Source: Novosphingobium beihaiense
GTDB lineage: Bacteria; Pseudomonadota; Alphaproteobacteria; Sphingomonadales; Sphingomonadaceae
NCBI RefSeq assembly: GCF_022832375.1
Contig: NZ_JALHLG010000018.1
Span: forward strand, 1 to 64,000
Reading direction: 5' to 3'
Length of the DNA stretch: 64,000 nt
Shown here piece by piece: positions 1-64,000 of the stretch. A program made the translations under genes and the position numbers. Under the pieces are notes generated by a model. The model made no database searches. It saw nothing but the letters and a program-made list of their open reading frames with translations, and was not told the origin of the DNA. Position 1 is the first letter of the stretch. Each line of letters begins with the position of its first letter.

Positions 1-840
1 GGCGAGCGCGGCCGCACTATCGCCCTGTGCGACCTGCACATCGCCCAATTCATTGAAGGCTACGGAACGATCACGTTCATTCGCAGCCTTTGCGAGGGAT
101 TGATCCGCGGCATGCCGGGCATCAGCCAGGCGGCCGGCATCGAAATACAGTCGCCCCAGTTCGACCCAGTCCCAGTGCCGGGAGGGGTCCCGGCGGACGA
201 TTTCTTCAAAAAGCGCAATGGCATAAATGGTAGTGGCACTGGGCGATGCTCCACGCAGACGCAGGATCGTTCGTGCTTCGGGGCGCAGGGTTTGCTCTGT
301 AAGACGCATATCGGAAACACGCTCAGCAATGGCGCGTTGCCGGGCGAGCAACACGATCGCCCTCTCGGTATTGTCAACTCCGCCCAGAGCGATCAGTTTG
401 AGTGCCTGCCGCCCATCCTCCGTCTGCAGAAGGCTTTCGCCATCGGTCAGCGCCGCGTGAAGCATGCGTTTGAAATCTTCGTCCTGCGCTGCGAGCCGTT
501 GGTTGAGGTCGTCCACCGCCTCTGCAAATGCCGTCTCGCGGGCTTGGGCTTCGCGTTCGAGTTTACGCACCTGGCCTTGTGCCGTGTTACTGCTCCGCCT
601 GGCGCTGGCCAGTTCCCTCTCCGCCTGCTGCCATCGCATATCCGCATCAAGAGCGCGCCTGTGTTCCGCCGTGGCGAGATTACTGAGGTGCTCGTTTTTA
701 TCAATCAACTGGGTGGTGACAGTTCGGTAAGTGTAGAGGCTCACTGTGCGCGAATTGTTCTTGGCGTATGCCGGTTCGTTGGCGAAGAACAGTCCGAATA
801 ACGCCAAGAGCGCCAACGTGCTCGCAAACCGCGTCACCAT
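1..840 (-). CDS. exported coiled-coil/TPR protein, C-terminus cut by window edge
   Basis: The frame starts at an ATG at 840, preceded by a G-rich ribosome site, and stays open to base 1, so only the first 280 residues are visible. A hydrophobic N-terminus ending near PAYA (about residue 26) looks like a signal peptide. Residues 45-120 are charged and helix-forming (coiled-coil-like). After about residue 200 there are tetratricopeptide-like helices (RHWDWVELGRLYFDAGRLAD and the next repeat). TPR proteins usually act as protein-binding scaffolds; no enzymatic motif is visible. It lies inside the presumed integrative element, so it is probably cargo. Partner and function are unknown. Confidence 0.8.
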   Translation of the reverse strand, partial: MVTRFASTLALLALFGLFFANEPAYAKNNSRTVSLYTYRTVTTQLIDKNEHLSNLATAEHRRALDADMRWQQAERELASARRSSNTAQGQVRKLEREAQARETAFAEAVDDLNQRLAAQDEDFKRMLHAALTDGESLLQTEDGRQALKLIALGGVDNTERAIVLLARQRAIAERVSDMRLTEQTLRPEARTILRLRGASPSATTIYAIALFEEIVRRDPSRHWDWVELGRLYFDAGRLADARHAADQSLAKAANERDRSVAFNELGDVQVAQGDSAAALA

Positions 841-867
841 TCAGTCCCCCCATAGATGAGGGGGTAA

Positions 868-1012
868 GCTAACGAATTACGGTTAGCGAGAATAGCGATT
901 CTTTGTAAACGATCGTTTGGCGGCGATTGAGTCTAAACCTAGGATTAGGTTTCGGCGGAATGTCCGATTTGACGATGCAACGGCGAAAACCGGACCGACC
1001 TCTACCGGTCCG
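868..1012. repeat. cluster of four short palindromes in a gene-free stretch
   Basis: The gene-free stretch 841-1152 holds GCTAAC/GTTAGC (868-887), AAACGATCGTTT (907-918), AAACCTA/TAGGTTT (935-952) and CGGACCG/CGGTCCG (991-1012). None is followed by a clear T-run, so they are not obvious terminators. They lie upstream of the TPR gene and could be operator or replication/partition-type sites of the element. That is inference. No other gene or RNA is recognisable here. Confidence 0.4.
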
Positions 1013-1152
1013 ATGGAGCCATTGTCCCCGGCCTGAATGAACGGCCGGCTTCGACCGCCGGGCGAAGCGTCGCGAGCGTCGGCTTTGTCGGTGAAGAAAG
1101 TAATACCTAATCGTATTTCCATCGAGTCGAATGACATTCGGAACCGGCGGGC

Positions 1153-1466
1153 CTAACGGTTGCACATGCAGGGAAGCTGCTGTTCGAATTCAAGGGCCGG
1201 CATATGGGCGCGCGAGAGGCGGCTCAACTCTACCGCGTCGAGCGGTTCAATGCCGAGGCGATAGCTCCAGGCGCTGAGGAGACCGGTTAGAGCGACGACC
1301 TGTTCATAGCGAGCTTTGCTTTCGAACTCGTCGCGTTCTCACTGCAGGGCAAGGCAATCCCAGAAGTCCCGGGCCTGCCATGGGGTGGCGATGCCCTCTT
1401 TGGCAAGCCCCGCGCGCCGCACTTGCCCCCACGCCTCGCCTGCTCGCTTTTGGTGTTGGAATTACG
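1153..1466 (-). pseudogene. decayed gene remnant with an in-frame stop
   Basis: One minus-strand frame reads like real protein on both sides of an in-frame TGA. The upstream half contains KRAGEAWGQVRRAGLAKEG and ATPWQARDFWDCLALQ, then the stop. The downstream half contains ESKARYEQVVALTGLLSAWS, YRLGIEPLDAVELSRL and SRAHMPALEFEQ, and ends at a TAG at 1153-1155. Another in-frame stop (TAA, about 1467-1469) lies just before the upstream half and no start codon with a ribosome site is visible, so this looks like the tail of an inactivated gene. The family was not identified. The stretch 1467-1756 beyond it holds nothing recognisable. Confidence 0.45.
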
Positions 1467-1756
1467 CGTTCGATGTTCGCTGCACATAAGCGGATCGGGC
1501 AGCTTTCCGGCACATTTTGATGTGAGAGCTGGGTTTTGTGCATTTACGCGAAATTTTGCGCGACCTGGCCGGTTACGCAGCGATCCGCGCTGGCACGGCC
1601 TTTGCTCTTGCCCCCCTGATAGCCATGGGCGGCGCATGCCGCCCCGCACGCCGGTTCGGTTGGCGCTCCGCTGAGGGCGGGCAATGGCATCTAGGCCTTG
1701 GGGGCAATGACAAATTGACGTCTGAGGGCGCGATAGCGTCCTCAGTCCACTTCCTT

Positions 1757-2530
1757 TTATGTCCTTGGGGAGGGGTACAATGCCAAGTTGGCACTCGCAC
1801 TGGAGGCAGAAGAAAGGCGCAGCATTTCCTCGTGCTCGCGCAAACTGTCCGCGTCCCCTTGGTACATGTATGCTAGCCGCTCCTCGTGTGAGGCTGCTGC
1901 GAGAGTTCGGTGATGGCTATTACCCGGCGCCCTTAGATTCCGCGCGATGTTGGCTAGGAGCTTGGCTGCTTGCCCGGCGGCGCGTGAAGGAACAGGTCCT
2001 GAACCCGCGCGCATCTTCTTCGTTTCCTTGAGTTTGTTGCCAAGTCTCTGCCGCAATGTGCGTAGGATCTCGATGGGAAGGCTGGCAAGATCGACGAAAT
2101 AGGAATTGCTGGTCTGCTGGCGTTTTGGTCCTCCGCCCGATTCGTTATCGGTTTTGACGGTACGCCGAACCCAGTCGATGATCTTCTCACGGCGAAGGAC
2201 GTCGAGTTGGCGCACGACAGTACGGCGCGAGAGTTTCGAACGCTTGGCAATCGTGTCCAGCGAGGGATCGCATCGGCCGGTTTGCCCGTCCATGACGCTG
2301 AAGAGGGCTTTCAGCACTTGCATCGCGTTCATCGAGATGGGGAGGCTTTTGCCGGGCTTCCTGATGTGATCGGAATAGGAAACAACGGTATCCCGGAGCA
2401 CGTCGCGGAAGCGAAACATGTTCTCGTTGCGAGCAGTTGGCTCCCAGTGGATCTGCGAGACCTGAGCGCGATCGTCGTCTACGTCGTAGCTGCGGCGCCA
2501 CACGGAATTTCGGATGAAGGCGGTGCTCAT
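1757..2530 (-). CDS. winged-helix replication-initiator-like protein
   Basis: A 257-residue protein with a helix-turn-helix region at about residues 68-120: DPSLDTIAKRSKLSRRTVVR is the recognition-helix part, followed by LDVLRREKIIDWVRRT. Proteins of this build occur on alphaproteobacterial plasmids and islands and are often annotated as helix-turn-helix or replication-protein-A-like. The C-terminal 100 residues are basic then acidic and low in complexity. It lies just downstream of the integrase on the same strand (25 bases between the integrase stop and this start), so the two may be co-transcribed. A role in replication or regulation of the element is inferred. Confidence 0.75.
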   Translation of the reverse strand: MSTAFIRNSVWRRSYDVDDDRAQVSQIHWEPTARNENMFRFRDVLRDTVVSYSDHIRKPGKSLPISMNAMQVLKALFSVMDGQTGRCDPSLDTIAKRSKLSRRTVVRQLDVLRREKIIDWVRRTVKTDNESGGGPKRQQTSNSYFVDLASLPIEILRTLRQRLGNKLKETKKMRAGSGPVPSRAAGQAAKLLANIARNLRAPGNSHHRTLAAASHEERLAYMYQGDADSLREHEEMLRLSSASSASANLALYPSPRT

Positions 2531-2555
2531 GCGCAGCCTCCACCGAATTCAGTTT

Positions 2556-3824
2556 TCAGGTGCGGCGCCGGCAGTCCGCAAGAGTGGCTGGCGATGGCAG
2601 GCCTTCGCACAGCAGATCCGCCCATTCCTGGGCGATGATCCGTCGTTGCCGCATGTACGCGGCGCGGTTGTAATGCGCTTCGGTTCCCCTGGGCTTGTGG
2701 GCCAGCATAAGATCGATCACGGCGCGGTCGCCAGGACGGCCGAGGTCCGCTGCACGCTCGTTCATGATGGTGCTGAACGAACTGCGCCAGCCATGCGGAA
2801 CATGCTCGCCCTCGTAGCCGGTCAAACGGCGATACGCGACGTTGAGCGTGTTGTCCGAGATTGGCCGGTGCGAGAAGCGGGGAGAGGGGAACAAATAGTC
2901 GCGATTCGCCGCCAGCGACATCGCGACCTTCACAGTCTCCACGGCTTGCCGGGAAAGGGGAATGGTGAAGTCGAAAGCCGTTTGCTCGCTTTCCGCGAGT
3001 TCGAGTTTCATCTTCTCGGCGGGAATTCGCCAGCGTGGGTCCGAACCGTCCAGATCGAGAAATTCCGCAGCCTGGGCGAGTCGCAGCGGCCCCGGCCGCG
3101 AGGCCGTGAGGGCAAGCAGCCGAGAGGCCAGCTTGGTGGCAGGTTGGCCGGGCAGGGCTTCGAAATCGAGCAGGAACTGGCGTGCACGCTTGATTTCCAA
3201 GATTGCCGGGCAACGGCCCAGCACTTGCGGTTGCAGGATGGCCTGTATCGATGCAGCGGGATTTATTTCCGCTTCCCCGGCTGCAATCGCCAGGTCGAAC
3301 ACTGACTTGATGCGCCAGAGTAAACGGTGCGCAGTATCCACCGCTCCGCGGCGCTGCACCGCGTCTATAACGGGGCGAATGTCCGCTGGGCGTATGCTGG
3401 TGAGTTGGAGCGCGCCGATCGCCGGAAAAATGTCCCTCTCCAGGCTCCGCTGCACGGCTGCGTGGTGTTTCGCTTTCCAGCCCTTTTGTTGCAGCCGAAG
3501 CCATTCCAGCGCTGCGGCACGGAAGGTCCCTGTTTCTTCCTCCTTGCCAAGGCGGCGTGCACGCGACTTCTTTAGCAGCTCGCCCGGATCGCGACCTGCG
3601 AACAACTCCGCGCGAGCTTCGTCCTTGCGCTGCCTGGCTTCCTTGAGGGAGAGCTGCGGATAGGGACCGAACGTGAGCAATTTTTCCTTGCCGCCATACC
3701 GGTATTTCAACCTCCAGCTCTTGAAGCCCGCTTTTGTGACCAGCAGGAACAGCCCTTCGCCATCGAACAGCTTGCGGTCCTTTGTCGACGGACCCGCTGT
3801 TTTGCATTCGCGATCCGTCAACAT
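2556..3824 (-). CDS. P4-type tyrosine site-specific integrase
   Basis: A 422-residue tyrosine recombinase that catalyses integration and excision of the element. The N-terminus has the DUF4102-type arm-binding domain (KLFDGEGLFLLVTKAGFKSW, about residues 15-35), followed by a core-binding domain and the catalytic domain. Catalytic residues visible are the Arg region in LLALTASRPGPLRLAQ, the His-x-x-Arg box in VPHGWRSSFST, and the late His/Tyr in EAHYNRAAY. The start was set at 3824 (MLTDRECK) because the in-frame extension upstream does not fit the family, and GAGG lies upstream. It abuts the tRNA-Thr 3' end, its likely attachment site. Confidence 0.92.
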   Translation of the reverse strand: MLTDRECKTAGPSTKDRKLFDGEGLFLLVTKAGFKSWRLKYRYGGKEKLLTFGPYPQLSLKEARQRKDEARAELFAGRDPGELLKKSRARRLGKEEETGTFRAAALEWLRLQQKGWKAKHHAAVQRSLERDIFPAIGALQLTSIRPADIRPVIDAVQRRGAVDTAHRLLWRIKSVFDLAIAAGEAEINPAASIQAILQPQVLGRCPAILEIKRARQFLLDFEALPGQPATKLASRLLALTASRPGPLRLAQAAEFLDLDGSDPRWRIPAEKMKLELAESEQTAFDFTIPLSRQAVETVKVAMSLAANRDYLFPSPRFSHRPISDNTLNVAYRRLTGYEGEHVPHGWRSSFSTIMNERAADLGRPGDRAVIDLMLAHKPRGTEAHYNRAAYMRQRRIIAQEWADLLCEGLPSPATLADCRRRT

Positions 3825-3926
3825 TGGATACCCCCACCTCCGAGATTCGCTGCCCCCAAAATACCCCCAAAGTGCTTGGGTATACGTGAGAACAAAAAGA
3901 AAACTTGAAGATGGCGGATGTGCCAA

Positions 3927-3950
3927 AAACCCCTGATTTGCAAGGGGTTT
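3927..3950. terminator. hairpin between integrase and tRNA-Thr
   Basis: A perfect 8-bp inverted repeat, AAACCCCT with AGGGGTTT and an 8-base loop, lies between the tRNA 3' end and the integrase start. It could end tRNA-Thr transcription (minus strand) or form part of the attachment region. T residues flank the stem but there is no long T-run. Confidence 0.45.
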
Positions 3951-3982
3951 CGGAATGTTCCGGAAGTGTCTGGAATAGGAAG

Positions 3983-4058
3983 TGGTGCCGCTTACAGGAT
4001 TCGAACCTGTGGCCCCATCATTACGAATGATGTGCTCTACCAGCTGAGCTAAAGCGGC
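3983..4058 (-). tRNA. tRNA-Thr (anticodon CGU)
   Basis: A 76-base cloverleaf on the minus strand. Acceptor arms are GCCGCTT and AAGCGGC, the D arm is GCTC/GAGC, the anticodon stem is CATCA/TGATG around loop TTCGTAA (anticodon CGT, reading ACG = Thr), and the T arm is ACAGG-TTCGAAT-CCTGT. The CCA end is encoded (3983-3985). The integrase gene lies directly beyond the 3' end, so this tRNA is the probable insertion site of the element. Confidence 0.95.
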
Positions 4059-4206
4059 GTGCCTGGTGCCCTGCCGGTGTGGCCGGGACCGTTAGCAGGG
4101 GGCGCCTTTACCGGGCGATCGGGTCTTGTGCAAGAGGTTTGCTGCACAAGAATGCGCTGCGGGCGCGCGGGGCCGGTCCGTCCGGCCTGCGCGCGCCCGC
4201 AGCGGG

Positions 4207-6036
4207 TCAGTTCTCGAAGGCGACGCCCGGCAGGTCCGGGTTCTGGCGCCAGTCGGCCAGCATATCGCGGAAAGCGTCCCAGCCCGCGACATAGCCCTTG
4301 AACAGCGCCCACTTGGGGTTCTTCTCGCCCTCGTTGTTGAAGTAGCTGGGCGTGCACTCGTTCTGGAACGCCGACATGTCCACCTCGTTCTCGCGGCAGT
4401 GCTGCACGTAGCTTTCGACGCCTTCCTTCGTGGCCGTGAAGGTGCTGGCGCCGCGCTTCAGGGTTTCGCCGATCATGAAGGCGATGTGCTCGGCCTGACG
4501 GCCGAACTGCTCGGTCGTGCTCGAATTGGTCGCGCCCTGGATATAGCCCATGTAGAACATGCCCGGGAAATTGTCGGTGGCAACGCCGTGGAACGTGCTC
4601 GGGCCGTTTTCCCAGTGATCGTAGATCGACAGCCCCTCACGCCCCTCGACGGTATCGATGCCCCAGCGGCGCTTGAGGTCCGAGGTGACTTCGAAGCCCG
4701 AGGCGAAGATCATCAGATCGACTTCGTATTCCACCCCGTCCGCCACGAAGCCCTTTTCGGTCATGCGCTCCACGCCCTGCGTCGGCGAGACGTCGATCAG
4801 CTTGACGTTGGGCTGGTTGAAGGCCGGATAGAACTCGTTGTTGGACAGCGGCCGCTTGCACATGAAGCGGAACCAGGGCTTGAGAATCTCGGCGGTTTCC
4901 TTGTCCTCCACCAGAGCGTCCACGCGGCGGCGCAGGCGTTCCATCACCTGAAAGTCGATCACTTCGCGCCGCGCCATCAGTTCCTCGATGGAAAGCTGCG
5001 GGCGGCCTTCCTCGGCCAGTTCCATTTCGAGGTTGCGGCTGATCTCGGTCCAGATGTCGCAGATCAGGTCCGGCTCGCCGGGCAGGAACATCATCTGCGC
5101 GCCGCGATGGAAGTTCGCCATACGCTCCTGCTGCCAGCCGGGCTTGAGCGAGGCGGCCCAGTCCGGATCGGTCGGCGGGTTGGGGCGCTCGTCCACGTTC
5201 GAGGGGGTGCGCTGCAGCACGTAGAGCTGCTTGGCGTACTTGGCGAGGTGCGGCACGGCCTGCACCGCGGTGGCGCCGGTGCCGACGATGGCAACGCGCT
5301 TGTCCGCCAGCTTGTCGAGCACGGGCTGCGTCCACGAACCGCCGGAATAGTCATGCTCCCAGCGGCTGGTGTGGAACATCTTGCCCTTGAAATCGTGGAT
5401 GCCGGGAATGCCGGGCAGCTTGGGCATGTTCATCACGCCGCCCGCCATGACCACGAAGCGGGCGCGGATGTCGTCGCCCCGGTTGGTCTTCACATGCCAG
5501 CGCTTGATCGATTCGTCCCAGGTGATGCTTTCGACGAGGGTGTGGAACAGCGCCTTGTCCTTGAGCTCGAAGCGCTCGGCCATCATGTCGCAGTATTCCT
5601 GGATCTCCCAGCCGTCGGAGAACTTCTTGCTGGGCATCCAGCCCATTTCCTCCAGCAGCGGCAGATAGCAGTAGGCATCGTTATCGCACTGCACGCCGGG
5701 ATAGCGGTTCCAGTACCACACGCCGCCAAAGCCGCCCGCATGGTCGATATTGCGCACGTTCTTGACGCCCAGCTTCCACAAGTGGTGCCCGGCGAGAATG
5801 CCGGAGAAACCGGCGCCGAGGATCGCGGCGTCGATGTCTTCCACCACCGGCGCGCGCTCGGCCACCGGGGTGAAGGGATCGTGGGCGTAATTGTCGGAGA
5901 GATCGTCGGTGGGGCGCACGTACTGTTCGCCGCCTTCCTTGCGCACGCGCTTGTCGCGCTCGGCGCGGTACTTGGCCTTGAGCGCCGGGATATCGAGTTC
6001 CTCGGGCGCAGGCATAAGGTTCTTCTGGCAGGTCAT
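4207..6036 (-). CDS. flavin-binding Baeyer-Villiger-type monooxygenase
   Basis: A 609-residue cytosolic FAD/NADPH monooxygenase of the class that turns ketones into esters or lactones. In order: FAD-binding Rossmann motif ILGAGFSGI (about residue 72), GGVWYWNRYPG (about 104), the Baeyer-Villiger fingerprint FKGKMFHTSRWEHD (about 216-229), and a second dinucleotide fold IVGTGATAVQ. The start at 6036 (MTCQKNLMP) was chosen because a purine-rich site, GGGAAC, precedes it; an ATG at 6123 is possible but sits beside the promoter-like sequence. It follows an SDR gene on the same strand, which suggests alcohol-to-ketone-to-ester oxidation. The substrate is unknown. Confidence 0.9.
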   Translation of the reverse strand: MTCQKNLMPAPEELDIPALKAKYRAERDKRVRKEGGEQYVRPTDDLSDNYAHDPFTPVAERAPVVEDIDAAILGAGFSGILAGHHLWKLGVKNVRNIDHAGGFGGVWYWNRYPGVQCDNDAYCYLPLLEEMGWMPSKKFSDGWEIQEYCDMMAERFELKDKALFHTLVESITWDESIKRWHVKTNRGDDIRARFVVMAGGVMNMPKLPGIPGIHDFKGKMFHTSRWEHDYSGGSWTQPVLDKLADKRVAIVGTGATAVQAVPHLAKYAKQLYVLQRTPSNVDERPNPPTDPDWAASLKPGWQQERMANFHRGAQMMFLPGEPDLICDIWTEISRNLEMELAEEGRPQLSIEELMARREVIDFQVMERLRRRVDALVEDKETAEILKPWFRFMCKRPLSNNEFYPAFNQPNVKLIDVSPTQGVERMTEKGFVADGVEYEVDLMIFASGFEVTSDLKRRWGIDTVEGREGLSIYDHWENGPSTFHGVATDNFPGMFYMGYIQGATNSSTTEQFGRQAEHIAFMIGETLKRGASTFTATKEGVESYVQHCRENEVDMSAFQNECTPSYFNNEGEKNPKWALFKGYVAGWDAFRDMLADWRQNPDLPGVAFEN

Positions 6037-6095
6037 GTCCGTTCCCACTTCTCCATGCAGGCGACTCTCGTCAGGGCGGCCGCCGTTGTGCGTTC

Positions 6096-6131
6096 GATGT
6101 ACGTTTGCGCGTTTAATTGTCAACAGTGTTG
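6096..6131 (-). promoter_or_regulatory. promoter with overlapping palindrome upstream of the monooxygenase
   Basis: On the minus strand TTGACA (6118-6123) and TACATC (6096-6101) are 16 bases apart. A perfect 11-base palindrome, CAACAGTGTTG (6121-6131), overlaps the -35 box, as expected for a repressor operator of the TetR kind. No regulator gene is adjacent, so any cognate protein would be encoded elsewhere. Confidence 0.45.
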
Positions 6132-6135
6132 TTCA

Positions 6136-7092
6136 TTAAGAGGCGGTCTTCGCCCCTTCGCTGGCCATCTGGAAGCTGTATCCGATGTGGCCGACATGGC
6201 CGTGCAGGCCGAAATCGAGCACTTGCGGGTTCTCCGGCCCCTTGTCGTGGAAGGCCTCGCAAGCGGCGGCCACGTCCTCGATGGTCCACGACGGGCGATA
6301 GACGCCGCGCGTTTCGGCGAGGAACACCCGCGCGATGCGCCCGGCGATCGAGGCGATCATCTCGCCGGTGACGGTGCAGGCCTCATGCGCCAGCCAGGCG
6401 ACGACCGGGGCGACGAGTTCGGGGTCCATCGGCGGATACTGCGAGACGTCGATCCCTTCGGCCATGCGGGTGACGGCGCTGGGCACGATCACGTTCGATT
6501 TGACGTTGCAATCCTCGCCTTCGAGCGCGGCGACATTGCTGAGGCCGATCATACCGGACTTGGACATGCCGTAGTTCACGCAATTGTTGTTGCCGTAGAT
6601 GCCGCCGATCGAGCTGGTGAGGACGATGCGGCCGAAGTTCTGATCGCACATCGGGCCGAACGCGGCCTGCACCACGTGGAACGCGCCCATCAGGTGGACA
6701 TCGACCACGGACTTGAAATCGTCGTAGCTGATGTCGCGGATCGAGCCGTAGCGCACATTGCCCGCGTTATGGATCAGCGCGTCGATCCGGCCCCAGGTGT
6801 CGAGCGCGGCCTGCACGATGGCCTTGCCGCCTTCGGGCGTGGCGACCGAATCGGCATTGGCCACGGCTTCGCCGCCCGCCGCGACGATCTCGTCCACGAC
6901 GCTCTGCGCGACATTCGTATCCGGCCCATCTCCGCGAATGGCACCGCCCAGATCGTTGACCACGACCTTGCACCCGCGCGCGGCGAGCAGCAGCGCATAG
7001 GCCCGGCCCAGACCGCGTCCGGCGCCGGTGACAACGGCCACGCGCCCGTCAAAGCGCATTTCGGTTTCGGGCGTAGTCTCTGAATGGGGCAT
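6136..7092 (-). CDS. short-chain dehydrogenase/reductase, 17-beta-HSD4-like
   Basis: A 318-residue NAD(P)-dependent oxidoreductase with the classical SDR layout: cofactor motif TGAGRGLG (about residue 22), VVVNDLGG, IHNAGNVRYGSI (NAG motif), catalytic Ser in VLTSSIGG, and the Tyr-x-x-x-Lys pair in NYGMSKSG. Length and the VNDLGG segment recall the dehydrogenase unit of peroxisomal multifunctional enzyme type 2, which acts on 3-hydroxyacyl-CoA or hydroxysteroid substrates. It is upstream of the monooxygenase on the same strand, about 100 bases away. The substrate is not determined by sequence. Confidence 0.9.
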   Translation of the reverse strand: MPHSETTPETEMRFDGRVAVVTGAGRGLGRAYALLLAARGCKVVVNDLGGAIRGDGPDTNVAQSVVDEIVAAGGEAVANADSVATPEGGKAIVQAALDTWGRIDALIHNAGNVRYGSIRDISYDDFKSVVDVHLMGAFHVVQAAFGPMCDQNFGRIVLTSSIGGIYGNNNCVNYGMSKSGMIGLSNVAALEGEDCNVKSNVIVPSAVTRMAEGIDVSQYPPMDPELVAPVVAWLAHEACTVTGEMIASIAGRIARVFLAETRGVYRPSWTIEDVAAACEAFHDKGPENPQVLDFGLHGHVGHIGYSFQMASEGAKTAS

Positions 7093-7324
7093 GGGGCAGG
7101 GCGTCCTCTCGCGGTTGGCGTGTCCGGATGAATGGGTATCGGAACGCCGGACGACTATGCGTCCGCGCTTTCATTTGGCAACCGGGGAACGGCCTTGCAC
7201 ATCCGCCCCGGCGATGGCCGCGCGCGAAGCTGGTCCGAAAGCGCCAGTGCGTTGCGCCTCCCAGAGGGCGGCGATAGGCTTTCCCTCAATGAATCGGCAT
7301 GTTGCCGCGGGAGAGGGATCGATC

Positions 7325-8920
7325 ATGCTGGAACCGAGTGGCCGCAATCAGGGTGGACTGTCCGCAAGCCCGGCGGAAGGCTGGACACTGCACCGCCTGA
7401 CGCCCGCCAGCCGCCTCAACGGCGCCAACGGTATCCGCACCGGCGCGGACGGGCGCATCTATGTGGCGCAAGTCGCGGGCAGCCGGGTCAGCGCCGTCGA
7501 TGTGGACACCGGCGCCATCGAAACGATCTCGCCCATGGGCGGCGGCATCGTCGGGCCGGACGATCTGGCGTTTGACAGCGCGGGCAATCTCTACTGCACC
7601 GAAATCACCGAAGGGCGCGTCTCGATGATGACGCCTTCGGGGGAATACAAGGTGATTCAGGGCGATATGCCGGTCGCCAATCCGATCACAGTCTATCAGG
7701 ACCGCGTGATCGCGGGCGAACTGCGCATGGGCGCGCGGATCATGGAACTGGACAAGCACGGCGGCGCACCGCGCGTGATCGTGGAGGGGCTGCCGATGGT
7801 CAACGCCTTCGAAGTCGGCCCGGACGGCAAGCTCTATTTCCCCGCGCAGGGCGCCAACGAAATCTGGCGCGTCGGCCTCGACGGCGGCGAGCCCGAAGTC
7901 GTGGCGAAAGAGCTCGGCGTGCCGGACTCGGTGAAGTTCCATCCGGACGGCTATATCGTCTCGACCCAGGTCTATTCGGGGCAGGTGCTGAAGATCGATC
8001 TGCGCACCGGTGAGAAGACCGTGCTGGCCGATGTCGGGCCGGGGCTCGACAATGTGGCTTTCGTGAACGGGCGCACGTTCGTTTCGCATATCAACGGTTC
8101 GATCACGGAGATCGTCGCGCCGGGGCAGACGAAGCCGCTGGTCGAAAAGGGGCTGCAATGGCCGATCGGCCTCGCGGTCGGGCCCAACGGCCATGTCTTC
8201 GTGGCGGACGGGGGCTTTTGCTACCTGCTCAATCCGGGCGAGCCGCTGCAACTGATCGGGATGCTGTTTTCGCCGGGCTTCCCCGGATGGGTGCGCGATG
8301 CCGCCTCCAGCGGCGCGGACGAATGGGTTGTTACGACGGCGAATGGCGATGTCGCGCGCTGGAACCCGGCGGCGGGTGAAACGCAAGTGCTGGCCAGCGG
8401 GTTCGACCGGCTGATGGGCGTGGCCGTGGCATCGAGCGGCGCGGTGGTCTTCGCCGAATTCCCGACCGGCCGCGTGCTTTCGGCGGATAACGGAAATTCC
8501 GCCGAACTCGCCATCGGGCTCGACCGTCCGGTGGGCGTCGCCATGGACAGCGGCGATACCGTCTATATCGCCGAAAGCGGTGCGGGCCGGGTGGTGAAAC
8601 TGGCGGGCGGGCGCACCGAGACCGTGATAGACGGCCTTGCGCGGCCCGAAGGCATCGCCATTGCCGGGGGCGCGCTCTACGTCGCCGATCCGGGCGCGGG
8701 CGAAGTTGTCGTCTGCGATCTTTCGGGCGGCAACCGCGAAACTGCCGCCAGCGGCCTTCCCATCGGCGGTCCGGGCGGGGCCAAGCCGGTGCAGCTCGGC
8801 GGCGTGGGCGACATGTGCGGGCCGATGAGCACGTTCACTGGCATCGCCGCCGCGCCCGATGGCACGGTGTACCTCTCCGCCGATGCCGAAGGCAGCGTGC
8901 TCGCGCTGCGCCGGGCCTGA
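7325..8920 (+). CDS. SMP-30/gluconolactonase-like NHL beta-propeller protein
   Basis: A 531-residue protein built from repeated propeller blades. Signatures recur about every 40-50 residues, such as GADGRIYVAQVAGSRVSAVD, FDSAGNLYCTEITEGRVS, GPDGKLYFPAQGANEIWRVG and GPNGHVFVADGGFC. The length suggests two propellers or one large one. Family members include lactonases, which would suit lactones made by the neighbouring Baeyer-Villiger enzyme; this link is inference. The start at 7325 follows GGGAGAGGG; the same frame runs further upstream without a convincing ribosome site. No signal peptide is seen. The EthD gene begins 11 bases after the stop, so the two are probably co-transcribed. Confidence 0.85.
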   Translation: MLEPSGRNQGGLSASPAEGWTLHRLTPASRLNGANGIRTGADGRIYVAQVAGSRVSAVDVDTGAIETISPMGGGIVGPDDLAFDSAGNLYCTEITEGRVSMMTPSGEYKVIQGDMPVANPITVYQDRVIAGELRMGARIMELDKHGGAPRVIVEGLPMVNAFEVGPDGKLYFPAQGANEIWRVGLDGGEPEVVAKELGVPDSVKFHPDGYIVSTQVYSGQVLKIDLRTGEKTVLADVGPGLDNVAFVNGRTFVSHINGSITEIVAPGQTKPLVEKGLQWPIGLAVGPNGHVFVADGGFCYLLNPGEPLQLIGMLFSPGFPGWVRDAASSGADEWVVTTANGDVARWNPAAGETQVLASGFDRLMGVAVASSGAVVFAEFPTGRVLSADNGNSAELAIGLDRPVGVAMDSGDTVYIAESGAGRVVKLAGGRTETVIDGLARPEGIAIAGGALYVADPGAGEVVVCDLSGGNRETAASGLPIGGPGGAKPVQLGGVGDMCGPMSTFTGIAAAPDGTVYLSADAEGSVLALRRA

Positions 8921-8931
8921 GGAGGACTGTC

Positions 8932-9345
8932 ATGCTCAAGCAGATCTGCTTTTTCCGCAAGCGCCCCGATATGACCATGGACGAATTCATGGACTACTAC
9001 GAGAACCAGCACTCGCAGTTATCGAAGAAGATGGGCGCGCAGCCCGCGATCCCGGGCGCGGTGCGCTATGTCCGCCGCTATCTGGTGCCCGAGAAGAACC
9101 CGGTCACCGGCGAAGTGCATGATCCCGGCTATGACTGTATCATGGAAATCTGGTGGAACAGCCGCGAGGATTTCGAGCGTTCGCAGGCGATCATTGCCTC
9201 GCCCGAGCGCAAGGCGATGACCAGCGCCGACGAGGAAAAGCTCTTCGCCAGCCACGCCAATCCGGTCTGCACCTGCATCGAATACGATTCGCCGATGGGG
9301 CCGAACGGCGAGGCCACCCACGTCGATCTGCGCTATGGCAACTGA
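8932..9345 (+). CDS. EthD domain protein
   Basis: A 137-residue protein of the dimeric alpha/beta-barrel EthD family. It starts LKQICFFRKRPDMTMDEF, the typical first strand and helix, and contains YYENQHSQLSKKMG with the conserved His region. EthD proteins accompany oxidative degradation systems such as ether or aromatic catabolism and their chemical role is usually unclear. GGAGGA overlaps the stop codon of the preceding gene and serves as the ribosome site. The transporter gene overlaps its 3' end. Confidence 0.85.
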   Translation: MLKQICFFRKRPDMTMDEFMDYYENQHSQLSKKMGAQPAIPGAVRYVRRYLVPEKNPVTGEVHDPGYDCIMEIWWNSREDFERSQAIIASPERKAMTSADEEKLFASHANPVCTCIEYDSPMGPNGEATHVDLRYGN

Positions 9346-10591
9346 CATGACGGTCCTGACAGCACGGCAGGAATGGCGCGCCCATGCCATGGTGCCGGTG
9401 GCCGCCGGGCTGGGCTATGCCACCAGCGTCATCCATATCTACGGCATCGGGCCCTATTTCGGCCCGGTGGCCGGCCAGTTCGGCTGGAGCCGGACCGAGG
9501 TGACCTTCGGCCTGACCATCGCCACGCTGGTGCAGGCGGTGGGCGGGGTGTTCATAGGGCTGGCGGTCGATCGCTTCGGTCCGCGCCGCTTCGGCGTGGC
9601 CGGACTGCTGCTGCTGGGCGCGGCTTTCGCCTTGCTCGGCACCGCCAATGGATCGCTCTTGCAGTGGTATCTGCTCTGGGCGCTGATCGCGCTCGCCGCC
9701 CTGCCGGTGCAGGCCTCGGTCTGGACGAGCGCGGTGGCATCGCTGTTCCATGTTTCGCGCGGGATGGCCTTCGCGGTGACTTTATGCGGGGCGTCAATCG
9801 CGGCGGGCGTGTTTCCGTTGATGGGCACTTATGCCATTGCCCAGTTCGGCTGGCGCATGGCCTTTTCCGCGCATGCCGGGGCATGGCTGCTGCTGGCGTT
9901 CCCGCTGATCTTCCTGTTCTTCCGGGGCCGGTACGACCGGAGCGGCAAGGGCGTGGAGACGGACGTGAAAGCGAAGACCGCCGACCTTCCGGGCGCGACG
10001 CTGCGCGAAGGGCTGCGATCGACCGTCTATCACCGCCTGTTTCTGGCGAGCCTGCTGTTCACGTTCACCATCATAGCCATCGTCGTGCACTTTACCGCGA
10101 TCCTGGGGGACCGGGGTGCCGACCCGCTGACGGCGGCGGCGATTGCCTCTTTCGTCGGCTGGTTCTCGCTCGCGGGCCGTCTCGGCACGGGGATGCTGCT
10201 CGACCGGCTGCCCGCTTCGCTGGTGGGCGCGGCCGTCTTCATGCTGCCGGTCGCGGGCTGTCTGCTGCTCCTGCTCGGCGGCTCCTCGTTCACGGCGATG
10301 GTTTGCGCATCGGCGCTGATCGGGTTGACGCTGGGGGCGGAGATCGATGTGGTCGTCTATCTGCTCACGCGCCATTTCGGCCTGAAGAACTTCGGCGGCC
10401 TTTACGGCGGGGTGCTGGCGGCCCTGTCGATCGGCACCGCGATCGGCCCGTTGGCCGCCGCGCAGATCGTTGACCGTACCGGCAGCTACGAAGGGTTTCT
10501 GTGGCTGGCGCTGGCGTTCATGACCGGATCGAGCATCGCTATCGGAACCCTGCCCAGACGGCACGAGGCGTTCGCCGCGCATCAGGAATGA
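9335..10591 (+). CDS. MFS transporter
   Basis: A 418-residue inner-membrane protein with about twelve hydrophobic segments. The loop motif AVDRFGPRRFG after the second segment is the major facilitator signature, and a charged central loop (GRYDRSGKGVETDVKAKTA) separates the two halves. It overlaps the EthD gene by eleven bases if translation begins at 9335; an ATG at 9347 is an alternative. Position in the catabolic cluster suggests uptake of an organic acid or related substrate, which is inferred. Confidence 0.9.
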   Translation: MATDMTVLTARQEWRAHAMVPVAAGLGYATSVIHIYGIGPYFGPVAGQFGWSRTEVTFGLTIATLVQAVGGVFIGLAVDRFGPRRFGVAGLLLLGAAFALLGTANGSLLQWYLLWALIALAALPVQASVWTSAVASLFHVSRGMAFAVTLCGASIAAGVFPLMGTYAIAQFGWRMAFSAHAGAWLLLAFPLIFLFFRGRYDRSGKGVETDVKAKTADLPGATLREGLRSTVYHRLFLASLLFTFTIIAIVVHFTAILGDRGADPLTAAAIASFVGWFSLAGRLGTGMLLDRLPASLVGAAVFMLPVAGCLLLLLGGSSFTAMVCASALIGLTLGAEIDVVVYLLTRHFGLKNFGGLYGGVLAALSIGTAIGPLAAAQIVDRTGSYEGFLWLALAFMTGSSIAIGTLPRRHEAFAAHQE

Positions 10592-10611
10592 ACGGCGGTA
10601 CGTACCTCTTA

Positions 10612-10708
10612 TTCGTCATTGCGAGAAGGCGCAGCCGGCGAAGCAATCCAGAGCGGCGCAAACTGCCCCCGGATTGCCGCACCGCCTTTGGCGGCTCGCA
10701 ATGACGAA
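10612..10708. repeat. intergenic inverted repeat (TCATTGCGAG type)
   Basis: Perfect 14-base arms, TTCGTCATTGCGAG (10612-10625) and CTCGCAATGACGAA (10695-10708), enclose a partly complementary centre (GAAGCAATCC facing GGATTGCCGC). This is a REP/MITE-like non-coding element between the transporter and the oxygenase gene. It could fold into one long hairpin. Confidence 0.8.
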
Positions 10709-10812
10709 GAAGAGCGGGCGGCCCCCTTCACCGCTCAGGCGATTTGCGAGTCCGTCTCGATAATGGGATACAACGCGTAAATCCGAACACTTTCGCAGAT
10801 AACGAGGATACC

Positions 10813-12171
10813 ATGGGTGAGATAGGCAAGATCGTGCAGGCGCCGGAAGAGCTGGCGGCCCCCGTCAACGTACCCGCCGAGGCCTACATTTCGCCCGAAT
10901 ATGCCAAGGCTGAGCGGGACAAGCTGTGGCGCAAGGTCTGGCTGCAGGCCGGGCGCATGGAGGACATCCCCGAGCCCGGCAATTACATCACCTATGAGAT
11001 CATGGACGATTCGGTGATTATCGTGCGCTCCTCGCCCACCGAAATCCGCGCTTTCCACAATGTCTGCCCGCACCGGGGCCGCAAGCTGATCGACACCCCC
11101 GCCGGGCAGCGCAACGCGCGCGGCAGCCGCATGAGCTTCATCTGCGGCTACCACGGCTGGACCTTCGATCTGGAAGGCACCAATACCTATATCGAGCATC
11201 AGGACGACTGGCAGGGCCACTTGTGCGGCGGGCTTGCCGATCTCGGCAAAGTGAACGTCGATACCTGGGGCGGCTGGCTCTGGATCAATCTCGATCCCGA
11301 TTGCGGCCCGCTGGCGGAATACCTCGATCCCGCCGCGAAGATGCTCGATCCCTACGGCTTGCAGAACATGCGCGCACGCTGGCGCAAGTGGATCGTGTTC
11401 GAATGCAACTGGAAAGTCGCGATGGAGGCGTTCTGCGAGACCTACCATGTCTCCACCACCCACCCCGAATTCATGGAATTCGGCCAGTTCCGCGGCTGGG
11501 CGCGCAATCAGGGGCTCCATTCCAACATCGGCTACGAAGCGCCCAAGGGCCAGGAAGAGGATTCGGGCAAGCTGCGCCTCGGCGCCGGTGAAGACCCGCG
11601 CCTGACCACGGCGGACATGCAGAACTTCACCTGGGAAAACGCCAATACCAACACCACCCGCACGCTGGTGGACGTGGCCAACCGGCTGAAGGATGAACTG
11701 CCCGAAGGCACGCCGCCCGCCGAAGTCTCGGCCTACTGGATCACCACCGCGAAGAAGGAAGATGCCGAGCGCGGCGTCGTGTGGGCGCAAGTCGATCCGC
11801 AGCACACCGCGCAGGCGGGCACGGCCTGGCAGATCTTCCCCAACTTCCAGATCGGCCACGCGGTCAACAACATGCTGTGCTATCAGGCCCGGCCCTACGG
11901 CACCGATCCCGACAAGTGCATTTTCGAAGCGGCGGTCTACGAACTCTGGCCCGAAGGCGAGGCGCCGCAGACCGAGTGGGAATATACCCAGCCGCACGAA
12001 TGGCCGCCGGTGCTGCAGCAGGATTTCAACAACATGGCCGCCGTGCAGCAGGGCATGAAGAACGCCGGCTACCGCGGCGCGCAGCCCAACCCCTACATGG
12101 AACGCTCGGTGGCTTCGCTGCACATGAACCTTGCGAAGTTCATGGGGACGGGTGCGCCGAAGACGTATTGA
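10813..12171 (+). CDS. Rieske aromatic-ring-hydroxylating oxygenase, alpha subunit
   Basis: A 452-residue catalytic subunit of a Rieske non-haem iron oxygenase. The [2Fe-2S] ligands are CPHRG and CGYHGW (about residues 83-125). The mononuclear iron site shows CETYHVSTTH, with the His-x4-His spacing. Such enzymes need electron-transfer partners (ferredoxin and reductase) and often a small beta subunit; none is adjacent. The start at 10813 has GAGGA upstream. The gene stands alone after an inverted repeat but lies in the same catabolic neighbourhood. The substrate is unknown. Confidence 0.92.
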   Translation: MGEIGKIVQAPEELAAPVNVPAEAYISPEYAKAERDKLWRKVWLQAGRMEDIPEPGNYITYEIMDDSVIIVRSSPTEIRAFHNVCPHRGRKLIDTPAGQRNARGSRMSFICGYHGWTFDLEGTNTYIEHQDDWQGHLCGGLADLGKVNVDTWGGWLWINLDPDCGPLAEYLDPAAKMLDPYGLQNMRARWRKWIVFECNWKVAMEAFCETYHVSTTHPEFMEFGQFRGWARNQGLHSNIGYEAPKGQEEDSGKLRLGAGEDPRLTTADMQNFTWENANTNTTRTLVDVANRLKDELPEGTPPAEVSAYWITTAKKEDAERGVVWAQVDPQHTAQAGTAWQIFPNFQIGHAVNNMLCYQARPYGTDPDKCIFEAAVYELWPEGEAPQTEWEYTQPHEWPPVLQQDFNNMAAVQQGMKNAGYRGAQPNPYMERSVASLHMNLAKFMGTGAPKTY

Positions 12172-12270
12172 GGCCTCCAGCCAGGCCCTGCCGGATTACA
12201 GGCTCTTAATTTTGCCGGGCCCGGCAGGGCGGGCTACGCTGCCTCCTGAGCAGATCAGGAGGAGCCCCCG

Positions 12271-12576
12271 ATGTCCGCCATTTCCAGCCTCGCCCTCACC
12301 GCAGCCGCCGTGTTGTCCGCCGCCGCGCCTCAGGCCGTGAAAGACACGCCCAAACAGGCTATCCCCAGCTGCCAGACCGCGTTTCAGTCAACGGGCGGGT
12401 TTCAGCGCGGCTCCGCAAACCTGCACCCCACGCGCAAGGGAGAAGACCGGATGATGATCAAGAGCGTGGACCTTCGCGTCGGGGGCTGCCGGGTCATCGT
12501 GCTGGCGGACAAGTTGATCCCCGAACCGCCCCGGGTGAAAAAGGACGCTGGATTTACGCTCCTTCCCGCGCGGTGA
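12271..12576 (+). CDS. small exported protein of unknown function
   Basis: A 101-residue protein preceded by a near-perfect AGGAGG at a good distance from the ATG. Residues 1-20 form a signal peptide (SSLALTAAAVLSAAAPQA). The mature part has two cysteines that could form a disulfide and no recognised domain; it reads as a short beta-rich secreted protein (MIKSVDLRVGGCRVIVLADK). No operon partner is evident. Confidence 0.65.
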   Translation: MSAISSLALTAAAVLSAAAPQAVKDTPKQAIPSCQTAFQSTGGFQRGSANLHPTRKGEDRMMIKSVDLRVGGCRVIVLADKLIPEPPRVKKDAGFTLLPAR

Positions 12577-12734
12577 AACTCGGTGCCAGCAGAGGCGCGT
12601 GCGAGTAACGAAAAGCGTCCACACAGCTTAGGTCTTCGGCTGGAAATTTGGTGCCCTGCATGGCAGCTTTTTTAGCCCTCGGGCGGCACGGGCTGGTTTG
12701 GGGGTAGTGCCGATGTAGCTGCCGATGCCCCAAT

Positions 12735-13418
12735 TCAGACTTCAATGATGGTTGCGCGGCGACTTCCAAAGAAACCGTCCGATTCCCAGCCCATAATGCC
12801 TTTTGCGTCCAACCATGCCGCGAATTCATCTGAAAAGAAGATTTTGCCCAGTTTGTATTCCGACCATTTCACCTTTCCTGCAATCAACGCCTTATTCAAA
12901 GCAAGCACTGGTGGGCCATTGGCGGTTTCACCATAGCGGTAATATTCTGGAAACTGATCTCTATTTGGCCAGACTTGTTGTAGATTTTCAGATCTATCCA
13001 GAATGATGCTATCAAGAACATTCATATTGCACCAAATGCAGTACTTTTCTTTAAGTGTTGATCCGTCGGGCATTTCTACTTCCAGTGGCAGAAATTGATG
13101 TACCCCCGGTTCCATTTCCTCCACCTTGCTTCTGACCCGATCACTTACGTAAAGAGGTCCAAGAAAATCAGGGAGGATATCGCCAGGCAGCTTTGTAATT
13201 CTTATCCTGGGCGTCATCTCTGGAACTGGAAACGGAATACCCGCCCCAAAACCCCACGCTTTCCCTATTTCGCGTGGAAAGAGTGGATCGGCCCGGTCGC
13301 GCTTGCGATTTTCCGTCCATCGTTCACGTGCAGTTGTCTCGTACCAATTGCGAAATTCCTCTGACATTTCCGTCTCGGGCCGCTCTTCGGCAAAGTCACC
13401 GCCAACAAACCGCGCCAT
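12735..13418 (-). CDS. Imm11-family (DUF1629) immunity-like protein
   Basis: A 227-residue protein that fits the DUF1629/Imm11 pattern: an N-terminal variable half, GPLYVSDRVRSKVEEMEPGV, QFLPLEVEMPDG, NVLDSIILDRS, and a C-terminal KIFFSDEFAAWLDAKGIMGW. Family members are predicted to neutralise polymorphic toxins of contact-dependent or type VI systems. The ATG at 13418 follows AAGGAGCA. The gene is visibly richer in A+T than its neighbours and no toxin gene is adjacent, so it looks like an acquired orphan immunity gene. Family assignment is by pattern, without a search. Confidence 0.65.
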   Translation of the reverse strand: MARFVGGDFAEERPETEMSEEFRNWYETTARERWTENRKRDRADPLFPREIGKAWGFGAGIPFPVPEMTPRIRITKLPGDILPDFLGPLYVSDRVRSKVEEMEPGVHQFLPLEVEMPDGSTLKEKYCIWCNMNVLDSIILDRSENLQQVWPNRDQFPEYYRYGETANGPPVLALNKALIAGKVKWSEYKLGKIFFSDEFAAWLDAKGIMGWESDGFFGSRRATIIEV

Positions 13419-13599
13419 TATGTTGCTCCTTGCGCTTAATGAAATCGCTGGTGCGACCCGCTGCTACGGCATGATAATCTGGAAACGCTGGAGCGGCCAC
13501 TTGTCATGTCGGCGTTCAGATGGTCTCGGGCGGCACGGGAGTGACTGGAAAGACATGCAAAGTTACCGCTGCCGCATTGTGCCCCATCGGCGCACTATC

Positions 13600-13628
13600 T
13601 TGACAAAATAAACCATATAGGTTATATG
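13600..13628 (+). promoter_or_regulatory. strong sigma-70-like promoter with palindromic operator
   Basis: TTGACA (13600-13605), a 17-base spacer and TATATG (13623-13628). The -10 region lies in the palindrome CATATA-GGT-TATATG (13614-13628), which also contains ACCATATAGGT. Such overlapping operators are common in front of autoregulated toxin-antitoxin operons. No gene with a ribosome site follows. Confidence 0.5.
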
Positions 13629-13981
13629 CTCCTCCGCCGGGCTGACAATCCGGCACAGCAGCGACGGGGACGGAGGTGCGGAGCTGGCACCTTGGTGCTT
13701 CCGTCGGGCGGCCGGTGCCCGGACGCGAATTTGCCGGTCACCTTTCGCAAGTCTGGATGCGCGGATGAACACGGGGGTATGCCCCCGGGACAGGCGGCCA
13801 TGGGAGCGAGCCCGGCCCGTCATCCCCGCGCACCACAGGGCCGCGCCGGTGCGTTTTCGTGATCCGCCCCTCGCCGGCCGTTCGCACTCTTCAGGCAGAT
13901 CCAGGCAGCGCCGCCCGATGCTGGCGGCATCCGCACCGGCCGCACCCGTCGTTCGCGTGCATCGGCTTTCCCCGGCGTAAG

Positions 13982-14005
13982 CCCGCATTCGCCAGCGGGG
14001 GTTTT
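13982..14005 (+). terminator. possible rho-independent terminator
   Basis: CCCGC (13982-13986) pairs with GCGGG (13995-13999), followed by GGTTTT. The stem is short. It is in the right orientation to end a transcript from the promoter at 13600. Confidence 0.35.
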
Positions 14006-14088
14006 CGCGTGTCCGCGCCGGGTGGGGCTTCGCAACGACGAAGTGAAGTGTCATGCCAAAGCCTGGCTAGGATGACTCCGGTCTGCTT

Positions 14089-14198
14089 TCTCCCCTTAAG
14101 GGGAGAGATACGCAGGCTTGGGCCCGCAAGGGCGCTAGCCGGAGTTGAGAGGGGCGCGCAAACCCCTCTCCCAACCCTCTCCCCTGAAGGGGAGAGGG
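14089..14198. repeat. pair of G-rich palindromes
   Basis: TCTCCCCTTAAGGGGAGA (14089-14106) is a perfect palindrome. CCCTCTCCCCT-GA-AGGGGAGAGGG (14175-14198) is a second copy of the same core. The second lies just after the stop of the minus-strand tlpA-like gene and may help end its transcript. Confidence 0.7.
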
Positions 14199-14219
14199 CT
14201 TTGCCGGGAAGCGTTGCCG

Positions 14220-14822
14220 CTACTTCGCCTCGGCAATCAGTTTCAGGGCTTCCGGGGAGGTCCAGTCGTTGCCGCCGGTGTAGCGCCACACTTCCTTGCC
14301 CTGGCTGTCGAACAGCACCGTTACCGGCAGGTTGCCGCCGTACTGGAAGCCGAGATCGCCTTTTTCGTCGATCCACGGTTCGATCTGGTCGAGCTTGCGG
14401 CGGCGCAGGATTTCCACCACCTTGTCGTCCTGATCCATGTCCTGCGAGACCGGCAGGACGCGCACGCCGAGTTCGTCCTCGCGGGCGATCAGCGCGTTGA
14501 GCGTGGGCATTTCCGCGATGCACGGCGCGCACCATGTCGCCCACAGGTTGATCAGCAGCGGCTTGCCCTTGAGCGAGGTGAGATCGAGGCTCTCGCCGGT
14601 GGGATCGACGAGCGTGAGGTCCGGCAGGGGCATGCCCTTGTGCGAACGGTCGAGCTTTTGGGCCTTGGCTTCGGGCGCGGCCGGGCTGCTCTGCGGCGCG
14701 GCTTGCGAAGCCTGCGGTTGCGTGTCTCCCCCGCTTTGCTTATCGCAGCCGCCGGTCAGCAGGGGCACGGCCCCGGCGATGGAACACAGGACAAGCGACT
14801 TGAGCGATACGGTAGAAGGCAA
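14220..14822 (-). CDS. TlpA-like thiol:disulfide oxidoreductase, lipoprotein
   Basis: A membrane-anchored periplasmic thioredoxin-fold protein. The lipobox LLTGGC (about residues 17-22) is followed by a flexible [20 protein letters not shown] linker and the thioredoxin domain with active site [17 protein letters not shown] carries the cis-Pro loop. It probably reduces or relays disulfides, for example in cytochrome c maturation. A TTG at 14822 is the best start: it precedes the signal sequence directly and GGAG lies nine bases upstream. The longer in-frame ATGs lie antisense within argH. The start region overlaps the divergent argH start by 23 bases. Confidence 0.85.
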
Positions 14823-16215
14823 GGGGGCGGGCTCCAACCAGATGTGGGGCGGACGGTTCGCGGAAGGACCGTCGGCGATCATGCGCGAGATAAACGCCTC
14901 GATTCCCTTCGACAAGGCACTGTGGCGTCAGGACATCGCCGCCAGCAAGGCGCACGTCGCGATGCTGGGCGCGCAAGGCATCGTTTCCGGGGCCGACGCG
15001 GAGACGATTCGCGAGGGGTTGGACCAGGTCGCCGCCGAGTACGAGGCGAACGGGGTGCCCGAGAACTGGGACCTCGAAGACATCCACATGACCACCGAAT
15101 CGCGCCTTGCCGAACTGATCGGCCAGGCTGCCGGGCGCCTCCACACTGCGCGCTCGCGCAACGATCAGGTGGCGACCGATTTCCGCCTCTGGGTGCGCGA
15201 TGCGATGGATCAGGCCGATGCCGGGCTGCTCGCGCTGCAAGTGGCGCTGGTCACGCGCGCGGGCGAGCACGCGGACAGCATCATGCCCGGCTTCACCCAT
15301 TTGCAGACGGCGCAGCCGGTAACACTGGGCCATCACCTGATGGCCTATTACGAGATGATCGCGCGCGACCGGTCTCGCTTTGCCGATGCGAGGAAGCGCA
15401 TGAACCGCAGCCCGCTGGGCTCGGCGGCGCTGGCGGGCACCGGCTTTCCGATCGACCGCGCGATGACCGCGCAGGCGCTGGGCTTCGACGGGCCGACCGC
15501 CAACAGCCTCGATGCCGTGTCGGACCGCGATTTCGCGCTCGATTACCTGATGGCGGCGAGCCAGTGCGCCTTGCACCTCTCGCGCCTCGCCGAGGAGTTC
15601 ATCATCTGGGCAAGCCAGCCGTTCGGCTTCGTGGCGCTGCCCGATGCGCTGTCCACCGGCAGCTCGATCATGCCGCAGAAGAAGAACCCGGACGCCGCCG
15701 AGCTGGTGCGCGGCCATGCCGGGCGCATCACCGGCTGCCTCACCGCGCTGATGATGACGATGAAGGGCCTGCCGCTCGCCTATTCGAAGGACATGCAGGA
15801 CGACAAGCCGCCGGTCTTCGAAGCCGCCGGGCTGCTGGCGCTCTCGATCGCGGCGATGACGGGCATGGTGGCGGACACGAAGTTCCGCACCGAGCGGATG
15901 CGCGGCGCCGCCGAACTGGGCTTTGCCACTGCCACGGACCTTGCCGACTGGCTGGTGCGCGAAGGCGACATTCCCTTCCGCGAGGCGCACCACATCACCG
16001 GCGCGGCAGTGAAGCTGGCCGAGACGCGCGGTGTCGCGCTCGATCAGTTGCCGCTCGATGATCTCAAGGCCATCGACAGCCGTATCGATGCGCGCGTATT
16101 CCAGGCGCTCTCGGTCGAGGCATCGGTCGCCGCCCGCAAGAGCCACGGCGGCACCGCGCCCGATCAGGTGCGCCTGCGCGTGGCCGAAGCGCGCACCGTT
16201 CTCGGATTGGAGTAA
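14800..16215 (+). CDS. argH: argininosuccinate lyase
   Basis: A 471-residue cytosolic enzyme that splits argininosuccinate into arginine and fumarate, the last step of arginine synthesis. It contains [29 protein letters not shown], and the signature [20 protein letters not shown] with the catalytic Ser. The TTG at 14800 gives the N-terminus [14 protein letters not shown] before MWGGRF, which suits the family better than the ATG at 14842, and AGGA lies upstream. This start makes it overlap the divergent tlpA-like gene. The small lipoprotein gene and lysA follow. Confidence 0.93.
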
Positions 16216-16220
16216 GCGTG

Positions 16221-16493
16221 ATGCGCAAGGTTTCCGCTCTGGCGCTGATCGCCCTGCTGGCTGCCTGCGGCCAGCGTTCGGGGCTGGGGCTGAAACCGGG
16301 GCAGCAATTGCCGCCCGCGCCTTATGGCCGCGCGCAGAAACCGGATGCAGCCGAACTGCTCGAACCGCCAACGATCGCCATTCCCGAACGCAGCGTGGAA
16401 CTGCGCACGCGCTCAGAAGAGCGCGACGACGATCCCTTCGACCTGCCGCCGCCCGAAGCCCCGCAGCCCGACGAGACGGGCGAGCCGGATTGA
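16221..16493 (+). CDS. small LptM-like lipoprotein
   Basis: A 90-residue lipoprotein. MRKVSALALIALLAACGQ is a signal peptide with lipobox LAAC, and the mature chain is short, proline-rich and acidic (DDDPFDLPPPEAPQPDETGE). Short lipoproteins that begin Cys-Gly-Gln and lie next to lysA or dapF resemble LptM, which helps mature the LPS translocon LptD. This identity is inferred from position and shape. A GTG three bases earlier is an alternative start. The gene starts within a few bases of the argH stop. Confidence 0.7.
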   Translation: MRKVSALALIALLAACGQRSGLGLKPGQQLPPAPYGRAQKPDAAELLEPPTIAIPERSVELRTRSEERDDDPFDLPPPEAPQPDETGEPD

Positions 16494-16513
16494 GTTCAGT
16501 TTGGCTTTCACGG

Positions 16514-16583
16514 CCGTTCGTGTTGAGGGGCTCGACACGATAGCGCCGGTTAAGCGTGTCTCGACTTCGCTCGACGCGAACGG
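16514..16583. repeat. imperfect inverted repeat upstream of lysA
   Basis: CCGTTCGTGTTGAG (16514-16527) faces CTCGACGCGAACGG (16570-16583), matching at 12 of 14 positions. It is a REP-like intergenic element between the lipoprotein gene and lysA. Confidence 0.6.
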
Positions 16584-16625
16584 AGCGTGGTTGAGGCATG
16601 GCCAGATACGTTTATCAGGACACCC

Positions 16626-17885
16626 ATGGACCATTTCGAACTCAAGAACGGCGAACTGCACGCCGAGGATGTGCCGCTGGCTGTGATTGCCGGTGAAGTC
16701 GGCACGCCCGTCTATGTCTATTCGCGCGCCACGCTGACGCGCCACGCTCGCGTGTTCCGCGAGGCGCTTTCGGCGCTGCCTAAAGTGCACATCGCCTTTG
16801 CCGTGAAGTCCAACCCGAACCTGGCGGTGCTGCGCCTGCTGGCGAAGGAAGGCTACGGCGCCGATGTCGTCTCCGAAGGCGAGATGAACCGCGCGCTGGC
16901 CGCCGGGATCAAGGCGGAGGACGTGGTGTTCTCGGGCGTGGGCAAGACCCGCGCGGAACTGACGGCGGCGGTGAAGGCGGGGATCGGCCAGTTCAACCTC
17001 GAAAGCGAGGAAGAGGGCATCGAGCTGGCGGAGATCGCAGCCAGCCTCGGCCAGACGGCGACATGCGCGCTGCGCGTCAATCCCAATGTCGATGCCAAGA
17101 CGCACGCCAAGATCTCGACCGGCAAGGCCGAGAACAAGTTCGGCGTGCCGTATGATCTGGCCGCCGGAATCTATGCGCGGCTCTCCGCGCTGCCCGGCCT
17201 CGCCATGCGCGGGCTGGCGGTGCACATCGGCAGCCAGATCGGCGATCTGGAGCCTTCGCGGCAGGCCTTCGTGAAAATGGGCGAGCTGATGCAGGCGCTG
17301 CGCGGGCAGGGTCTTGCCGTCACCCACATGGACCTCGGCGGCGGGTTGGGCGTGCCTTACAAGGCCGGCGAGCAGCTTCCCGCGCCCGCCGAATACGGCG
17401 CGATGGTGGCCGAAGTGGCGGGCGGCTGGGATGCGACGCTGATGTTCGAGCCGGGGCGCGTGATCACCGGCAATGCGGGCGTGCTCGTCACTGAAGTCGT
17501 GCGGGTGAAGCAGGGCGTGGGCAATCCCTGGGTCGTGGTCGATGCGGCGATGAACGATCTGGCGCGTCCGGCGATGTACGATGCCTGGCACGATTTCGTG
17601 GCGGTAAAGCCGAGCGGTGAGACCATGGTGGCCAATGTGGTCGGCCCGATCTGCGAAAGCTCGGACACCTTCGCCATGGCGCGCGAGATCGACGCGGTGA
17701 AGGCAGGCGATCTGGGCGCGTTCCGCACGGCCGGAGCCTATGGCGCGACGATGGCCAACACCTACAATTCGCGCGCGCTGGTGCCCGAAGTCATGGTCGA
17801 TGGCGGTAAGTGGGCGCTGGTGGCCAATCGCATCGATCCGGCGACGATCCTGGCCGCCGAGCAAGTGCCCGAGTGGCTCGATTGA
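16626..17885 (+). CDS. lysA: diaminopimelate decarboxylase
   Basis: A 419-residue PLP enzyme of fold III that makes lysine from meso-diaminopimelate. The cofactor lysine is in IAFAVKSNPN (about residue 60). Other family motifs are HIGSQIGDLEP, MDLGGGLGVPY (phosphate binding), EPGRVITGNAGVLV and the PICESSDTF catalytic Cys-Glu segment from the partner subunit. The start at 16626 (MDHFELKNGE) matches the family N-terminus. It is followed 15 bases later by the siroheme synthase gene. Confidence 0.96.
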   Translation: MDHFELKNGELHAEDVPLAVIAGEVGTPVYVYSRATLTRHARVFREALSALPKVHIAFAVKSNPNLAVLRLLAKEGYGADVVSEGEMNRALAAGIKAEDVVFSGVGKTRAELTAAVKAGIGQFNLESEEEGIELAEIAASLGQTATCALRVNPNVDAKTHAKISTGKAENKFGVPYDLAAGIYARLSALPGLAMRGLAVHIGSQIGDLEPSRQAFVKMGELMQALRGQGLAVTHMDLGGGLGVPYKAGEQLPAPAEYGAMVAEVAGGWDATLMFEPGRVITGNAGVLVTEVVRVKQGVGNPWVVVDAAMNDLARPAMYDAWHDFVAVKPSGETMVANVVGPICESSDTFAMAREIDAVKAGDLGAFRTAGAYGATMANTYNSRALVPEVMVDGGKWALVANRIDPATILAAEQVPEWLD

Positions 17886-17900
17886 ATCCGGCCTGACGCC

Positions 17901-18710
17901 ATGATCGAGAGCTTGCCCCTGTTCCACCGCATCGCCGGGAAGCCGGTGGTGGTGCTGGGCACGGGCGAGGCGGCCGAGGCCAAACGGCGGCTGGTCGAGC
18001 GCGCGGGCGGGCTCGTCATCGCCGATCTGCAGGACGGCATAGCACGGGGCGCCCGGCTGGCGTTCATTGCCCATGACGACGATGCTGCCGCCGAAGCCGA
18101 TACCCTCCGCGCGCGCGAGGCCGGGCTGCTGGTCAATGCTACAGACCGGCCTGCGCTGTGCGATTTTACCGTGCCGTCGATTCTCGACCGTTCGCCGGTG
18201 CTGGTGGCGATCGGCACGGGCGGCGCATCGGCGGGGCTGGCCAAGCAGGTGCGGCTACGGCTGGAGCAGATCCTGCCGCAATCGCTGGGCGCGCTGGCTG
18301 CGGCGCTGGGGCAAGCCCGCGCCGCCTTGCGGGCGCGGTTCCCCGATGCGGGCGAGCGGCGCCGGGCATTGGACGCGGCTCTGGGGCCGGGCGGCGCGCT
18401 GGACGTCACGCTGGAGGCCGCTGGAGAAGCCAGCGCCGGGCGCGTGGAGGCATGGCTTTCGGCGGCACGCGTCGAATCGGGCGGCACTGTGGAGATCGCC
18501 TTGCGCAGCGATGATCCGGAGGATCTGACGCTCAGGGAGGCGCGCCTGCTCGGCTCGGCCGGTGTCATCGGTTTCGAGGACGGGGTTGCGCCGCAGATCC
18601 TCGACCGCGCCCGGGCCGATGCGCGGCGTCTATGCCTGGCGCGGGATGAAGAGCTGCCGCGCGGGGAAGGGCTGGCCATTATCCTGCGCGCACCGCCCGC
18701 AATGGGCTGA
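17901..18710 (+). CDS. siroheme synthase, dehydrogenase/ferrochelatase unit
   Basis: A 269-residue protein corresponding to the N-terminal half of CysG (Met8-like). It oxidises precorrin-2 to sirohydrochlorin with NAD and can insert iron to give siroheme, used by sulfite and nitrite reductases. It starts MIESLPLFHRIAGKPVVVLG with a Rossmann motif (VVLGTGEAAEAKRRLVE) and continues with NATDRPALCDFTVPS and IGTGGASAGLAKQVR, typical of the family. The uroporphyrinogen methyltransferase half is absent, so that activity must be encoded elsewhere. It probably belongs to the lysA transcript. Confidence 0.88.
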   Translation: MIESLPLFHRIAGKPVVVLGTGEAAEAKRRLVERAGGLVIADLQDGIARGARLAFIAHDDDAAAEADTLRAREAGLLVNATDRPALCDFTVPSILDRSPVLVAIGTGGASAGLAKQVRLRLEQILPQSLGALAAALGQARAALRARFPDAGERRRALDAALGPGGALDVTLEAAGEASAGRVEAWLSAARVESGGTVEIALRSDDPEDLTLREARLLGSAGVIGFEDGVAPQILDRARADARRLCLARDEELPRGEGLAIILRAPPAMG

Positions 18711-18815
18711 ACGGCCTGCTGTTAACCATGATTTCAAGATTTTAACTAAGTTCCGGGCGCCAGATGGGGCACATCCGCTACTGCGGAAAGTTCACTTCTG
18801 GTCTTGGGTACGAAA

Positions 18816-18995
18816 ATGAGCATGGCTGAATCCGGACAGGCGAAGCGATGCTGGATCGATCCGGACGCCTTGCCTGATCTTGACGTTCTGACCGGCGCCT
18901 TTGGCAGCCGGGCGGATGCGCCGCGTCTTGACGCGGAGGATGACAACTACGCCGTATTGATGCCGTGCCTGTACCCGTTTGCCTTGTTCGATTGA
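18816..18995 (+). CDS. 59-residue peptide, possible precursor of an unknown cassette
   Basis: A short frame from ATG 18816 to TGA 18995 with no recognised family. The N-terminal half is polar (SGQAKRCWIDPDALPDLDVL), the middle is AFGSRADAPRLDAEDDNY, and the end is hydrophobic and aromatic (AVLMPCLYPFALFD). There is no signal peptide. It lies after siroheme synthase across a 105-base A+T-richer gap that could hold a promoter, and directly before two unfamiliar genes on the same strand. Its size, acidic spacer and distinctive tail would suit a ribosomally made precursor or small partner protein; this is speculation. The ribosome site is weak. Confidence 0.5.
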   Translation: MSMAESGQAKRCWIDPDALPDLDVLTGAFGSRADAPRLDAEDDNYAVLMPCLYPFALFD

Positions 18996-19005
18996 TGCCG
19001 TTCTG

Positions 19006-19989
19006 ATGCCCATGCAAAATATGCTGGCGGAGTTTCGCCGGGATGCGTTGGAGTGGGAGAAGGGGCAGGCGGATCTGGCACAGCGGCTTGCCGAATGGCG
19101 CGCTGGTCCTGCCGTGGCCCCGGTCCTTTCCGCCATGGAGCATTTCGGACGCGGCGATCCGCTTGAAAAATGTGCGCCGCTGGCCCGGCTCTTCGCGGAT
19201 GAGCAGGCCGCGGCAATGGACTTCGTGCAAAGCTTCGCCGAGGCCGGGCTTGGCGGGCTCGGCCGCTATCCGCTTGGGCAATTGCCGCTGCTGCACGGCA
19301 CGCGCCAGGCGGCGCCCGCGCTGGTGCTGGCCAGTTCGGGCCGTGCCAGCCTTGCGCTTGCGGCTTATGATGGAAGCGTGCTCGCTTCGATGCCTGCGCC
19401 CAAAACGGCCAAGTTCGTGCCGCGGGAAACGTGGATTCACGTCCTCGAAGGATCGGGCGAGGCCGAACTGGTGCTGCTTCGCGGCGAGGGAGGCGGGGAA
19501 GAGCGCGGCGTTCTGCAATCCGGCTCGCTTGCGTTGCGGCCCGGCACGGTCGCCTACCGCTATGGGCGGCGTCAGGCCCTGCAAGTGCGCTCTGCCGATG
19601 GCAGTCTGGTCCTGTTGCGCCTGCAGCGCCGTTTCCCCTGCCGCGAACCGGCGCGCGAATACAGCCTGCCCGATGGCGCTCTGGTTCATCAGGCGGCAGC
19701 GCGGGCCGAAGATACCTTGCTTGAACTGGCCGTAACGCTTCTGGGCAGGATGAACCGTCAGGACGCGGTCGCGCCGATGGTCCGGATCGCGTCCGGGGCG
19801 CTAGATATTGAAGCGGGAGAGAGCTTGCGCTGGCAGGCGATGCGCGAGGCGATCGCGCTCGACGCTGCCGCTGGCCTTGACCTGCTTTCCGTTCTGGCCA
19901 CCAGTCCCGGCGATCCGCTGGCACAGCCTGCCGCCGCGCTTCGCGCCTCGCTGCTGGAAGTCTGCCCCAGGCTGGAAAGGAACAGCTAG
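19006..19989 (+). CDS. unknown cupin-like protein with helical C-terminus
   Basis: A 327-residue protein without a named match. Residues 1-100 are helical. Residues about 110-220 look like a cupin barrel (VPRETWIHVLEGSGEAELVL, SLALRPGTVAYRYGRRQALQ, SLVLLRLQRRFPCREP). The last 90 residues read as HEAT-like helices (LRWQAMREAIALDAAAGLDL). The start at 19006 (MPMQNMLAEF) is ten bases after the stop of the 59-residue peptide; no strong ribosome site is seen, so translational coupling is likely. The stop shares one base with the next gene's start. The metal-binding histidines of a canonical cupin are not obvious. Confidence 0.7.
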   Translation: MPMQNMLAEFRRDALEWEKGQADLAQRLAEWRAGPAVAPVLSAMEHFGRGDPLEKCAPLARLFADEQAAAMDFVQSFAEAGLGGLGRYPLGQLPLLHGTRQAAPALVLASSGRASLALAAYDGSVLASMPAPKTAKFVPRETWIHVLEGSGEAELVLLRGEGGGEERGVLQSGSLALRPGTVAYRYGRRQALQVRSADGSLVLLRLQRRFPCREPAREYSLPDGALVHQAAARAEDTLLELAVTLLGRMNRQDAVAPMVRIASGALDIEAGESLRWQAMREAIALDAAAGLDLLSVLATSPGDPLAQPAAALRASLLEVCPRLERNS

Positions 19990-20903
19990 TGGCAAGGACG
20001 ATCGAGGTTCGCGATCCGACACCGGCCTCTCTTGATGAATGTATCGACGAACTTACCGCTTGGGGCTTCGATCCGGCGGAGGAGAGCAGTCTTTCGCATG
20101 CGGCGAACTGGCTGAAGCGGCTGGGGAACAATCCGGACTTTCTGGGCGATGCGCTGATCGCGATGCTGTCCGGGCAGGGCAGCGTGGCGGCGGGAACGCC
20201 GTTGCCGCAGGGTGCCGGGACGAACCGCGTGGTGCTGGCCCGGCCGCAGCGGGGCAATTTCATCCTTACCGCCGATATCTGGCCTTCGGCCACGGATCAG
20301 GTGTTGCGGGCAGGCTCGCCGCAGGCGCTGGGTTACGGCTTCGTCCATAATCACAACGCCGATTTCCTGACGCTGGGCTATTTCGGCCCCGGCTGTGAGG
20401 TGGATGACTACACGTGCGATCTGCAGGCATTGTCGGGATGGCGCGGCGAACCGGTCTTGCTGCGTCCGCTTGGCCGTTACCGGATGCGGGCTGGGCGTAT
20501 GGTTCACTACCGGCCCGGGGCCGATGTCCATTGCCTGCACCCGCCCGCAACCCTGTCGGCCACGCTGACGCTGACGCACCTGCACGGCGCGGGGAGCTGG
20601 GACAGTCATTACGTTTTCGAACCGGAACCCGGCAGCGCGGGCAGCTTCCGGGTGGCCAGAGTGCTCGGTCAGGGCCCCAGCGAGACGTTCCTGCGGCTGG
20701 CCGTCGCGCTCGGCGGGGACGAGGCGCGCGATCTTGCCTTCCGTTTCGGCCTGCAACATCCCAGCGACCGCATGCGCCTCACTGCCTGGCATGCACTGGC
20801 TGGCGCTGCTCCGGGCGAGGCAGCGCGCGATGCGATCTGGCAGGAGGCGGAAGGATCGGGCAGTCGCCTGGTGGCGGAAGTGGCCAAACGGCAAAGAAGC
20901 TAA
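19989..20903 (+). CDS. unknown cupin-like protein with His-rich motif
   Basis: A 304-residue protein starting at a GTG that overlaps the previous stop (TAGTG). The central region has GYGFVHNHNADFLTLGYFGP and CEVDDYTCD, then RMRAGRMVHYRPGADVHCL and HPPATLSATLTLTHLHGAGS, strands and histidines expected of a metal-dependent cupin. The C-terminal 70 residues are helical repeats similar in kind to those of its upstream neighbour, suggesting the pair share an architecture and work together. Enzymatic activity, perhaps a peptide-modifying oxygenase, is a guess. It ends the cassette. Confidence 0.72.
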   Translation: MARTIEVRDPTPASLDECIDELTAWGFDPAEESSLSHAANWLKRLGNNPDFLGDALIAMLSGQGSVAAGTPLPQGAGTNRVVLARPQRGNFILTADIWPSATDQVLRAGSPQALGYGFVHNHNADFLTLGYFGPGCEVDDYTCDLQALSGWRGEPVLLRPLGRYRMRAGRMVHYRPGADVHCLHPPATLSATLTLTHLHGAGSWDSHYVFEPEPGSAGSFRVARVLGQGPSETFLRLAVALGGDEARDLAFRFGLQHPSDRMRLTAWHALAGAAPGEAARDAIWQEAEGSGSRLVAEVAKRQRS

Positions 20904-20931
20904 GGTGCCGCGTATGAAACTTGCACCGCCT

Positions 20932-21027
20932 CCGCTCGTCCTGAGCTTGTCGAAGGACGCAGGCGCAGCGCCGGGGCCATATCCCTGTGCGTGTCAGGAC
21001 ACCCTTCGACAAGCTCAGGGTGAGCGG
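20932..21027. repeat. intergenic inverted repeat (CTGAGCTTGTCGAAGG type)
   Basis: Arms at 20932-20956 and 21003-21027 match at 23 of 25 positions; the core is CTGAGCTTGTCGAAGG facing CCTTCGACAAGCTCAG. It separates the cupin cassette from convergent ruvX and may serve as a bidirectional transcription end. Confidence 0.8.
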
Positions 21028-21056
21028 GGTTTGGTGCAGCCTTCCTGCATCCGGCC

Positions 21057-21533
21057 CTAGAACATTCCCCCCGCCAGAGCATCGATCGCGCCTTGCAGGA
21101 TCACGGCGGCGGCGGCCGAATCGATGCGGGTGGCGCGTTTGGCGCGGCTCATGTCCTGTTCGATCAGTCCGCGCTCGGCGCCGGTGGTGGACCAGCGCTC
21201 ATCCCACAGCAGGATCGGCAGTCCCAGCACGGCGAGGTTGCGGGCATAGGCGCGGCTCGATTGCGAGCGGGGGCCTTCCGATCCGTCCATGTTGAGCGGC
21301 AGGCCGATCACCACGCCTTTCACCGCGCGTTCGTGGATCAGGGCTTCGAGCAGCGCCTTGTCCGCGCCGAACTTGCCGCGCTTCAGCGTCTTGCCGGGCG
21401 AGGCGAAGCGCCAGCCCGCGTCGCAGAAGGCGGTGCCGATGGTCTGGGTGCCAAGGTCCAGCCCGAGCAGCGCGCCGGCCTGGGGCAGGGCATCGCGGAA
21501 TGCGAGCGCGCCGGTGGTGATCAGGGGTTCCAT
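21057..21533 (-). CDS. ruvX: putative pre-16S rRNA nuclease / Holliday resolvase RuvX (YqgF)
   Basis: A 158-residue RNase-H-fold protein. [17 protein letters not shown] carries the first catalytic Asp, [18 protein letters not shown] is the family signature, and [14 protein letters not shown] and [12 protein letters not shown] carry further acidic residues. The family trims the 5' end of 16S rRNA and was first proposed as a Holliday junction resolvase. The ATG at 21533 overlaps the stop of the upstream DUF3089 gene by one base, so the two are coupled. Confidence 0.9.
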
Positions 21534-22669
21534 CAGCCTTGTGCTTTCTGCTTCGCGGCCCAGGCGGCGCTGCGCCGGGCGAAGTCCGACCGCAGGTTGG
21601 ACCAGAACAGCGTCATGTCGAATACGTGGTAGTTGTTGCCCGGCAGCACGAACGCGCTCAGCGGCAGTTTGGGCGGAGGGCCGATGTGCAGGAAGTGGTC
21701 CGGCCCGCAGGCGGCGGGCACCGTCTGCGCCACCAGTTCCCCGCTGGCTGTCTTGAAATCGGGCACGAGCGTGCCGGTGTTGCGCGCGGCACCGGCGGAG
21801 CCGCCGCGCGTGCCGGTGAGCGGGTTGGTGCACAGGAAGGGGCTTTGCCCCACGGGCTGCCCGTCCAGCCCCTTGCGGCGGGCATAGGCGGCCATCATCA
21901 TCGATGTGTCGGCGGGATCGGCCACGGTCAGCCAGCTCAGCACGCAGCCTGAATCGCTGGCTGTCTCGCAGGCGGGAAGGCCCATCTTCGGCAGGTCGTG
22001 ATCGATCGAGACCGGCCAGCCGATCGCGTAAGCCGCGATTACCCGGCCTGCGAGCGGGGTTCCGGCAATGCGGTCGCGCAGCAGGCGGCGCAGCAGGAAG
22101 GCGCCCTGGCTGTGCCCGGCGAGCACGATCGGCCGGTCCGCGGGCACTTGCGTGATGAAAGCATCGAACGCGGCGAGGATATCGCGGTAGGCCAGATCGA
22201 GCGCGGCGCTGCCTTCGGGCTTGTCCGTCAGAAACGCGCCGACGGCGGCCTGGCGGTAGCGCGGGGCGAAAACGGCCTGCGCGCCATTGAAGGGGCTGGC
22301 CATGGTCTGGACGAAGAGCCGGGCATATTTGCGCGCGGTTGCGTCTTTCAGGTCCGCGTTCCAGTCGCCCTTTTCGATGTAGCTGGTGGGGTGGATGAAG
22401 AAGACCCATGGCCGTGCCGGGTCTTCGGCGCGCTGCGCGCCTGCCGGCAGCCATCGGGCGGGATCGGCGTCCTGCTTCATTCCCGGCCGCGCGATCCACA
22501 TGTCCGGCTTGCGGTAGGCATTGTCCGCCAGCGCCGGGCGTTCGTGAAACGGGCCGTCCGGCACGAAGGCCATCTCGGAAAGGTCTTCTGCGTAGAAGGT
22601 CAGGGCCAGCCTGGCGAGGATATAGAGCACCACGCACACGGCGATGACGTAAAGGAACTTGCGGGCCAT
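21533..22669 (-). CDS. DUF3089 alpha/beta-hydrolase-like protein
   Basis: A 378-residue protein with one N-terminal membrane helix ([19 protein letters not shown]) and an exported domain. [18 protein letters not shown] holds the nucleophile elbow Gly-His-Ser-Gln-Gly of lipases and esterases; [17 protein letters not shown] is the conserved DUF3089 entry strand. It lies between lepB and ruvX on the minus strand and shares one base with ruvX. A periplasmic esterase role is likely; the substrate is unknown. Confidence 0.85.
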
Positions 22670-22715
22670 GGCCGCTGCGTCTTGCCCGCCCCGGCGCCCG
22701 GGTCAAGCGCTTCGC

Positions 22716-23633
22716 TTATTGCGCGGCGGGGGCGTACGCCGGATCGATCTGCGGCCGCAGGCTCTTGAACGCGCGGCCGTCGCGCAGCGCGCCCCACCAG
22801 GTCAGCGGGTTCCAGGTCTGGGTGCCGTCGAGCGAGAACGTGACGAATTCGGCGCGCCCGCCGATGTTGGAGAGCGGCACCGGCCCGCCCAGGCCGCCGC
22901 CGGGATGGCCCATGAAGTCCGTCTCGAACGGGGCACGGCTGTCGGCGGAACGGTCGCGGTCGTCGCCCATCAGGAACACATGGCCTTCGGGCACCGTGAT
23001 TTCCGGATAATTGTCGAGCTGCTGGTTCATGTAGTCGATCACGTCATAAGTCGCGCCGTTGGGCAGGGTTTCGCGGTACGTCGGCAGTTCGTAGACATCA
23101 TGCCCGTTGGGCAGGCGCGTGCGGTATTGCTCGAAGCCGTCGTAGCAATGGCCCGGCGTCTGCCCGTCGCACTGGAGCGAATCGTCGGCCGCGATCTGCG
23201 TCGCCGGTTCGACGACGCGCTTGATGAACTTGCCGTCGAGCCGGATCCGGCCGTTGATCACGGCGATGCGGTCCCCCGGCAGGGCGACGACGCGCTTGAT
23301 CAGGTCTTCCTTGCGGTTGCCGGGCACGACGATGACGATGTCGCCATATTGCGGCGTGCGGCCCAGGATGCGCCAGGTGCCGCGCGGCAGCAGGTGAAAG
23401 CTCAGCGAGGACCAGTTCCAGCCGTAGGGATACTTGGAAACGATAAGCCGGTCCCCCACCAGCAGGTTCGGCATCATCGAGATCGAGGGGATGTAGAACG
23501 GCTTGGCGACGAACGAATGGAACGCCAGCACCCCCAGCAGCATCAGCGTGAGGCCGCGCAATTCGTGCCACCAGTTGATCTTTTCGGCCTTTTTCGCGGC
23601 TTGGGAGACGGGCTGGGCGGCGCTATCGGTCAT
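22716..23633 (-). CDS. lepB: signal peptidase I
   Basis: A 305-residue inner-membrane serine protease that cleaves signal peptides of exported proteins. After a membrane segment (LTLMLLGVLAFHSFVA) come YIPSISMMPNLLVGD with the catalytic Ser, LIKRVVALPGDRIAVI with the catalytic Lys, and VFLMGDDRDRSADSR (box E). The ATG at 23633 fits the family N-terminus. It follows acpS by 20 bases on the minus strand; the pdxJ-acpS-lepB order is common in alphaproteobacteria, though rnc, which often follows, is not here. Confidence 0.95.
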   Translation of the reverse strand: MTDSAAQPVSQAAKKAEKINWWHELRGLTLMLLGVLAFHSFVAKPFYIPSISMMPNLLVGDRLIVSKYPYGWNWSSLSFHLLPRGTWRILGRTPQYGDIVIVVPGNRKEDLIKRVVALPGDRIAVINGRIRLDGKFIKRVVEPATQIAADDSLQCDGQTPGHCYDGFEQYRTRLPNGHDVYELPTYRETLPNGATYDVIDYMNQQLDNYPEITVPEGHVFLMGDDRDRSADSRAPFETDFMGHPGGGLGGPVPLSNIGGRAEFVTFSLDGTQTWNPLTWWGALRDGRAFKSLRPQIDPAYAPAAQ

Positions 23634-23653
23634 GACGGGGGGCAACTTGGTTC

Positions 23654-24064
23654 CTATCCGGCGGGGAGCGGGCGGGCTTCGATGACGACGAAGGCCTGGG
23701 CCCATGGATGATCGTCGGTTAGCGTAAGGTGAACCACCGCTTCATGACCGGCAGGTGTCAGAAAATCCAGCCGTTCGCGTGCGCCGCCGGCCAGCGCCAG
23801 CGTGGGCGCGCCCGAGGGGGCGTTCACCACGCCGATATCTTTCATGAACACACCTGCCTTGAAGCCGGTGCCCACGGCCTTGGAAAAAGCCTCCTTGGCG
23901 GCGAAGCGCTTGGCCAGCGTGCCCGCCTTGGTGAACGGGCGGCGGTTGCCTTTGGCCTGTTCGATCTCGGTGAAGACACGGGCCTCGAAGCGCGCGCCGA
24001 AGCGGTCGAGCGAATTCTGGATGCGCTCGATATTGCACAGGTCGGAGCCCATTCCGATGATCAT
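23654..24064 (-). CDS. acpS: holo-[acyl-carrier-protein] synthase
   Basis: A 136-residue enzyme that transfers 4'-phosphopantetheine from CoA to acyl carrier protein. It starts [20 protein letters not shown] (metal-binding Asp) and contains [18 protein letters not shown], the conserved Lys-Glu motif. The start codon at 24064 is preceded on the coding strand by GGGGAGGACAGG, which lies in the arm of a long inverted repeat, so the repeat appears to provide the ribosome site. Neighbours are pdxJ upstream and lepB downstream. Confidence 0.95.
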
Positions 24065-24068
24065 GAAA

Positions 24069-24207
24069 CCTGTCCTCCCCGGCACGGGGAGGGGGACCGC
24101 CGCAGGCGGTGGAGGGGATTCGCCGCCCGGCACCGCGTCTCGTCGAGAGTCCCCTCCACCACGCCGCTACGTGTCGCGGTCCCCCTCCCCGTGCCGGGGA
24201 GGACAGG
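24069..24207. repeat. long perfect inverted repeat between pdxJ and acpS
   Basis: Two 32-base arms, 24069-24100 and 24176-24207, are exact reverse complements (core CTCCCCGGCACGGGGAGG, itself a palindrome). The inner part is also G/C-rich and partly complementary (GGTGGAGGGGA facing TCCCCTCCACC). The acpS-proximal arm contains the acpS Shine-Dalgarno sequence. Confidence 0.9.
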
Positions 24208-24218
24208 CATCCCGCCTA

Positions 24219-24962
24219 TCACCGCACTTCGTCCATCAGCGCGCGCATCTTCCGCACGCTGGCTTCGAGCCCGCAGAAAATGGCCTCGCCGATCAGGTAG
24301 TGCCCGATGTTCAGCTCGGCGAGCTGGGGAATGGCGGCGATCGGCTGCACGTTCTCATACGTAAGCCCATGGCCGGCATGCGGTTCGATACCGTTCTTGG
24401 CGGCCAGCGCGGCCATGTCGGCGATTCGCTTGAGTTCCACTGCCACCTGCTCGCCGGTGGCATGGGCATATTCGCCGGTGTGCAGTTCCACGACCGGCGC
24501 GCCCAGCTTCATCGCCGCTTCGATCTGGCGCGCTTCGGGGGCGATGAACAGGCTCACCCGGATGCCCGCGTCGCACAGGCGGCCGACGATGGGGGCGAGC
24601 TGGTTGTGCAGTCCGGCCGCGTCCAGCCCGCCTTCGGTCGTGCGTTCCTCGCGCTTTTCCGGGACGATGCAGGCCGCGTGCGGTTTGTGGCGCAGTGCGA
24701 TTTCCAGCATCTCGCCGGTTGCGGCCATTTCCAGGTTGATCGGCAGCCCGGTGGCACCGGCGACGCGCTCCAGATCGGCATCGACGATATGGCGCCGGTC
24801 CTCGCGCAAGTGCACCGTGATCCCGTCGCCGCCCGCCTGCGCGACGATCTCCGCCGCGCGCGCCGGGTCCGGGTGTTCGCCGCCGCGCGCGTTGCGGATG
24901 GTGGCGACGTGATCGATGTTGACGCCAAGGCGGAGGCGGGCGGGATTGAGCACGTTGGTCAC
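24219..24962 (-). CDS. pdxJ: pyridoxine 5'-phosphate synthase
   Basis: A 247-residue TIM-barrel enzyme that condenses 1-deoxyxylulose 5-phosphate with 3-amino-2-oxopropyl phosphate to give pyridoxine phosphate. Motifs are LGVNIDHVATIRNARGG near the N-terminus, DGITVHLREDRRHI, ACIVPEKREERTTEGGLD, VVELHTGEYA and NIGHYLIGEAIF. Length and termini match the family. It is the second gene of a pyrE-pdxJ-acpS-lepB run. Confidence 0.96.
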   Translation of the reverse strand: MTNVLNPARLRLGVNIDHVATIRNARGGEHPDPARAAEIVAQAGGDGITVHLREDRRHIVDADLERVAGATGLPINLEMAATGEMLEIALRHKPHAACIVPEKREERTTEGGLDAAGLHNQLAPIVGRLCDAGIRVSLFIAPEARQIEAAMKLGAPVVELHTGEYAHATGEQVAVELKRIADMAALAAKNGIEPHAGHGLTYENVQPIAAIPQLAELNIGHYLIGEAIFCGLEASVRKMRALMDEVR

Positions 24963-25000
24963 GATGGTCCTGTCAGTTTGGCATCCGGACGGGTCCGGGA

Positions 25001-25594
25001 TCAGGGCTGGGCGCGGCTGCCGGGCTTGATGGCAGGGGTTCCCGCCAGTTCGGGCGGCAGTTTGTCAGGGTCATAAGTGGGGAAGTTGATCGCCACCAGC
25101 GGGAAGAACGGCACGCCCAGATCGACGGCCCCGGCGGAACGGTCCACCAGCGAGGCGGCGGCCACGACTTTGCCGCCCGCAGCTTCGATCGCCTTGATCG
25201 CTTCGCGCGAGGATTTGCCGGTCGTTACCACGTCCTCGACCATCAGCACCTTGTCGCCCGGTTCGAGCGCAAAGCCGCGGCGCAGTTCGAACGTGCCCTC
25301 GGGGCGTTCCACGAACATCGCGTCGACTTGCAGCGCGCGGCCCATCTCCTGGCCGATGATCACGCCGCCCATGGCGGGCGAGACGACCTTCTGGATCTGC
25401 TTGCGAATGTCGTGCGGCAGAGTCGCGGCGAGCGCGACGGCCAGCCGGGCGGCGCGGTCCGGGTTCATCAGCACGCGCGCGCACTGCAGATAGTGCGCGC
25501 TGTGCCTGCCGGAGGAGAGCAGGAAGTGCCCCTCAAGCAAAGCCTTGCTGGCCCGGAACTCGGCGAGGACCTCTTGTTCGGTCATGACGGACAT
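25001..25594 (-). CDS. pyrE: orotate phosphoribosyltransferase
   Basis: A 197-residue enzyme that makes orotidine 5'-phosphate from orotate and PRPP in pyrimidine synthesis. The PRPP-binding motif VLMVEDVVTTGKSSREAIKA is clear, with SSGRHSAHYLQCARVL and VSPAMGGVIIGQEMGRAL before it. Two closely spaced ATGs (25594 and 25585) could each start it. It is divergent from coxB across about 200 bases and heads a minus-strand run into pdxJ. Confidence 0.95.
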   Translation of the reverse strand: MSVMTEQEVLAEFRASKALLEGHFLLSSGRHSAHYLQCARVLMNPDRAARLAVALAATLPHDIRKQIQKVVSPAMGGVIIGQEMGRALQVDAMFVERPEGTFELRRGFALEPGDKVLMVEDVVTTGKSSREAIKAIEAAGGKVVAAASLVDRSAGAVDLGVPFFPLVAINFPTYDPDKLPPELAGTPAIKPGSRAQP

Positions 25595-25668
25595 TTACCC
25601 CTGGTGCGATTTGCATGGATCGAGCGCACGTTTGTGCGCCCCTTGGTCAAAAATTCCCCTAGAGGCGC

Positions 25669-25697
25669 TTGAGACACGCGGCAAGCGCGCGTATAGC
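25669..25697 (+). promoter_or_regulatory. predicted coxB promoter
   Basis: TTGAGA (25669-25674), a 17-base spacer and TATAGC (25692-25697), about 100 bases upstream of coxB and in its orientation. It would drive the whole cytochrome oxidase operon. Confidence 0.5.
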
Positions 25698-25796
25698 CGC
25701 TCGCGGAAGGGGGGCACTCGCCTCCGCATAAGGGGTGCGCGTAACGGGGGGCAAACTCGCTTGCGCGTCGATAAAGAGAACGGAAGCGTGACAACG

Positions 25797-26819
25797 ATGA
25801 CATCCGGCAAAAACGCCAGTGCCTTTGGCAAATCCGTGAAGGCTCTCGGTCTTTCTCTCGCAAGTTTCCTCGCCATTGCGGCCGTTCCGGCCATTGCGCA
25901 GGACGCCGCCGCTGGCAGCTACACACCGATGAAACCGGTCGAGGGTGTGGGCATGCCCGTTCCCGAAGGCATTGGCCTGCAGGACCAGTATTCGCCCACC
26001 GGCGTGTACGGCGCATGGATCCACAACGATGTGCTGCTGCCGATCATTACCGTGATCACGCTGCTGGTTCTGGCGCTGCTGATCATCGTTGCGGTGCGCT
26101 ACAACCGCCGCGCCAACCCGGTTGCTTCCAAGACCAGCCACAACACCCTGATCGAAGTGATCTGGACGCTGCTTCCCGTGCTGATCCTGATCGGCATCGC
26201 GGTGCCCTCGATCGATCTCATCGCCAAGCAGTACAAGCCCGCGCCCAAGGGCTCGTTGACGATCAAGGTCACGGGCAACCAGTGGTTCTGGACTTACGGC
26301 TATCCCGACAATGGCGATTTCGAAGTCGTCTCGAACATGCTGAACGTTCCCGGCCAGCCCGTCATCAACAATGGCGTGCGCGAAGTCGGTTCCGAGCCGT
26401 GGGACGGCCCGTCGCACCTCGAAGTGGACAACCGCATGGTCGTTCCCGCCGGTGAGCCGATTCGGCTGCAGGTCACTGCGTCGGACGTGATCCACTCGTT
26501 CGCGGTGCCGTCGCTGTGGTTCAAGCTCGACGCCGTTCCGGGCCGCATCAACGAAAAGGTGCTGATGATCGACAAGCCGGGCGTGTACTACGGCCAGTGC
26601 TCCGAACTGTGCGGCGCCAAGCACGGCTATATGCCGATCGCTGTCGAGGCCCTGCCGCGCGACAAGTATGACGCCTGGGTCCTGACGCATCCCGGCGGTG
26701 TGATCGACGGCCAGAAGGCCGCCGCCACCGAAACCGATTATCTGCCGGGCGAAGAGCCCGCCGGCGCGGCTCCTGCCGCTGACGCATCCGCGTCGCCTGC
26801 GGCTGTCGAAGCCGAATAA
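25797..26819 (+). CDS. coxB: cytochrome c oxidase subunit II
   Basis: A 340-residue subunit that accepts electrons from cytochrome c at the CuA centre. It has a signal peptide ([16 protein letters not shown]), two membrane helices (about residues 80-105 and 125-147), then the periplasmic cupredoxin domain with [27 protein letters not shown] and the CuA ligands in [16 protein letters not shown]. The C-terminal tail is Ala/Pro-rich. The ATG at 25797 has GGAAG upstream; a GTG at 25788 is possible. It is the first gene of the oxidase operon, 22 bases before coxA. Confidence 0.96.
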
Positions 26820-26841
26820 GCGCGAAACAGGGGTCCCGAAC

Positions 26842-28518
26842 ATGGCAACGACTGCTGAACACTTCCAGGCTCACGCGGAAGACCACCATCACGAACACAA
26901 GCCGGGCTTCTTCGCCCGCTGGTTCATGTCCACCAACCACAAGGACATCGGCACGATGTACCTGATCTTCGCGATCTGCGCGGGGATCATCGGCGGTGCC
27001 GTCTCCGGCATCATGCGCGCCGAGCTGATGGAGCCGGGCATCCAGTACCTCGGCTTCTTCTCGAAGCTGGTGGGTGACGATCCGTCGAACTTCAACGCCA
27101 CGCTGCACATGTGGAACGTGCTGATCACCGCCCACGGCCTGATCATGGTGTTCTTCATGGTCATGCCCGCGATCATCGGCGGTTTCGGCAACTGGTTCGT
27201 GCCGATCATGATCGGCGCGCCGGACATGGCCTTTCCGCGCATGAACAACATCTCGTTCTGGCTGACCGTCGCCGGTTTCTGCTCGCTGATGTTCTCGGCT
27301 TTCGTGCCGGGCGGCACGGGCATGGGCGCGGGCACCGGCTGGACGGTCTATGCCCCGCTTTCGACCACCGGCTCGCCCGGTCCCGCGGTCGACTTCGGCA
27401 TCTTCGCGCTGCACCTTTCGGGTGCGGGCTCGATCATGGGCGCGATCAACTTCATCACCACCATCTTCAACATGCGTGCCCCGGGCATGACCATGCACAA
27501 GATGCCGCTGTTCGTGTGGTCGGTGCTGGTTACCGCGTTCCTGCTGCTGCTCTCGCTGCCGGTTCTCGCCGCGGCGATCACCATGCTGCTGACCGACCGT
27601 AACTTCGGCACCACCTTCTTCGATCCCGCGGGCGGCGGCGATCCGATCCTGTACCAGCACCTGTTCTGGTTCTTCGGCCACCCCGAAGTCTACATCATGA
27701 TCCTGCCGGGCTTCGGCATCATCTCGCAGATCATCTCGACCTTCTCGAAGAAGCCGGTGTTCGGCTACCTCGGCATGGCTTACGCGATGGTCGCGATCGG
27801 TGTGGTCGGCTTCATCGTGTGGGCGCACCACATGTATTCGACCGGCCTTTCGGTGAACACCAAGATGTACTTCACCGCCGCAACCATGGTCATCGCGGTG
27901 CCGACCGGCATCAAGATCTTCTCGTGGATCGCGACGATGTGGGGCGGCAGCATGGAGTTCAAGAGCCCGATGGTCTGGGCGATCGGCTTCATCTTCCTGT
28001 TCACCGTGGGCGGCGTGACCGGCGTCGTGCTGGCGAACGGCGGCGTCGACGATGTGCTGCACGACACGTACTACGTGGTGGCGCACTTCCACTACGTGCT
28101 GTCGCTGGGGGCTGTGACGGCGCTCTTCGCGGGCTTCTATTACTGGTTCCCGAAGATGAGCGGCAAGATGCACTCCGAGTTCCTGGCGCACGTGCACTTC
28201 TGGATCTTCTTCGTCGGCGTGAACATGATCTTCTTCCCGATGCACTTCCTCGGGCTGCAGGGCATGCCGCGCCGCTATCCGGACTATGCCGAGGCCTATG
28301 CTCACTGGAACCATGTCGCGACCATCGGCTACATGATCATGGCCGCCAGCCTCGTCGTCTGGTTCGTCAACATCATCTATGCCTTCACCGCGGGCAAGAA
28401 GGCGGAGGACAACTACTGGGGCGAAGGCGCCACCACGCTGGAATGGACTCTGTCGAGCCCGCCGCCGTTCCACCAGTTCGAGACGCTGCCCGTGATCGAG
28501 GAAGCGGCTCACCACTGA
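26842..28518 (+). CDS. coxA: cytochrome c oxidase subunit I
   Basis: A 558-residue haem-copper oxidase subunit with about twelve membrane helices, which carries haem a and the haem a3-CuB centre and pumps protons. Family motifs include [17 protein letters not shown] near the N-terminus, the CuB ligands and cross-linked Tyr segment [27 protein letters not shown], and [15 protein letters not shown] with the haem ligands. The N-terminus is His-rich ([13 protein letters not shown]). Confidence 0.97.
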
Positions 28519-28564
28519 TGGACAAAGGTCTGCACGCCGGCTCGCCGGTCGTGTTCGGCCGTTT

Positions 28565-28676
28565 CCCCTCCCGCTTGCGGGAGGGGCTAGGGGAGGGCAT
28601 GCCGCCCTCCCTTCGACGCGATGTGATAGATCTATGAAACAGGCCCTCCCCCGGCCCCTCCCGCAAGCGGGAGGGG
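28565..28676. repeat. two G-rich palindromes between coxA and ctaB
   Basis: 28565-28586 reads CCCCTCCCGCTTGCGGGAGG plus GG, and 28655-28676 is the same palindrome with CAAG at its centre. The intervening bases also include CCCTCCC and GGGAGGG runs. The second copy ends two bases before the ctaB start codon and contains GGAGG, so it doubles as the ctaB ribosome site. Confidence 0.85.
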
Positions 28677-28678
28677 AG

Positions 28679-29605
28679 ATGACAGACGCCCCGCTCACGC
28701 GGACGGCACCTGCGCTTCCGGCCGACTGGCGCGACCTGTTCGCGCTGACCAAGCCGCGCGTGATGAGTCTGGTGATTTTCACCGGCCTGTGCGGCCTGAT
28801 CGCCGCGCCGGAACGCATCCATCCCGTGCTCGCTTTCACCGCGATCCTGTGCATTGCCATGGGCGCGGGCGGTGCCGCCGCGCTCAACCAGTGGTGGGAA
28901 GCCGATCTCGATGCGGGCATGAAGCGCACGGCCAAGCGCCCGCTGCCGCAGGGGCGGCTGGACCGCACCACCGCGCGTGACTTCGCAGGCGTGCTCTGCG
29001 GGGCTTCGGTGTTCCTGATGGGGTTCGCCGTGGGCTGGCTCGCGGCCGCGATTCTGGCGGTTTCGATCGTCTATTACGCCGTCATCTACACGATCTGGCT
29101 CAAGCCGCGCACGCCGCAGAACATCGTCATCGGCGGCGGCGCGGGCGCGTTCCCGCCGCTGATCGGCTGGGTCGCCGCGACCGGGCATGTCTCGGCGATG
29201 CCCATCGTGCTGTTCGCCATCATCTTCTTCTGGACGCCGCCGCACTTCTGGGCGCTCGCGCTTTTCGTGAAGAGCGATTACGCCAAAGTCGGCATTCCGA
29301 TGATGCCGGTTGTCGCGGGCGAGAAATCCACCCGCCGCCAGATCCTGATCTACGCGGTGCTGCTGCTGCCGCTCAGCGCGCTGCCCTGGTGGCTGCCGGG
29401 CAAGGAGCATTCGGGCGCGATCTACGGCATTTGCGCGCTGGTGCTGTCCAGCCTGTTCCTCGCCCTGTCGGCCCGTGTGGCCTTCCGGGAACGCCAGGGG
29501 CCGGACGATGCGATGAAGCCGGAAAAGCAGCTCTTCGCCTATTCGGTGATCTACCTCTTCGCGCTGTTCGCGGCGCTGGTGGTGGACCGGTTCATCGTGA
29601 TCTGA
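28679..29605 (+). CDS. ctaB: protohaem IX farnesyltransferase (haem O synthase)
   Basis: A 308-residue membrane prenyltransferase of the UbiA family that farnesylates haem b to haem o for the oxidase. [20 protein letters not shown] begins the core; [20 protein letters not shown] carries the Asp-rich prenyl-binding motif, and [20 protein letters not shown] is the second conserved loop. The ATG at 28679 follows GGAGGGGAG from the upstream palindrome; an earlier in-frame ATG at 28634 would translate the repeat and is less likely. Confidence 0.95.
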
Positions 29606-29614
29606 GGGGCAGAT

Positions 29615-29767
29615 ATGAATAATCGCAATCAACGGCGCAGTCCCGGGCACGGGCAGGACCAGCAGACGATCGAGCAGATTCGCAAGAGCCGCAACCGCGT
29701 GCTGGCGCTTGGCCTTGCCGCTTTCGTCATCCTCGTGTTCTTCATTTCGATCGCCAAGATGAGCTGA
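29615..29767 (+). CDS. 50-residue membrane protein of the oxidase operon (CoxF-like)
   Basis: A very short gene between ctaB and ctaG with GAGGGGC upstream. The polar N-terminus (NNRNQRRSPGHGQDQQTIEQ) is followed by IRKSRNRVLALGLAAFVILV and FFISIAKMS, a single membrane helix. Small proteins with this layout at this spot are known in alphaproteobacterial oxidase operons and are sometimes called CoxF; a role in oxidase assembly is inferred from position. ctaG starts six bases after its stop. Confidence 0.75.
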   Translation: MNNRNQRRSPGHGQDQQTIEQIRKSRNRVLALGLAAFVILVFFISIAKMS

Positions 29768-29772
29768 GCGGC

Positions 29773-30375
29773 ATGAGCGGGGCGATCAGCGCGGCCGAAA
29801 GGGCCCGGCAGAGCAACCGCAAGGTCGCGGTTGTCGCGCTGTCGATGGCGCTGGGCATGCTGGGGCTCGGCTATGCCTCGGTGCCGCTCTACCGCATCTT
29901 CTGCCAGGTCACCGGTTATGGCGGCACCACCCGCCGGGTCGATGTGGCGCAGGCGGCCACGGTCAAGGACAGCGGGCGGGAAATGCGCGTGCGCTTCGAT
30001 GCCAATGTCGCGCGTGATATGCCCTGGGAATTCAAGCCATTGCAGCGCACCGACACGGTATCGGTCGGCGCGCGCGACATGGCGCTGTTCTGGGCGAGGA
30101 ACGATTCGGACCAGACCGTTACCGGCACCGCCAGCTTCAATGTCGAGCCGGAGCAGGCGGCCAAGTACTTCAACAAGATCCAGTGCTTCTGCTTTACCGA
30201 GCAGACGCTCAAGCCGGGTGAGGCCGTGCGCATGCCGGTGCTCTACTACATCGATCCGGCGATTCTTGACGATCCGGACAACAAGGACGTGGAAGAGATT
30301 ACGCTCAGCTATACGTTCCACGTAACGTCCACCGGCGATGCAAAGACACTGGACCAGAACAATGCGGGCGGTTAA
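29773..30375 (+). CDS. ctaG: cytochrome c oxidase assembly protein CtaG (Cox11)
   Basis: A 200-residue copper chaperone that inserts CuB into subunit I. It has one N-terminal membrane helix (VAVVALSMALGMLGLGYASV), YRIFCQVTGYGGTTRRV with a conserved Cys, and an exported immunoglobulin-like domain ending in the copper-binding KIQCFCFTEQTLKPGE. It lies at its usual place in the operon before coxC. Confidence 0.95.
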   Translation: MSGAISAAERARQSNRKVAVVALSMALGMLGLGYASVPLYRIFCQVTGYGGTTRRVDVAQAATVKDSGREMRVRFDANVARDMPWEFKPLQRTDTVSVGARDMALFWARNDSDQTVTGTASFNVEPEQAAKYFNKIQCFCFTEQTLKPGEAVRMPVLYYIDPAILDDPDNKDVEEITLSYTFHVTSTGDAKTLDQNNAGG

Positions 30376-30456
30376 GGCCTCCCGGAAATCTGTGCGCGGC
30401 GCCTATGGGGGGAGCCGCGGGAAAATAGACAGTTGGAAAACGGGGAAGTAGGCACC

Positions 30457-31278
30457 ATGGCCGGTACGAAGAACCACGATTACCACATCCTTCCGCCGGA
30501 TATCGCGCCGCTTGCCACGACTATCGGCGCTCTCACGTTCACGTCCGGCATGGTGCTGTTCATGCACGATCTGCCCGGCGGCCACTTCGTGCCGTGGCTG
30601 GGGCTGGCGGTGCTGCTGGCATCCATGTTCATGTGGTTCTCGAAGATCGTCAACGAGGCGCACGCGGGCGATCACACGCCGGTGGTGCAGCTTCACCAGC
30701 GCTACGGCATGATCCTGTTCATCGCTTCGGAAGTGATGTTCTTCGTCGGCTGGTTCTGGGCGTTCTTCGATTTCTCGCTGTTTCCCTCGACGCTCACCGA
30801 AGTGGTCGATGGCCAGTGGCCGCCCAAGGCGATCGAAGCGGTCATGGATCCCTTCGCGCTGCCGCTGCTCAACACGCTGATCCTGCTGTGCTCGGGCACC
30901 ACCGTGACCTGGGCGCACCACTCGCTGATCCACGGCGACCGCGACGGGCTGAAGAAGGGCCTGTGGGCGACCGTGCTGCTGGGCCTGCTGTTCACCTCGA
31001 TCCAGGCTTACGAATATCTCCACGCGCCGTTCCCCTTCGGTCAGAACACTTATGGGTCGGCCTTCTACATGGCGACCGGGTTCCACGGTTTCCACGTGAT
31101 CGTCGGCACCATCATGCTGATCGTGTGCCTCGTGCGCTCCTACAAGGGCGATTTCACGCCGCGCCAGCACTTCGGTTTCGAAGCCTCGGCGTGGTACTGG
31201 CACTTCGTTGACGTGGTGTGGCTGTTCCTCTTCGTGTGCATCTACATCTGGGGCAACGCGGGCGCCGTCATAGAATAA
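30457..31278 (+). CDS. coxC: cytochrome c oxidase subunit III
   Basis: A 273-residue integral membrane subunit that binds lipid and stabilises the oxidase core. MAGTKNHDYHILPPDIAPLA begins the protein and several membrane helices follow, with FIASEVMFFVGWFWAFFDFS, WAHHSLIHGDRDGLKKGL, GFHGFHVIVGTIML and YWHFVDVVWLFLFVCIYIWG typical of the family. The ATG at 30457 follows GGGGAAG. Its stop overlaps the start of the next gene by one base. Confidence 0.96.
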   Translation: MAGTKNHDYHILPPDIAPLATTIGALTFTSGMVLFMHDLPGGHFVPWLGLAVLLASMFMWFSKIVNEAHAGDHTPVVQLHQRYGMILFIASEVMFFVGWFWAFFDFSLFPSTLTEVVDGQWPPKAIEAVMDPFALPLLNTLILLCSGTTVTWAHHSLIHGDRDGLKKGLWATVLLGLLFTSIQAYEYLHAPFPFGQNTYGSAFYMATGFHGFHVIVGTIMLIVCLVRSYKGDFTPRQHFGFEASAWYWHFVDVVWLFLFVCIYIWGNAGAVIE

Positions 31279-31784
31279 TGGCGCAAGGCTGGCATCTCGC
31301 GCAGATCAATATCGGGCGTCTGGTGGCGCCCCGGGGCGATCCGCGCGTGCAGCCGTTCTTTGACGCGCTCGATCGCGTCAATGCGCTGGCCGATCAATCG
31401 CCCGGGTTCATCTGGCGCCTGCAGGATGAGAGCGGCAATGCCATGGGGATCAGCTATTCGCCCGATCCCCTGCTGGCCGTGAACATGTCGGTCTGGGAAG
31501 ATGCGGATTCGCTGTTCGAATTCGTCTATCGCAGCGCCCACACCCCGGTCATGGCCAAGCGCCGCGAATATTTCGAACGGTTCGAGGGCGCCTATCAGGC
31601 GCTCTGGTGGATTCCCGCCGGGACCGTCCCCACTGTGAGCGATGGCCTTTCGCGCCTCTGGCTGCTCGACCGTTTCGGGCCCTGCCCGCAGGCGTTCAGC
31701 TTCAAGGCGCGCTTCCCCGCGCCGGGGGAGGCTGGCGTGCCGGTCGATCACCAGCCCGATCCCTGGTGCATGGGAAATGCCTGA
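31278..31784 (+). CDS. DUF3291 family protein
   Basis: A 168-residue protein that begins AQGWHLAQINIGRLVAPRGD and contains DQSPGFIWRLQDESGNAMG and MSVWEDADSLFEFVYRSAHT, the DUF3291 pattern. The fold is probably a dimeric alpha/beta barrel like antibiotic-biosynthesis monooxygenases. No catalytic role is known. It is translationally coupled to coxC (TAATG) and overlaps the next gene by eight bases, so it is expressed with the oxidase. It is probably cytosolic, with no signal or membrane segment. Confidence 0.85.
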   Translation: MAQGWHLAQINIGRLVAPRGDPRVQPFFDALDRVNALADQSPGFIWRLQDESGNAMGISYSPDPLLAVNMSVWEDADSLFEFVYRSAHTPVMAKRREYFERFEGAYQALWWIPAGTVPTVSDGLSRLWLLDRFGPCPQAFSFKARFPAPGEAGVPVDHQPDPWCMGNA

Positions 31785-32172
31785 GAGCGAAACCGGGGCC
31801 GATCCGAAGACCGGAACCGCTCCCGCGACGGGGGAGGCCGTGGTTCTGGGGCTCTGCCCGAAATGCGGCGGCAAGACCCTGTTCGACGGCCTGCTCAAGT
31901 TCGCCCCGCGCTGCCGCGCCTGCGGGCTCGACTATACGCAGTTCAATGTCGGTGACGGGCCGGCGGCATTCCTCACGCTGATCGTCGGTGCCATTATCGC
32001 CGTGCTGGCGATCTGGCTGCAGCTCTCGTTCGAGCCGCCGTTCTGGGTCCATGTGATCCTGTGGGTGCCGCTGACGACCGCGCTGGTGATTGGGGGCCTG
32101 CGCATGGCCAAGGCCTGGCTGCTGGGCGCCGAGTACCGCCGCCGCGCGGGCGAGGGCCGCCTCAGGGACTGA
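31777..32172 (+). CDS. DUF983 membrane protein
   Basis: A 131-residue protein with a zinc-ribbon-like start (LGLCPKCGGKTLF and PRCRACGLDY, two Cys-x2-Cys pairs) and two membrane helices (FLTLIVGAIIAVLAIWLQL and VHVILWVPLTTALVIGGL). DUF983 proteins are regular members of alphaproteobacterial oxidase operons between coxC and SURF1; their role in assembly is presumed. The start overlaps the preceding stop and the next gene begins two bases after the stop. Confidence 0.9.
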   Translation: MPESETGADPKTGTAPATGEAVVLGLCPKCGGKTLFDGLLKFAPRCRACGLDYTQFNVGDGPAAFLTLIVGAIIAVLAIWLQLSFEPPFWVHVILWVPLTTALVIGGLRMAKAWLLGAEYRRRAGEGRLRD

Positions 32173-32174
32173 CC

Positions 32175-32741
32175 GTGCGGCGCATTCCCGTCCTTTCCAC
32201 GCTTGTCGTTCTGGCGGCGGTTGCCCTGATGGTTTCGCTGGGCGTGTGGCAGTTGCACCGGCTGGCCTGGAAGGAAGCGCTGCTGGCGGACTATGCCGCC
32301 GCGCAGCGCACGGGCAGGGAGATCGCCTGGCCATCGAAGGGTGTGGACGAGACGCTGTTCTATCACCGCGCTTACCTGACTTGCACCAGTGTTGCCAGTC
32401 ACAGCAGCATGGCCGGGCGCAACACCGCAGGCGAATCGGGTATTGCGCAGACGGCCGAGTGCGTGCTGCCCGGTGGCGGCACGGCGCTGGTGGTGCTGGG
32501 CTGGGCGCAGCAGCCCAAGGCCGCGCTGGCCTGGGAGGGCGGAAAGGTCCACGGAACCATCGCTCCGGGCCCGCGCCTGATTGCCGACCCGCCGCTCGCC
32601 GGGCTTCAGGCCAACGCCCGGCCCGATCCGTCCGAAATTCCGAACAACCACTTCTCCTATGCGATGCAGTGGTTCTTCTTCGCGGCAACGGCACTGGCGA
32701 TCTATGCCATCGCCTTGTGGAAGCGGCTGCGGCAGGGCTGA
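32175..32741 (+). CDS. SURF1-family oxidase assembly protein
   Basis: A 188-residue protein that helps place haem a in subunit I. Two membrane helices frame a periplasmic domain: VLAAVALMVSLGVWQLHRLA near the N-terminus and YAMQWFFFAATALAIYAIAL at the end. The loop contains LGWAQQPKAALAW and NNHFSYAMQW, the family C-terminal signature. It starts at GTG 32175, two bases after the DUF983 stop. It is shorter than most SURF1 proteins. Confidence 0.88.
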   Translation: MRRIPVLSTLVVLAAVALMVSLGVWQLHRLAWKEALLADYAAAQRTGREIAWPSKGVDETLFYHRAYLTCTSVASHSSMAGRNTAGESGIAQTAECVLPGGGTALVVLGWAQQPKAALAWEGGKVHGTIAPGPRLIADPPLAGLQANARPDPSEIPNNHFSYAMQWFFFAATALAIYAIALWKRLRQG

Positions 32742-32809
32742 GCGGCAAGCCAAGGCTTTCCTTTCGGGCCTCACCGGGCTAACCGCGCCCGCAAACAACA
32801 GGATTGGCC

Positions 32810-34210
32810 ATGGAATACATCAGCACTCGCGGTGGCGCTCCGGCGCTCGATTTCGAAGGCGCCACGCTGGCGGGGCTCGCGTCGGACGGCGGCCTCTATG
32901 TGCCGCGCGAATGGCCGCGCTTCTCGCCGGACGAGATCGCCGCACTGGCGGGCCTGCCCTATGCCGAACTGGCGGCCAGGATCATGGCGCCTTTCGTCGG
33001 CGACAGCCTGACGTATGACCGCCTGCTGGAGCTGACCACGCAGGCCTATGGCCGCTTCGCGCACAAGGCGGTGACGCCGCTCAAGCAGTTCGACGAGCAG
33101 CAGTGGGTGCTGGAACTGTTCCACGGCCCCACGCTCGCGTTCAAGGACGTGGCGCTGCAACTGCTTGGCCTGTTCTTCGAGGAATTCCTCAGCCGTTCCG
33201 ACCGTAACCTGACGATCGTCGGCGCGACTTCGGGCGATACCGGATCGGCGGCGATCGATGCGGTGGCGGGGCGCGAGAAAGTGGACATCTTCATGCTCCA
33301 CCCGCAGGGCCGCGTCTCGGACGTGCAGCGCCGCCAGATGACCACGGTGCTGGCCCCCAACGTCTACAACATCGCTATCGAAGGCTCGTTCGACGATGCC
33401 CAGGCGATGGTGAAGCGCATGTTCAACGATACGGACATGACCGGCCGGTTCGCCATCGGCGCGGTGAATTCGATCAACTGGGCGCGGCTGATGGCGCAAG
33501 TGGTCTATTACTTCGCCGCCGCCCTGCAGCTCGGCGCGCCGCACCGCCCGGTTGCCTTCTCGGTGCCGACGGGCAATTTCGGCGACGTTTTCGCGGGCTA
33601 TGTCGCGGCGAAGATGGGGCTGCCGGTCGCCAGGCTGATCGTGGCCACGAACGTCAACGACATCCTCCACCGCGCGCTGTCCACCGGCGACTATTCGCAA
33701 GGCACGGTCACGCCCACCGCCGCGCCGTCGATGGATATCCAGGTCTCCTCCAACTTCGAACGGCTGCTGTTCGACCTTGGCGGTCGCGACGGCAAGGCCA
33801 TGGCGGAGCAGATGGCGGGCTTCGAGGCGACGAAGGCGATGCAGCTCACCAATGCGCAGCGCGAAGGCGCCGCCGCGCTGTTCCAGTCGGCCCGCGCCGA
33901 TGCCGACGATATGACCTCGACCATTCGCTGGGCCTGGGAAAACTGCGGCGAACTGATCGATCCGCACACTGCCTGCGGCCTGTTTGCCGCGCGTGCGGCG
34001 GGGATCGATGCGGCCACGCCGGTGATCACGCTGGCGACCGCGCACCCGGCCAAGTTCCCCGAAGCGGTCGAGCGCTCGACCGGCCACCGCCCCAGCCTGC
34101 CCGCACGCGTGGGCGACCTGTTCGACCGCGAGGAAAAGTGCGTTGCACTGCCGGGCACTTATGAAGCGGTGGCGGAGTTCGTGGCTGGCCACGCCACGCC
34201 CAAGGCCTGA
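32810..34210 (+). CDS. thrC: threonine synthase
   Basis: A 466-residue PLP enzyme that converts O-phosphohomoserine to threonine. MEYISTRGGAPALDFEGATL and DGGLYVPREWP begin the protein; the cofactor lysine is in GPTLAFKDVALQLLG, and IVGATSGDTGSAAIDAVAG binds phosphate. The ATG at 32810 follows AGGA. It lies downstream of the oxidase genes, a common arrangement in sphingomonads, and its stop overlaps the next start (TGATG). Confidence 0.96.
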   Translation: MEYISTRGGAPALDFEGATLAGLASDGGLYVPREWPRFSPDEIAALAGLPYAELAARIMAPFVGDSLTYDRLLELTTQAYGRFAHKAVTPLKQFDEQQWVLELFHGPTLAFKDVALQLLGLFFEEFLSRSDRNLTIVGATSGDTGSAAIDAVAGREKVDIFMLHPQGRVSDVQRRQMTTVLAPNVYNIAIEGSFDDAQAMVKRMFNDTDMTGRFAIGAVNSINWARLMAQVVYYFAAALQLGAPHRPVAFSVPTGNFGDVFAGYVAAKMGLPVARLIVATNVNDILHRALSTGDYSQGTVTPTAAPSMDIQVSSNFERLLFDLGGRDGKAMAEQMAGFEATKAMQLTNAQREGAAALFQSARADADDMTSTIRWAWENCGELIDPHTACGLFAARAAGIDAATPVITLATAHPAKFPEAVERSTGHRPSLPARVGDLFDREEKCVALPGTYEAVAEFVAGHATPKA

Positions 34211-35094
34211 TGGCGGACCTCGTACCCCAGCCCGTTATCCTCACCGGCGAGGGGTGGGGGGACTATGGCCTTGTCGATTCGGGCCATGGCCGCAAGCTGG
34301 AGCGCTACGGCGCTTATCGCTTCGTGCGCCCCGAACCGCAAGCGATGTGGACCCCGCGCTTGCCGGACTGGGATGCCCACGGCGAATTCGTGCCCGGCTC
34401 GGACGAGGACGGCGGCGGGCGCTGGCACTATGAAAAGCCGGTCCCGCGCGAAGGCTGGCCGCTGGCATGGAACGAGGTCTCCTTCACCGCGCAGTGCACG
34501 CCGTTTCGCCATCTGGGCTTCTTCCCGGACATGGCGCCGGTGTGGGACTGGATGCGCGCGCAGCTCAGCGGGCGGGACGATGCCTCGACGCTGAACCTGT
34601 TCGGCTATACCGGCGTGGGCACGCTGGCGCTTTCCGCGCACGGGCCGGTGACGCATGTCGATGCCTCGAAGAAGTCGGTGGCGCAGGCGCGCGAGAATGC
34701 CGCGCTGGCGGGTCTGGAAGACCGCCCGGTGCGCTGGCTGATCGACGATGCCGCCAAGTTCGCCGCGCGCGAAGTGCGCCGGGGCAAGCGCTACGACGGG
34801 ATCATTCTCGATCCCCCCAAGTTCGGGCGCGGCCCCAATGGCGAGACCTGGCGTCTGGAGGAAAACCTGCCCGCTTTGCTGGGCGATTGCCGCCAGCTGC
34901 TCGATGAGAACAGCCGGTTCCTGTTCCTCACGGTCTATGCCGTGCGCATGTCCTCGCTGGCGCTGGCCGGGCTGATGGACGAGCTGTTCGCGGGGCTTCC
35001 CGGCCAGATCGAACATGGCGATCTGGCGGTGCGCGAGGATGGGCAGGGCCGCCTGCTGCCCACCGCGATCTTCGCCCGCTGGCGGCGGGATTAG
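34210..35094 (+). CDS. RlmI/RlmK-like SAM-dependent methyltransferase
   Basis: A 294-residue cytosolic class I methyltransferase. TLNLFGYTGVGTLALSAHG is the SAM-binding loop, VTHVDASKKSVAQARENAAL the acidic second motif, and IILDPPKFGRGPNGETW the Asp-Pro-Pro-Lys catalytic loop of the rRNA large-subunit cytosine methyltransferases. The N-terminal third is specific to this subgroup. The target is probably RNA but not proven. It is coupled to thrC. Confidence 0.88.
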   Translation: MADLVPQPVILTGEGWGDYGLVDSGHGRKLERYGAYRFVRPEPQAMWTPRLPDWDAHGEFVPGSDEDGGGRWHYEKPVPREGWPLAWNEVSFTAQCTPFRHLGFFPDMAPVWDWMRAQLSGRDDASTLNLFGYTGVGTLALSAHGPVTHVDASKKSVAQARENAALAGLEDRPVRWLIDDAAKFAAREVRRGKRYDGIILDPPKFGRGPNGETWRLEENLPALLGDCRQLLDENSRFLFLTVYAVRMSSLALAGLMDELFAGLPGQIEHGDLAVREDGQGRLLPTAIFARWRRD

Positions 35095-35103
35095 CGGCTC
35101 AAA

Positions 35104-35223
35104 TCCTCCCTGTCGCGAAGCGATGGGGAGGTGGCAGCCCGCAGGGCTGACGGAGGGGTTTCTCCCCCTCCACCACCCGCTGCGCGGGCGGTCCCCCTCC
35201 CCATCGCTTCGCGACAGGGAGGA
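35104..35223. repeat. perfect inverted repeat between convergent genes
   Basis: 28-base arms at 35104-35131 and 35196-35223 are exact reverse complements (core CTGTCGCGAAGCGATGGGGA). The centre contains more complementary G-rich runs. It lies between two converging methyltransferase genes and may end transcription from both sides. Confidence 0.9.
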
Positions 35224-35236
35224 CTTTCCTGCTGTT

Positions 35237-35971
35237 TCAGGGCTTCACGAATTTCAGCACGAACTGATCGGTCTTGCCCCGGATCGCTGGATCGAAGACT
35301 TTCAGCGTGTGATCGTCCTGCGGGTTGGCGAGCGCGGTGCTCTTGCCTGCATAAGTGAACCCTGCGGCTTCGACTTCCTTGATCACGGTGGCTTCCTTGA
35401 TCCGGTGCAGCGTCGAGGTGACATCGGCCGGGGCATCCGCCGCGGCGGCGTGATCATTGATGAGATAGACCCCGCCCGGCTTGAGCGCCCGGAACGCGGC
35501 CTTGTTGTAAAGGGCGGCGCCGTCGGTATCGCCGATCTTCGCATTCTTGAAGTCGTGATAGTTCTGGGTGGTCCAGACGATGTCGACCGGCTCGGGCGCG
35601 AGATCGTCGCCCGCCTTGATGATCGATACGGTTACTTGCGGATGATCGGCGGCCCAGGCCTCCACGGCAGGCACCGGGCGCCCCGAATCGGCAAAGACAT
35701 GGCCTTCGGGGCCTGCGGCAAGGCTCAGCAAGCGGGTGTAGTAGCCGCCGCCGGGAGCCAGCTCGGCGATGCTGGCGCCTTCGCGCACACCGGCAAGGGC
35801 CATCAGTGCGGCGGGCTTGCGCTCCGCATCGCGCGCCACGTCCCCGGCCGGGCGGGCGCTGCTGGTCAGGGCATCGGTGATGGCGGGGTTAACGGCATCC
35901 CCGGCATTCGCGGCGCCGGAGCAGGCGAGCAGGAGGGCGGCGGCTGTCAGGGAAGGCATGGTCTTGCGCAT
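35237..35971 (-). CDS. exported methyltransferase-like protein
   Basis: A 244-residue protein with a signal peptide (PSLTAAALLLACSGAANA, cleavage near residue 24) and a class I methyltransferase fold: SIAELAPGGGYYTRLLSLAA is the SAM loop, then VFADSGRPVPAVEAWAA, DIVWTTQNYHDFKNAKIG and LKPGGVYLINDHAAAADA. It matches the group annotated as predicted methyltransferases (COG4798). Export of a SAM-type enzyme is odd because SAM is cytosolic, so the fold may be used otherwise. The ATG at 35971 follows GGAG. Confidence 0.8.
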   Translation of the reverse strand: MRKTMPSLTAAALLLACSGAANAGDAVNPAITDALTSSARPAGDVARDAERKPAALMALAGVREGASIAELAPGGGYYTRLLSLAAGPEGHVFADSGRPVPAVEAWAADHPQVTVSIIKAGDDLAPEPVDIVWTTQNYHDFKNAKIGDTDGAALYNKAAFRALKPGGVYLINDHAAAADAPADVTSTLHRIKEATVIKEVEAAGFTYAGKSTALANPQDDHTLKVFDPAIRGKTDQFVLKFVKP

Positions 35972-36082
35972 GGGGGCATCTCCACCGTTGGTGTGCGGGC
36001 ATTCGTCTACCACTCGATGACCGCACGCTCCACCGTGCTGTGCGCAATGGACTTTTGCCCGTGGCGATGGCATCGGCGCGGA

Positions 36083-36454
36083 ATGGCAGACAGCCTCATC
36101 CTAGAAGTTGCCGATTTCGAGCAGGATGTCCTCACCGGCATCTATTCGGAAGAGACGGGCAAACCGCAGCCGCTGCGCTTCACGATCTCCGTGCGCCTGA
36201 AGCCGATCGCTCATTACGCGCCGGATACGCCGCTGGGCGCCAGCAAGAACTACATGGACCTGAAGTTCGCGGCGTCCGAGGCGCTGCCGCCGGGCGTCCA
36301 TTTCAAGCTGATCGAGGCGGTCGCCGATCACATCTGCGAAACCCTGTTCCTGCAGGACGAGCGGGTCGAGGCGGTGACGGTCAAGATCGTCAAGCTGGCG
36401 ATCGCCGAGAATGGCGAGAAGATCGGGATGACGCTTACGCGGGACCGGCGTTGA
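36083..36454 (+). CDS. folB: dihydroneopterin aldolase family protein
   Basis: A 123-residue enzyme of folate synthesis that splits dihydroneopterin. It begins MADSLILEVADFEQDVLTGI with the conserved early strand and continues YSEETGKPQPLRFTISV, NYMDLKFAASE, HFKLIEAVADHICETLF and VTVKIVKLAIAENGEKIG. Length fits the family. It overlaps the next gene by one base (TTGATGG context) and heads a run into moaA. The start has only a weak ribosome site. Confidence 0.85.
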   Translation: MADSLILEVADFEQDVLTGIYSEETGKPQPLRFTISVRLKPIAHYAPDTPLGASKNYMDLKFAASEALPPGVHFKLIEAVADHICETLFLQDERVEAVTVKIVKLAIAENGEKIGMTLTRDRR

Positions 36455-36798
36455 TGGAATTGCTCTACGCCGGGCCATTGGCGGACGATCCGCTCGATGC
36501 CGCGACGGATTTCCATGCGCGGGTTCTGCCGGGCGTGGAAGCCACGCTGAACGCGGGCGCCGATCCGCTGACGCTGGTATTCCTGCCCGCTTCGCACGAG
36601 CACCGGGGCTGGCGGCTCGCGGTGGTGCAGGGGCTGGCCCGCCGCTTCGCCCCGTCGCGGATCAATGCGATCGAATGCGCCAGCCAGGCAGAAGCGGACG
36701 CGGCCGTGCGATGGCTGGACGGCGCGGCGGGGGTGACCGGGCAGTTTCTTCCGCTCGATGGAAATGGGGCCGGGCCAGTGCTATATCCCGCCGGATGA
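36454..36798 (+). CDS. small Rossmann-like protein of unknown function
   Basis: A 114-residue protein starting at an ATG that overlaps the folB stop and ending in a stop that overlaps the moaA start (ATGA), so it is tightly coupled to both. It reads ADPLTLVFLPASHEHRGWRL, ARRFAPSRINAIECASQAEA and GVTGQFLPLDGNGAGPVLYP; the last part resembles the C-terminal half of short-chain dehydrogenases, without a cofactor motif. Function unknown. Confidence 0.75.
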   Translation: MELLYAGPLADDPLDAATDFHARVLPGVEATLNAGADPLTLVFLPASHEHRGWRLAVVQGLARRFAPSRINAIECASQAEADAAVRWLDGAAGVTGQFLPLDGNGAGPVLYPAG

Positions 36799-37799
36799 CC
36801 TCTTCCCAGCCACTTGTGGACCAGTTCCAGCGCCGCATCACCTACTTGCGGCTTTCGGTCACGGACCGGTGCGATCTGCGCTGCGCCTATTGCATGCCCG
36901 AGCGCATGACCTTCCTGCCGCGCAAGGACGTGCTGAGCCTGGAAGAGCTGCACGACATGGCGCTGGGCTTCATCGCGCGCGGGATCACCAAGATCCGCCT
37001 GACCGGCGGCGAGCCGCTGGTGCGGCGCGACATGATCGATCTGGTGCGCGCGCTGGGCCGCAAGCTGGGCGATGGGCTGGAAGAGCTGATGCTCACCACC
37101 AATGCCACGCGCCTTGCCGAATTCGCGGACGATCTGGCCGCGGCCGGGATACGCCGGGTGAACGTCTCGCTCGATACGCTGGACCGGGCGGTGTTCCAGC
37201 GCCTTTCCCGCCGCGATTCGCTGCCGCAGGTGCTCGAAGGGCTGGCGGCGGCCAAGGCGGCCGGATTGAAGGTGAAGCTCAATACCGTGGCGCTCAAGGG
37301 CATCAACGAGGAGGAGATTCCCGATCTGGTCGCCTGGGCGCATGGGCAGGGTTTCGATGCCACGCTGATCGAGGTGATGCCGCTCGGCGATGTCGAGGAG
37401 GACCGCTTCGATCATTACCTGCCGCTCGCTGCTGTGCAGGACCGGCTTGCCCGGCAATGGACTCTGACGCCGAGCAGCCACCGCAGCGGCGGCCCGGCGC
37501 GGTACTGGGACGTGGCCGAAACCGGGGGGCGGCTGGGCCTGATCACGCCGCTGACCAACAATTTCTGCGACGGTTGCAACCGCATCCGGGTGACGGCGAC
37601 CGGCCAGCTCTATGCCTGCCTTGGCGGGAACGAGCAGGTGGACTTGCGCGCCGCGCTGCGCAGCGGCGATCCCGAAGCGGAACTGTCGCGCGCGCTCGAT
37701 ACGGCGATGCGGATCAAGCCGGAACGCCATCATTTCGCGATCGAGGAACCCGGCGCCGCCCCGGCACTTACCCGTCATATGTCCATGACGGGAGGCTGA
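36795..37799 (+). CDS. moaA: GTP 3',8-cyclase
   Basis: A 334-residue radical SAM enzyme that starts molybdenum cofactor synthesis from GTP. The first [4Fe-4S] cluster is in RCDLRCAYCMPE, the second in NNFCDGCNRIRVT with a further Cys in YACLGG, and KIRLTGGEPLVRRD is the radical SAM Gly-Gly-Glu motif. The C-terminus ends in Gly-Gly as required. moaD follows six bases later. Confidence 0.96.
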   Translation: MTSSQPLVDQFQRRITYLRLSVTDRCDLRCAYCMPERMTFLPRKDVLSLEELHDMALGFIARGITKIRLTGGEPLVRRDMIDLVRALGRKLGDGLEELMLTTNATRLAEFADDLAAAGIRRVNVSLDTLDRAVFQRLSRRDSLPQVLEGLAAAKAAGLKVKLNTVALKGINEEEIPDLVAWAHGQGFDATLIEVMPLGDVEEDRFDHYLPLAAVQDRLARQWTLTPSSHRSGGPARYWDVAETGGRLGLITPLTNNFCDGCNRIRVTATGQLYACLGGNEQVDLRAALRSGDPEAELSRALDTAMRIKPERHHFAIEEPGAAPALTRHMSMTGG

Positions 37800-37805
37800 G
37801 AGGCG

Positions 37806-38048
37806 ATGGCAATCAATCTGGTGTTTCTGGGGCGGCTTGAGGATGCGGCGGGCGGCGGCAGCCGTACTATTCCCCTCGTCCCGTCCATCGATGCGGTGCT
37901 CGATGGGCTGGAGCCCGGTCTGGCCAGTGCGCTGCGCGGGCCGCGTGTGAAGCTGGCGGTCAATGGCATCCTGCTGCAGGACAAGGACGCGCCGGTGCTC
38001 AAGGACGGGGACGAGATCGCTTTTCTGCCGCCGGTTTCGGGCGGCTGA
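37806..38048 (+). CDS. moaD: molybdopterin synthase small subunit
   Basis: An 80-residue ubiquitin-fold sulfur carrier. It begins AINLVFLGRLEDAAGGGSR and ends with AFLPPVSGG, whose terminal Gly-Gly is thiocarboxylated to donate sulfur to molybdopterin. It lies between moaA and moaE with gaps of six and one bases. Confidence 0.95.
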   Translation: MAINLVFLGRLEDAAGGGSRTIPLVPSIDAVLDGLEPGLASALRGPRVKLAVNGILLQDKDAPVLKDGDEIAFLPPVSGG

Positions 38049-38049
38049 G

Positions 38050-38493
38050 ATGAGTGACGTGCGCCTGCTGGCCGATCCGTTCGATCCGGCCCGCGAACTG
38101 GCGGCTTTCACCGCCGCGCGCCCCGAGGCGGGCGGCGTGGTCAGTTTCCTGGGGCAAGTGCGCGCGGGCGGCGGCGTGGAGGCGCTGGAACTGCAGCACT
38201 ATGGACCGCTCACGCTTCCCGCGATGCAGGATCTGGCCGGGCGCGTGCGCGGGCGCTGGGATCTGGACGGGCTGCTGGTGATCCACCGCAGCGGGGTGAT
38301 GATGCCGGGCGACCCGATCGTGCTGGTCGCCGCCGCCGCGCGTCACCGGCGCGATGCCTTTGCCGCCGCCGATTTCGCCATGGACCACCTCAAGAGCGAA
38401 TCGTGGTTCTGGAAGCGCGAAAAGGCGGACGGCGAATGGCGCTGGATCGAGCCGCGCGATCAGGATTTCGAAGATATCGCCCGCTGGGGCTGA
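38050..38493 (+). CDS. moaE: molybdopterin synthase large subunit
   Basis: A 147-residue partner of MoaD that converts cyclic pyranopterin monophosphate to molybdopterin. Motifs are AGGVVSFLGQVRAGGGVEAL, LELQHYGPLTLPAMQDLA, VIHRSGVMMPGDPIVLVA and ESWFWKREKADGEWRWIEP with the catalytic Lys. Together with moaA and moaD it forms a compact cofactor operon. Confidence 0.95.
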   Translation: MSDVRLLADPFDPARELAAFTAARPEAGGVVSFLGQVRAGGGVEALELQHYGPLTLPAMQDLAGRVRGRWDLDGLLVIHRSGVMMPGDPIVLVAAAARHRRDAFAAADFAMDHLKSESWFWKREKADGEWRWIEPRDQDFEDIARWG

Positions 38494-38570
38494 CGGGCAA
38501 AGTTGACGGCGGTCAATTTGTGAATCGCCAAACTGCGACATGGTGACACGACTGTAAGGAGGTCATCACG

Positions 38571-38885
38571 ATGTCGAAGCGCTTCAGCCAGGAACAGCTC
38601 CAGAGCTTTGCCTGTACCGGCGATTCTCCTTTAAGTTTGGGCGCGGGGCGCAAACCGGGGCTGCCGCGCGGGTTTTTCGGCGTGATGGCCGGGCTCTATC
38701 TGGCCGTAATCGGGGGGACGGCGGCGCTGTTCCTCGATGCGGCGCTTGCGGCCGCGATCATGACGCTCGCAGGATTTGTCGTCTTTGTCTTTGCCCTTGC
38801 GGGGCGCTGGGCCAAGGCAAGGCCTGACTATGATACCGCTGCTGTGACTGGGGGCAGTCCACGGCATGCGGTATCGCTACTCTGA
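38571..38885 (+). CDS. small membrane protein of unknown function
   Basis: A 104-residue protein with an excellent ribosome site (AAGGAGG, nine bases before the ATG). The N-terminal 35 residues are polar (SKRFSQEQLQSFACTGDSPL), followed by two membrane helices (GFFGVMAGLYLAVIGGTAAL and LAAAIMTLAGFVVFVFALAG) and a short tail. No family was recognised. It stands alone between moaE and a terminator. The rest of 38886-39237 holds the terminator and repeat listed next and no gene. Confidence 0.7.
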   Translation: MSKRFSQEQLQSFACTGDSPLSLGAGRKPGLPRGFFGVMAGLYLAVIGGTAALFLDAALAAAIMTLAGFVVFVFALAGRWAKARPDYDTAAVTGGSPRHAVSLL

Positions 38886-39037
38886 ACGGACGGCGGCTGA
38901 CCGGCCAAGCCGCCACTCAGGTCTCCTTCCGCCCGTGCTGATCCTGGGCAGGGGGCCGGCGGGGAAGCTACAGCTGCTATAACTGGCCGTTCTGTCCGGC
39001 CGGGGGGCTCTAGGACAGAAGGGCGGTCGTTCGGAGG

Positions 39038-39073
39038 GCCCCTTCCCCTTTCGGGGGGAAGGGGCTTCTTTTT
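39038..39073 (+). terminator. rho-independent terminator
   Basis: An 11-base stem, GCCCCTTCCCC (39038-39048) with GGGGAAGGGGC (39055-39065), is followed by TTCTTTTT. It lies 150 bases after the small membrane protein gene, on its strand. Confidence 0.8.
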
Positions 39074-39095
39074 GGCCGTTTCCGGAAAGGGGATT

Positions 39096-39239
39096 AGGCC
39101 GGATCGACATTCAGCCCTGAGGGCCTGCAAATGGCGTTTTCGCGCGCTTCCGGTGCTCACGTACAGAAAGTACGCTGCGCTCCGGATCACGCAAAATCAC
39201 CATTTTCGGCTCGCCATCATCTGAATGTCGATCCGGCCT
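39096..39239. repeat. intergenic inverted repeat
   Basis: Perfect 19-base arms, AGGCCGGATCGACATTCAG (39096-39114) and its complement (39221-39239). The inner part is further structured (CCGGTGCTCACGTACAGAAA and TACGCTGCGCTCCGG). The right arm overlaps the stop codon of the minus-strand lipoprotein gene. Confidence 0.85.
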
Positions 39240-39777
39240 AGCCCGGCAGGCGGGCGGAGAGGTGCGCGATGACATCGTCCTGCGCGGCAACCCAGCCATT
39301 CACCTGATCGCGGGCCGCGGCGATGGCCTTGGCGCTGGGCGTTTCTTCCAGTGCGCCTGCCGTGCGGGCATCGACATAGAGCGTGTCGAGATCGCCGAGC
39401 GCGGCCATCGCGTTCGACCGGCTCGATTCCAGGCTGGCGAGCGCGACGCTGGCCGTGCTCCACGAATCGCTGCCCACATCACCGGCGGCGCCTACCGCGC
39501 GCTCGGCAGCGGGGCGCTGGGCCTGGAACTGGCGGTCCGCGTCGCGCGCGATGGCGACAAGCCCGTCAAGCCGGGTGACGAGACTGGCCGAGGCGGGCGG
39601 CAGCGGCCTGACAGGCGGCGCGGGATCTCCCGCAACGGGCTTGGCCCGCTCCACATCGCGCAAAGCCAGCGAGGGATAGCGGCCCGCAGTGGAGCAGGCC
39701 GAGGCCAGCAATGCCAGCGGAAGGGCCAGAAGAATGGCCGGGGGGACGAGCGGCAAACGGGCTTTCGCGCGGATCAT
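39238..39777 (-). CDS. lipoprotein of unknown function
   Basis: A 179-residue lipoprotein: LPLALLASACSTAGRYPSLA holds the signal sequence and lipobox LASAC. The mature chain is helical and Ala-rich (VTRLDGLVAIARDADRQFQA, SSRSNAMAALGDLDTLYVDA), likely a coiled coil in the periplasm. The start at 39777 places the signal peptide correctly. It is divergent from rplU. Confidence 0.75.
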   Translation of the reverse strand: MIRAKARLPLVPPAILLALPLALLASACSTAGRYPSLALRDVERAKPVAGDPAPPVRPLPPASASLVTRLDGLVAIARDADRQFQAQRPAAERAVGAAGDVGSDSWSTASVALASLESSRSNAMAALGDLDTLYVDARTAGALEETPSAKAIAAARDQVNGWVAAQDDVIAHLSARLPG

Positions 39778-39865
39778 GGGGCTGCCATAGCATGGTGCGG
39801 GAGCGAGGGGAGAGGATTTCGTCCGTGAATTCTTGGCCTGGCGGCCTGCAAAGCCCAGTCCCCGG

Positions 39866-39894
39866 TTGACACGAATCGGGCGTTGCCCTAACGG
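39866..39894 (+). promoter_or_regulatory. predicted rplU-rpmA promoter
   Basis: TTGACA (39866-39871), a 17-base spacer and TAACGG (39889-39894), about 140 bases upstream of rplU. The leader between may carry regulation but shows no recognised motif. Confidence 0.45.
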
Positions 39895-40035
39895 CACCCA
39901 CTCTTTCCGGCCCTCCGCATGACGCGGGGTGTCCGGCGCGTCGCCCGCATGGCTTGCCGTTTCACGGTTGGTACAGCGGCCGGGGCAAGGTTGTTTCGGC
40001 TCGTTTCGGGCACATTGAAATTAGGTAAGGGCACC

Positions 40036-40332
40036 ATGTTCGCAGTTGTGCGCACGGGCGGCAAGCAGTACCGGGTTGCCGCCGGAGACAAGATCGCGGT
40101 CGAAAAGCTGGCTGGTGAAGCCGGTGAGACCATCACTCTGGACGACGTCCTGCTGGCTGGCAACGACGGCGAAATCGCCGACGCGTCCGCCGTCAAGGTC
40201 TCGGCCGAGATCATCGCGCAGGCCAAGAGCGAGAAGGTCGTGGTGTTCAAGAAGCGCCGCCGCCACAACTATCGCCGCAAGAACGGCCACCGCCAGCAGA
40301 TGACCCTGCTGCGCATCACCTCGGTCGGCTAA
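40036..40332 (+). CDS. rplU: 50S ribosomal protein L21
   Basis: A 98-residue large-subunit protein. It begins [20 protein letters not shown] and contains [20 protein letters not shown], the basic RNA-binding signature. The ATG at 40036 follows GGTAAGG. rpmA follows 26 bases later in the standard order. Confidence 0.97.
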
Positions 40333-40358
40333 GCCGCGCGCATTCGGAGTAACGGGAA

Positions 40359-40628
40359 ATGGCACATAAGAAAGCAGGCGGTTCGTCGCGCAATGGCCGC
40401 GACTCAGCAGGCCGCCGCCTCGGTGTGAAGAAGTTCGGCGGTCAGGAAGTGATCGGCGGCAACATCATCATTCGTCAGCGCGGCACCAAGGTGTACCCGG
40501 GCGTGAACGTTGGCATGGGCAAGGATCACACCCTGTTCGCGCTGGCCGAAGGCCGCGTGCGCTTCCACGATGGCAAACTCGGCCGCAAGTACGTGTCGGT
40601 CGATGCCATGGCAGAAGCCGCCGAATAA
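40359..40628 (+). CDS. rpmA: 50S ribosomal protein L27
   Basis: An 89-residue ribosomal protein whose N-terminus ([20 protein letters not shown]) reaches the peptidyl-transferase centre. The rest, [20 protein letters not shown] and [15 protein letters not shown], is typical. There is no cleavable N-terminal extension of the kind seen in Firmicutes. Hairpins follow the stop. Confidence 0.97.
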
Positions 40629-40646
40629 CCGGATGGCCGGAATAAA

Positions 40647-40736
40647 GGGCCATCCTGACGGGATGGCCCCGCCGGTCTCTTCGGAAGACCGGCTGAACGA
40701 GGGAGAGGGCCAAGGCCTGTCTCCCTCTTTGCTTTT
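40647..40736 (+). terminator. three hairpins ending in a terminator after rpmA
   Basis: GGGCCATCC/GGATGGCCC (40647-40669), CCGGTCT/AGACCGG with a CTTCGGA loop (40672-40692), and GAGGGAGA/TCTCCCTC (40699-40727) followed by TTTGCTTTT. The last one is a rho-independent terminator for rplU-rpmA. Confidence 0.8.
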
Positions 40737-40896
40737 CTCCCTCATATCGCCGCATGCAACGCCGCTGCGGTCAGCCGTTGTCGCATTTGACCAATGCAGG
40801 CGTGGCTGGCTGCGCTTTTCAGGTGTGCATGCGTAATCGCAATGTCACGCGCCCCGGATAGAAAGGGCGCGCGGGACGGATGAGTGGAGACTCAAG

Positions 40897-41448
40897 ATGT
40901 TCATTCGCAGCGAACGGCTGTTCCTGCGGCCCGGCTGGCCCGAGGACTGGGAAGAGATACTGCGCCTGATCGGTGACGAGAGAGTCGTGCGCAATCTCGC
41001 CAATGTGCCTTGGCCCTATACCGGCGAAGATGCCCGTTCCTTTCTCGGCCTGCCCCACGAGCGCGGCCTGCCCCGTTTCCTCATCACGGTTCCGGGGGCA
41101 GATGGCGCGCGCATGGTGGGTTGTGTCGGCCTTCACCAGGCGGCGGGATGTGCCGAACTGGGGTACTGGATTGCGCGTTCCCATTGGGGGAAGGGCTATG
41201 CCAGCGAGGCTGCACAGGCTGTGCTGGGGCTGGCTGAAACGCTGGGGCACGAACGCATCACCGCGCACCATTTCGTGGACAATCCCGCATCCGGGCGCGT
41301 GCTGGAAAAGGCAGGCTTCCGGCGGACCGGGCGTGTGTCCGAGCGGTACAGCAAGGGCCGGGGCAAGGCCTGCCCCTCGCGCGAGTACGAACTGATCTTC
41401 GCAGAGGCTGACGAGGGCAGCGAGATGGGCTGCAAACGCGCCGCCTGA
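40897..41448 (+). CDS. GNAT N-acetyltransferase (first of a tandem pair)
   Basis: A 183-residue acetyl-CoA-dependent transferase of the RimJ/RimL-like group. MFIRSERLFLRPGWPEDWEE is the N-terminal strand, MVGCVGLHQAAGCAELGYWI leads to the acetyl-CoA loop RSHWGKGYASEAAQAVL, and NPASGRVLEKAGFRRTGRV is the conserved end. The substrate (protein N-terminus, antibiotic or small amine) cannot be told. It shares its opening with the gene at 41600, so the two arose by tandem duplication. Confidence 0.9.
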   Translation: MFIRSERLFLRPGWPEDWEEILRLIGDERVVRNLANVPWPYTGEDARSFLGLPHERGLPRFLITVPGADGARMVGCVGLHQAAGCAELGYWIARSHWGKGYASEAAQAVLGLAETLGHERITAHHFVDNPASGRVLEKAGFRRTGRVSERYSKGRGKACPSREYELIFAEADEGSEMGCKRAA

Positions 41449-41599
41449 TCTTCCGCGCAAGGCGGCTGAAAGCTTTTGTTAACCGGACGGTGACAGGGTC
41501 TCATCGCGCCTTGTGCCCATTGCATGGAAAGCTGCGTGCAATTTTCCTTGTTTTGGCGCATCATGCGCATGCGGAGTCGGGACAACGGAGAACCGTGGC

Positions 41600-42160
41600 A
41601 TGTTTATCCGCACGGAGAGGTTATTTCTAAGGCCCGGGTGGCCGGAGGACGTGGACGATCTCGTCGAGGCGCTCGGCGATGATCTGATTCAGCGCACGAT
41701 CGCAGTGTCGGCCATGCCGAGCACGCGTGAGGCCGCGCGCAAGTATCTTGATCGCCCTCGCGATCCGCGTCTGCCGCATTTCTTCATGTACCTGCGTGGT
41801 GCCCGGGGTGCAAAGCTCGTTGGCGGTATCGGCCTGGGCAAGTTCCAGGACGATGTGGAAGTCGGTTACTGGATTGCGGCGGACTACCGGGGCCAAGGGT
41901 ATGCGATTGAGGCGCTGCGCGCCGTGGTGGACCAGGCCCGCGCGCTGGGTCATCACCGGCTGATTGCCAGGCATTTCGTGGACAGCAATGCCTCGGTGCG
42001 CGTGCTCGAAGCGGCCGGGTTCCGCGATACCGGCAAGGAACAGCTGCGCTACAGCGCAGGCCGGGGGGAAGAGGCCCTGGCCGGTCTGTACGTCGTCGAT
42101 CTTGACCGGCGGAGCTGGAACAGCAGCAGCGAACAGTCCGGAGAAGCGCTCAGCGCTTGA
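41600..42160 (+). CDS. GNAT N-acetyltransferase (second of a tandem pair)
   Basis: A 186-residue paralogue of the preceding gene. MFIRTERLFLRPGWPEDVDD is nearly identical at the start; DDVEVGYWIAADYRGQGYAI is the acetyl-CoA-binding region and SNASVRVLEAAGFRDTGKEQ the conserved end. The middle has diverged, which suggests a different substrate. The 150 bases between the copies hold no gene. Confidence 0.9.
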   Translation: MFIRTERLFLRPGWPEDVDDLVEALGDDLIQRTIAVSAMPSTREAARKYLDRPRDPRLPHFFMYLRGARGAKLVGGIGLGKFQDDVEVGYWIAADYRGQGYAIEALRAVVDQARALGHHRLIARHFVDSNASVRVLEAAGFRDTGKEQLRYSAGRGEEALAGLYVVDLDRRSWNSSSEQSGEALSA

Positions 42161-42170
42161 AGTCCTGCGT

Positions 42171-42941
42171 TCAGGACGGTTCCTGCGCGGCGGCTGGGGT
42201 CAGGTCCAGCCAGGCGGGCACTAGATCGGGCGCGATGTCGCTGACGCGCAGGTGATCGACGGCCAGCCCCAGATCGGGGTAGGCCGCGCGGCGGCGTTTC
42301 TCGTCCGAACGGTCCAGCGGAACGACGATCAGGCGGCGGTTCACTTTCTGCCGCCAGTTCATCCGCGCGGTGTTTTCCTGCCCGACGAAGCAGCCCTTGG
42401 TGAAGCAGGCGCCGCCCAGTTCGGCGGCGTTGCATTCCAGCCACAGCGTCTCGCCATCGCCCAGTTCGGCCTGTCCTTCGGTCACGCCGAGGGCGAGGCG
42501 GTGGGCGCGCCAGGCGGCGTCGGCGCCGGTTTCGGCCTCTTCGGGATCGCTGGCATCGACGGCGGCAATCCAGCGTTCGCCCAGCGCGGGCAGGCGCGGA
42601 TCGGCGGCCGCCGCGTCTCCGGTGTGGGGGCGCCAGTGCACCGCGAGGCTGTCATCACGGGCAATGTCGATCGCCTTGCGCAGGCGGTACAGGGTCAGCC
42701 GCTTGATCAGCGCTTCGCTGGCGGCGGCTTCGCAATCGAGCAGAATATCCTCGCCCGCGGGCCAGACCACGAAATCGAACAGGACCTTGCCCTGCGCCGT
42801 CAGCAGCCCGGCCCAGACCGGGAGCGCCTTCTTCACGTCGGACGTGACGAGGCCCTGGAGGAAATCGGTGACACTTTCGCCGGACCCCTCGCGCGGGGAC
42901 AGGCGGATCACGGCGCGGTCGAACAGGCGGGTTGCAGTCAT
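42171..42941 (-). CDS. ygfZ: YgfZ-like folate-binding iron-sulfur cluster repair protein
   Basis: A 256-residue tetrahydrofolate-dependent protein of the GcvT-like fold that supports certain [4Fe-4S] enzymes. The signature GGACFTKGCFVGQENTARMN contains the essential Cys. Other segments are DFLQGLVTSDVKKALPVWAG and LLTAQGKVLFDFVVW. It is convergent with the acetyltransferase pair, only ten bases apart, and separated from the LysR gene by 56 bases. Confidence 0.92.
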   Translation of the reverse strand: MTATRLFDRAVIRLSPREGSGESVTDFLQGLVTSDVKKALPVWAGLLTAQGKVLFDFVVWPAGEDILLDCEAAASEALIKRLTLYRLRKAIDIARDDSLAVHWRPHTGDAAAADPRLPALGERWIAAVDASDPEEAETGADAAWRAHRLALGVTEGQAELGDGETLWLECNAAELGGACFTKGCFVGQENTARMNWRQKVNRRLIVVPLDRSDEKRRRAAYPDLGLAVDHLRVSDIAPDLVPAWLDLTPAAAQEPS

Positions 42942-42997
42942 GCAAGGAAAGGTGGGAATTGTGCAGTGCGGTACAAGACCCCGTCGCGCACTTTACC

Positions 42998-43903
42998 TCA
43001 TGAACACTTTGCAAGCCGTTCGCGCATTTCATCGAGCACCCAGACGGCGGCAGGGCCCGGCGGGCTGTCCTTGCGCCACAGAGCAACCAGCGCATAGTCG
43101 ATGGAGGGCCGCTCCGGCAGGTGCAGTTCGACGAGCGCGCCGCTGTCGAGGTCTTCCTGCACGCGGTGGCGCGGCATCGATCCCCAGCCGATCCCTTCCT
43201 TGAGCAGGTCGTGCTTGGAGCCAAGATCGGCCAGCCGCCACGAACGCGGGCTGAACACCGAATAGTCGCGCCCCTCGGTCAGCGGCGAACGGTCGGTGAG
43301 GACAAGCTGTATGTGCTTGCGCACATCGCCGGGCGCGATTCGTTTTGCCTTTGCAAGCGGATGGCCAGGCGCGGCGACAATGACGAATTCGACGCTGCCG
43401 ATCGTTTCGCGTTCGATTTCAGGCAGGTCGAGCAGGTCGGGTCCGGCAATCGCCAGCGTCGCGCGCCCGTCCAGCACCAGCCCTGCCACAGCGCCCAGTG
43501 CTTCCACGTGCAGGCGCAGCGGCACGGTGGGAAACCGTTCCTGAAAGTCGCGCAGGAGCGGGGCCAGCACATTTCCGGGCACCATGACGTCCACGGCGAA
43601 GGACAATTCCGCTTCCAGCCCCTGCCGCAGGCTGCGCACTTTGGCGAGCAGGGCATCGACATCATCGGCGATCGCATGCGCTTCGGTCACGAGCGCGCGG
43701 CCCGCTTCGGTCAGGCGCGGCTTGCGCGATCCCTCACGGTCGAACAGGCGCACGTCGAGCTGGGTTTCGAGCTGGGCAATGGCGTAGCTGACGACCGAGA
43801 TGGCCCGGCCCAGCTTGCGCGCGGCGGCATTGAAGCTGCCTTCTTCGACGACGGCGAGAAACGTGCGCAGGTGATCAAGACTGGGCGGGGCGATTTCAGG
43901 CAT
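42998..43903 (-). CDS. LysR-family transcriptional regulator
   Basis: A 301-residue regulator with an N-terminal winged helix-turn-helix (LRTFLAVVEEGSFNAAARKL, AISVVSYAIAQLETQLDVRL) and a periplasmic-binding-like effector domain. It is divergent from pirin and nitroreductase across 125 bases, and LysR proteins commonly control the adjacent divergent genes, so those are its likely targets. The intergenic A+T-rich segment near 43905-43940 would hold its binding sites. Confidence 0.93.
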   Translation of the reverse strand: MPEIAPPSLDHLRTFLAVVEEGSFNAAARKLGRAISVVSYAIAQLETQLDVRLFDREGSRKPRLTEAGRALVTEAHAIADDVDALLAKVRSLRQGLEAELSFAVDVMVPGNVLAPLLRDFQERFPTVPLRLHVEALGAVAGLVLDGRATLAIAGPDLLDLPEIERETIGSVEFVIVAAPGHPLAKAKRIAPGDVRKHIQLVLTDRSPLTEGRDYSVFSPRSWRLADLGSKHDLLKEGIGWGSMPRHRVQEDLDSGALVELHLPERPSIDYALVALWRKDSPPGPAAVWVLDEMRERLAKCS

Positions 43904-44028
43904 TCAACTTATCCGAACGTTTGAGTCGAATTTATCCCAATTTCCCGATCGAATGCCAAGGCCTATCTGGAGCGCATCGGGCCGCACCGGCCCCCTCTGT
44001 TCAACCCGTTCAAGCAAGGAGTGCTCCC

Positions 44029-44727
44029 ATGATCGAACTCCGCCCTTTCAAGAGCCTCGGCGGCGCCAACCACGGCTGGCTTGACGCGCACCATCACTTT
44101 TCCTTCTCCGACTATCACGATCCGGCGCGCACCAACTGGGGCCGCCTGCGCGTGTGGAACGACGATACCATCGCGCCGAAGACGGGCTTTCCCACCCATC
44201 CGCACCGCGACATGGAAATCGTCACTTATGTCCGCACCGGCGCCATCACGCACCAGGACAGCCTGGGCAACACCGGCCGCACCGAAGCGGGCGACGTGCA
44301 GGTGATGAGCGCGGGAACCGGCATCCGCCATTCCGAGCACAATCTGGAGGATGTGCCCACCACCGTGTTCCAGATCTGGATCATGCCGGACCGGCGCGGC
44401 GAGGAGCCGGGCTGGGGTGCCCGCCCGTTTCCCAAGGATGACCGGGCCGGGCGTTTCGTCACGCTGGCCAGCGGCCGCGCGGGCGACGATGACGCGCTTC
44501 CGATCAATGCCGATGCCCGCGTGCTGGGCGCCACCGTCAAGGCAGGCGATACGCTGACCTATGCCACTGAGCCCGGCCGCCACGCCTATATGGTTCCCGC
44601 CACCGGGCGGGTGCAGATCGGCGATGTCGAGGCGCAGGCGCGTGACGGTATTGCCATTACCGGCCTCGACACCATTACTGTAACCGCGATCGAGGATACC
44701 GAACTGGTCCTCGTCGACGCGGCCTGA
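44029..44727 (+). CDS. pirin family protein
   Basis: A 232-residue two-cupin protein. The metal ligands are in PTHPHRDMEIVTYV (two His) and IRHSEHNLED (His and Glu). Bacterial pirins include quercetin dioxygenases and redox-linked regulators. AAGGAG precedes the ATG by eight bases. A nitroreductase-family gene follows 33 bases later, with LysR divergent upstream, an arrangement suggesting response to quinones or other electrophiles (inference). Confidence 0.93.
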   Translation: MIELRPFKSLGGANHGWLDAHHHFSFSDYHDPARTNWGRLRVWNDDTIAPKTGFPTHPHRDMEIVTYVRTGAITHQDSLGNTGRTEAGDVQVMSAGTGIRHSEHNLEDVPTTVFQIWIMPDRRGEEPGWGARPFPKDDRAGRFVTLASGRAGDDDALPINADARVLGATVKAGDTLTYATEPGRHAYMVPATGRVQIGDVEAQARDGIAITGLDTITVTAIEDTELVLVDAA

Positions 44728-44760
44728 TTTCCTCTCTTTCCAACCAAAAGGACTATTTCC

Positions 44761-45342
44761 ATGACCGGACGTACCGCTCATCCCAGGATTGAAAAGCTGA
44801 TCGTCGACCGCTGGAGCCCGCGCGCTTTTGAAGCGGCCGAGATTCCGCAGGAAGACCTGGACGTGATCTTCGAAGCGGCGGGCTGGGCGCCTTCGGCCTA
44901 CAACGTGCAGCCCTGGACGTTCCTCTATGCCCGGAAGGGCGATGCCAACTGGGATCTGCTGCTTTCGCAGCTCATTGAGTTCAATCAGGGCTGGGCGCAG
45001 CATGCCTCGGCGCTGGTCTTTGTCGTCTCGGCCAACAATTCGACCGGGCCGGACGGCACGGTGGGCCCGAACCACAGCCACAGCTTCGATGCCGGTGCGG
45101 CATGGGCGCTGGCGGCGATCCAGGCGCAGGCGATGGGCTATCACACCCACGGCATGACCGGCATCAAGTTCGGCGAGGCCGAAAAGGCGCTCGGCATTCC
45201 TGACGATCACCGCCTTGAAGCCGCGTTCGTGATCGGCAAGCTCGGCCCCAAGGAGTCGCTGCCGGAGTTCCTGCAGGAACGCGAAATGGCCGTGGGCCGC
45301 AAGCCGGTGTCCGAAATCGCCAAGGCCGGCAAGTTCGCCTGA
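44761..45342 (+). CDS. nitroreductase family protein
   Basis: A 193-residue FMN-dependent oxidoreductase. DRWSPRAFEAAEIPQEDLD and AGWAPSAYNVQPWTFLYARK are the FMN-binding signature of the family, with AQAMGYHTHGMTGIKFGEAE later. It probably reduces quinones or nitro compounds with NAD(P)H. It is co-oriented with pirin and ends before a double terminator. Confidence 0.92.
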   Translation: MTGRTAHPRIEKLIVDRWSPRAFEAAEIPQEDLDVIFEAAGWAPSAYNVQPWTFLYARKGDANWDLLLSQLIEFNQGWAQHASALVFVVSANNSTGPDGTVGPNHSHSFDAGAAWALAAIQAQAMGYHTHGMTGIKFGEAEKALGIPDDHRLEAAFVIGKLGPKESLPEFLQEREMAVGRKPVSEIAKAGKFA

Positions 45343-45359
45343 CACGAAACGACCCCCCA

Positions 45360-45440
45360 GGCGCCCGCCACATTCCCCCCGCCCTCCCCGGTGCGGGCGC
45401 CCTTTTGGCCCGGCCTGCTCTCTCCCGAGCAGGCCGGGCT
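45360..45440 (+). terminator. two terminator hairpins after the nitroreductase gene
   Basis: GGCGCCCGC (45360-45368) pairs with GCGGGCGCC (45393-45401), followed by CTTTT. Then GGCCTGCTC (45412-45420) pairs with GAGCAGGCC (45427-45435), followed by GGGCTTTCGTTT. Confidence 0.75.
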
Positions 45441-45532
45441 TTCGTTTATGCGGAGCTGCGAAAGCGGGACGTGCCGCGAAATCGCCATGTTCGCATGGCC
45501 TTGTGCGTGCGACATCACCCCGCGAGGTCCGC

Positions 45533-45877
45533 ATGCCCGTCGATCTGCCCCCCGATCCGCCCGCTGCATCCGCACCGCAAGAGGCCGAAACGTTCGATCT
45601 GGCCACGATCCGGCACAAGGACAGCAGTCTCGATCTGCATATCCGCAAGCGCCGCTGCCCCGTTGCGACCGGCGGGGAAATCGTTGTGTGCGCTCCCGAT
45701 CCAGAGGAAAACCGCGTGCGGCCCTTGCCTGATACCTACAAGGTGGAGGAAGGCCTGCCTCCTGCCCGGATCAGCCTTGGGGATGGGGCTTCCCTCGATG
45801 TCCATGTGGAATCGGCGGTCATGCCCGGTGGCACCGTGAGCAATCGGGTCATGGTGGGGCTGAAGCTCGGGTTCTGA
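45533..45877 (+). CDS. small protein of unknown function
   Basis: A 114-residue protein without a signal peptide or membrane segment. The centre reads LDLHIRKRRCPVATGGEIVV, CAPDPEENRVRPLPDTY, then a Gly/Val-rich end (MPGGTVSNRVMVGLKLGF). The CP...EIVVC...Y/R spacing is seen in small conserved proteins of sphingomonads. The ATG at 45533 is used; a GTG at 45503 would add ten residues. Function unknown. Confidence 0.6.
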   Translation: MPVDLPPDPPAASAPQEAETFDLATIRHKDSSLDLHIRKRRCPVATGGEIVVCAPDPEENRVRPLPDTYKVEEGLPPARISLGDGASLDVHVESAVMPGGTVSNRVMVGLKLGF

Positions 45878-46032
45878 ATCCGGCGGGACGGCAACGATGC
45901 CGTCCGTGGGGACACGTCCTTGCATGATCTTCGCGGCGGGCCTAGTCCGCTGTGGACACGGCAAGGCGGTGCGTTTCGCGCCGGTGCCGTGTTACCCTGC
46001 CGTATAACCTCTGGACTGCGGAGAGCTTCCCG

Positions 46033-47358
46033 ATGACCACCAACGCCCCCGAACTCGTCCTTGCCGGAGGCATGGTCCATACGCCCAATGGCGCGGATAT
46101 CGCCGATGTGGCCGTGCGCGATGGCAAGATCGTGGGCGTGGGCAGCTATCCCGATGCGGCGCGCCGGATCGACTGCACCGGGCTCGACGTGCTGCCGGGC
46201 GTGATCGACAGCCAGGTCCACTTCCGCGAGCCGGGGCTGGAGCACAAGGAAGATCTCGAAACCGGCAGCCGCGCCGCGGTGATGGGCGGGGTGACGGCGG
46301 TGTTCGAAATGCCCAACACCAGCCCCAATACCGACACTGTGATGCGTGTGCATGACAAGCTCGAACGCGCACATCACCGCATGTACTGCGATCATGCCTT
46401 CTATGTCGGCGCCACGGCGGAAAATGCCGAAGAGCTGGGCGAGCTGGAGCGCGTGCCGGGCACGGCGGGCGTGAAGATCTTCATGGGCGCCTCCACCGGC
46501 AACCTGCTGGTGGCCGAGGACGCGCAGCTCGCCCGCGTGCTGGCGCATGGCCGCCGCCGCGTTGCCATCCATGCCGAGGACGAGGCGCGGATGAACGCGC
46601 GCAAGGACGAGCGGATCGAGGGCGATCCTTCCAGTCACCCGGTCTGGCGCGACGATGAAAGCGCGATGCTGGCGACTCGCCGCATCCTCAAGCTCGCGCG
46701 CGAGGCCCGGCGGCCGGTGCATATCCTCCACGTCACCACGCCCGCCGAACTCGAACTGATCGCGCAGCACCGCGACGTGGCGACGTGCGAAGTGACGCCG
46801 CAGCACCTCACGCTGGAGGCGGAGGATGCCTATCCGCGCCTCGGCTCCTATGCGCAGATGAACCCGCCGATCCGCTCGGCCGCGCATGTCGCCGGGCTGT
46901 GGCACTGGCTGCGGCAGGGCGTGCCCGACGTGCTGGGATCGGACCATGCGCCGCACACCAAGGAAGAGAAGGCCAAGCCCTATCCCGCCAGCCCCTCGGG
47001 CATGCCCGGGGTGCAGACGCTGCTGCCGCTGATGCTGGACCATGTCGCCAAGGGGAACATGACGCTGGAGCGGCTGATCGATATGACCTCCGCCGGGGTG
47101 CAGCGCGTCTTCGGCCTTGTCGGCAAGGGACGGATCGCCACTGGCTATGACGCGGACTTCACCGTGGTGGACCGCAAGGGCCGCTTCACCATCACCGAGG
47201 ACTGGGTGGAAAGCCGCTGCGGCTGGTCTCCCTTTACCGGTATGGAGCTGCAGGGGCGCGTCGTCGGCACGATTGTGCGCGGCCATTCCGCTATGTGGGA
47301 AGGCCAGCTCGCCAATCAGGCGCAGGGCGAACCGCTGCGCTTCGCCGGGGCGCTCTGA
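46033..47358 (+). CDS. pyrC: dihydroorotase-family cyclic amidohydrolase
   Basis: A 441-residue zinc amidohydrolase, probably the dihydroorotase of pyrimidine synthesis. Metal-site motifs are GVIDSQVHFREPG, VKIFMGASTGNLLV (carbamylated Lys), VAIHAEDEAR, VHILHVTTPAELE and VLGSDHAPHTKEE. The first His of the usual His-x-His is Gln here (SQVHF), a variation also found in some relatives annotated as dihydroorotase. An allantoinase-like activity is the main alternative. It stands alone, away from pyrE. Confidence 0.82.
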   Translation: MTTNAPELVLAGGMVHTPNGADIADVAVRDGKIVGVGSYPDAARRIDCTGLDVLPGVIDSQVHFREPGLEHKEDLETGSRAAVMGGVTAVFEMPNTSPNTDTVMRVHDKLERAHHRMYCDHAFYVGATAENAEELGELERVPGTAGVKIFMGASTGNLLVAEDAQLARVLAHGRRRVAIHAEDEARMNARKDERIEGDPSSHPVWRDDESAMLATRRILKLAREARRPVHILHVTTPAELELIAQHRDVATCEVTPQHLTLEAEDAYPRLGSYAQMNPPIRSAAHVAGLWHWLRQGVPDVLGSDHAPHTKEEKAKPYPASPSGMPGVQTLLPLMLDHVAKGNMTLERLIDMTSAGVQRVFGLVGKGRIATGYDADFTVVDRKGRFTITEDWVESRCGWSPFTGMELQGRVVGTIVRGHSAMWEGQLANQAQGEPLRFAGAL

Positions 47359-47423
47359 GAGTTCGTTTGGGAATTCGCTGGAAGCGGGCTGGTGCCGCAC
47401 TGAAAATGCACGGACGGGCGTTT

Positions 47424-48323
47424 TCAAACAGCCTCTGAGCGGTTGCGGCGGGACAGCAGATCCCAGCAGAACACCGCAATGGCCGTCCAGATGAACAGGA
47501 AGCAGACGAGCTGAACCGGCCGGAACGGCTCGTCGAACACGAAGACGCTCTGCAGGAACAGGCCGGTCGGCGTCACGAACTGGATGAAGCCCAGCACCGA
47601 GAAGTCGATGCGCCGGGCCGCGCTCGCGAACAGCAGTAACGGAATGCCGGTAAGCACGCCGGCACAGCACAGCAGCGCGCTGATCGAGGGAGACGTGCCC
47701 ATCATCAGGCCCTGCGGGCTTGCCGCCTGCCAGCCCAGAAGGCCGAACGCGGGGATCAGCAGCACGAGCGTTTCAACCGTGAGGCCCGGCAGCGCCGTGA
47801 CCGGGGCGAGCTTGCGGGTGAGACCGTATCCGGCGAAGGACAGCGCCAGCGTCAGACTGATCCACAGCGTCGGCAAGGCGTCACGCGCCAGAATGGTCAC
47901 GCCGATGGCGGCAAGCGCCACCGCGAACCATTGCAGGCGCGAGAGCTTTTCGCGCAGGATCAGTGCGCCGGTAAAGACGTTGACCAGCGGGTTGATATAG
48001 TACCCCAGGCTGGCCGCCAGCACATGCCCGTGCATCACCGCGATGACATAGACCAGCCAGTTGGTCCCGATCAGCAGCCCGCTCAGCGCGAGCGCGCCCA
48101 GAATGCGCGGATTGGTGAGGGCCTGGCGCAGCTCGCCGCCCTGCCGCAGCAGCGCGATCATCACCAGGCAGAAGGGCAGCGTCCACAGCATGCGCCATGC
48201 CACCACTTCGAACGGTGAGACCGTGTGCAACAGCGCGAAATAGAACGGGAACAGGGTCCAGATCAGATAGGCGCTGAAGGCCGAAGCCAGACCGCGCAGG
48301 CGGGTGGAACTGGGGGACGTCAT
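47424..48323 (-). CDS. rarD: RarD-type EamA transporter
   Basis: A 299-residue inner-membrane protein with ten hydrophobic segments, two EamA repeats. LASAFSAYLIWTLFPFYFAL, HTVSPFEVVAWRMLWTLPFC and LIGTNWLVYVIAVMHGHVLA are typical of RarD, as are SLGYYINPLVNVFTGALILR and LGFIQFVTPTGLFLQSVFVF. It is a drug/metabolite exporter; substrate unknown. The ATG at 48323 fits the family N-terminus. Confidence 0.9.
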   Translation of the reverse strand: MTSPSSTRLRGLASAFSAYLIWTLFPFYFALLHTVSPFEVVAWRMLWTLPFCLVMIALLRQGGELRQALTNPRILGALALSGLLIGTNWLVYVIAVMHGHVLAASLGYYINPLVNVFTGALILREKLSRLQWFAVALAAIGVTILARDALPTLWISLTLALSFAGYGLTRKLAPVTALPGLTVETLVLLIPAFGLLGWQAASPQGLMMGTSPSISALLCCAGVLTGIPLLLFASAARRIDFSVLGFIQFVTPTGLFLQSVFVFDEPFRPVQLVCFLFIWTAIAVFCWDLLSRRNRSEAV

Positions 48324-48541
48324 GGCAATACTCTGGGGAAGGGGGCCCGGAGCGGCACGCTTACGAGCCCTCGCCCGGTCCCGCAAGACTCCCGCTTTGC
48401 CGCAGGTGCGCGATAGTTTCGGGCAAAGACGCGAATTCTGACAGGCTTGTTGCATGCCGTTCAGATAACTGCGCGTAAACATGAATGTGTGTTCCGGGCA
48501 CCCCGCCCGGCAGTTCACTCCGGCAACACAGGAGAGATGAG

Positions 48542-48970
48542 ATGAACGCATTCTTCAAGGCATCGGCTCTTGCCGCAGCAGCCGCCAGTCTGGCCACTGC
48601 CGTTCCCGCTTCGGCCATGCCGGCATTCGATGGCGCGGCCTTCCAGGCGCCGGGCGAGCAGAGCTACGGACACAGCCGGAGGCACTATTCCCGCGACGAC
48701 TGGCGCCGGGACTATCGCCGCCACAGCTCGTACCGGTCCTATGACGAACCGGTCTACCGCGAAACCCGGACGTGGCGCGGGCGGGACGGGCGGTATTACT
48801 GCCGCAAGCGGAACGGCACGACCGGCCTGATCGTCGGCGGCGCGGCAGGCGCCTTGCTGGGCCGTGAGATCGACGGCGGCCGGGACCGCACGGTCGGCAC
48901 CGTGCTCGGCGCGCTGGGCGGTGCGCTGCTGGGCCGGGAGGTCGACCGCGGCGGATCGCGCTGCCGCTAA
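48542..48970 (+). CDS. glycine-zipper 2TM envelope protein
   Basis: A 142-residue exported protein. A signal peptide (ASALAAAAASLATAVPASA) is followed by a basic, Tyr/Arg-rich stretch (RRHYSRDDWRRDYRRHSSYR) and the glycine zipper LIVGGAAGALLGREIDGG with a second copy VLGALGGALLGREVDRGG. Such proteins (RcnB/SlyB/YmgD-like) sit in the outer membrane or periplasm and often respond to envelope stress. GGAGA precedes the ATG. Confidence 0.85.
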   Translation: MNAFFKASALAAAAASLATAVPASAMPAFDGAAFQAPGEQSYGHSRRHYSRDDWRRDYRRHSSYRSYDEPVYRETRTWRGRDGRYYCRKRNGTTGLIVGGAAGALLGREIDGGRDRTVGTVLGALGGALLGREVDRGGSRCR

Positions 48971-49062
48971 GCCTCTTACGAATTTCCTTCCCATCTTTTT
49001 CTCCGTGCGGACGGCGACGCGCGGAGGGACCGCCCGGGCGAGCCTTGCACGTCCGGGCGGGA

Positions 49063-49097
49063 GGGCGCCTGCGTTCGACGCAGGCGCCCTTGCTTTT
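49063..49097 (+). terminator. rho-independent terminator
   Basis: A perfect 11-base stem GGGCGCCTGCG (49063-49073) with CGCAGGCGCCC (49079-49089), loop TTCGA, followed by TTGCTTTT. It ends the glycine-zipper gene. Confidence 0.85.
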
Positions 49098-49260
49098 GCC
49101 ATCTCAACCTTTGGCACCGGGACATCCCGAAATGGGACGGCGGGCGGTTATGGCTGGCACTTGCCGGAAATTTCGCGTTTTATCCGATGGCGTTGATGCC
49201 CCTTACCGTTTCCGGGGCAGGGCCGCGCGCAGGCTGCGCGGTGAACAAAGGAATGCGACG

Positions 49261-49986
49261 ATGAAGACCTCTGCCCCTTTCATGGCACGCCTGACGATTG
49301 CGGCGCTGGCCGGAACCTTGATGCTGGCCGGTTGCGGCTCGGACGAAAAGGCACCGTCGGGGGCCGAGACCGACCCGGCGATGAGCGGGGCTCTGGGGGA
49401 TCAGATCATGGTCGATCCGGACATGGCCGGGCAGGATGGGGCAGCCGTGGCTGCGAACAGCGGGCAGATCACGCTGCCGCCCGAAGACCGCTCTCCCGAA
49501 GCGATTGCCGATGCGAAGAAAAAGGCCGTGGCCATGGCAGGCGGCAAGCTGCAGCCTGCTCCGCAACCCGCGCAGGGCGGAGCCGCTGCGCTGGCGGAAA
49601 GCGCCGCCACGGCCGCGCAAGTGGCCAAGGCATCGAAGGTGGCGCACACCGATTGCGCCGCCAAGGCCCAGTATTCGAACACTTGGGCGGCCAAGCTGCC
49701 CGCCGATATCCCGGTCTATCCGCGCGGCGCGGTGCAGGAAGCGGCGGGCGTGGACAGCACTGCCTGCGCGCTGCGTGTCGTCAACTTCGCCACGCCGGTT
49801 TCGCCGGATGACGTCATCAGCTTCTACTACACCAAGGCGGGCAAGGCGGGCTACGGCGCCGAATACAAGATGGACGGCACGGATCACGTGCTGGGCGGTC
49901 GCAAGGGCGGAAAGGCCTATGTCGTCTATGCCCGGAAGCTGAAGAACGGCCTTACCGAAGTCGATCTGGTGACGAGCGGCAAGTAA
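49261..49986 (+). CDS. lipoprotein with conserved C-terminal domain
   Basis: A 241-residue lipoprotein: LTIAALAGTLMLAGCGSDEK carries lipobox LAGC. A low-complexity Ala/Gln middle is followed by a compact domain (NTWAAKLPADIPVYPRGAVQ, ALRVVNFATPVSPDDVISFY, YYTKAGKAGYGAEYKMDGTD, VYARKLKNGLTEVDLVTSGK) that recurs in sphingomonad lipoproteins of unknown role. Two cysteines could pair. It is convergent with astD. Confidence 0.8.
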   Translation: MKTSAPFMARLTIAALAGTLMLAGCGSDEKAPSGAETDPAMSGALGDQIMVDPDMAGQDGAAVAANSGQITLPPEDRSPEAIADAKKKAVAMAGGKLQPAPQPAQGGAAALAESAATAAQVAKASKVAHTDCAAKAQYSNTWAAKLPADIPVYPRGAVQEAAGVDSTACALRVVNFATPVSPDDVISFYYTKAGKAGYGAEYKMDGTDHVLGGRKGGKAYVVYARKLKNGLTEVDLVTSGK

Positions 49987-49992
49987 CGCTTT

Positions 49993-51474
49993 TTACGGCA
50001 TGGCCTGTTTCAGGCCCACGCCGATCATCGCACGCGGCTGTTCCATCTCGCCCGAGGCGACCGGATAGGCGCAGTAATCGGCGGCGTAATAGCCGGTGGG
50101 GCGGTGGTTGCCGGACAGGCCGATGCCGCCCACGGGGGCCGCATGGCTGGGGTTCACCGTCGCGCGGTTCCAGTTGACGATCCCGGCGCGCGCATTGGCC
50201 CAGAACTTGTTGTATTCCTGCGGCGTGCCGCCCACCAGCGAGGCGGCGAGGCCGAAGCGGGTATTGTTGGTTTCGGCAATCGCCTCGTCGAAATCCTCGA
50301 CGCGGATCACTTGCAGGATCGGGCCGAACAGTTCCACGTCGGGGCGGTCTTTCATCGCGGTGGTATCGATGATCGCCGGGCTCAGGAACGGCAGCGATTC
50401 GTCCGGGCGCACCAGATGCTTGATCGCCTTGCCGCCGTGGCTGAGCAGGTAGAGGAAGCTTTCGGTCAGCCCGTCCGCGGCCATGTTGTCGATCACCGGG
50501 CCCATGAACGGGGCGGGATCGTCGAACGGGGCGCCGAATATCAGGCGGTCCGAGAGCGCTTTCACTTCGCTGACAAGGGCATCGTACATCGAGGATTTGA
50601 CGATCAGCCGCCGGGTCGCGGTACAGCGCTGGCCAGTGGTGGCAAAGGCGGACTGCACGGCCAGCGTCGCCGCGTCGGTCAGCTTGGGCGTGTCCCACAC
50701 CACCATGGCGTTGTTGCCGCCCATTTCCAGCGCCACCATCTTGTCGGGCCGGGTGGCGAGGCGGCGGTTGATGGCAATGCCGGTATTGGCCGAGCCGGTG
50801 AACAGCACGCCGTCCACGCCTTCGTGCGCGACGAGGGCCTGCCCTTCGGCAGGGCCGCCCACCGCGAACTGCATGATCGCGGCGGAAATACCGGCGCGGT
50901 TGAAGCAGCGCGCCAGAATCTCGCCCGATGCCGGCGCTTTTTCGCTGGGCTTGAAGATCACCACGTTGCCCGCGATCAGCGCGGGCACGATATGGGCGTT
51001 GGGCAGATGCGCCGGGTAATTGTACGGCCCGAGCACTGCGAGCACGCCGTGCGGCTTGTGGCGCACGGCCATGGTGCCCTGCAGGGCCGAGTCGAGCTTG
51101 CGCTGGCTGGTGCGCTCGGCATAGCCGCGGATCGAGATCTCGACTTTGTTGATGACGAGTTCGACCTCGGCGTGGGCTTCCCACAAGGGCTTGCCGGTTT
51201 CGCGCGCGATCGTGGTCGCCAGCTTTTCCGCTTCCTTGCGCACTTCGTTGGCGAAGCGGCGGACCAGCTCCATGCGGGTGGAGAGCGGCTGCGCGGCCCA
51301 GGCGGGCCAGGCGCGGCGCGCGCGCGAGACGGCATCGTCCACGTCGCAGGGCTTGCCGCGCCAGATTTCGGCACCCGTCGCGGGTTCGCAGGAAACGATC
51401 TCTGCCTTGCTCACGTTACTGACAGGCCCCCGGTCACTGGCTACCGTTGCTGTGGTTGTGGCTGCACCGTCCAT
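49993..51474 (-). CDS. astD: succinylglutamate-semialdehyde dehydrogenase-like enzyme
   Basis: A 493-residue NAD-dependent aldehyde dehydrogenase. KPHGVLAVLGPYNYPAHLPN, VIFKPSEKAPASGEIL, VLFTGSANTGIAINRRLA, the catalytic Glu in VALEMGGNNAMVVW and the catalytic Cys in FATTGQRCTATRRLIV are all present; the fit is best to AstD of the arginine succinyltransferase pathway. No astA, astB or astE lies nearby, so the pathway role is inferred. The ATG at 51474 gives MDGAATTTATVASD. Confidence 0.88.
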   Translation of the reverse strand: MDGAATTTATVASDRGPVSNVSKAEIVSCEPATGAEIWRGKPCDVDDAVSRARRAWPAWAAQPLSTRMELVRRFANEVRKEAEKLATTIARETGKPLWEAHAEVELVINKVEISIRGYAERTSQRKLDSALQGTMAVRHKPHGVLAVLGPYNYPAHLPNAHIVPALIAGNVVIFKPSEKAPASGEILARCFNRAGISAAIMQFAVGGPAEGQALVAHEGVDGVLFTGSANTGIAINRRLATRPDKMVALEMGGNNAMVVWDTPKLTDAATLAVQSAFATTGQRCTATRRLIVKSSMYDALVSEVKALSDRLIFGAPFDDPAPFMGPVIDNMAADGLTESFLYLLSHGGKAIKHLVRPDESLPFLSPAIIDTTAMKDRPDVELFGPILQVIRVEDFDEAIAETNNTRFGLAASLVGGTPQEYNKFWANARAGIVNWNRATVNPSHAAPVGGIGLSGNHRPTGYYAADYCAYPVASGEMEQPRAMIGVGLKQAMP

Positions 51475-51568
51475 TACGGCTAAGAATCCGTTACCCAGAA
51501 GTGTTCTCGAATTCGCACCCTATGGCACAGGTATTCCTACCGGGTTGCTAACGCGCAGAGAAAATTCG

Positions 51569-52993
51569 TTATTCGCCGCGCGGGCTGGGCGCTTCGCCGA
51601 GATTTCGGCCAAGTTCCCGAATTTCGGAGACTTTCGTTTCCAGTGCGGACCAGTCGTCATGCTCATCAATGGCGGACCAGATGCGTTCGACTTCATCGAT
51701 CAGAATGCCGGGCGGGGCGTCTTCCTGCCAGAAAGCGCCGTCGCAACCGGCGGTGGGCGTATAGGCGCGCAGAAGTTCGCCAAAGGCATCGTCCCCCGCC
51801 GCGCGGCCCCCGCGGCGGGTGAAAAAGAACTGATCGGGCGCTTCGCCGCTTTCGGTCATCGCGTGCTCGGCGGCCTGGATCAGTGCGGTGTCGGCTTCCG
51901 GCCCGCGCGGCTCGACGCCCAGGCGCCAGGTGAAGTGGCGCGCCATGGCTTGCTGATAGAGCCCGCCGAACCGGTCGAGCGCGGCGACCAGCGGCTCGGT
52001 TTCCGCGAGGAGCCGCAGCGCCACGGCCAGTTGGCCGCAGTTCCACAGCAGGGCTTCGGGCTGGCGGCCGAAGGCGTAGAGGCCGCCGTAGTCGAAATAG
52101 GCGGCGGTGAAGCGCGGGTCCCACTTGGGCAGCCAGCGCCAGGGGCCATAGTCGAAGCTCTCGCCCGAAATGTTCATGTTGTCGGTGTTGAGCACGCCGT
52201 GAACGAAGCCCGCCACCATCCAGCTCGCGGCCAGGGCGGCCAGCCGTTCGACCACCTGGTGCATCAGGATCACCGCAGGCTCATCGCGGCCGGGGGCATC
52301 GGCGGGCGGTGTGCTGCCGGGGTAGGTTTCGAGGCAATAGGCCACGAGCGCTTCCATCTGCGCCTTCTCGTCAAGCGCGAGCAGGCGCTGGAAACTGCCG
52401 ATGCGGATATGCCCGTGGCTCAGGCGCACCAGCACAGCGGAGCGGGTGGGAGAGGGTTCGTCACCGCGCCACAGCGATTCGCCGGTTTCGATCACCGAGA
52501 ACGTCTTGCTGGTGTTTACGCCCAGCGCTTCGAGCATTTCGGTGGCAAGGATTTCGCGCACCGCGCCTTTCAGGGTGAGCCGCCCGTCGCCATCGCGGCT
52601 GTAGGGGGTGCGGCCCGATCCCTTTGTGCCCAGATCGAGCAGGCGCCCGTCCGCATCGCGCATCTGCGCGAACAGGAACCCGCGCCCGTCGCCGATATCC
52701 GGGTTGTATGCGCGGAACTGATGGCCGTGATAGCGCAGCGCCAGCGGGCCGGGCAGATTGTCCGGCAGCGGCTCGAACCGGCCGAAGTGCGAAATCCAGC
52801 TCTCGCCGGACAGATCGCCAAGGCCCACGGCATGTGCCCACCGGTCATTGCGGAAGCGCAGTTCGTGTTTGGGGAAGGCGGCGGCGGGAACCGGATCGCC
52901 GATCCATCCGGCGATGGATTCGATGTGCACATCGGGGCGATAGGCGCTTGCTTGCGGTTCGCTTCGCATCAGGCGATAGTGGGGAGTGCGCAT
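51569..52993 (-). CDS. selO: SelO-family protein adenylyltransferase (YdiU)
   Basis: A 474-residue pseudokinase-fold enzyme that AMPylates proteins, linked to redox stress. Motifs are YHGHQFRAYNPDIGDGRGFL, LGTKGSGRTPYSRDGDGRLT, LKGAVREILATEMLEALGV and the metal-binding HGVLNTDNMNISGESFDYGP. Many family members end with a selenocysteine or cysteine motif; this one ends PSPRGE without it. The start could be 52993 or 52969; neither has a strong ribosome site. It is divergent from the hydrolase at 53058. Confidence 0.9.
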   Translation of the reverse strand: MRTPHYRLMRSEPQASAYRPDVHIESIAGWIGDPVPAAAFPKHELRFRNDRWAHAVGLGDLSGESWISHFGRFEPLPDNLPGPLALRYHGHQFRAYNPDIGDGRGFLFAQMRDADGRLLDLGTKGSGRTPYSRDGDGRLTLKGAVREILATEMLEALGVNTSKTFSVIETGESLWRGDEPSPTRSAVLVRLSHGHIRIGSFQRLLALDEKAQMEALVAYCLETYPGSTPPADAPGRDEPAVILMHQVVERLAALAASWMVAGFVHGVLNTDNMNISGESFDYGPWRWLPKWDPRFTAAYFDYGGLYAFGRQPEALLWNCGQLAVALRLLAETEPLVAALDRFGGLYQQAMARHFTWRLGVEPRGPEADTALIQAAEHAMTESGEAPDQFFFTRRGGRAAGDDAFGELLRAYTPTAGCDGAFWQEDAPPGILIDEVERIWSAIDEHDDWSALETKVSEIRELGRNLGEAPSPRGE

Positions 52994-53057
52994 CCGCCGA
53001 TCAAGGCATGCGCTGTTACTTTGATTGAGTCTTTCACCGGGAGGCCGCCGTTTCGGC

Positions 53058-53930
53058 ATGACGGATTACGAGGATCGGTTCTGGTCGAGCCGCGATGGAC
53101 TCAAGCTGCACTTTCGCGATTATCCGGGCCCGCAAACGGGTGGAGGGGATGCGTCCGTGCCGGTGCTGTGCCTGCACGGGCTGACGCGCAACGCGCGCGA
53201 TTTCGACGTGCTGGCCCCGTATCTCGCGCGAACGCGGCGGGTGCTCTGCCCTGACATGCGCGGGCGCGGGGACAGCGAATATGCCAAGGATGCGGCCAGC
53301 TATATCCCGCCGCAGTATTGCGAGGATGTTCTCGAACTGCTGGATCAGGAAGGGATCGGCCGTTTCGCCGTGATCGGCACCTCGCTGGGCGGGCTTATGG
53401 CGATGGGGCTGGCCACTCTGATCCCGGAGCGGATCGCCGGTGTGATCATCAACGACGTCGGGCCCTGCCTCGAACCGGCGGGGCTGGCGCGTATTCTGGA
53501 CTATGTCGGGCAGGGGCGCAGCTATCCCACATGGGTTCACGCCGCACGCGGGATCGAGGCGGCGCAAGGCGCCGCGCATCCCGGGCAGCCGCTCGATTTC
53601 TGGATCGGTATGGCCAAGCGGGTGATGACGCTGACCAGCAACGGGCGCATCGTGTTCGACTACGATATGAAGATCGCCGAGCCTTTCATGGACTTCGATG
53701 CCGGTAACCAGCCGGATCTCTGGCCCGCATGGGAGGCGCTGGCGGGCAGGCCGGTGCTGATCCTGCGCGGGGCGCTGTCCGATCTGCTTTCCGAAGCCAC
53801 ACTGGCGGAAATGGCCCGCCGGGTGCCGGGCGCGGAAATGATCACGCTGCCCGCCTGCGGCCATGCCCCCACACTCGACGAGCCCGAATCGGTGGCCGCG
53901 ATCGAGCGTCTGCTGGCCCGCGTGGCGTGA
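53058..53930 (+). CDS. alpha/beta hydrolase
   Basis: A 290-residue cytosolic hydrolase. VPVLCLHGLTRNARDFDVLA is the oxyanion-hole strand, FAVIGTSLGGLMAMGLA the nucleophile elbow (Gly-Thr-Ser-Leu-Gly), and TLPACGHAPTLDEPESV the catalytic His region; an Asp lies in RGALSDLLS. The substrate is unknown. It overlaps the glycosyltransferase start by four bases. Confidence 0.9.
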   Translation: MTDYEDRFWSSRDGLKLHFRDYPGPQTGGGDASVPVLCLHGLTRNARDFDVLAPYLARTRRVLCPDMRGRGDSEYAKDAASYIPPQYCEDVLELLDQEGIGRFAVIGTSLGGLMAMGLATLIPERIAGVIINDVGPCLEPAGLARILDYVGQGRSYPTWVHAARGIEAAQGAAHPGQPLDFWIGMAKRVMTLTSNGRIVFDYDMKIAEPFMDFDAGNQPDLWPAWEALAGRPVLILRGALSDLLSEATLAEMARRVPGAEMITLPACGHAPTLDEPESVAAIERLLARVA

Positions 53931-55069
53931 ACGGCACGCGCTTGCGCATCCTCCATCTCCATTCGAGCTTTGCCCCGGGCGGCAAGGAATTGCGCGCCGC
54001 GCGGCTGATGAACGCGTTCGGCAGCGAAGTGGACCATGCCGTCGTGTCGGCCCAGCCTGGCGCTTATGGGGCCTTGGCCGCGCTCGATCCCGGGCTGGCC
54101 GTGACCTGTCCGCAGGACTTTCCCAGCCTGCAGGGCCGTCCCGGCCCCTTGCGTCTGCTGCGCCTCGCAAAGGCCATGCGCGGTTTCGATCTGGTGCTGA
54201 CATATAACTGGGGCGCGATGGACGCGGTTCTGGCGCACCGGCTCTATGGCGCGTGGCTGGGCCTGCCGCCGCTGGTCCATCACGAAGACGGCTTCAACGA
54301 GGATGAGGCAGGCGGCCTCAAGCCCTCGCGCAACGGGTTCCGGCGGATTGCTCTGGCGCGCGCTTCGGCGCTGGTGGTGCCTTCGCAGCGGCTGGAGGCG
54401 ATTGCGCTGCAGGCCTGGCACCAGCCGCGCGCCCGGGTGCGGCTGATCATCAACGGCATCGATACGGCGGCTTGCAGGGGCGTGCCTTCGCCCGATGCGG
54501 TGCCCGGCCTGGTGAAGGCGCCGGGCGGGAAATGGGTTGGCACGCTCGCGGGCCTGCGCGCGGTGAAGAACCTGCCCCGGCTGGTGCGCGCCTTCGCCGC
54601 GCTGCCGGACGATTGGCGCCTCGTAATTCTGGGCGAGGGGCCGGAGCGCGGCACGATCGAGGCGCAGGCGGAAGCCTGCGGGATCGCAGAGCGCGTGCAT
54701 TTGCCCGGTTTCGTATCCGCGCCGTCGCGGGTGGTGGGGCTGTTCGATATTTTCGCGCTCTCTTCAGACAGTGAGCAGTTTCCGATCTCGGTGGTCGAGG
54801 CGATGGCGGCGGGTGTGCCCATTGCCTCGCCCGCGGTTGGCGACGTGGCGGAGATGGTTCCGGTGGAAAACCGGCCTTTCGTCACGCCCGCGGGAGACGA
54901 GGCGGCGCTGGCGGATTCGCTGGCCCGGCTGGCGGCGGACGAAGCGCTGCGGGCCTCCATCGGGGCCGCGAATCAGGGGCGGGCGATGGCGGACTACGAC
55001 GAAGGCACGATGATCCGCGCTTATCGGGAGACTTATGCCCGGGCGATGGGCCGCTCTGCCTTTCCTTAG
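53927..55069 (+). CDS. family GT4 glycosyltransferase
   Basis: A 380-residue GT-B glycosyltransferase. LRILHLHSSFAPGGKELRAA begins the N-terminal Rossmann half; the C-terminal half has KWVGTLAGLRAVKNLPRLVR, RLVILGEGPERGTIEAQAEA and the donor-binding SSDSEQFPISVVEAMAAGVP (Glu-x7-Glu type). It starts at GTG 53927, overlapping the hydrolase stop. Acceptor is probably a cell-surface glycan or lipid. No polysaccharide cluster surrounds it. Confidence 0.88.
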   Translation: MNGTRLRILHLHSSFAPGGKELRAARLMNAFGSEVDHAVVSAQPGAYGALAALDPGLAVTCPQDFPSLQGRPGPLRLLRLAKAMRGFDLVLTYNWGAMDAVLAHRLYGAWLGLPPLVHHEDGFNEDEAGGLKPSRNGFRRIALARASALVVPSQRLEAIALQAWHQPRARVRLIINGIDTAACRGVPSPDAVPGLVKAPGGKWVGTLAGLRAVKNLPRLVRAFAALPDDWRLVILGEGPERGTIEAQAEACGIAERVHLPGFVSAPSRVVGLFDIFALSSDSEQFPISVVEAMAAGVPIASPAVGDVAEMVPVENRPFVTPAGDEAALADSLARLAADEALRASIGAANQGRAMADYDEGTMIRAYRETYARAMGRSAFP

Positions 55070-55190
55070 CCGCATTCTCCGTTCAGGCGTGCTTCACGGC
55101 GGGGCATGCAGCGATCATCCCCGTTGAAAAGCCCTGTTCATACGTTAAACAGCCCCGCAACCCTTCAGACTACTGCGGAAAGCGCCCAAA

Positions 55191-55991
55191 TTGGCCCTGC
55201 CTCCTGACAAGACCTCGAAAGCCGATGACAAGAAAGCCGCGCAGACGGCCGCCCAGCAGGACGTGTTCCTGCGAGAGGTGGACGATGCCTTGCGGCAGGA
55301 TCAGGTCGAAAGCTTCATGACCAACTACGGCAAGCCGCTGCTGGCCGTGATCGTGCTCGGCCTCGCTGGCTTCGGCGGGTGGATCTATTGGGACCACCGC
55401 CAGACCCAGGAACTGGAAGGCCGCACCGAAACCTTCGTGCAGGCGCTGGACAGCGTGAAGGCCAGCAACTGGGACGATGCCAAGACCAAGCTGGAGCCGC
55501 TGGCGGCCAAGGGCACCGATGGCAACGCCGTTTCCGCCCGGCTGATGCTGGCCGCGATCGCGATGGAAAAGGACGATAAGGCCGGGGCGCTCAAGCTCTA
55601 CCGGCAGGTTTCGTCCGACGCCAAGGTGCCGCAACCGCTGCGCGATATGGCGAAAGTGCGCGCCGTGGCCGCCGATTTCGATGCGATGAAACCGCAGGAT
55701 GTGGTGACGCAGCTCAAGCCGCTGGCAGCGCCCGGCAATCCCTGGTTCGGGGTGGCCGGTGAACTGGTGGGCATGGCCTACCTCAAGCAGGGCAAGAAGG
55801 ATCAGGCGGGCCCGCTGTTCAGCGCCATCGCCAAGGACGAAGGCGTCAACGAAGGCCTGCGCAGCCGTGCCCGCCAGCTCGCGGCCGTGCTGGGTGTGGA
55901 CCCGCTGGCCAGCGTCGTCGACGATCAGGGCGAACCGCTGGACAAGCCGATCGTGAAAGTGATCAAGCCTGCGGATGCCGGTAAGAAATGA
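55191..55991 (+). CDS. YfgM-like TPR membrane protein
   Basis: A 266-residue protein with an N-terminal cytosolic stretch (SKADDKKAAQTAAQQDVFLR), one membrane helix (YGKPLLAVIVLGLAGFGGWI, about residues 46-66) and a periplasmic TPR domain (AKTKLEPLAAKGTDGNAVSA, GALKLYRQVSSDAKVPQPL). YfgM assists envelope protein folding and is next to bamB in many proteobacteria, as here. The best start is TTG 55191. It overlaps bamB by four bases. Confidence 0.85.
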   Translation: MALPPDKTSKADDKKAAQTAAQQDVFLREVDDALRQDQVESFMTNYGKPLLAVIVLGLAGFGGWIYWDHRQTQELEGRTETFVQALDSVKASNWDDAKTKLEPLAAKGTDGNAVSARLMLAAIAMEKDDKAGALKLYRQVSSDAKVPQPLRDMAKVRAVAADFDAMKPQDVVTQLKPLAAPGNPWFGVAGELVGMAYLKQGKKDQAGPLFSAIAKDEGVNEGLRSRARQLAAVLGVDPLASVVDDQGEPLDKPIVKVIKPADAGKK

Positions 55992-57397
55992 ATATGTCTT
56001 GTGAGGATCTGCGTATGAAGGCACCTGCCTCGAACACCTGCCGCCCTGCCGTCCGAACGCCCGGCGCACGCAAGGTCGTGCCTTTGCTCGCCATGGCTCT
56101 GCTGATGGGCCTGTCGGGCTGCAAGCTGTTTGGCGGCGGGGGCAAGGGCGGCCCCAAGACGCCGACCGTGGGCGAACGCGTTCCGATCCTCTCGCGCATC
56201 GAAAGCGGGGCCAAGGTCGATCCGACGCTGGCCTCTATGGCGGTGATCCTGCCGCCCGAACAGGTCAATGCCGATTGGGCGCAGGGCGGCGGCACGGCCA
56301 ACAAGGCCTATGGCCACCTGGCCCTGGCGGCCAATCCCACCCGCGTCTGGACCGCGCAGATCAAGGGATCGTCCAAACGCGCGCGCCTTGCCGCGGCGCC
56401 GGTGATCGGGGATGGCCGTCTCTACGTGATGGATACCGATGGCGTAGTGCACGCCTTCGACGCGCAGAGCGGCGCGCACCTGTGGACCAAGAGCTTCGCC
56501 GTGAAGGGCGATGGCTCCAGTTCGGTGTTCGGCGGCGGCGTCAGCTATGACAACGGCCATGTCTACGTCACCACCGGTCTGGGCGAAGTGGCCGCGCTGG
56601 AAGCGGATACGGGCAACCAGATCTGGACCAACAAGCCCGCAGGGCCGCTGCGCGGCGCGCCCACCGTGGCATTCAACGCCGTCTACGTGATGACGCAGGA
56701 CAACCAGATCTTCGCGCTCGACGTGGCGGACGGCAAGCTGATCTGGAACGAATCGGGCTCGCTCACGCAGTCGGGCGTGTTCGGCGTGGCGGCTCCGGCT
56801 GCCGGGCAGGGCACGGTGATCGCCGGGTATTCCTCGGGCGAACTGGTCGCCTACCGTTACGAGAACGGCCGCCAGCTGTGGTCCGACGCGCTGGCGCGCA
56901 CCTCGATTTCCACCGAGGTCGGCAGCCTGACAGACGTCGATGCCGATCCCATCATCGACCGGGGCCGCGTCTACGCACTGGGCCAGGGCGGCCGTATGGC
57001 GGCTTACGAGCTGGTGACCGGGCAGCGCATCTGGGAACTCAACCTCGCGGGTATTTCCACGCCTTCCGTCGCGGGCGACTGGGTGTTCACGCTGGACGAT
57101 CACGCCGAGATTCTCGCGATTGCGCGCGAGACCGGCCGCGTGCGCTGGCTGACGCAGCTTACCCGCTACAAGAACGAGAAGAAGCGCAAGCATCCCTTCT
57201 TCTGGGTCGGGCCGGTGCTGGCCGGTGGCAAGCTGTGGGTGGCGAATTCGCACGGCGGCGTCGGCACGGTCGATCCGGCGACGGGCACGTACACGCCGTT
57301 CACCGAGCTCAAGGACGGCGTGATGCTGGAGCCGGTGGTGGCCAACAAGACGCTTTACATCCTCGACAATTCGGGGCGGATCTCGGCTTTTCGGTAA
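55988..57397 (+). CDS. bamB: outer-membrane assembly lipoprotein BamB
   Basis: A 469-residue lipoprotein, part of the BAM complex that inserts beta-barrel proteins. VVPLLAMALLMGLSGCKLFG gives the lipobox LSGC. The rest is an eight-bladed PQQ-type propeller with repeated blades such as GRLYVMDTDGVVHAFDAQSG, GHVYVTTGLGEVAALEADTG and VYALGQGGRMAAYELVTGQR. The start could be at 55988 or at a later Met (56015). der, which often follows bamB, is not here. Confidence 0.93.
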   Translation: MNMSCEDLRMKAPASNTCRPAVRTPGARKVVPLLAMALLMGLSGCKLFGGGGKGGPKTPTVGERVPILSRIESGAKVDPTLASMAVILPPEQVNADWAQGGGTANKAYGHLALAANPTRVWTAQIKGSSKRARLAAAPVIGDGRLYVMDTDGVVHAFDAQSGAHLWTKSFAVKGDGSSSVFGGGVSYDNGHVYVTTGLGEVAALEADTGNQIWTNKPAGPLRGAPTVAFNAVYVMTQDNQIFALDVADGKLIWNESGSLTQSGVFGVAAPAAGQGTVIAGYSSGELVAYRYENGRQLWSDALARTSISTEVGSLTDVDADPIIDRGRVYALGQGGRMAAYELVTGQRIWELNLAGISTPSVAGDWVFTLDDHAEILAIARETGRVRWLTQLTRYKNEKKRKHPFFWVGPVLAGGKLWVANSHGGVGTVDPATGTYTPFTELKDGVMLEPVVANKTLYILDNSGRISAFR

Positions 57398-57498
57398 TCG
57401 GGCCGGTAACCGGGACGCTAAGCGGAGCTGTGAAAGGGACGGGGCGCGGGCGCGCCTCGTTTCCGGCGCCTTAACCATTTGCGGCTAGGGCCTTGGGC

Positions 57499-58851
57499 AT
57501 GAGCAATGCCCAGACCGCCGCGCGCGCCCGGCCCGCAAGTGACGTCTCGGCAGGCGTTGGCCTGTCGGGCGTGGCAGCCCTCTTCGTGTGGATCATGATC
57601 TGCCGCAACTGGGCATCGATTGCCGATGCCTTTGCGCTGCCCGGTCCCCACGCGCCGATGAGCGGGCCTTATGCCTCCGTTGCCACGCTGCTGGTCACAG
57701 GCACGGCCATGGGCTTGTGGTCGGTACTGGCGGACAAAGTGCACTTGCGCCCTTCCACCGGGATCGACTGGAGCCTTGCCCGCCCGCTGTCGCAGACGCT
57801 CGATATCTCGATCACCAAGATCGCGGGCCTCTGGGCGACATGGGCGGCGATCGGCCTCTTCTACTGCATCGCCCGCTGGTATTGGGAAGGGCAGTACCTG
57901 TTCGCGATGGACGTGATTTCCGCCGCTGCGCTGCCGCTGTTCCTGCTCTCGATCCCTTACGTGCTCTGGCTGGACCGCTACCTGAAAGAACCGCGCGATC
58001 ATGCCTGGCACTTCGGCGCGATGTTGATCGGGCGGGAGGCCTGGGACGGCGGTGAAGTGAAGAAGCACTGGCGCGCCTGGGCCATCAAGGGCTTCTTCGG
58101 CGCTTTCATGCTCTCGATCCTGCCGCCGGGCTTCGCGCAAGTGGTGAACGCCGATTTCGGGGCGATGGAATACAACCCGGTCGCGCTCGGCTCGACGCTG
58201 ATCGCGGGGCTTTTCGTGATCGACGTGCAGATCGGCACCGTCGGCTATCTGCTGACGTTCCGCCCGCTCGATGCCCATATCCGCAGCGGAAATCCGTTCC
58301 TGGCGGGCTGGGTGGCGGCGCTGATCTGCTATCCGCCGTTCGTGTGGGGCACGATGGGCCGCGCCGACGTGCTGGGCTATGAAGTCAACACGTTCGGCTG
58401 GGCCAATGTCCTCTCGACCCATCCCGCGCTGCTGTGGCTCTGGGCCGCCATGATGGTGTTCCTGACGGGCGTCTATGCCTGGGCGACATTCTCCTTCGGC
58501 ATCCGCTTTTCCAACCTGACCTATCGCGGTGTGCTCACCAATGGGCCTTACCGTTTCACGCGCCATCCGGCCTATCTGTCGAAGAACCTGTTCTGGTGGA
58601 TGTCCACCTTGCCGTTTCTGGTGCGCGATGGTTCGCTGACCGATGCGATCCGCAACACGGTGCTGTTAAGCGTGGTGAGTGCGATCTATTATTGGCGGGC
58701 CCGCACCGAGGAAGCGCACATGCTGGCGGAAGACCCCAAGTACCGCGAATATTACGAGTGGATGGGCGAGAATGCGCTGATCACGCGCACGCTTTCGCGG
58801 GTGGGCAAGCACTTGCGTCCGCAAAATCCGCCGTTGCAGCCAGCGGAATAG
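57499..58851 (+). CDS. ICMT/phospholipid-methyltransferase-like membrane protein
   Basis: A 450-residue protein with about ten membrane helices. The last quarter has the motif of isoprenylcysteine carboxyl methyltransferase and bacterial phospholipid methyltransferases: GPYRFTRHPAYLSKNLFWWM and RARTEEAHMLAEDPKYREYY (Arg-His-Pro and Glu-Glu SAM-binding residues). The long N-terminal membrane part is unusual for these families. A TTG at 57493 precedes the ATG at 57499. Substrate unknown. Confidence 0.8.
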   Translation: MSNAQTAARARPASDVSAGVGLSGVAALFVWIMICRNWASIADAFALPGPHAPMSGPYASVATLLVTGTAMGLWSVLADKVHLRPSTGIDWSLARPLSQTLDISITKIAGLWATWAAIGLFYCIARWYWEGQYLFAMDVISAAALPLFLLSIPYVLWLDRYLKEPRDHAWHFGAMLIGREAWDGGEVKKHWRAWAIKGFFGAFMLSILPPGFAQVVNADFGAMEYNPVALGSTLIAGLFVIDVQIGTVGYLLTFRPLDAHIRSGNPFLAGWVAALICYPPFVWGTMGRADVLGYEVNTFGWANVLSTHPALLWLWAAMMVFLTGVYAWATFSFGIRFSNLTYRGVLTNGPYRFTRHPAYLSKNLFWWMSTLPFLVRDGSLTDAIRNTVLLSVVSAIYYWRARTEEAHMLAEDPKYREYYEWMGENALITRTLSRVGKHLRPQNPPLQPAE

Positions 58852-58860
58852 CGGCTCCGC

Positions 58861-59160
58861 TCAGAGCGGTTCGCTGGCCGAGACTTCGTGAAGTTCGATG
58901 CGCCGGCCGGTCAGCCCCAGTGCCGCGCGTTCTTCCTGCCAGCGCTTCATGTGCGGCCGTTCGAAGTGGGCTGAAAGCGCGGCGCGGTCGCGCCAGGCCT
59001 CGCTGACGCGGATGAGGCCCGGTTCCAGCACGTCGTGGGCATAGGTGTAGGACAGGCACCCGTCCTCAGCGCGGCTGGCTGCGATCACGCGCTCCATGGC
59101 TTCGCGCGCTTGCGCCAGCGCGGCCACGGGCATGCGGAATTCGCCGGTGACGACGATCAT
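58861..59160 (-). CDS. ABM-domain (antibiotic biosynthesis monooxygenase-like) protein
   Basis: A 99-residue protein of the dimeric ferredoxin-like fold. It begins IVVTGEFRMPVAALAQAREA and contains EDGCLSYTYAHDVLEPGLI, RVSEAWRDRAALSAHFERPH (the conserved Trp and His). Relatives oxidise quinols or degrade haem, or act as stress proteins. It starts two bases after the gshA stop, so it is the last gene of rsmE-gshA. Confidence 0.88.
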   Translation of the reverse strand: MIVVTGEFRMPVAALAQAREAMERVIAASRAEDGCLSYTYAHDVLEPGLIRVSEAWRDRAALSAHFERPHMKRWQEERAALGLTGRRIELHEVSASEPL

Positions 59161-59161
59161 C

Positions 59162-60535
59162 TCAGAAGCTTTTCACGCCATAGATGCGCGAAATGTCGCC
59201 GCCCCATTCGCCGTGATAGAGATCGAGCAGATGCTGCGCGGGGACTTTGCCCGATGCCACGATTTCGGCCAGCGGTTCGAGGAAGCCGGTCTCGTTATCG
59301 CCGCTGGTGTTGAGCCGCCCGCGCGCCGCCAGTCCCGAACGGGCGATATCCAGCACTTCCCCGGCGATGTCGCGCAGCGTGCCGCCGCCCGGAACCGGTG
59401 CATCGAGTCCAAGCTTGGGCACCGAACCGCGCAGCAGCTCGCGCCCTTCCATGTCCCAGTCCTTGACCAGATCCCAGGCGGCATCGAGCGCACCCTGATC
59501 GTAGAGCAGGCCCACCCACAGCGCGGGCAGCGCACAGATCCGGCCCCAGGGCCCGCCATCGGCCCCGCGCATTTCGAGGAAGGACTTCAGGCGCACTTCG
59601 GGAAAGGCAGTGGAGAGGTGATCGTTCCAGTCGCTGAGGCGCGGCCGCTCACCGGGCAGGGCGGGCAGTTCGCCTTTCAGGAAGTCGCGGAACGATTGCC
59701 CGGCGGCGTCGATATATTTCCCATCGCGGAACACGAAGTACATCGGCACGTCGAGCATGTAGTCCACATAGCGCTCGTAGCCGAAACCCTGCTCGAACAC
59801 GAAAGGCAGCATGCCGGTGCGCGCGGGATCGGTGTCCGACCAGATGTGGCTGCGGTACGAGAGATAGCCGTTGGGCTTGCCCTCGGTGAAGGGCGAATTG
59901 GCGAAGAGCGCGGTCGCCAGCGGCTGCAGGGCGAGCGAGACGCGGAACTTCTGCACCATGTCGGCCTCGCTCGCATAGTCGAGGTTGACCTGGATGGTGC
60001 AGGTGCGCAGCATCATGTCGAGCCCCATGGAGCCCACGCGCGGCATGTGCTGCAGCATGATCGCATAGCGCCCCTTGGGCATGACCGGCAGCGCCTCGCG
60101 CGTCTTGTCCGGCCACATGCCGAGGCCGAGATAGCCCTTGCCGATGCGGTCGCCGATGGTCTTCACTTGCGCCAGGTGGCGGCCGGTCTCGTTGCAGGTC
60201 TCGTGCAGGTTTTCGAGCGGCGCGCCCGAGAGTTCGAGCTGGCCCGCCGGTTCCAGGCTGACGGTGCCGTCTGCGCCTTTCATGGCGATGACTTTCCCGC
60301 CTTCCTCGATCGGCTCCCAGCCGAATTCGGTAAGGGCCATCAGCAAGTCGCGGATACCGCCGGGCTCGTCATAGGACGGCGCGTGGTGATCGGCGAGATC
60401 GTAGACGAACTTTTCGTGTTCGGTGCCGATCCGCCATTTTGCGCGCGGCTTTTCCCCCGCGGCCATCGGCGCGGCGAGTTGGTCCAGGCTCTCTACGATC
60501 GGATCGTCGCGATCCGACACCTCCCTTGTGCTCAT
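59162..60535 (-). CDS. gshA: glutamate-cysteine ligase
   Basis: A 457-residue ATP-dependent ligase, first step of glutathione synthesis, of the alphaproteobacterial/plant type. Motifs are WRIGTEHEKFVYDLADHHAP, VSLEPAGQLELSGAPLENLH, RTCTIQVNLDYASEADMVQK and PTGMLPF-like TGMLPFVFEQGFGYERYVDY. It lies 57 bases after rsmE on the minus strand. Confidence 0.95.
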   Translation of the reverse strand: MSTREVSDRDDPIVESLDQLAAPMAAGEKPRAKWRIGTEHEKFVYDLADHHAPSYDEPGGIRDLLMALTEFGWEPIEEGGKVIAMKGADGTVSLEPAGQLELSGAPLENLHETCNETGRHLAQVKTIGDRIGKGYLGLGMWPDKTREALPVMPKGRYAIMLQHMPRVGSMGLDMMLRTCTIQVNLDYASEADMVQKFRVSLALQPLATALFANSPFTEGKPNGYLSYRSHIWSDTDPARTGMLPFVFEQGFGYERYVDYMLDVPMYFVFRDGKYIDAAGQSFRDFLKGELPALPGERPRLSDWNDHLSTAFPEVRLKSFLEMRGADGGPWGRICALPALWVGLLYDQGALDAAWDLVKDWDMEGRELLRGSVPKLGLDAPVPGGGTLRDIAGEVLDIARSGLAARGRLNTSGDNETGFLEPLAEIVASGKVPAQHLLDLYHGEWGGDISRIYGVKSF

Positions 60536-60592
60536 GCGCCGGGAATTAGGGATGCGCAGGAGCGGATACCAGCAATATTTCGTTTGGGATGG

Positions 60593-61351
60593 TCAATTTC
60601 CAGCGGCGGACCAATCACCTGCCACGGCCATCCACAGCGCCGTGGCGGCAATGCTGGCGGTCTCCCCGCGCAGAATCCGCGGGCCGAGCGAGATTGGGCG
60701 TGCCTGCGGGTGGGCGCGGATCGCCGCGCGTTCCTCATCGTCGAATCCCCCTTCGGGGCCGGTGAGCAGAGCCGCCGGGCCTTTCGCGGCGGCAAAGGCG
60801 GCGGCGGCCGGTTCGCCGCCCTGTTCGTCGGCAAAGAACAGCACGCGGTCCTCGGGCCAGTCCCGCAGCAGGGCATCGAGCCGTTCGGCCGGGGCCAGTT
60901 CGGGCAGGGCGGTGCGCGCGCATTGTTCGGCCGCTTCGGTCACGATGGTCAGCGCGCGGTCCGGATTGAGCTTGTCCGCCACGCAGCGCCGGGTCACGAT
61001 GGGCTGGATGCGGCGCACGCCCAGTTCGGTCGCCTTTTCGAGCACGAGATCGAAATTCGGCTTCTTGAGCAGCGCGGCGCAGAGCCGGAAATCGGGAACC
61101 TGCTCGCGTTCGCGCAAGCGCTCGCGCGGTTCCAGAACAAGGTCGCGTTTGCCCGTGGCGGTGACTTCGCAGGCCCATTCGCCGGTCCGGTCGTCGCACA
61201 GAACCACCGCATCGCCGCATGCGGCGCGCATGACCTTGAGCAGATAGTGCGCCTGTCCCCCGGCGATCGTCACGGGTTCTCCCGCGCTGAGCGGACCGGG
61301 TACGAAAAGGCGCGGGGCCGAGCGTGGCGGCCAGGCTGGGGTTGCTCCCAT
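60593..61351 (-). CDS. rsmE: 16S rRNA (uracil-1498-N3)-methyltransferase
   Basis: A 252-residue SPOUT-class methyltransferase that modifies 16S rRNA. APRLFVPGPLSAGEPVTIAG is the N-terminal PUA-like part; LLKKPNFDLVLEKATELGVR, ALLTGPEGGFDDEERAA and SLGPRILRGETASIAATALW form the knotted SAM site. It is divergent from ubiA across 150 bases, a common pairing in this group. Confidence 0.94.
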   Translation of the reverse strand: MGATPAWPPRSAPRLFVPGPLSAGEPVTIAGGQAHYLLKVMRAACGDAVVLCDDRTGEWACEVTATGKRDLVLEPRERLREREQVPDFRLCAALLKKPNFDLVLEKATELGVRRIQPIVTRRCVADKLNPDRALTIVTEAAEQCARTALPELAPAERLDALLRDWPEDRVLFFADEQGGEPAAAAFAAAKGPAALLTGPEGGFDDEERAAIRAHPQARPISLGPRILRGETASIAATALWMAVAGDWSAAGN

Positions 61352-61500
61352 GGGCAGTGGTTTCCGTCAAGAATGGGTGGCCGGAACGGCGATGGCGGCC
61401 TTGTCGCGTGATCGTTTGCCCGGCGCAATGGGCAATCGCAGGCAGCGGCCGGATGCCTTCACCCATGACATGGAAGCCGCAATCGATTAGATAAGGGGGC

Positions 61501-62430
61501 GTGAATGAACCATCCTCTCTTGCGGACCTCGGCGTTCCCGATACTCAGCATCGCGGTCTGGTGTCCCTTTTGCCGGAGCCTTACCGCTCCTATGCCATGC
61601 TGGCGCGGTTCGACCGGCCGATCGGCTGGTGGCTGCTGTTCTGGCCTTGCGCATGGGGCGTGCTGCTGGCCGGGGGTGAGGAGCGCTGGGGTCTGGTGTT
61701 CTGGCTGCTGCCGGGCGCGATCGCGATGCGCGGCGCGGGCTGCGTGCTCAACGATATCGTCGATGCCGATCTGGACCGCAAGGTCGCGCGCACGGCCAAC
61801 CGCCCCATCGCCAGCGGCCGGGTGAGCGTGCAGGCGGCCTGGCTCTGGCTGGGCGCGCTGTGCCTGGCGGGGCTCGTGGTGCTGCTGCATCTGCGCTGGC
61901 AGGCGCAGCTCGTGGCGCTGGGCAGTCTGGCGCTGGTGGCGGCCTATCCCTTCATGAAGCGCATTACCTGGTGGCCGCAGGCCTGGCTGGGGCTGGTCTT
62001 TACCTGGGGCGCGCTGGTCGGCTGGGTGGAGATTCGCGGCGATCATCTCGAAGCGCTTGCCGCGCTCTATGCGGGCTGCATCGTGTGGTGCATGGGGTAC
62101 GACACGATCTATGCCCTGCAGGACCGGGAGGACGATGCGCTGGTCGGCGTCCGCTCCTCGGCCTTGCGGCTGGGATCACACGTGCGCGCGGGCGTGGGCG
62201 TGTTCTACGTGCTGGCCGTGGCGTTCTGGGCCCTGGCGTTCTGGGCCCTGCGGCCGGACTGGGTGGCGCTCGTCGCGCTCGCCCCCGTGGCCCTGCATCT
62301 CGGCTTTCAGGTCGTGACGCTGGATACGGATAGCGGGGAGAACGCGCTTGCCCGTTTCCGCTCCAACCGCGATCTTGGCCTTGTCATGGCGCTGGCCTGC
62401 TGGGTTGTCGGCAACGCCGGCGTGATCTGA
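61501..62430 (+). CDS. ubiA: 4-hydroxybenzoate polyprenyltransferase
   Basis: A 309-residue membrane prenyltransferase of ubiquinone synthesis. The two Asp-rich motifs are NDIVDADLDRKVARTANRPI and DTIYALQDREDDALVGVRS; about eight membrane helices are present (LALVAAYPFMKRITWWPQAW among others). It starts at GTG 61501 after a G-rich site. Confidence 0.95.
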   Translation: MNEPSSLADLGVPDTQHRGLVSLLPEPYRSYAMLARFDRPIGWWLLFWPCAWGVLLAGGEERWGLVFWLLPGAIAMRGAGCVLNDIVDADLDRKVARTANRPIASGRVSVQAAWLWLGALCLAGLVVLLHLRWQAQLVALGSLALVAAYPFMKRITWWPQAWLGLVFTWGALVGWVEIRGDHLEALAALYAGCIVWCMGYDTIYALQDREDDALVGVRSSALRLGSHVRAGVGVFYVLAVAFWALAFWALRPDWVALVALAPVALHLGFQVVTLDTDSGENALARFRSNRDLGLVMALACWVVGNAGVI

Positions 62431-62494
62431 GGCCGGGCGTGATCGGGGATACCGGGGGCGGCGGTGCCACGCCCCGGTCCAGGTGATGAGCGGC

Positions 62495-62881
62495 TCATTC
62501 ATAGCTCACCACCTCGAATTCGATACCGTCCCAGTCGAAGAAATAGAACCGCCGGCCCGGATCGTAGTCGGCATGGTTCATCGGTTCGAGCCCGGCGCCG
62601 ATCACGACCTGCTCGGCCGCATCGAGATCGTCGACAAGCAGCCCGACATGGTTGAGCGGAGCCCCCTTGGCGAAACGGTCATGCACCTTGTGGTCGGTGT
62701 AGACGGCGATGTAGCTGAACTCCTCGCCGACATGGATGGACTCGCCGCCGCTCTGCGCGGGGCCGCGCCAGCGCTCTTCCCAGCCCAGCAGATCCTGCAG
62801 TAGTTTCGACGAACGCTCGACGTCGCTCACAGTGATGTTCGCGTGTTCGAGGCGGCCTTTGGGTTTGGCTGGCGTAGCCAT
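62495..62881 (-). CDS. VOC family (glyoxalase-fold) protein
   Basis: A 128-residue vicinal-oxygen-chelate protein. LEHANITVSDVERSSKLLQD and PLNHVGLLVDDLDAAEQVVI are the paired beta-alpha-beta motifs, with a metal Glu in DWDGIEFEVVSYE. It could be a lyase, a dioxygenase or a drug-binding resistance protein. It is divergent from soxR, and the SoxR operator lies in the shared promoter region, so it is probably induced by redox-active compounds. Confidence 0.88.
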   Translation of the reverse strand: MATPAKPKGRLEHANITVSDVERSSKLLQDLLGWEERWRGPAQSGGESIHVGEEFSYIAVYTDHKVHDRFAKGAPLNHVGLLVDDLDAAEQVVIGAGLEPMNHADYDPGRRFYFFDWDGIEFEVVSYE

Positions 62882-62933
62882 GATTTCAACTCCCTTGCTG
62901 TCCCGGCGAATCGACCGGCTTGGCAAGGATGCA

Positions 62934-62953
62934 ATCTCAAGTTAGCTTGAGAT
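62934..62953. promoter_or_regulatory. SoxR operator
   Basis: ATCTCAAGTTAGCTTGAGAT is a near-perfect palindrome with the CTCAAG...CTTGAG half-sites of the known SoxR box (CCTCAAGTTAACTTGAGG in enterobacteria). It lies between the divergent VOC gene and soxR, 53 bases before the VOC start and 28 bases before soxR, so it can control both. Confidence 0.85.
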
Positions 62954-62980
62954 CAAGAACAAAAAAGAGCCCCCCACTCG

Positions 62981-63424
62981 ATGTCCAACGATCGTCTCAT
63001 TTCCATCGGCTACCTTTCGCGCCGGACCGGCGTCGCTGTTTCTGCGATCCGGTTCTACGAGGAAAAGGGCCTGCTCACCGCGCTGCGCACCAGCGGCAAC
63101 CAGCGCCGGTTCCTGCGTTCGGACATCCGCCGCGTCAGCTTCATCCTGATCGCGCAGAAGCTGGGTCTTGCCCTTGCCGATATCGAGCGGGAGCTGTCCA
63201 CCCTGCCGCAAGGCCGCACGCCGACGCAGGCGGACTGGGAGCGGATCAGCCTGTCTATGCGCGAATCGATCGACGGTCAGATCGCGCTCCTGCAACGCAC
63301 CCGCCGCAAGCTGGAGGAATGCATCGGCTGCGGCTGCCTCAGCCTCGCGCGGTGCCAGCTCTACAATGCGGGGGATGCCGCCGGTACGGAGGGAACGGGC
63401 CCGCGCTTCGTGCTGAAGAACTGA
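62981..63424 (+). CDS. soxR: redox-sensing transcriptional activator SoxR
   Basis: A 147-residue MerR-family dimer with a [2Fe-2S] cluster, activated by oxidation with redox-cycling drugs. RLISIGYLSRRTGVAVSAIR is the winged helix, FYEEKGLLTALRTSGNQRRF the following wing, and the cluster ligands are CIGCGCLSLARC (Cys-x2-Cys-x-Cys-x5-Cys). No soxS is expected in this group; it acts directly on targets such as the divergent VOC gene. Confidence 0.96.
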   Translation: MSNDRLISIGYLSRRTGVAVSAIRFYEEKGLLTALRTSGNQRRFLRSDIRRVSFILIAQKLGLALADIERELSTLPQGRTPTQADWERISLSMRESIDGQIALLQRTRRKLEECIGCGCLSLARCQLYNAGDAAGTEGTGPRFVLKN

Positions 63425-63425
63425 C

Positions 63426-63677
63426 TCAGCCTCCGGACGGGCGGCAGTGCCGTTTGGAAATCCGGTTGAGCGAGAAAAGCGCCGCTACAAGCGGAATGAT
63501 GGCCAGGTGGGCTATCCATCCCTGTCGGAAATGGCTGGCAGCAAGATTCGGCAGGCTTACCATGGTAAGGACAGCGGCAATGTGCAGGATTACGATGGCC
63601 CAGCCTTTCCAGTGGCAGGGCATGTAGCTCCACAGCCATTGCTCGAACCAGATTTCGGTTTCGGTCGGTCCCGTCAT
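63426..63677 (-). CDS. small membrane protein of unknown function
   Basis: An 83-residue protein with two membrane helices ([20 protein letters not shown] and [20 protein letters not shown]) and a polar tail (KRHCRPSGG). Its start overlaps the smc stop by four bases, so it is translationally coupled to smc. It is convergent with soxR, one base apart. No family recognised. Confidence 0.7.
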
Positions 63678-64000
63678 TCCGCCGCCAGCAGTTCTTCGGC
63701 GCCGACAAGATCGACGCTGACCAGCCGCGACACGCCTTTTTCGACCATGGTCACGCCGAACAGGCGGTGCATGCGGCTCATCGTCACCGCATTGTGGGTG
63801 ACGATCAGGTAGCGGGTGTCGGTTTCCCCGGTCATCGCTTCCAGCAGGTCGCAGAAGCGCTCGATATTGGCATCGTCGAGCGGGGCGTCGACTTCGTCGA
63901 GCACGCAGATCGGGGCGGGGTTGGTGAGGAACAGGCCGAAGATCAGCGCCACCGCCGTCAGCGCCTGTTCGCCGCCCGAAAGCAGCGTGAGCGATTGCAG
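63674..64000 (-). CDS. smc: chromosome segregation protein SMC, C-terminal end
   Basis: The last 108 residues of an SMC ATPase, open at the window edge. [20 protein letters not shown] is the ABC signature (Leu-Ser-Gly-Gly), [20 protein letters not shown] the Walker B and D-loop, and [20 protein letters not shown] the switch His. The rest of the gene, hinge and coiled coils, lies beyond 64000. SMC condenses and organises the chromosome. Confidence 0.96.

Follow-up and report, generated by a model that had tools for sequence, protein, structure and literature searches.

A small gene and two paralogous HEAT-like proteins in sphingomonads: a candidate RiPP-like maturation cassette

PbsQ, according to excerpts of PMC12257519, is a cupin-like hydroxylase that acts on a RiPP precursor. 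The same excerpts describe the MNIO/DUF692 systems, in which a short precursor gene is encoded together with one metal enzyme and one partner. The locus presented here has a comparable layout, with a short peptide gene followed by genes for two larger proteins, P2 and P3. It was found in a window of Novosphingobium beihaiense DNA, that is, the whole analysed stretch of 64,000 nucleotides. No description of the peptide/P2/P3 trio was recognised among the titles and beginnings of abstracts that searches of an open-licence PMC library listed, and PMC12710340 makes no mention of cupin, HEAT, Novosphingobium or Sphingomon. We propose, with a probability of about 0.5, that the trio is a RiPP-like maturation cassette in which the P2-P3 pair would bind the peptide and P3 would oxidise its tail.

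The locus and its small gene

Direct reading of the sequence agreed with the initial annotation, which had reported three co-directional genes with a ten-base gap followed by a one-base stop/start overlap. The features, all on the + strand, are the following, with the evidence for each in brackets.

18816..18995, +: peptide gene, 59 aa, precursor-like (sequence, upstream homologues, genus co-occurrence, purifying selection)
19006..19989, +: P2, 327 aa, P3 paralogue without the metal triad (sequence, family comparison, hhalign)
19989..20903, +: P3, 304 aa, candidate metal-dependent oxygenase (sequence, triad conservation)
20346..20354, +: H120-N121-H122 of P3, the HxH of the candidate metal triad (sequence, triad conservation)
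20523..20531, +: D179-V180-H181 of P3, with the third His of the candidate triad (sequence, alignment)

As read from the sequence, the peptide frame begins with the ATG at 18816, has its stop at 18993-18995 and ends in ...NYAVLMPCLYPFALFD; its start codon is uncertain, with an in-frame ATG at 18822 and a TTG at 18804 as alternatives. P2 starts with the ATG at 19006, after the 10-base gap, and ends with the TAG at 19987-19989, the last base of which is shared with the GTG start of P3 at 19989; the P3 stop is at 20901-20903. The motifs HNHN and VHYRPGADVHCLHPP that had been pointed out in the last protein were both located in P3 (H120/H122 and D179-V180-H181, respectively).

Upstream of the cassette, Pfam matches indicated an argininosuccinate lyase, a PLP-dependent decarboxylase (LysA type) and a CysG/Met8-type protein, where "LysA type" and "Met8 type" are our interpretation of the matches. 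Downstream, on the opposite strand, are genes for RuvX, a DUF3089 protein, signal peptidase, AcpS and PdxJ (Pfam). A scan of eight neighbours at the window locus found neither an exporter nor a dedicated protease, and no RRE domain either; the sole gene of transporter or protease type was that of the general signal peptidase. A 25-nt inverted repeat, 92% complementary and with the appearance of a dispersed intergenic repeat, lies between P3 and ruvX (20932-20956 / 21003-21027). By P3 identity, named relatives are Novosphingobium sp. CF614 (67%) and N. naphthalenivorans NBRC 102051 (78%).

P3 was detected in 68 of 149 genomes of the genus, and in 74 of 199 Sphingomonadaceae genomes that were at least 95% complete, representing 40 of 89 genera. 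A phylum-wide sample gave 15 positives out of 398, of which 13 were Sphingomonadaceae, the genome of the window included. Within the class of genome G166, three of 369 genomes were positive; G166 was already known and G885 was marginal (E 6.6e-4, HEAT part only), and is regarded as a chance match. P3-positive genomes usually carry one copy, and some carry two. Viral contigs yielded no relative, and two plasmid records did, from Alteromonas and Vibrio. On the Vibrio sp. ED002 plasmid (L081, NZ_CP080241.1, 7264-8820), a short divergent P2-P3 pair follows genes for a Tn3 transposase and for a recombinase, and a 59-aa ORF lies downstream of the pair, not upstream.

A chance frame in the leader region of P2 is what the uncertain start codon, and the absence of a clear ribosome-binding site in the window by eye, might suggest for the small ORF. 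Conservation, co-occurrence and substitution pattern weigh strongly against this explanation, which we consider very improbable indeed. In the 149 genus genomes, the peptide model matched 64 of the 68 that have P3 (weakest E 1.2e-5), and one of the 81 that do not (G536, E 0.005, regarded as chance); at E<=1e-4, none of the 81 matched. The co-occurrence (64/68 versus 0/81) corresponds to a Fisher p of 8e-38 with relatedness ignored and with peptide models that were built from peptides beside P2-P3, and whose sensitivity was thus trained on positives. The four P3-positive genomes that escaped the model were G523, G540, G551 and G553, the last of which has a degenerate peptide copy upstream (E 3.8e-7).

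The same was seen locus by locus. All searches were pooled into 149 distinct P3 loci, after removal of near-copies and of P3 matches starting past model position 60, and with L084 and the peptide-search loci L134-L163 set aside. A peptide was called upstream of P3 in 136 of these loci (HMM, E<0.05), and a P2 model match adjoins P3 in 148 (HMM). Inspection by eye of the 13 loci where the HMM called no peptide revealed candidate ORFs in six (L019, L032, L033, L034, L115, L118); L081, behind its Tn3 element, is also one of the 13. At L049 (G470), the peptide is present farther upstream than usual. No peptide was found in the wider loci searched for L062 (G523), L070 (G551), L179 (G540) and L207, nor by reading L062 and L070 by eye, and L083 (G735) has none on the strand of P3.

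Substitutions in the peptide gene point in the same direction. The pN/pS ratio pooled over 33 disjoint pairs was 0.27, a value biased downward by the selection of pairs at 60-97% amino acid identity, and it was below 1 in every pair with a synonymous change (136 pairs formed). By this measure the peptide is under purifying selection. The window peptide itself is still under selection, since its comparison with N. naphthalenivorans, the closest named relative, gave a pN of 0.057 for a pS of 0.640. Whether the small frame is conserved had been a reservation of the initial annotation; it is conserved, it travels with P2 and P3, and on these comparisons it is a real gene.

P2, P3 and the candidate metal triad

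P2 and P3 are paralogues, as judged by profile comparison, because their profiles align over 247 columns (hhalign probability 95.7, E 9e-9). Pfam HEAT_2 matched, at E<=1, seven of 11 P2 relatives (best E 5.2e-9) and six of 26 P3 relatives (best E 8.1e-5); the window P2 and P3 had no Pfam HEAT match even at E<=10. Against solved structures, the P2 profile matched HEAT/alphaRep chains, and the P3 profile gave no significant match. HEAT-like C-termini are supported for both proteins at the family level, in the relatives. Low-confidence fold models (mean pLDDT 44.5 for both, from 3-row alignments) predicted helical ends and a beta-rich middle for P2 and P3. The paralogy and the HEAT_2 matches in relatives support the earlier view that the two proteins resemble each other and contain helical repeats.

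It had also been considered that the large proteins might belong to a known, unrelated enzyme family, and curated models left both unnamed. Apart from HEAT in relatives and marginal matches, no model of Pfam, NCBIfam, PHROG or PADLOC named the window P2 or P3, and none of Pfam and NCBIfam for 26 P3 relatives, or of Pfam for 11 P2 relatives, named those. The Pfam DUF692 model matched neither the window proteins nor these 11 P2 and 26 P3 relatives. An RRE/PqqD-like domain gave no Pfam match at E<=1 in the 11 P2 or 26 P3 sequences; many RREs escape sequence models.

An HxH...H triad is fully present in 138 of 147 P3 copies in which all three positions are covered, the window copy among them; L133 and L005, in which coverage of the triad is incomplete, were left out of this count. 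D179 is invariant in a 26-row alignment. At L005, near 1936 (G019), P3 is interrupted by an in-frame TAG, and at L133, near 6664 (G974), it is split over two matches, each reflecting either decay or an assembly error. No such conserved triad was present among 11 aligned P2 sequences. Of the two oxygenase-like proteins initially supposed, there is probably one, because the candidate metal triad exists in P3 only.

The "cupin" barrel proposed for both proteins is at present only suggestive, with a weak profile likeness to cysteine dioxygenase (CDO) in its favour and the lack of a cupin family match against it. Models of CDO_I and of cupin families matched neither the window proteins nor the 26 P3 relatives. 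When the full P3 profile was aligned to a 9-row CDO_I profile (hhalign), the score was 28.5 (P 0.003, probability 10.5), which placed CDO_I behind the P3 and P2 profiles and ahead of 17 other families, the highest of which scored 21.2; all three metal His of CDO aligned to the P3 triad. With a 4-row CDO profile the probability was 0.3 and the rank 63 of 201, which is noise. For the middle domain of P3 alone, an unrelated decoy scored 20.2 versus 19.9 for CDO, and P2, without the His, aligned to CDO comparably (27.6, P 0.0044). That P3 may be a three-His cupin of the cysteine-dioxygenase-like fold is our working hypothesis.

Peptide tails and loss of the triad in one clade

The window peptide consists of a conserved N-terminal half, IDPDALPDLDVLTGAFGS, an acidic DD linker and a hydrophobic tail, AVLMPCLYPFALFD. 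The consensus of the N-terminal half is I-D-x3-LPDLDxLTGxFGS, and its motif [LIV]Px[LMFI] was found in 131 of 136 peptides, versus a mean of 36 and a maximum of 48 in 200 letter shuffles. Tails differ between clades, and strongly between divergent copies, where the final residues form stretches like VVVAVLLAL or IIIAIAVF. Within the core sphingomonad clades the tail is well conserved, even across genera, unlike many RiPP cores; in many sphingomonads it resembles DDxxVIIMVYIYE.

In the clade of the window the typical tail is DDNxAxLxxCLYxF. The last 25 residues contain zero to three Val and Ile in the 21 peptides of this clade, and a median of six in the 115 others, seven of which also have three or fewer. 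Cys occurs in this segment in 16 of the 21 peptides, versus 14 of the 115 others.

All nine triad losses fell within one 23-row P3 clade that includes the window (SH-aLRT 100), versus none in the 121 other rows of the tree, a quick tree of 144 rows that also omits L081, L083 and L034. At least five triad changes are forced by the starred branches within the clade. In these alignments, the triad was lost nowhere but in the clade in which the Val/Ile of the tail has been lost as well. This would be expected if the triad acts on a Val/Ile tail and selection on the triad was relaxed after the tail had changed; the association is confounded by shared ancestry, because only one clade is concerned.

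The window copy kept the triad but is a member of this derived, and possibly decaying, branch, so that its chemistry may have changed or may be in decay. The stronger version of this, in which the cassette is decaying throughout the clade and has no function of its own in the window, draws on the nine losses among 23 members, with their five or more forced changes, and on the lack of a detected peptide in G551 and G540, both of this clade. It is hard to reconcile with the intact triad of the window P3 and with the selection that persists on the window peptide (pN 0.057, pS 0.640), and we hold it to be improbable.

Gene neighbourhoods and a proposed maturation pathway

Peptide exporters were recognised at two loci only, L067 and L019, from gene-finder neighbourhood listings with Pfam for some neighbours. 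At L067 (G263), genes for HlyD and a C39-peptidase ABC exporter are divergent from the trio, and the peptide has, in our own reading, a double-glycine-like site. The genes on the Alteromonas plasmid all run in one direction, beginning with HlyD and a MacB-type ATPase and permease; then come two small ORFs, P2 and P3, and lastly an ABC ATPase, whose gene overlaps P3, and an ABC-2 permease. This region (L019, CP013927.1 60122-76892, at 3485-10929; Alteromonas stellipolaris) is a candidate peptide natural-product cluster that is mostly annotated as hypothetical. The C39 exporter is absent from the window locus and was seen among relatives at L067 only; in the window genome, a single weak C39 match lies on a different contig.

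Other neighbours vary. In G166 (L065 3664-7931), an HlyD/RND efflux pair (Pfam), which may serve general efflux, precedes the candidate peptide by about 285 bases on the same strand. In G735 (L114 8573-9802), P2-P3 have as neighbours a Cupin_8 protein and a 50-aa ORF, divergent in orientation, that contains a double-glycine-like site. At L116 (3666-4801) and L131 (8401-9539), one unnamed gene separates the trio from an ECF-type sigma factor gene (Pfam). A hydrophobic 84-aa ORF with no Pfam match, possibly a membrane or immunity protein, overlaps the end of P3 in G342 (L066 9319-9573). Two small genes of thioesterase-like type lie side by side, no more than a few kb from the trio, in several relatives that do not belong to the window's clade (L075 7912-8807, 4HBT by Pfam; by likeness, L076 8004-8877, L078 3011-3918, L080 2918-3831 and L125 3997-4847).

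Two divergent copies adjoin exporters, which hints that some members, at least, make a ribosomal peptide product. Of the two functions that the initial annotation had offered, this tentatively favours a ribosomal peptide system over a small regulatory complex. The small gene would encode the precursor, with the N-terminal half as recognition segment and the hydrophobic tail as the part that is modified. P2, without metal ligands, and P3, with its HxH...H, would act as a heterodimer, in which P2 and the HEAT parts would hold the precursor, and P3 would oxidise the tail through a three-histidine iron centre of the cysteine-dioxygenase-like type. The tail would probably be cleaved off afterwards, and either retained in the cell or exported.

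The strongest competing explanation is a small complex, regulatory or structural in role, that makes no natural product. The peptide would be an unprocessed subunit lying in a P2-P3 groove, and the complex would sense metal, oxygen or redox, or regulate another protein. HEAT repeats bind short peptides. Such a complex would fit the window and several relatives, where the trio stands among housekeeping genes without an exporter, as well as the two loci next to ECF sigma factor genes, the conservation of the tail across genera and the retention of peptide, P2 and P3 in clade members that lack the triad. It accounts poorly for the strong tail differences between divergent copies, for the peptide exporters beside two of them and for a triad that every tree row outside one clade has retained in full, as an enzyme would be expected to do. 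Overall, we judge it rather unlikely, though more probable than the other alternatives.

An unmodified bacteriocin-like peptide, with P2 and P3 as its immunity or chaperone proteins, would explain the hydrophobic, Val/Ile-rich tails, the C39 exporter and double-glycine-like site of G263 and the ABC-2 transporter behind P3 in Alteromonas. Exporters were however recognised at two loci only, most genomes have one copy, and a conserved HxH...H triad is unexpected in an immunity or chaperone protein, all of which makes this explanation quite improbable.

Returning to peptide maturation, a more specific form of it can be put forward tentatively, as a possibility somewhat stronger than the regulatory complex. 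The cassette would represent a new peptide-maturation class, in which a heterodimer of cupin/HEAT paralogues of cysteine-dioxygenase-like type, one member catalytic and the other not, oxidises Val, Ile or aromatic residues of the short tail. The sphingomonads, mostly exporter-less, would produce an intracellular peptide or cofactor, and the Alteromonas plasmid and at least one sphingomonad an exported peptide. If this is true, an enzyme pair and peptide product, with P3 in 74 of 199 sampled sphingomonad genomes, have so far had no name, and their peptide-modifying chemistry would be new. The repeated loss of the triad in the clade with changed tails would then be a natural experiment indicating which residues are modified.

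How the cassette compares with known systems can be summarised as follows. With cysteine dioxygenase (CDO_I, PF05995), P3 shares the HDH...H layout, and in the alignment its SVSLN strand falls on the AVSLH strand of CDO. It differs in having no family-level match, the profile likeness being statistically weak, in its extra N-terminal and HEAT-like C-terminal parts, and in its likely substrate, which would be a peptide. The RiPP hydroxylases PbsQ and BpmG are likewise cupin-like oxygenases acting on a ribosomal precursor; in the excerpts of PMC12257519 they appear as JmjC-related single proteins in larger pathways, whereas P3 has no Cupin_8 match and has a paralogue. C39/double-glycine export is shared through the G263 copy, which adjoins such an exporter, and through that copy alone. 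The MNIO/DUF692 enzymes differ from P2 and P3, which have no DUF692 match, are paralogues of each other and carry HEAT-like ends. By analogy with the MNIO systems, the cassette may be viewed as a putative RiPP system that combines an oxidative enzyme with a partner.
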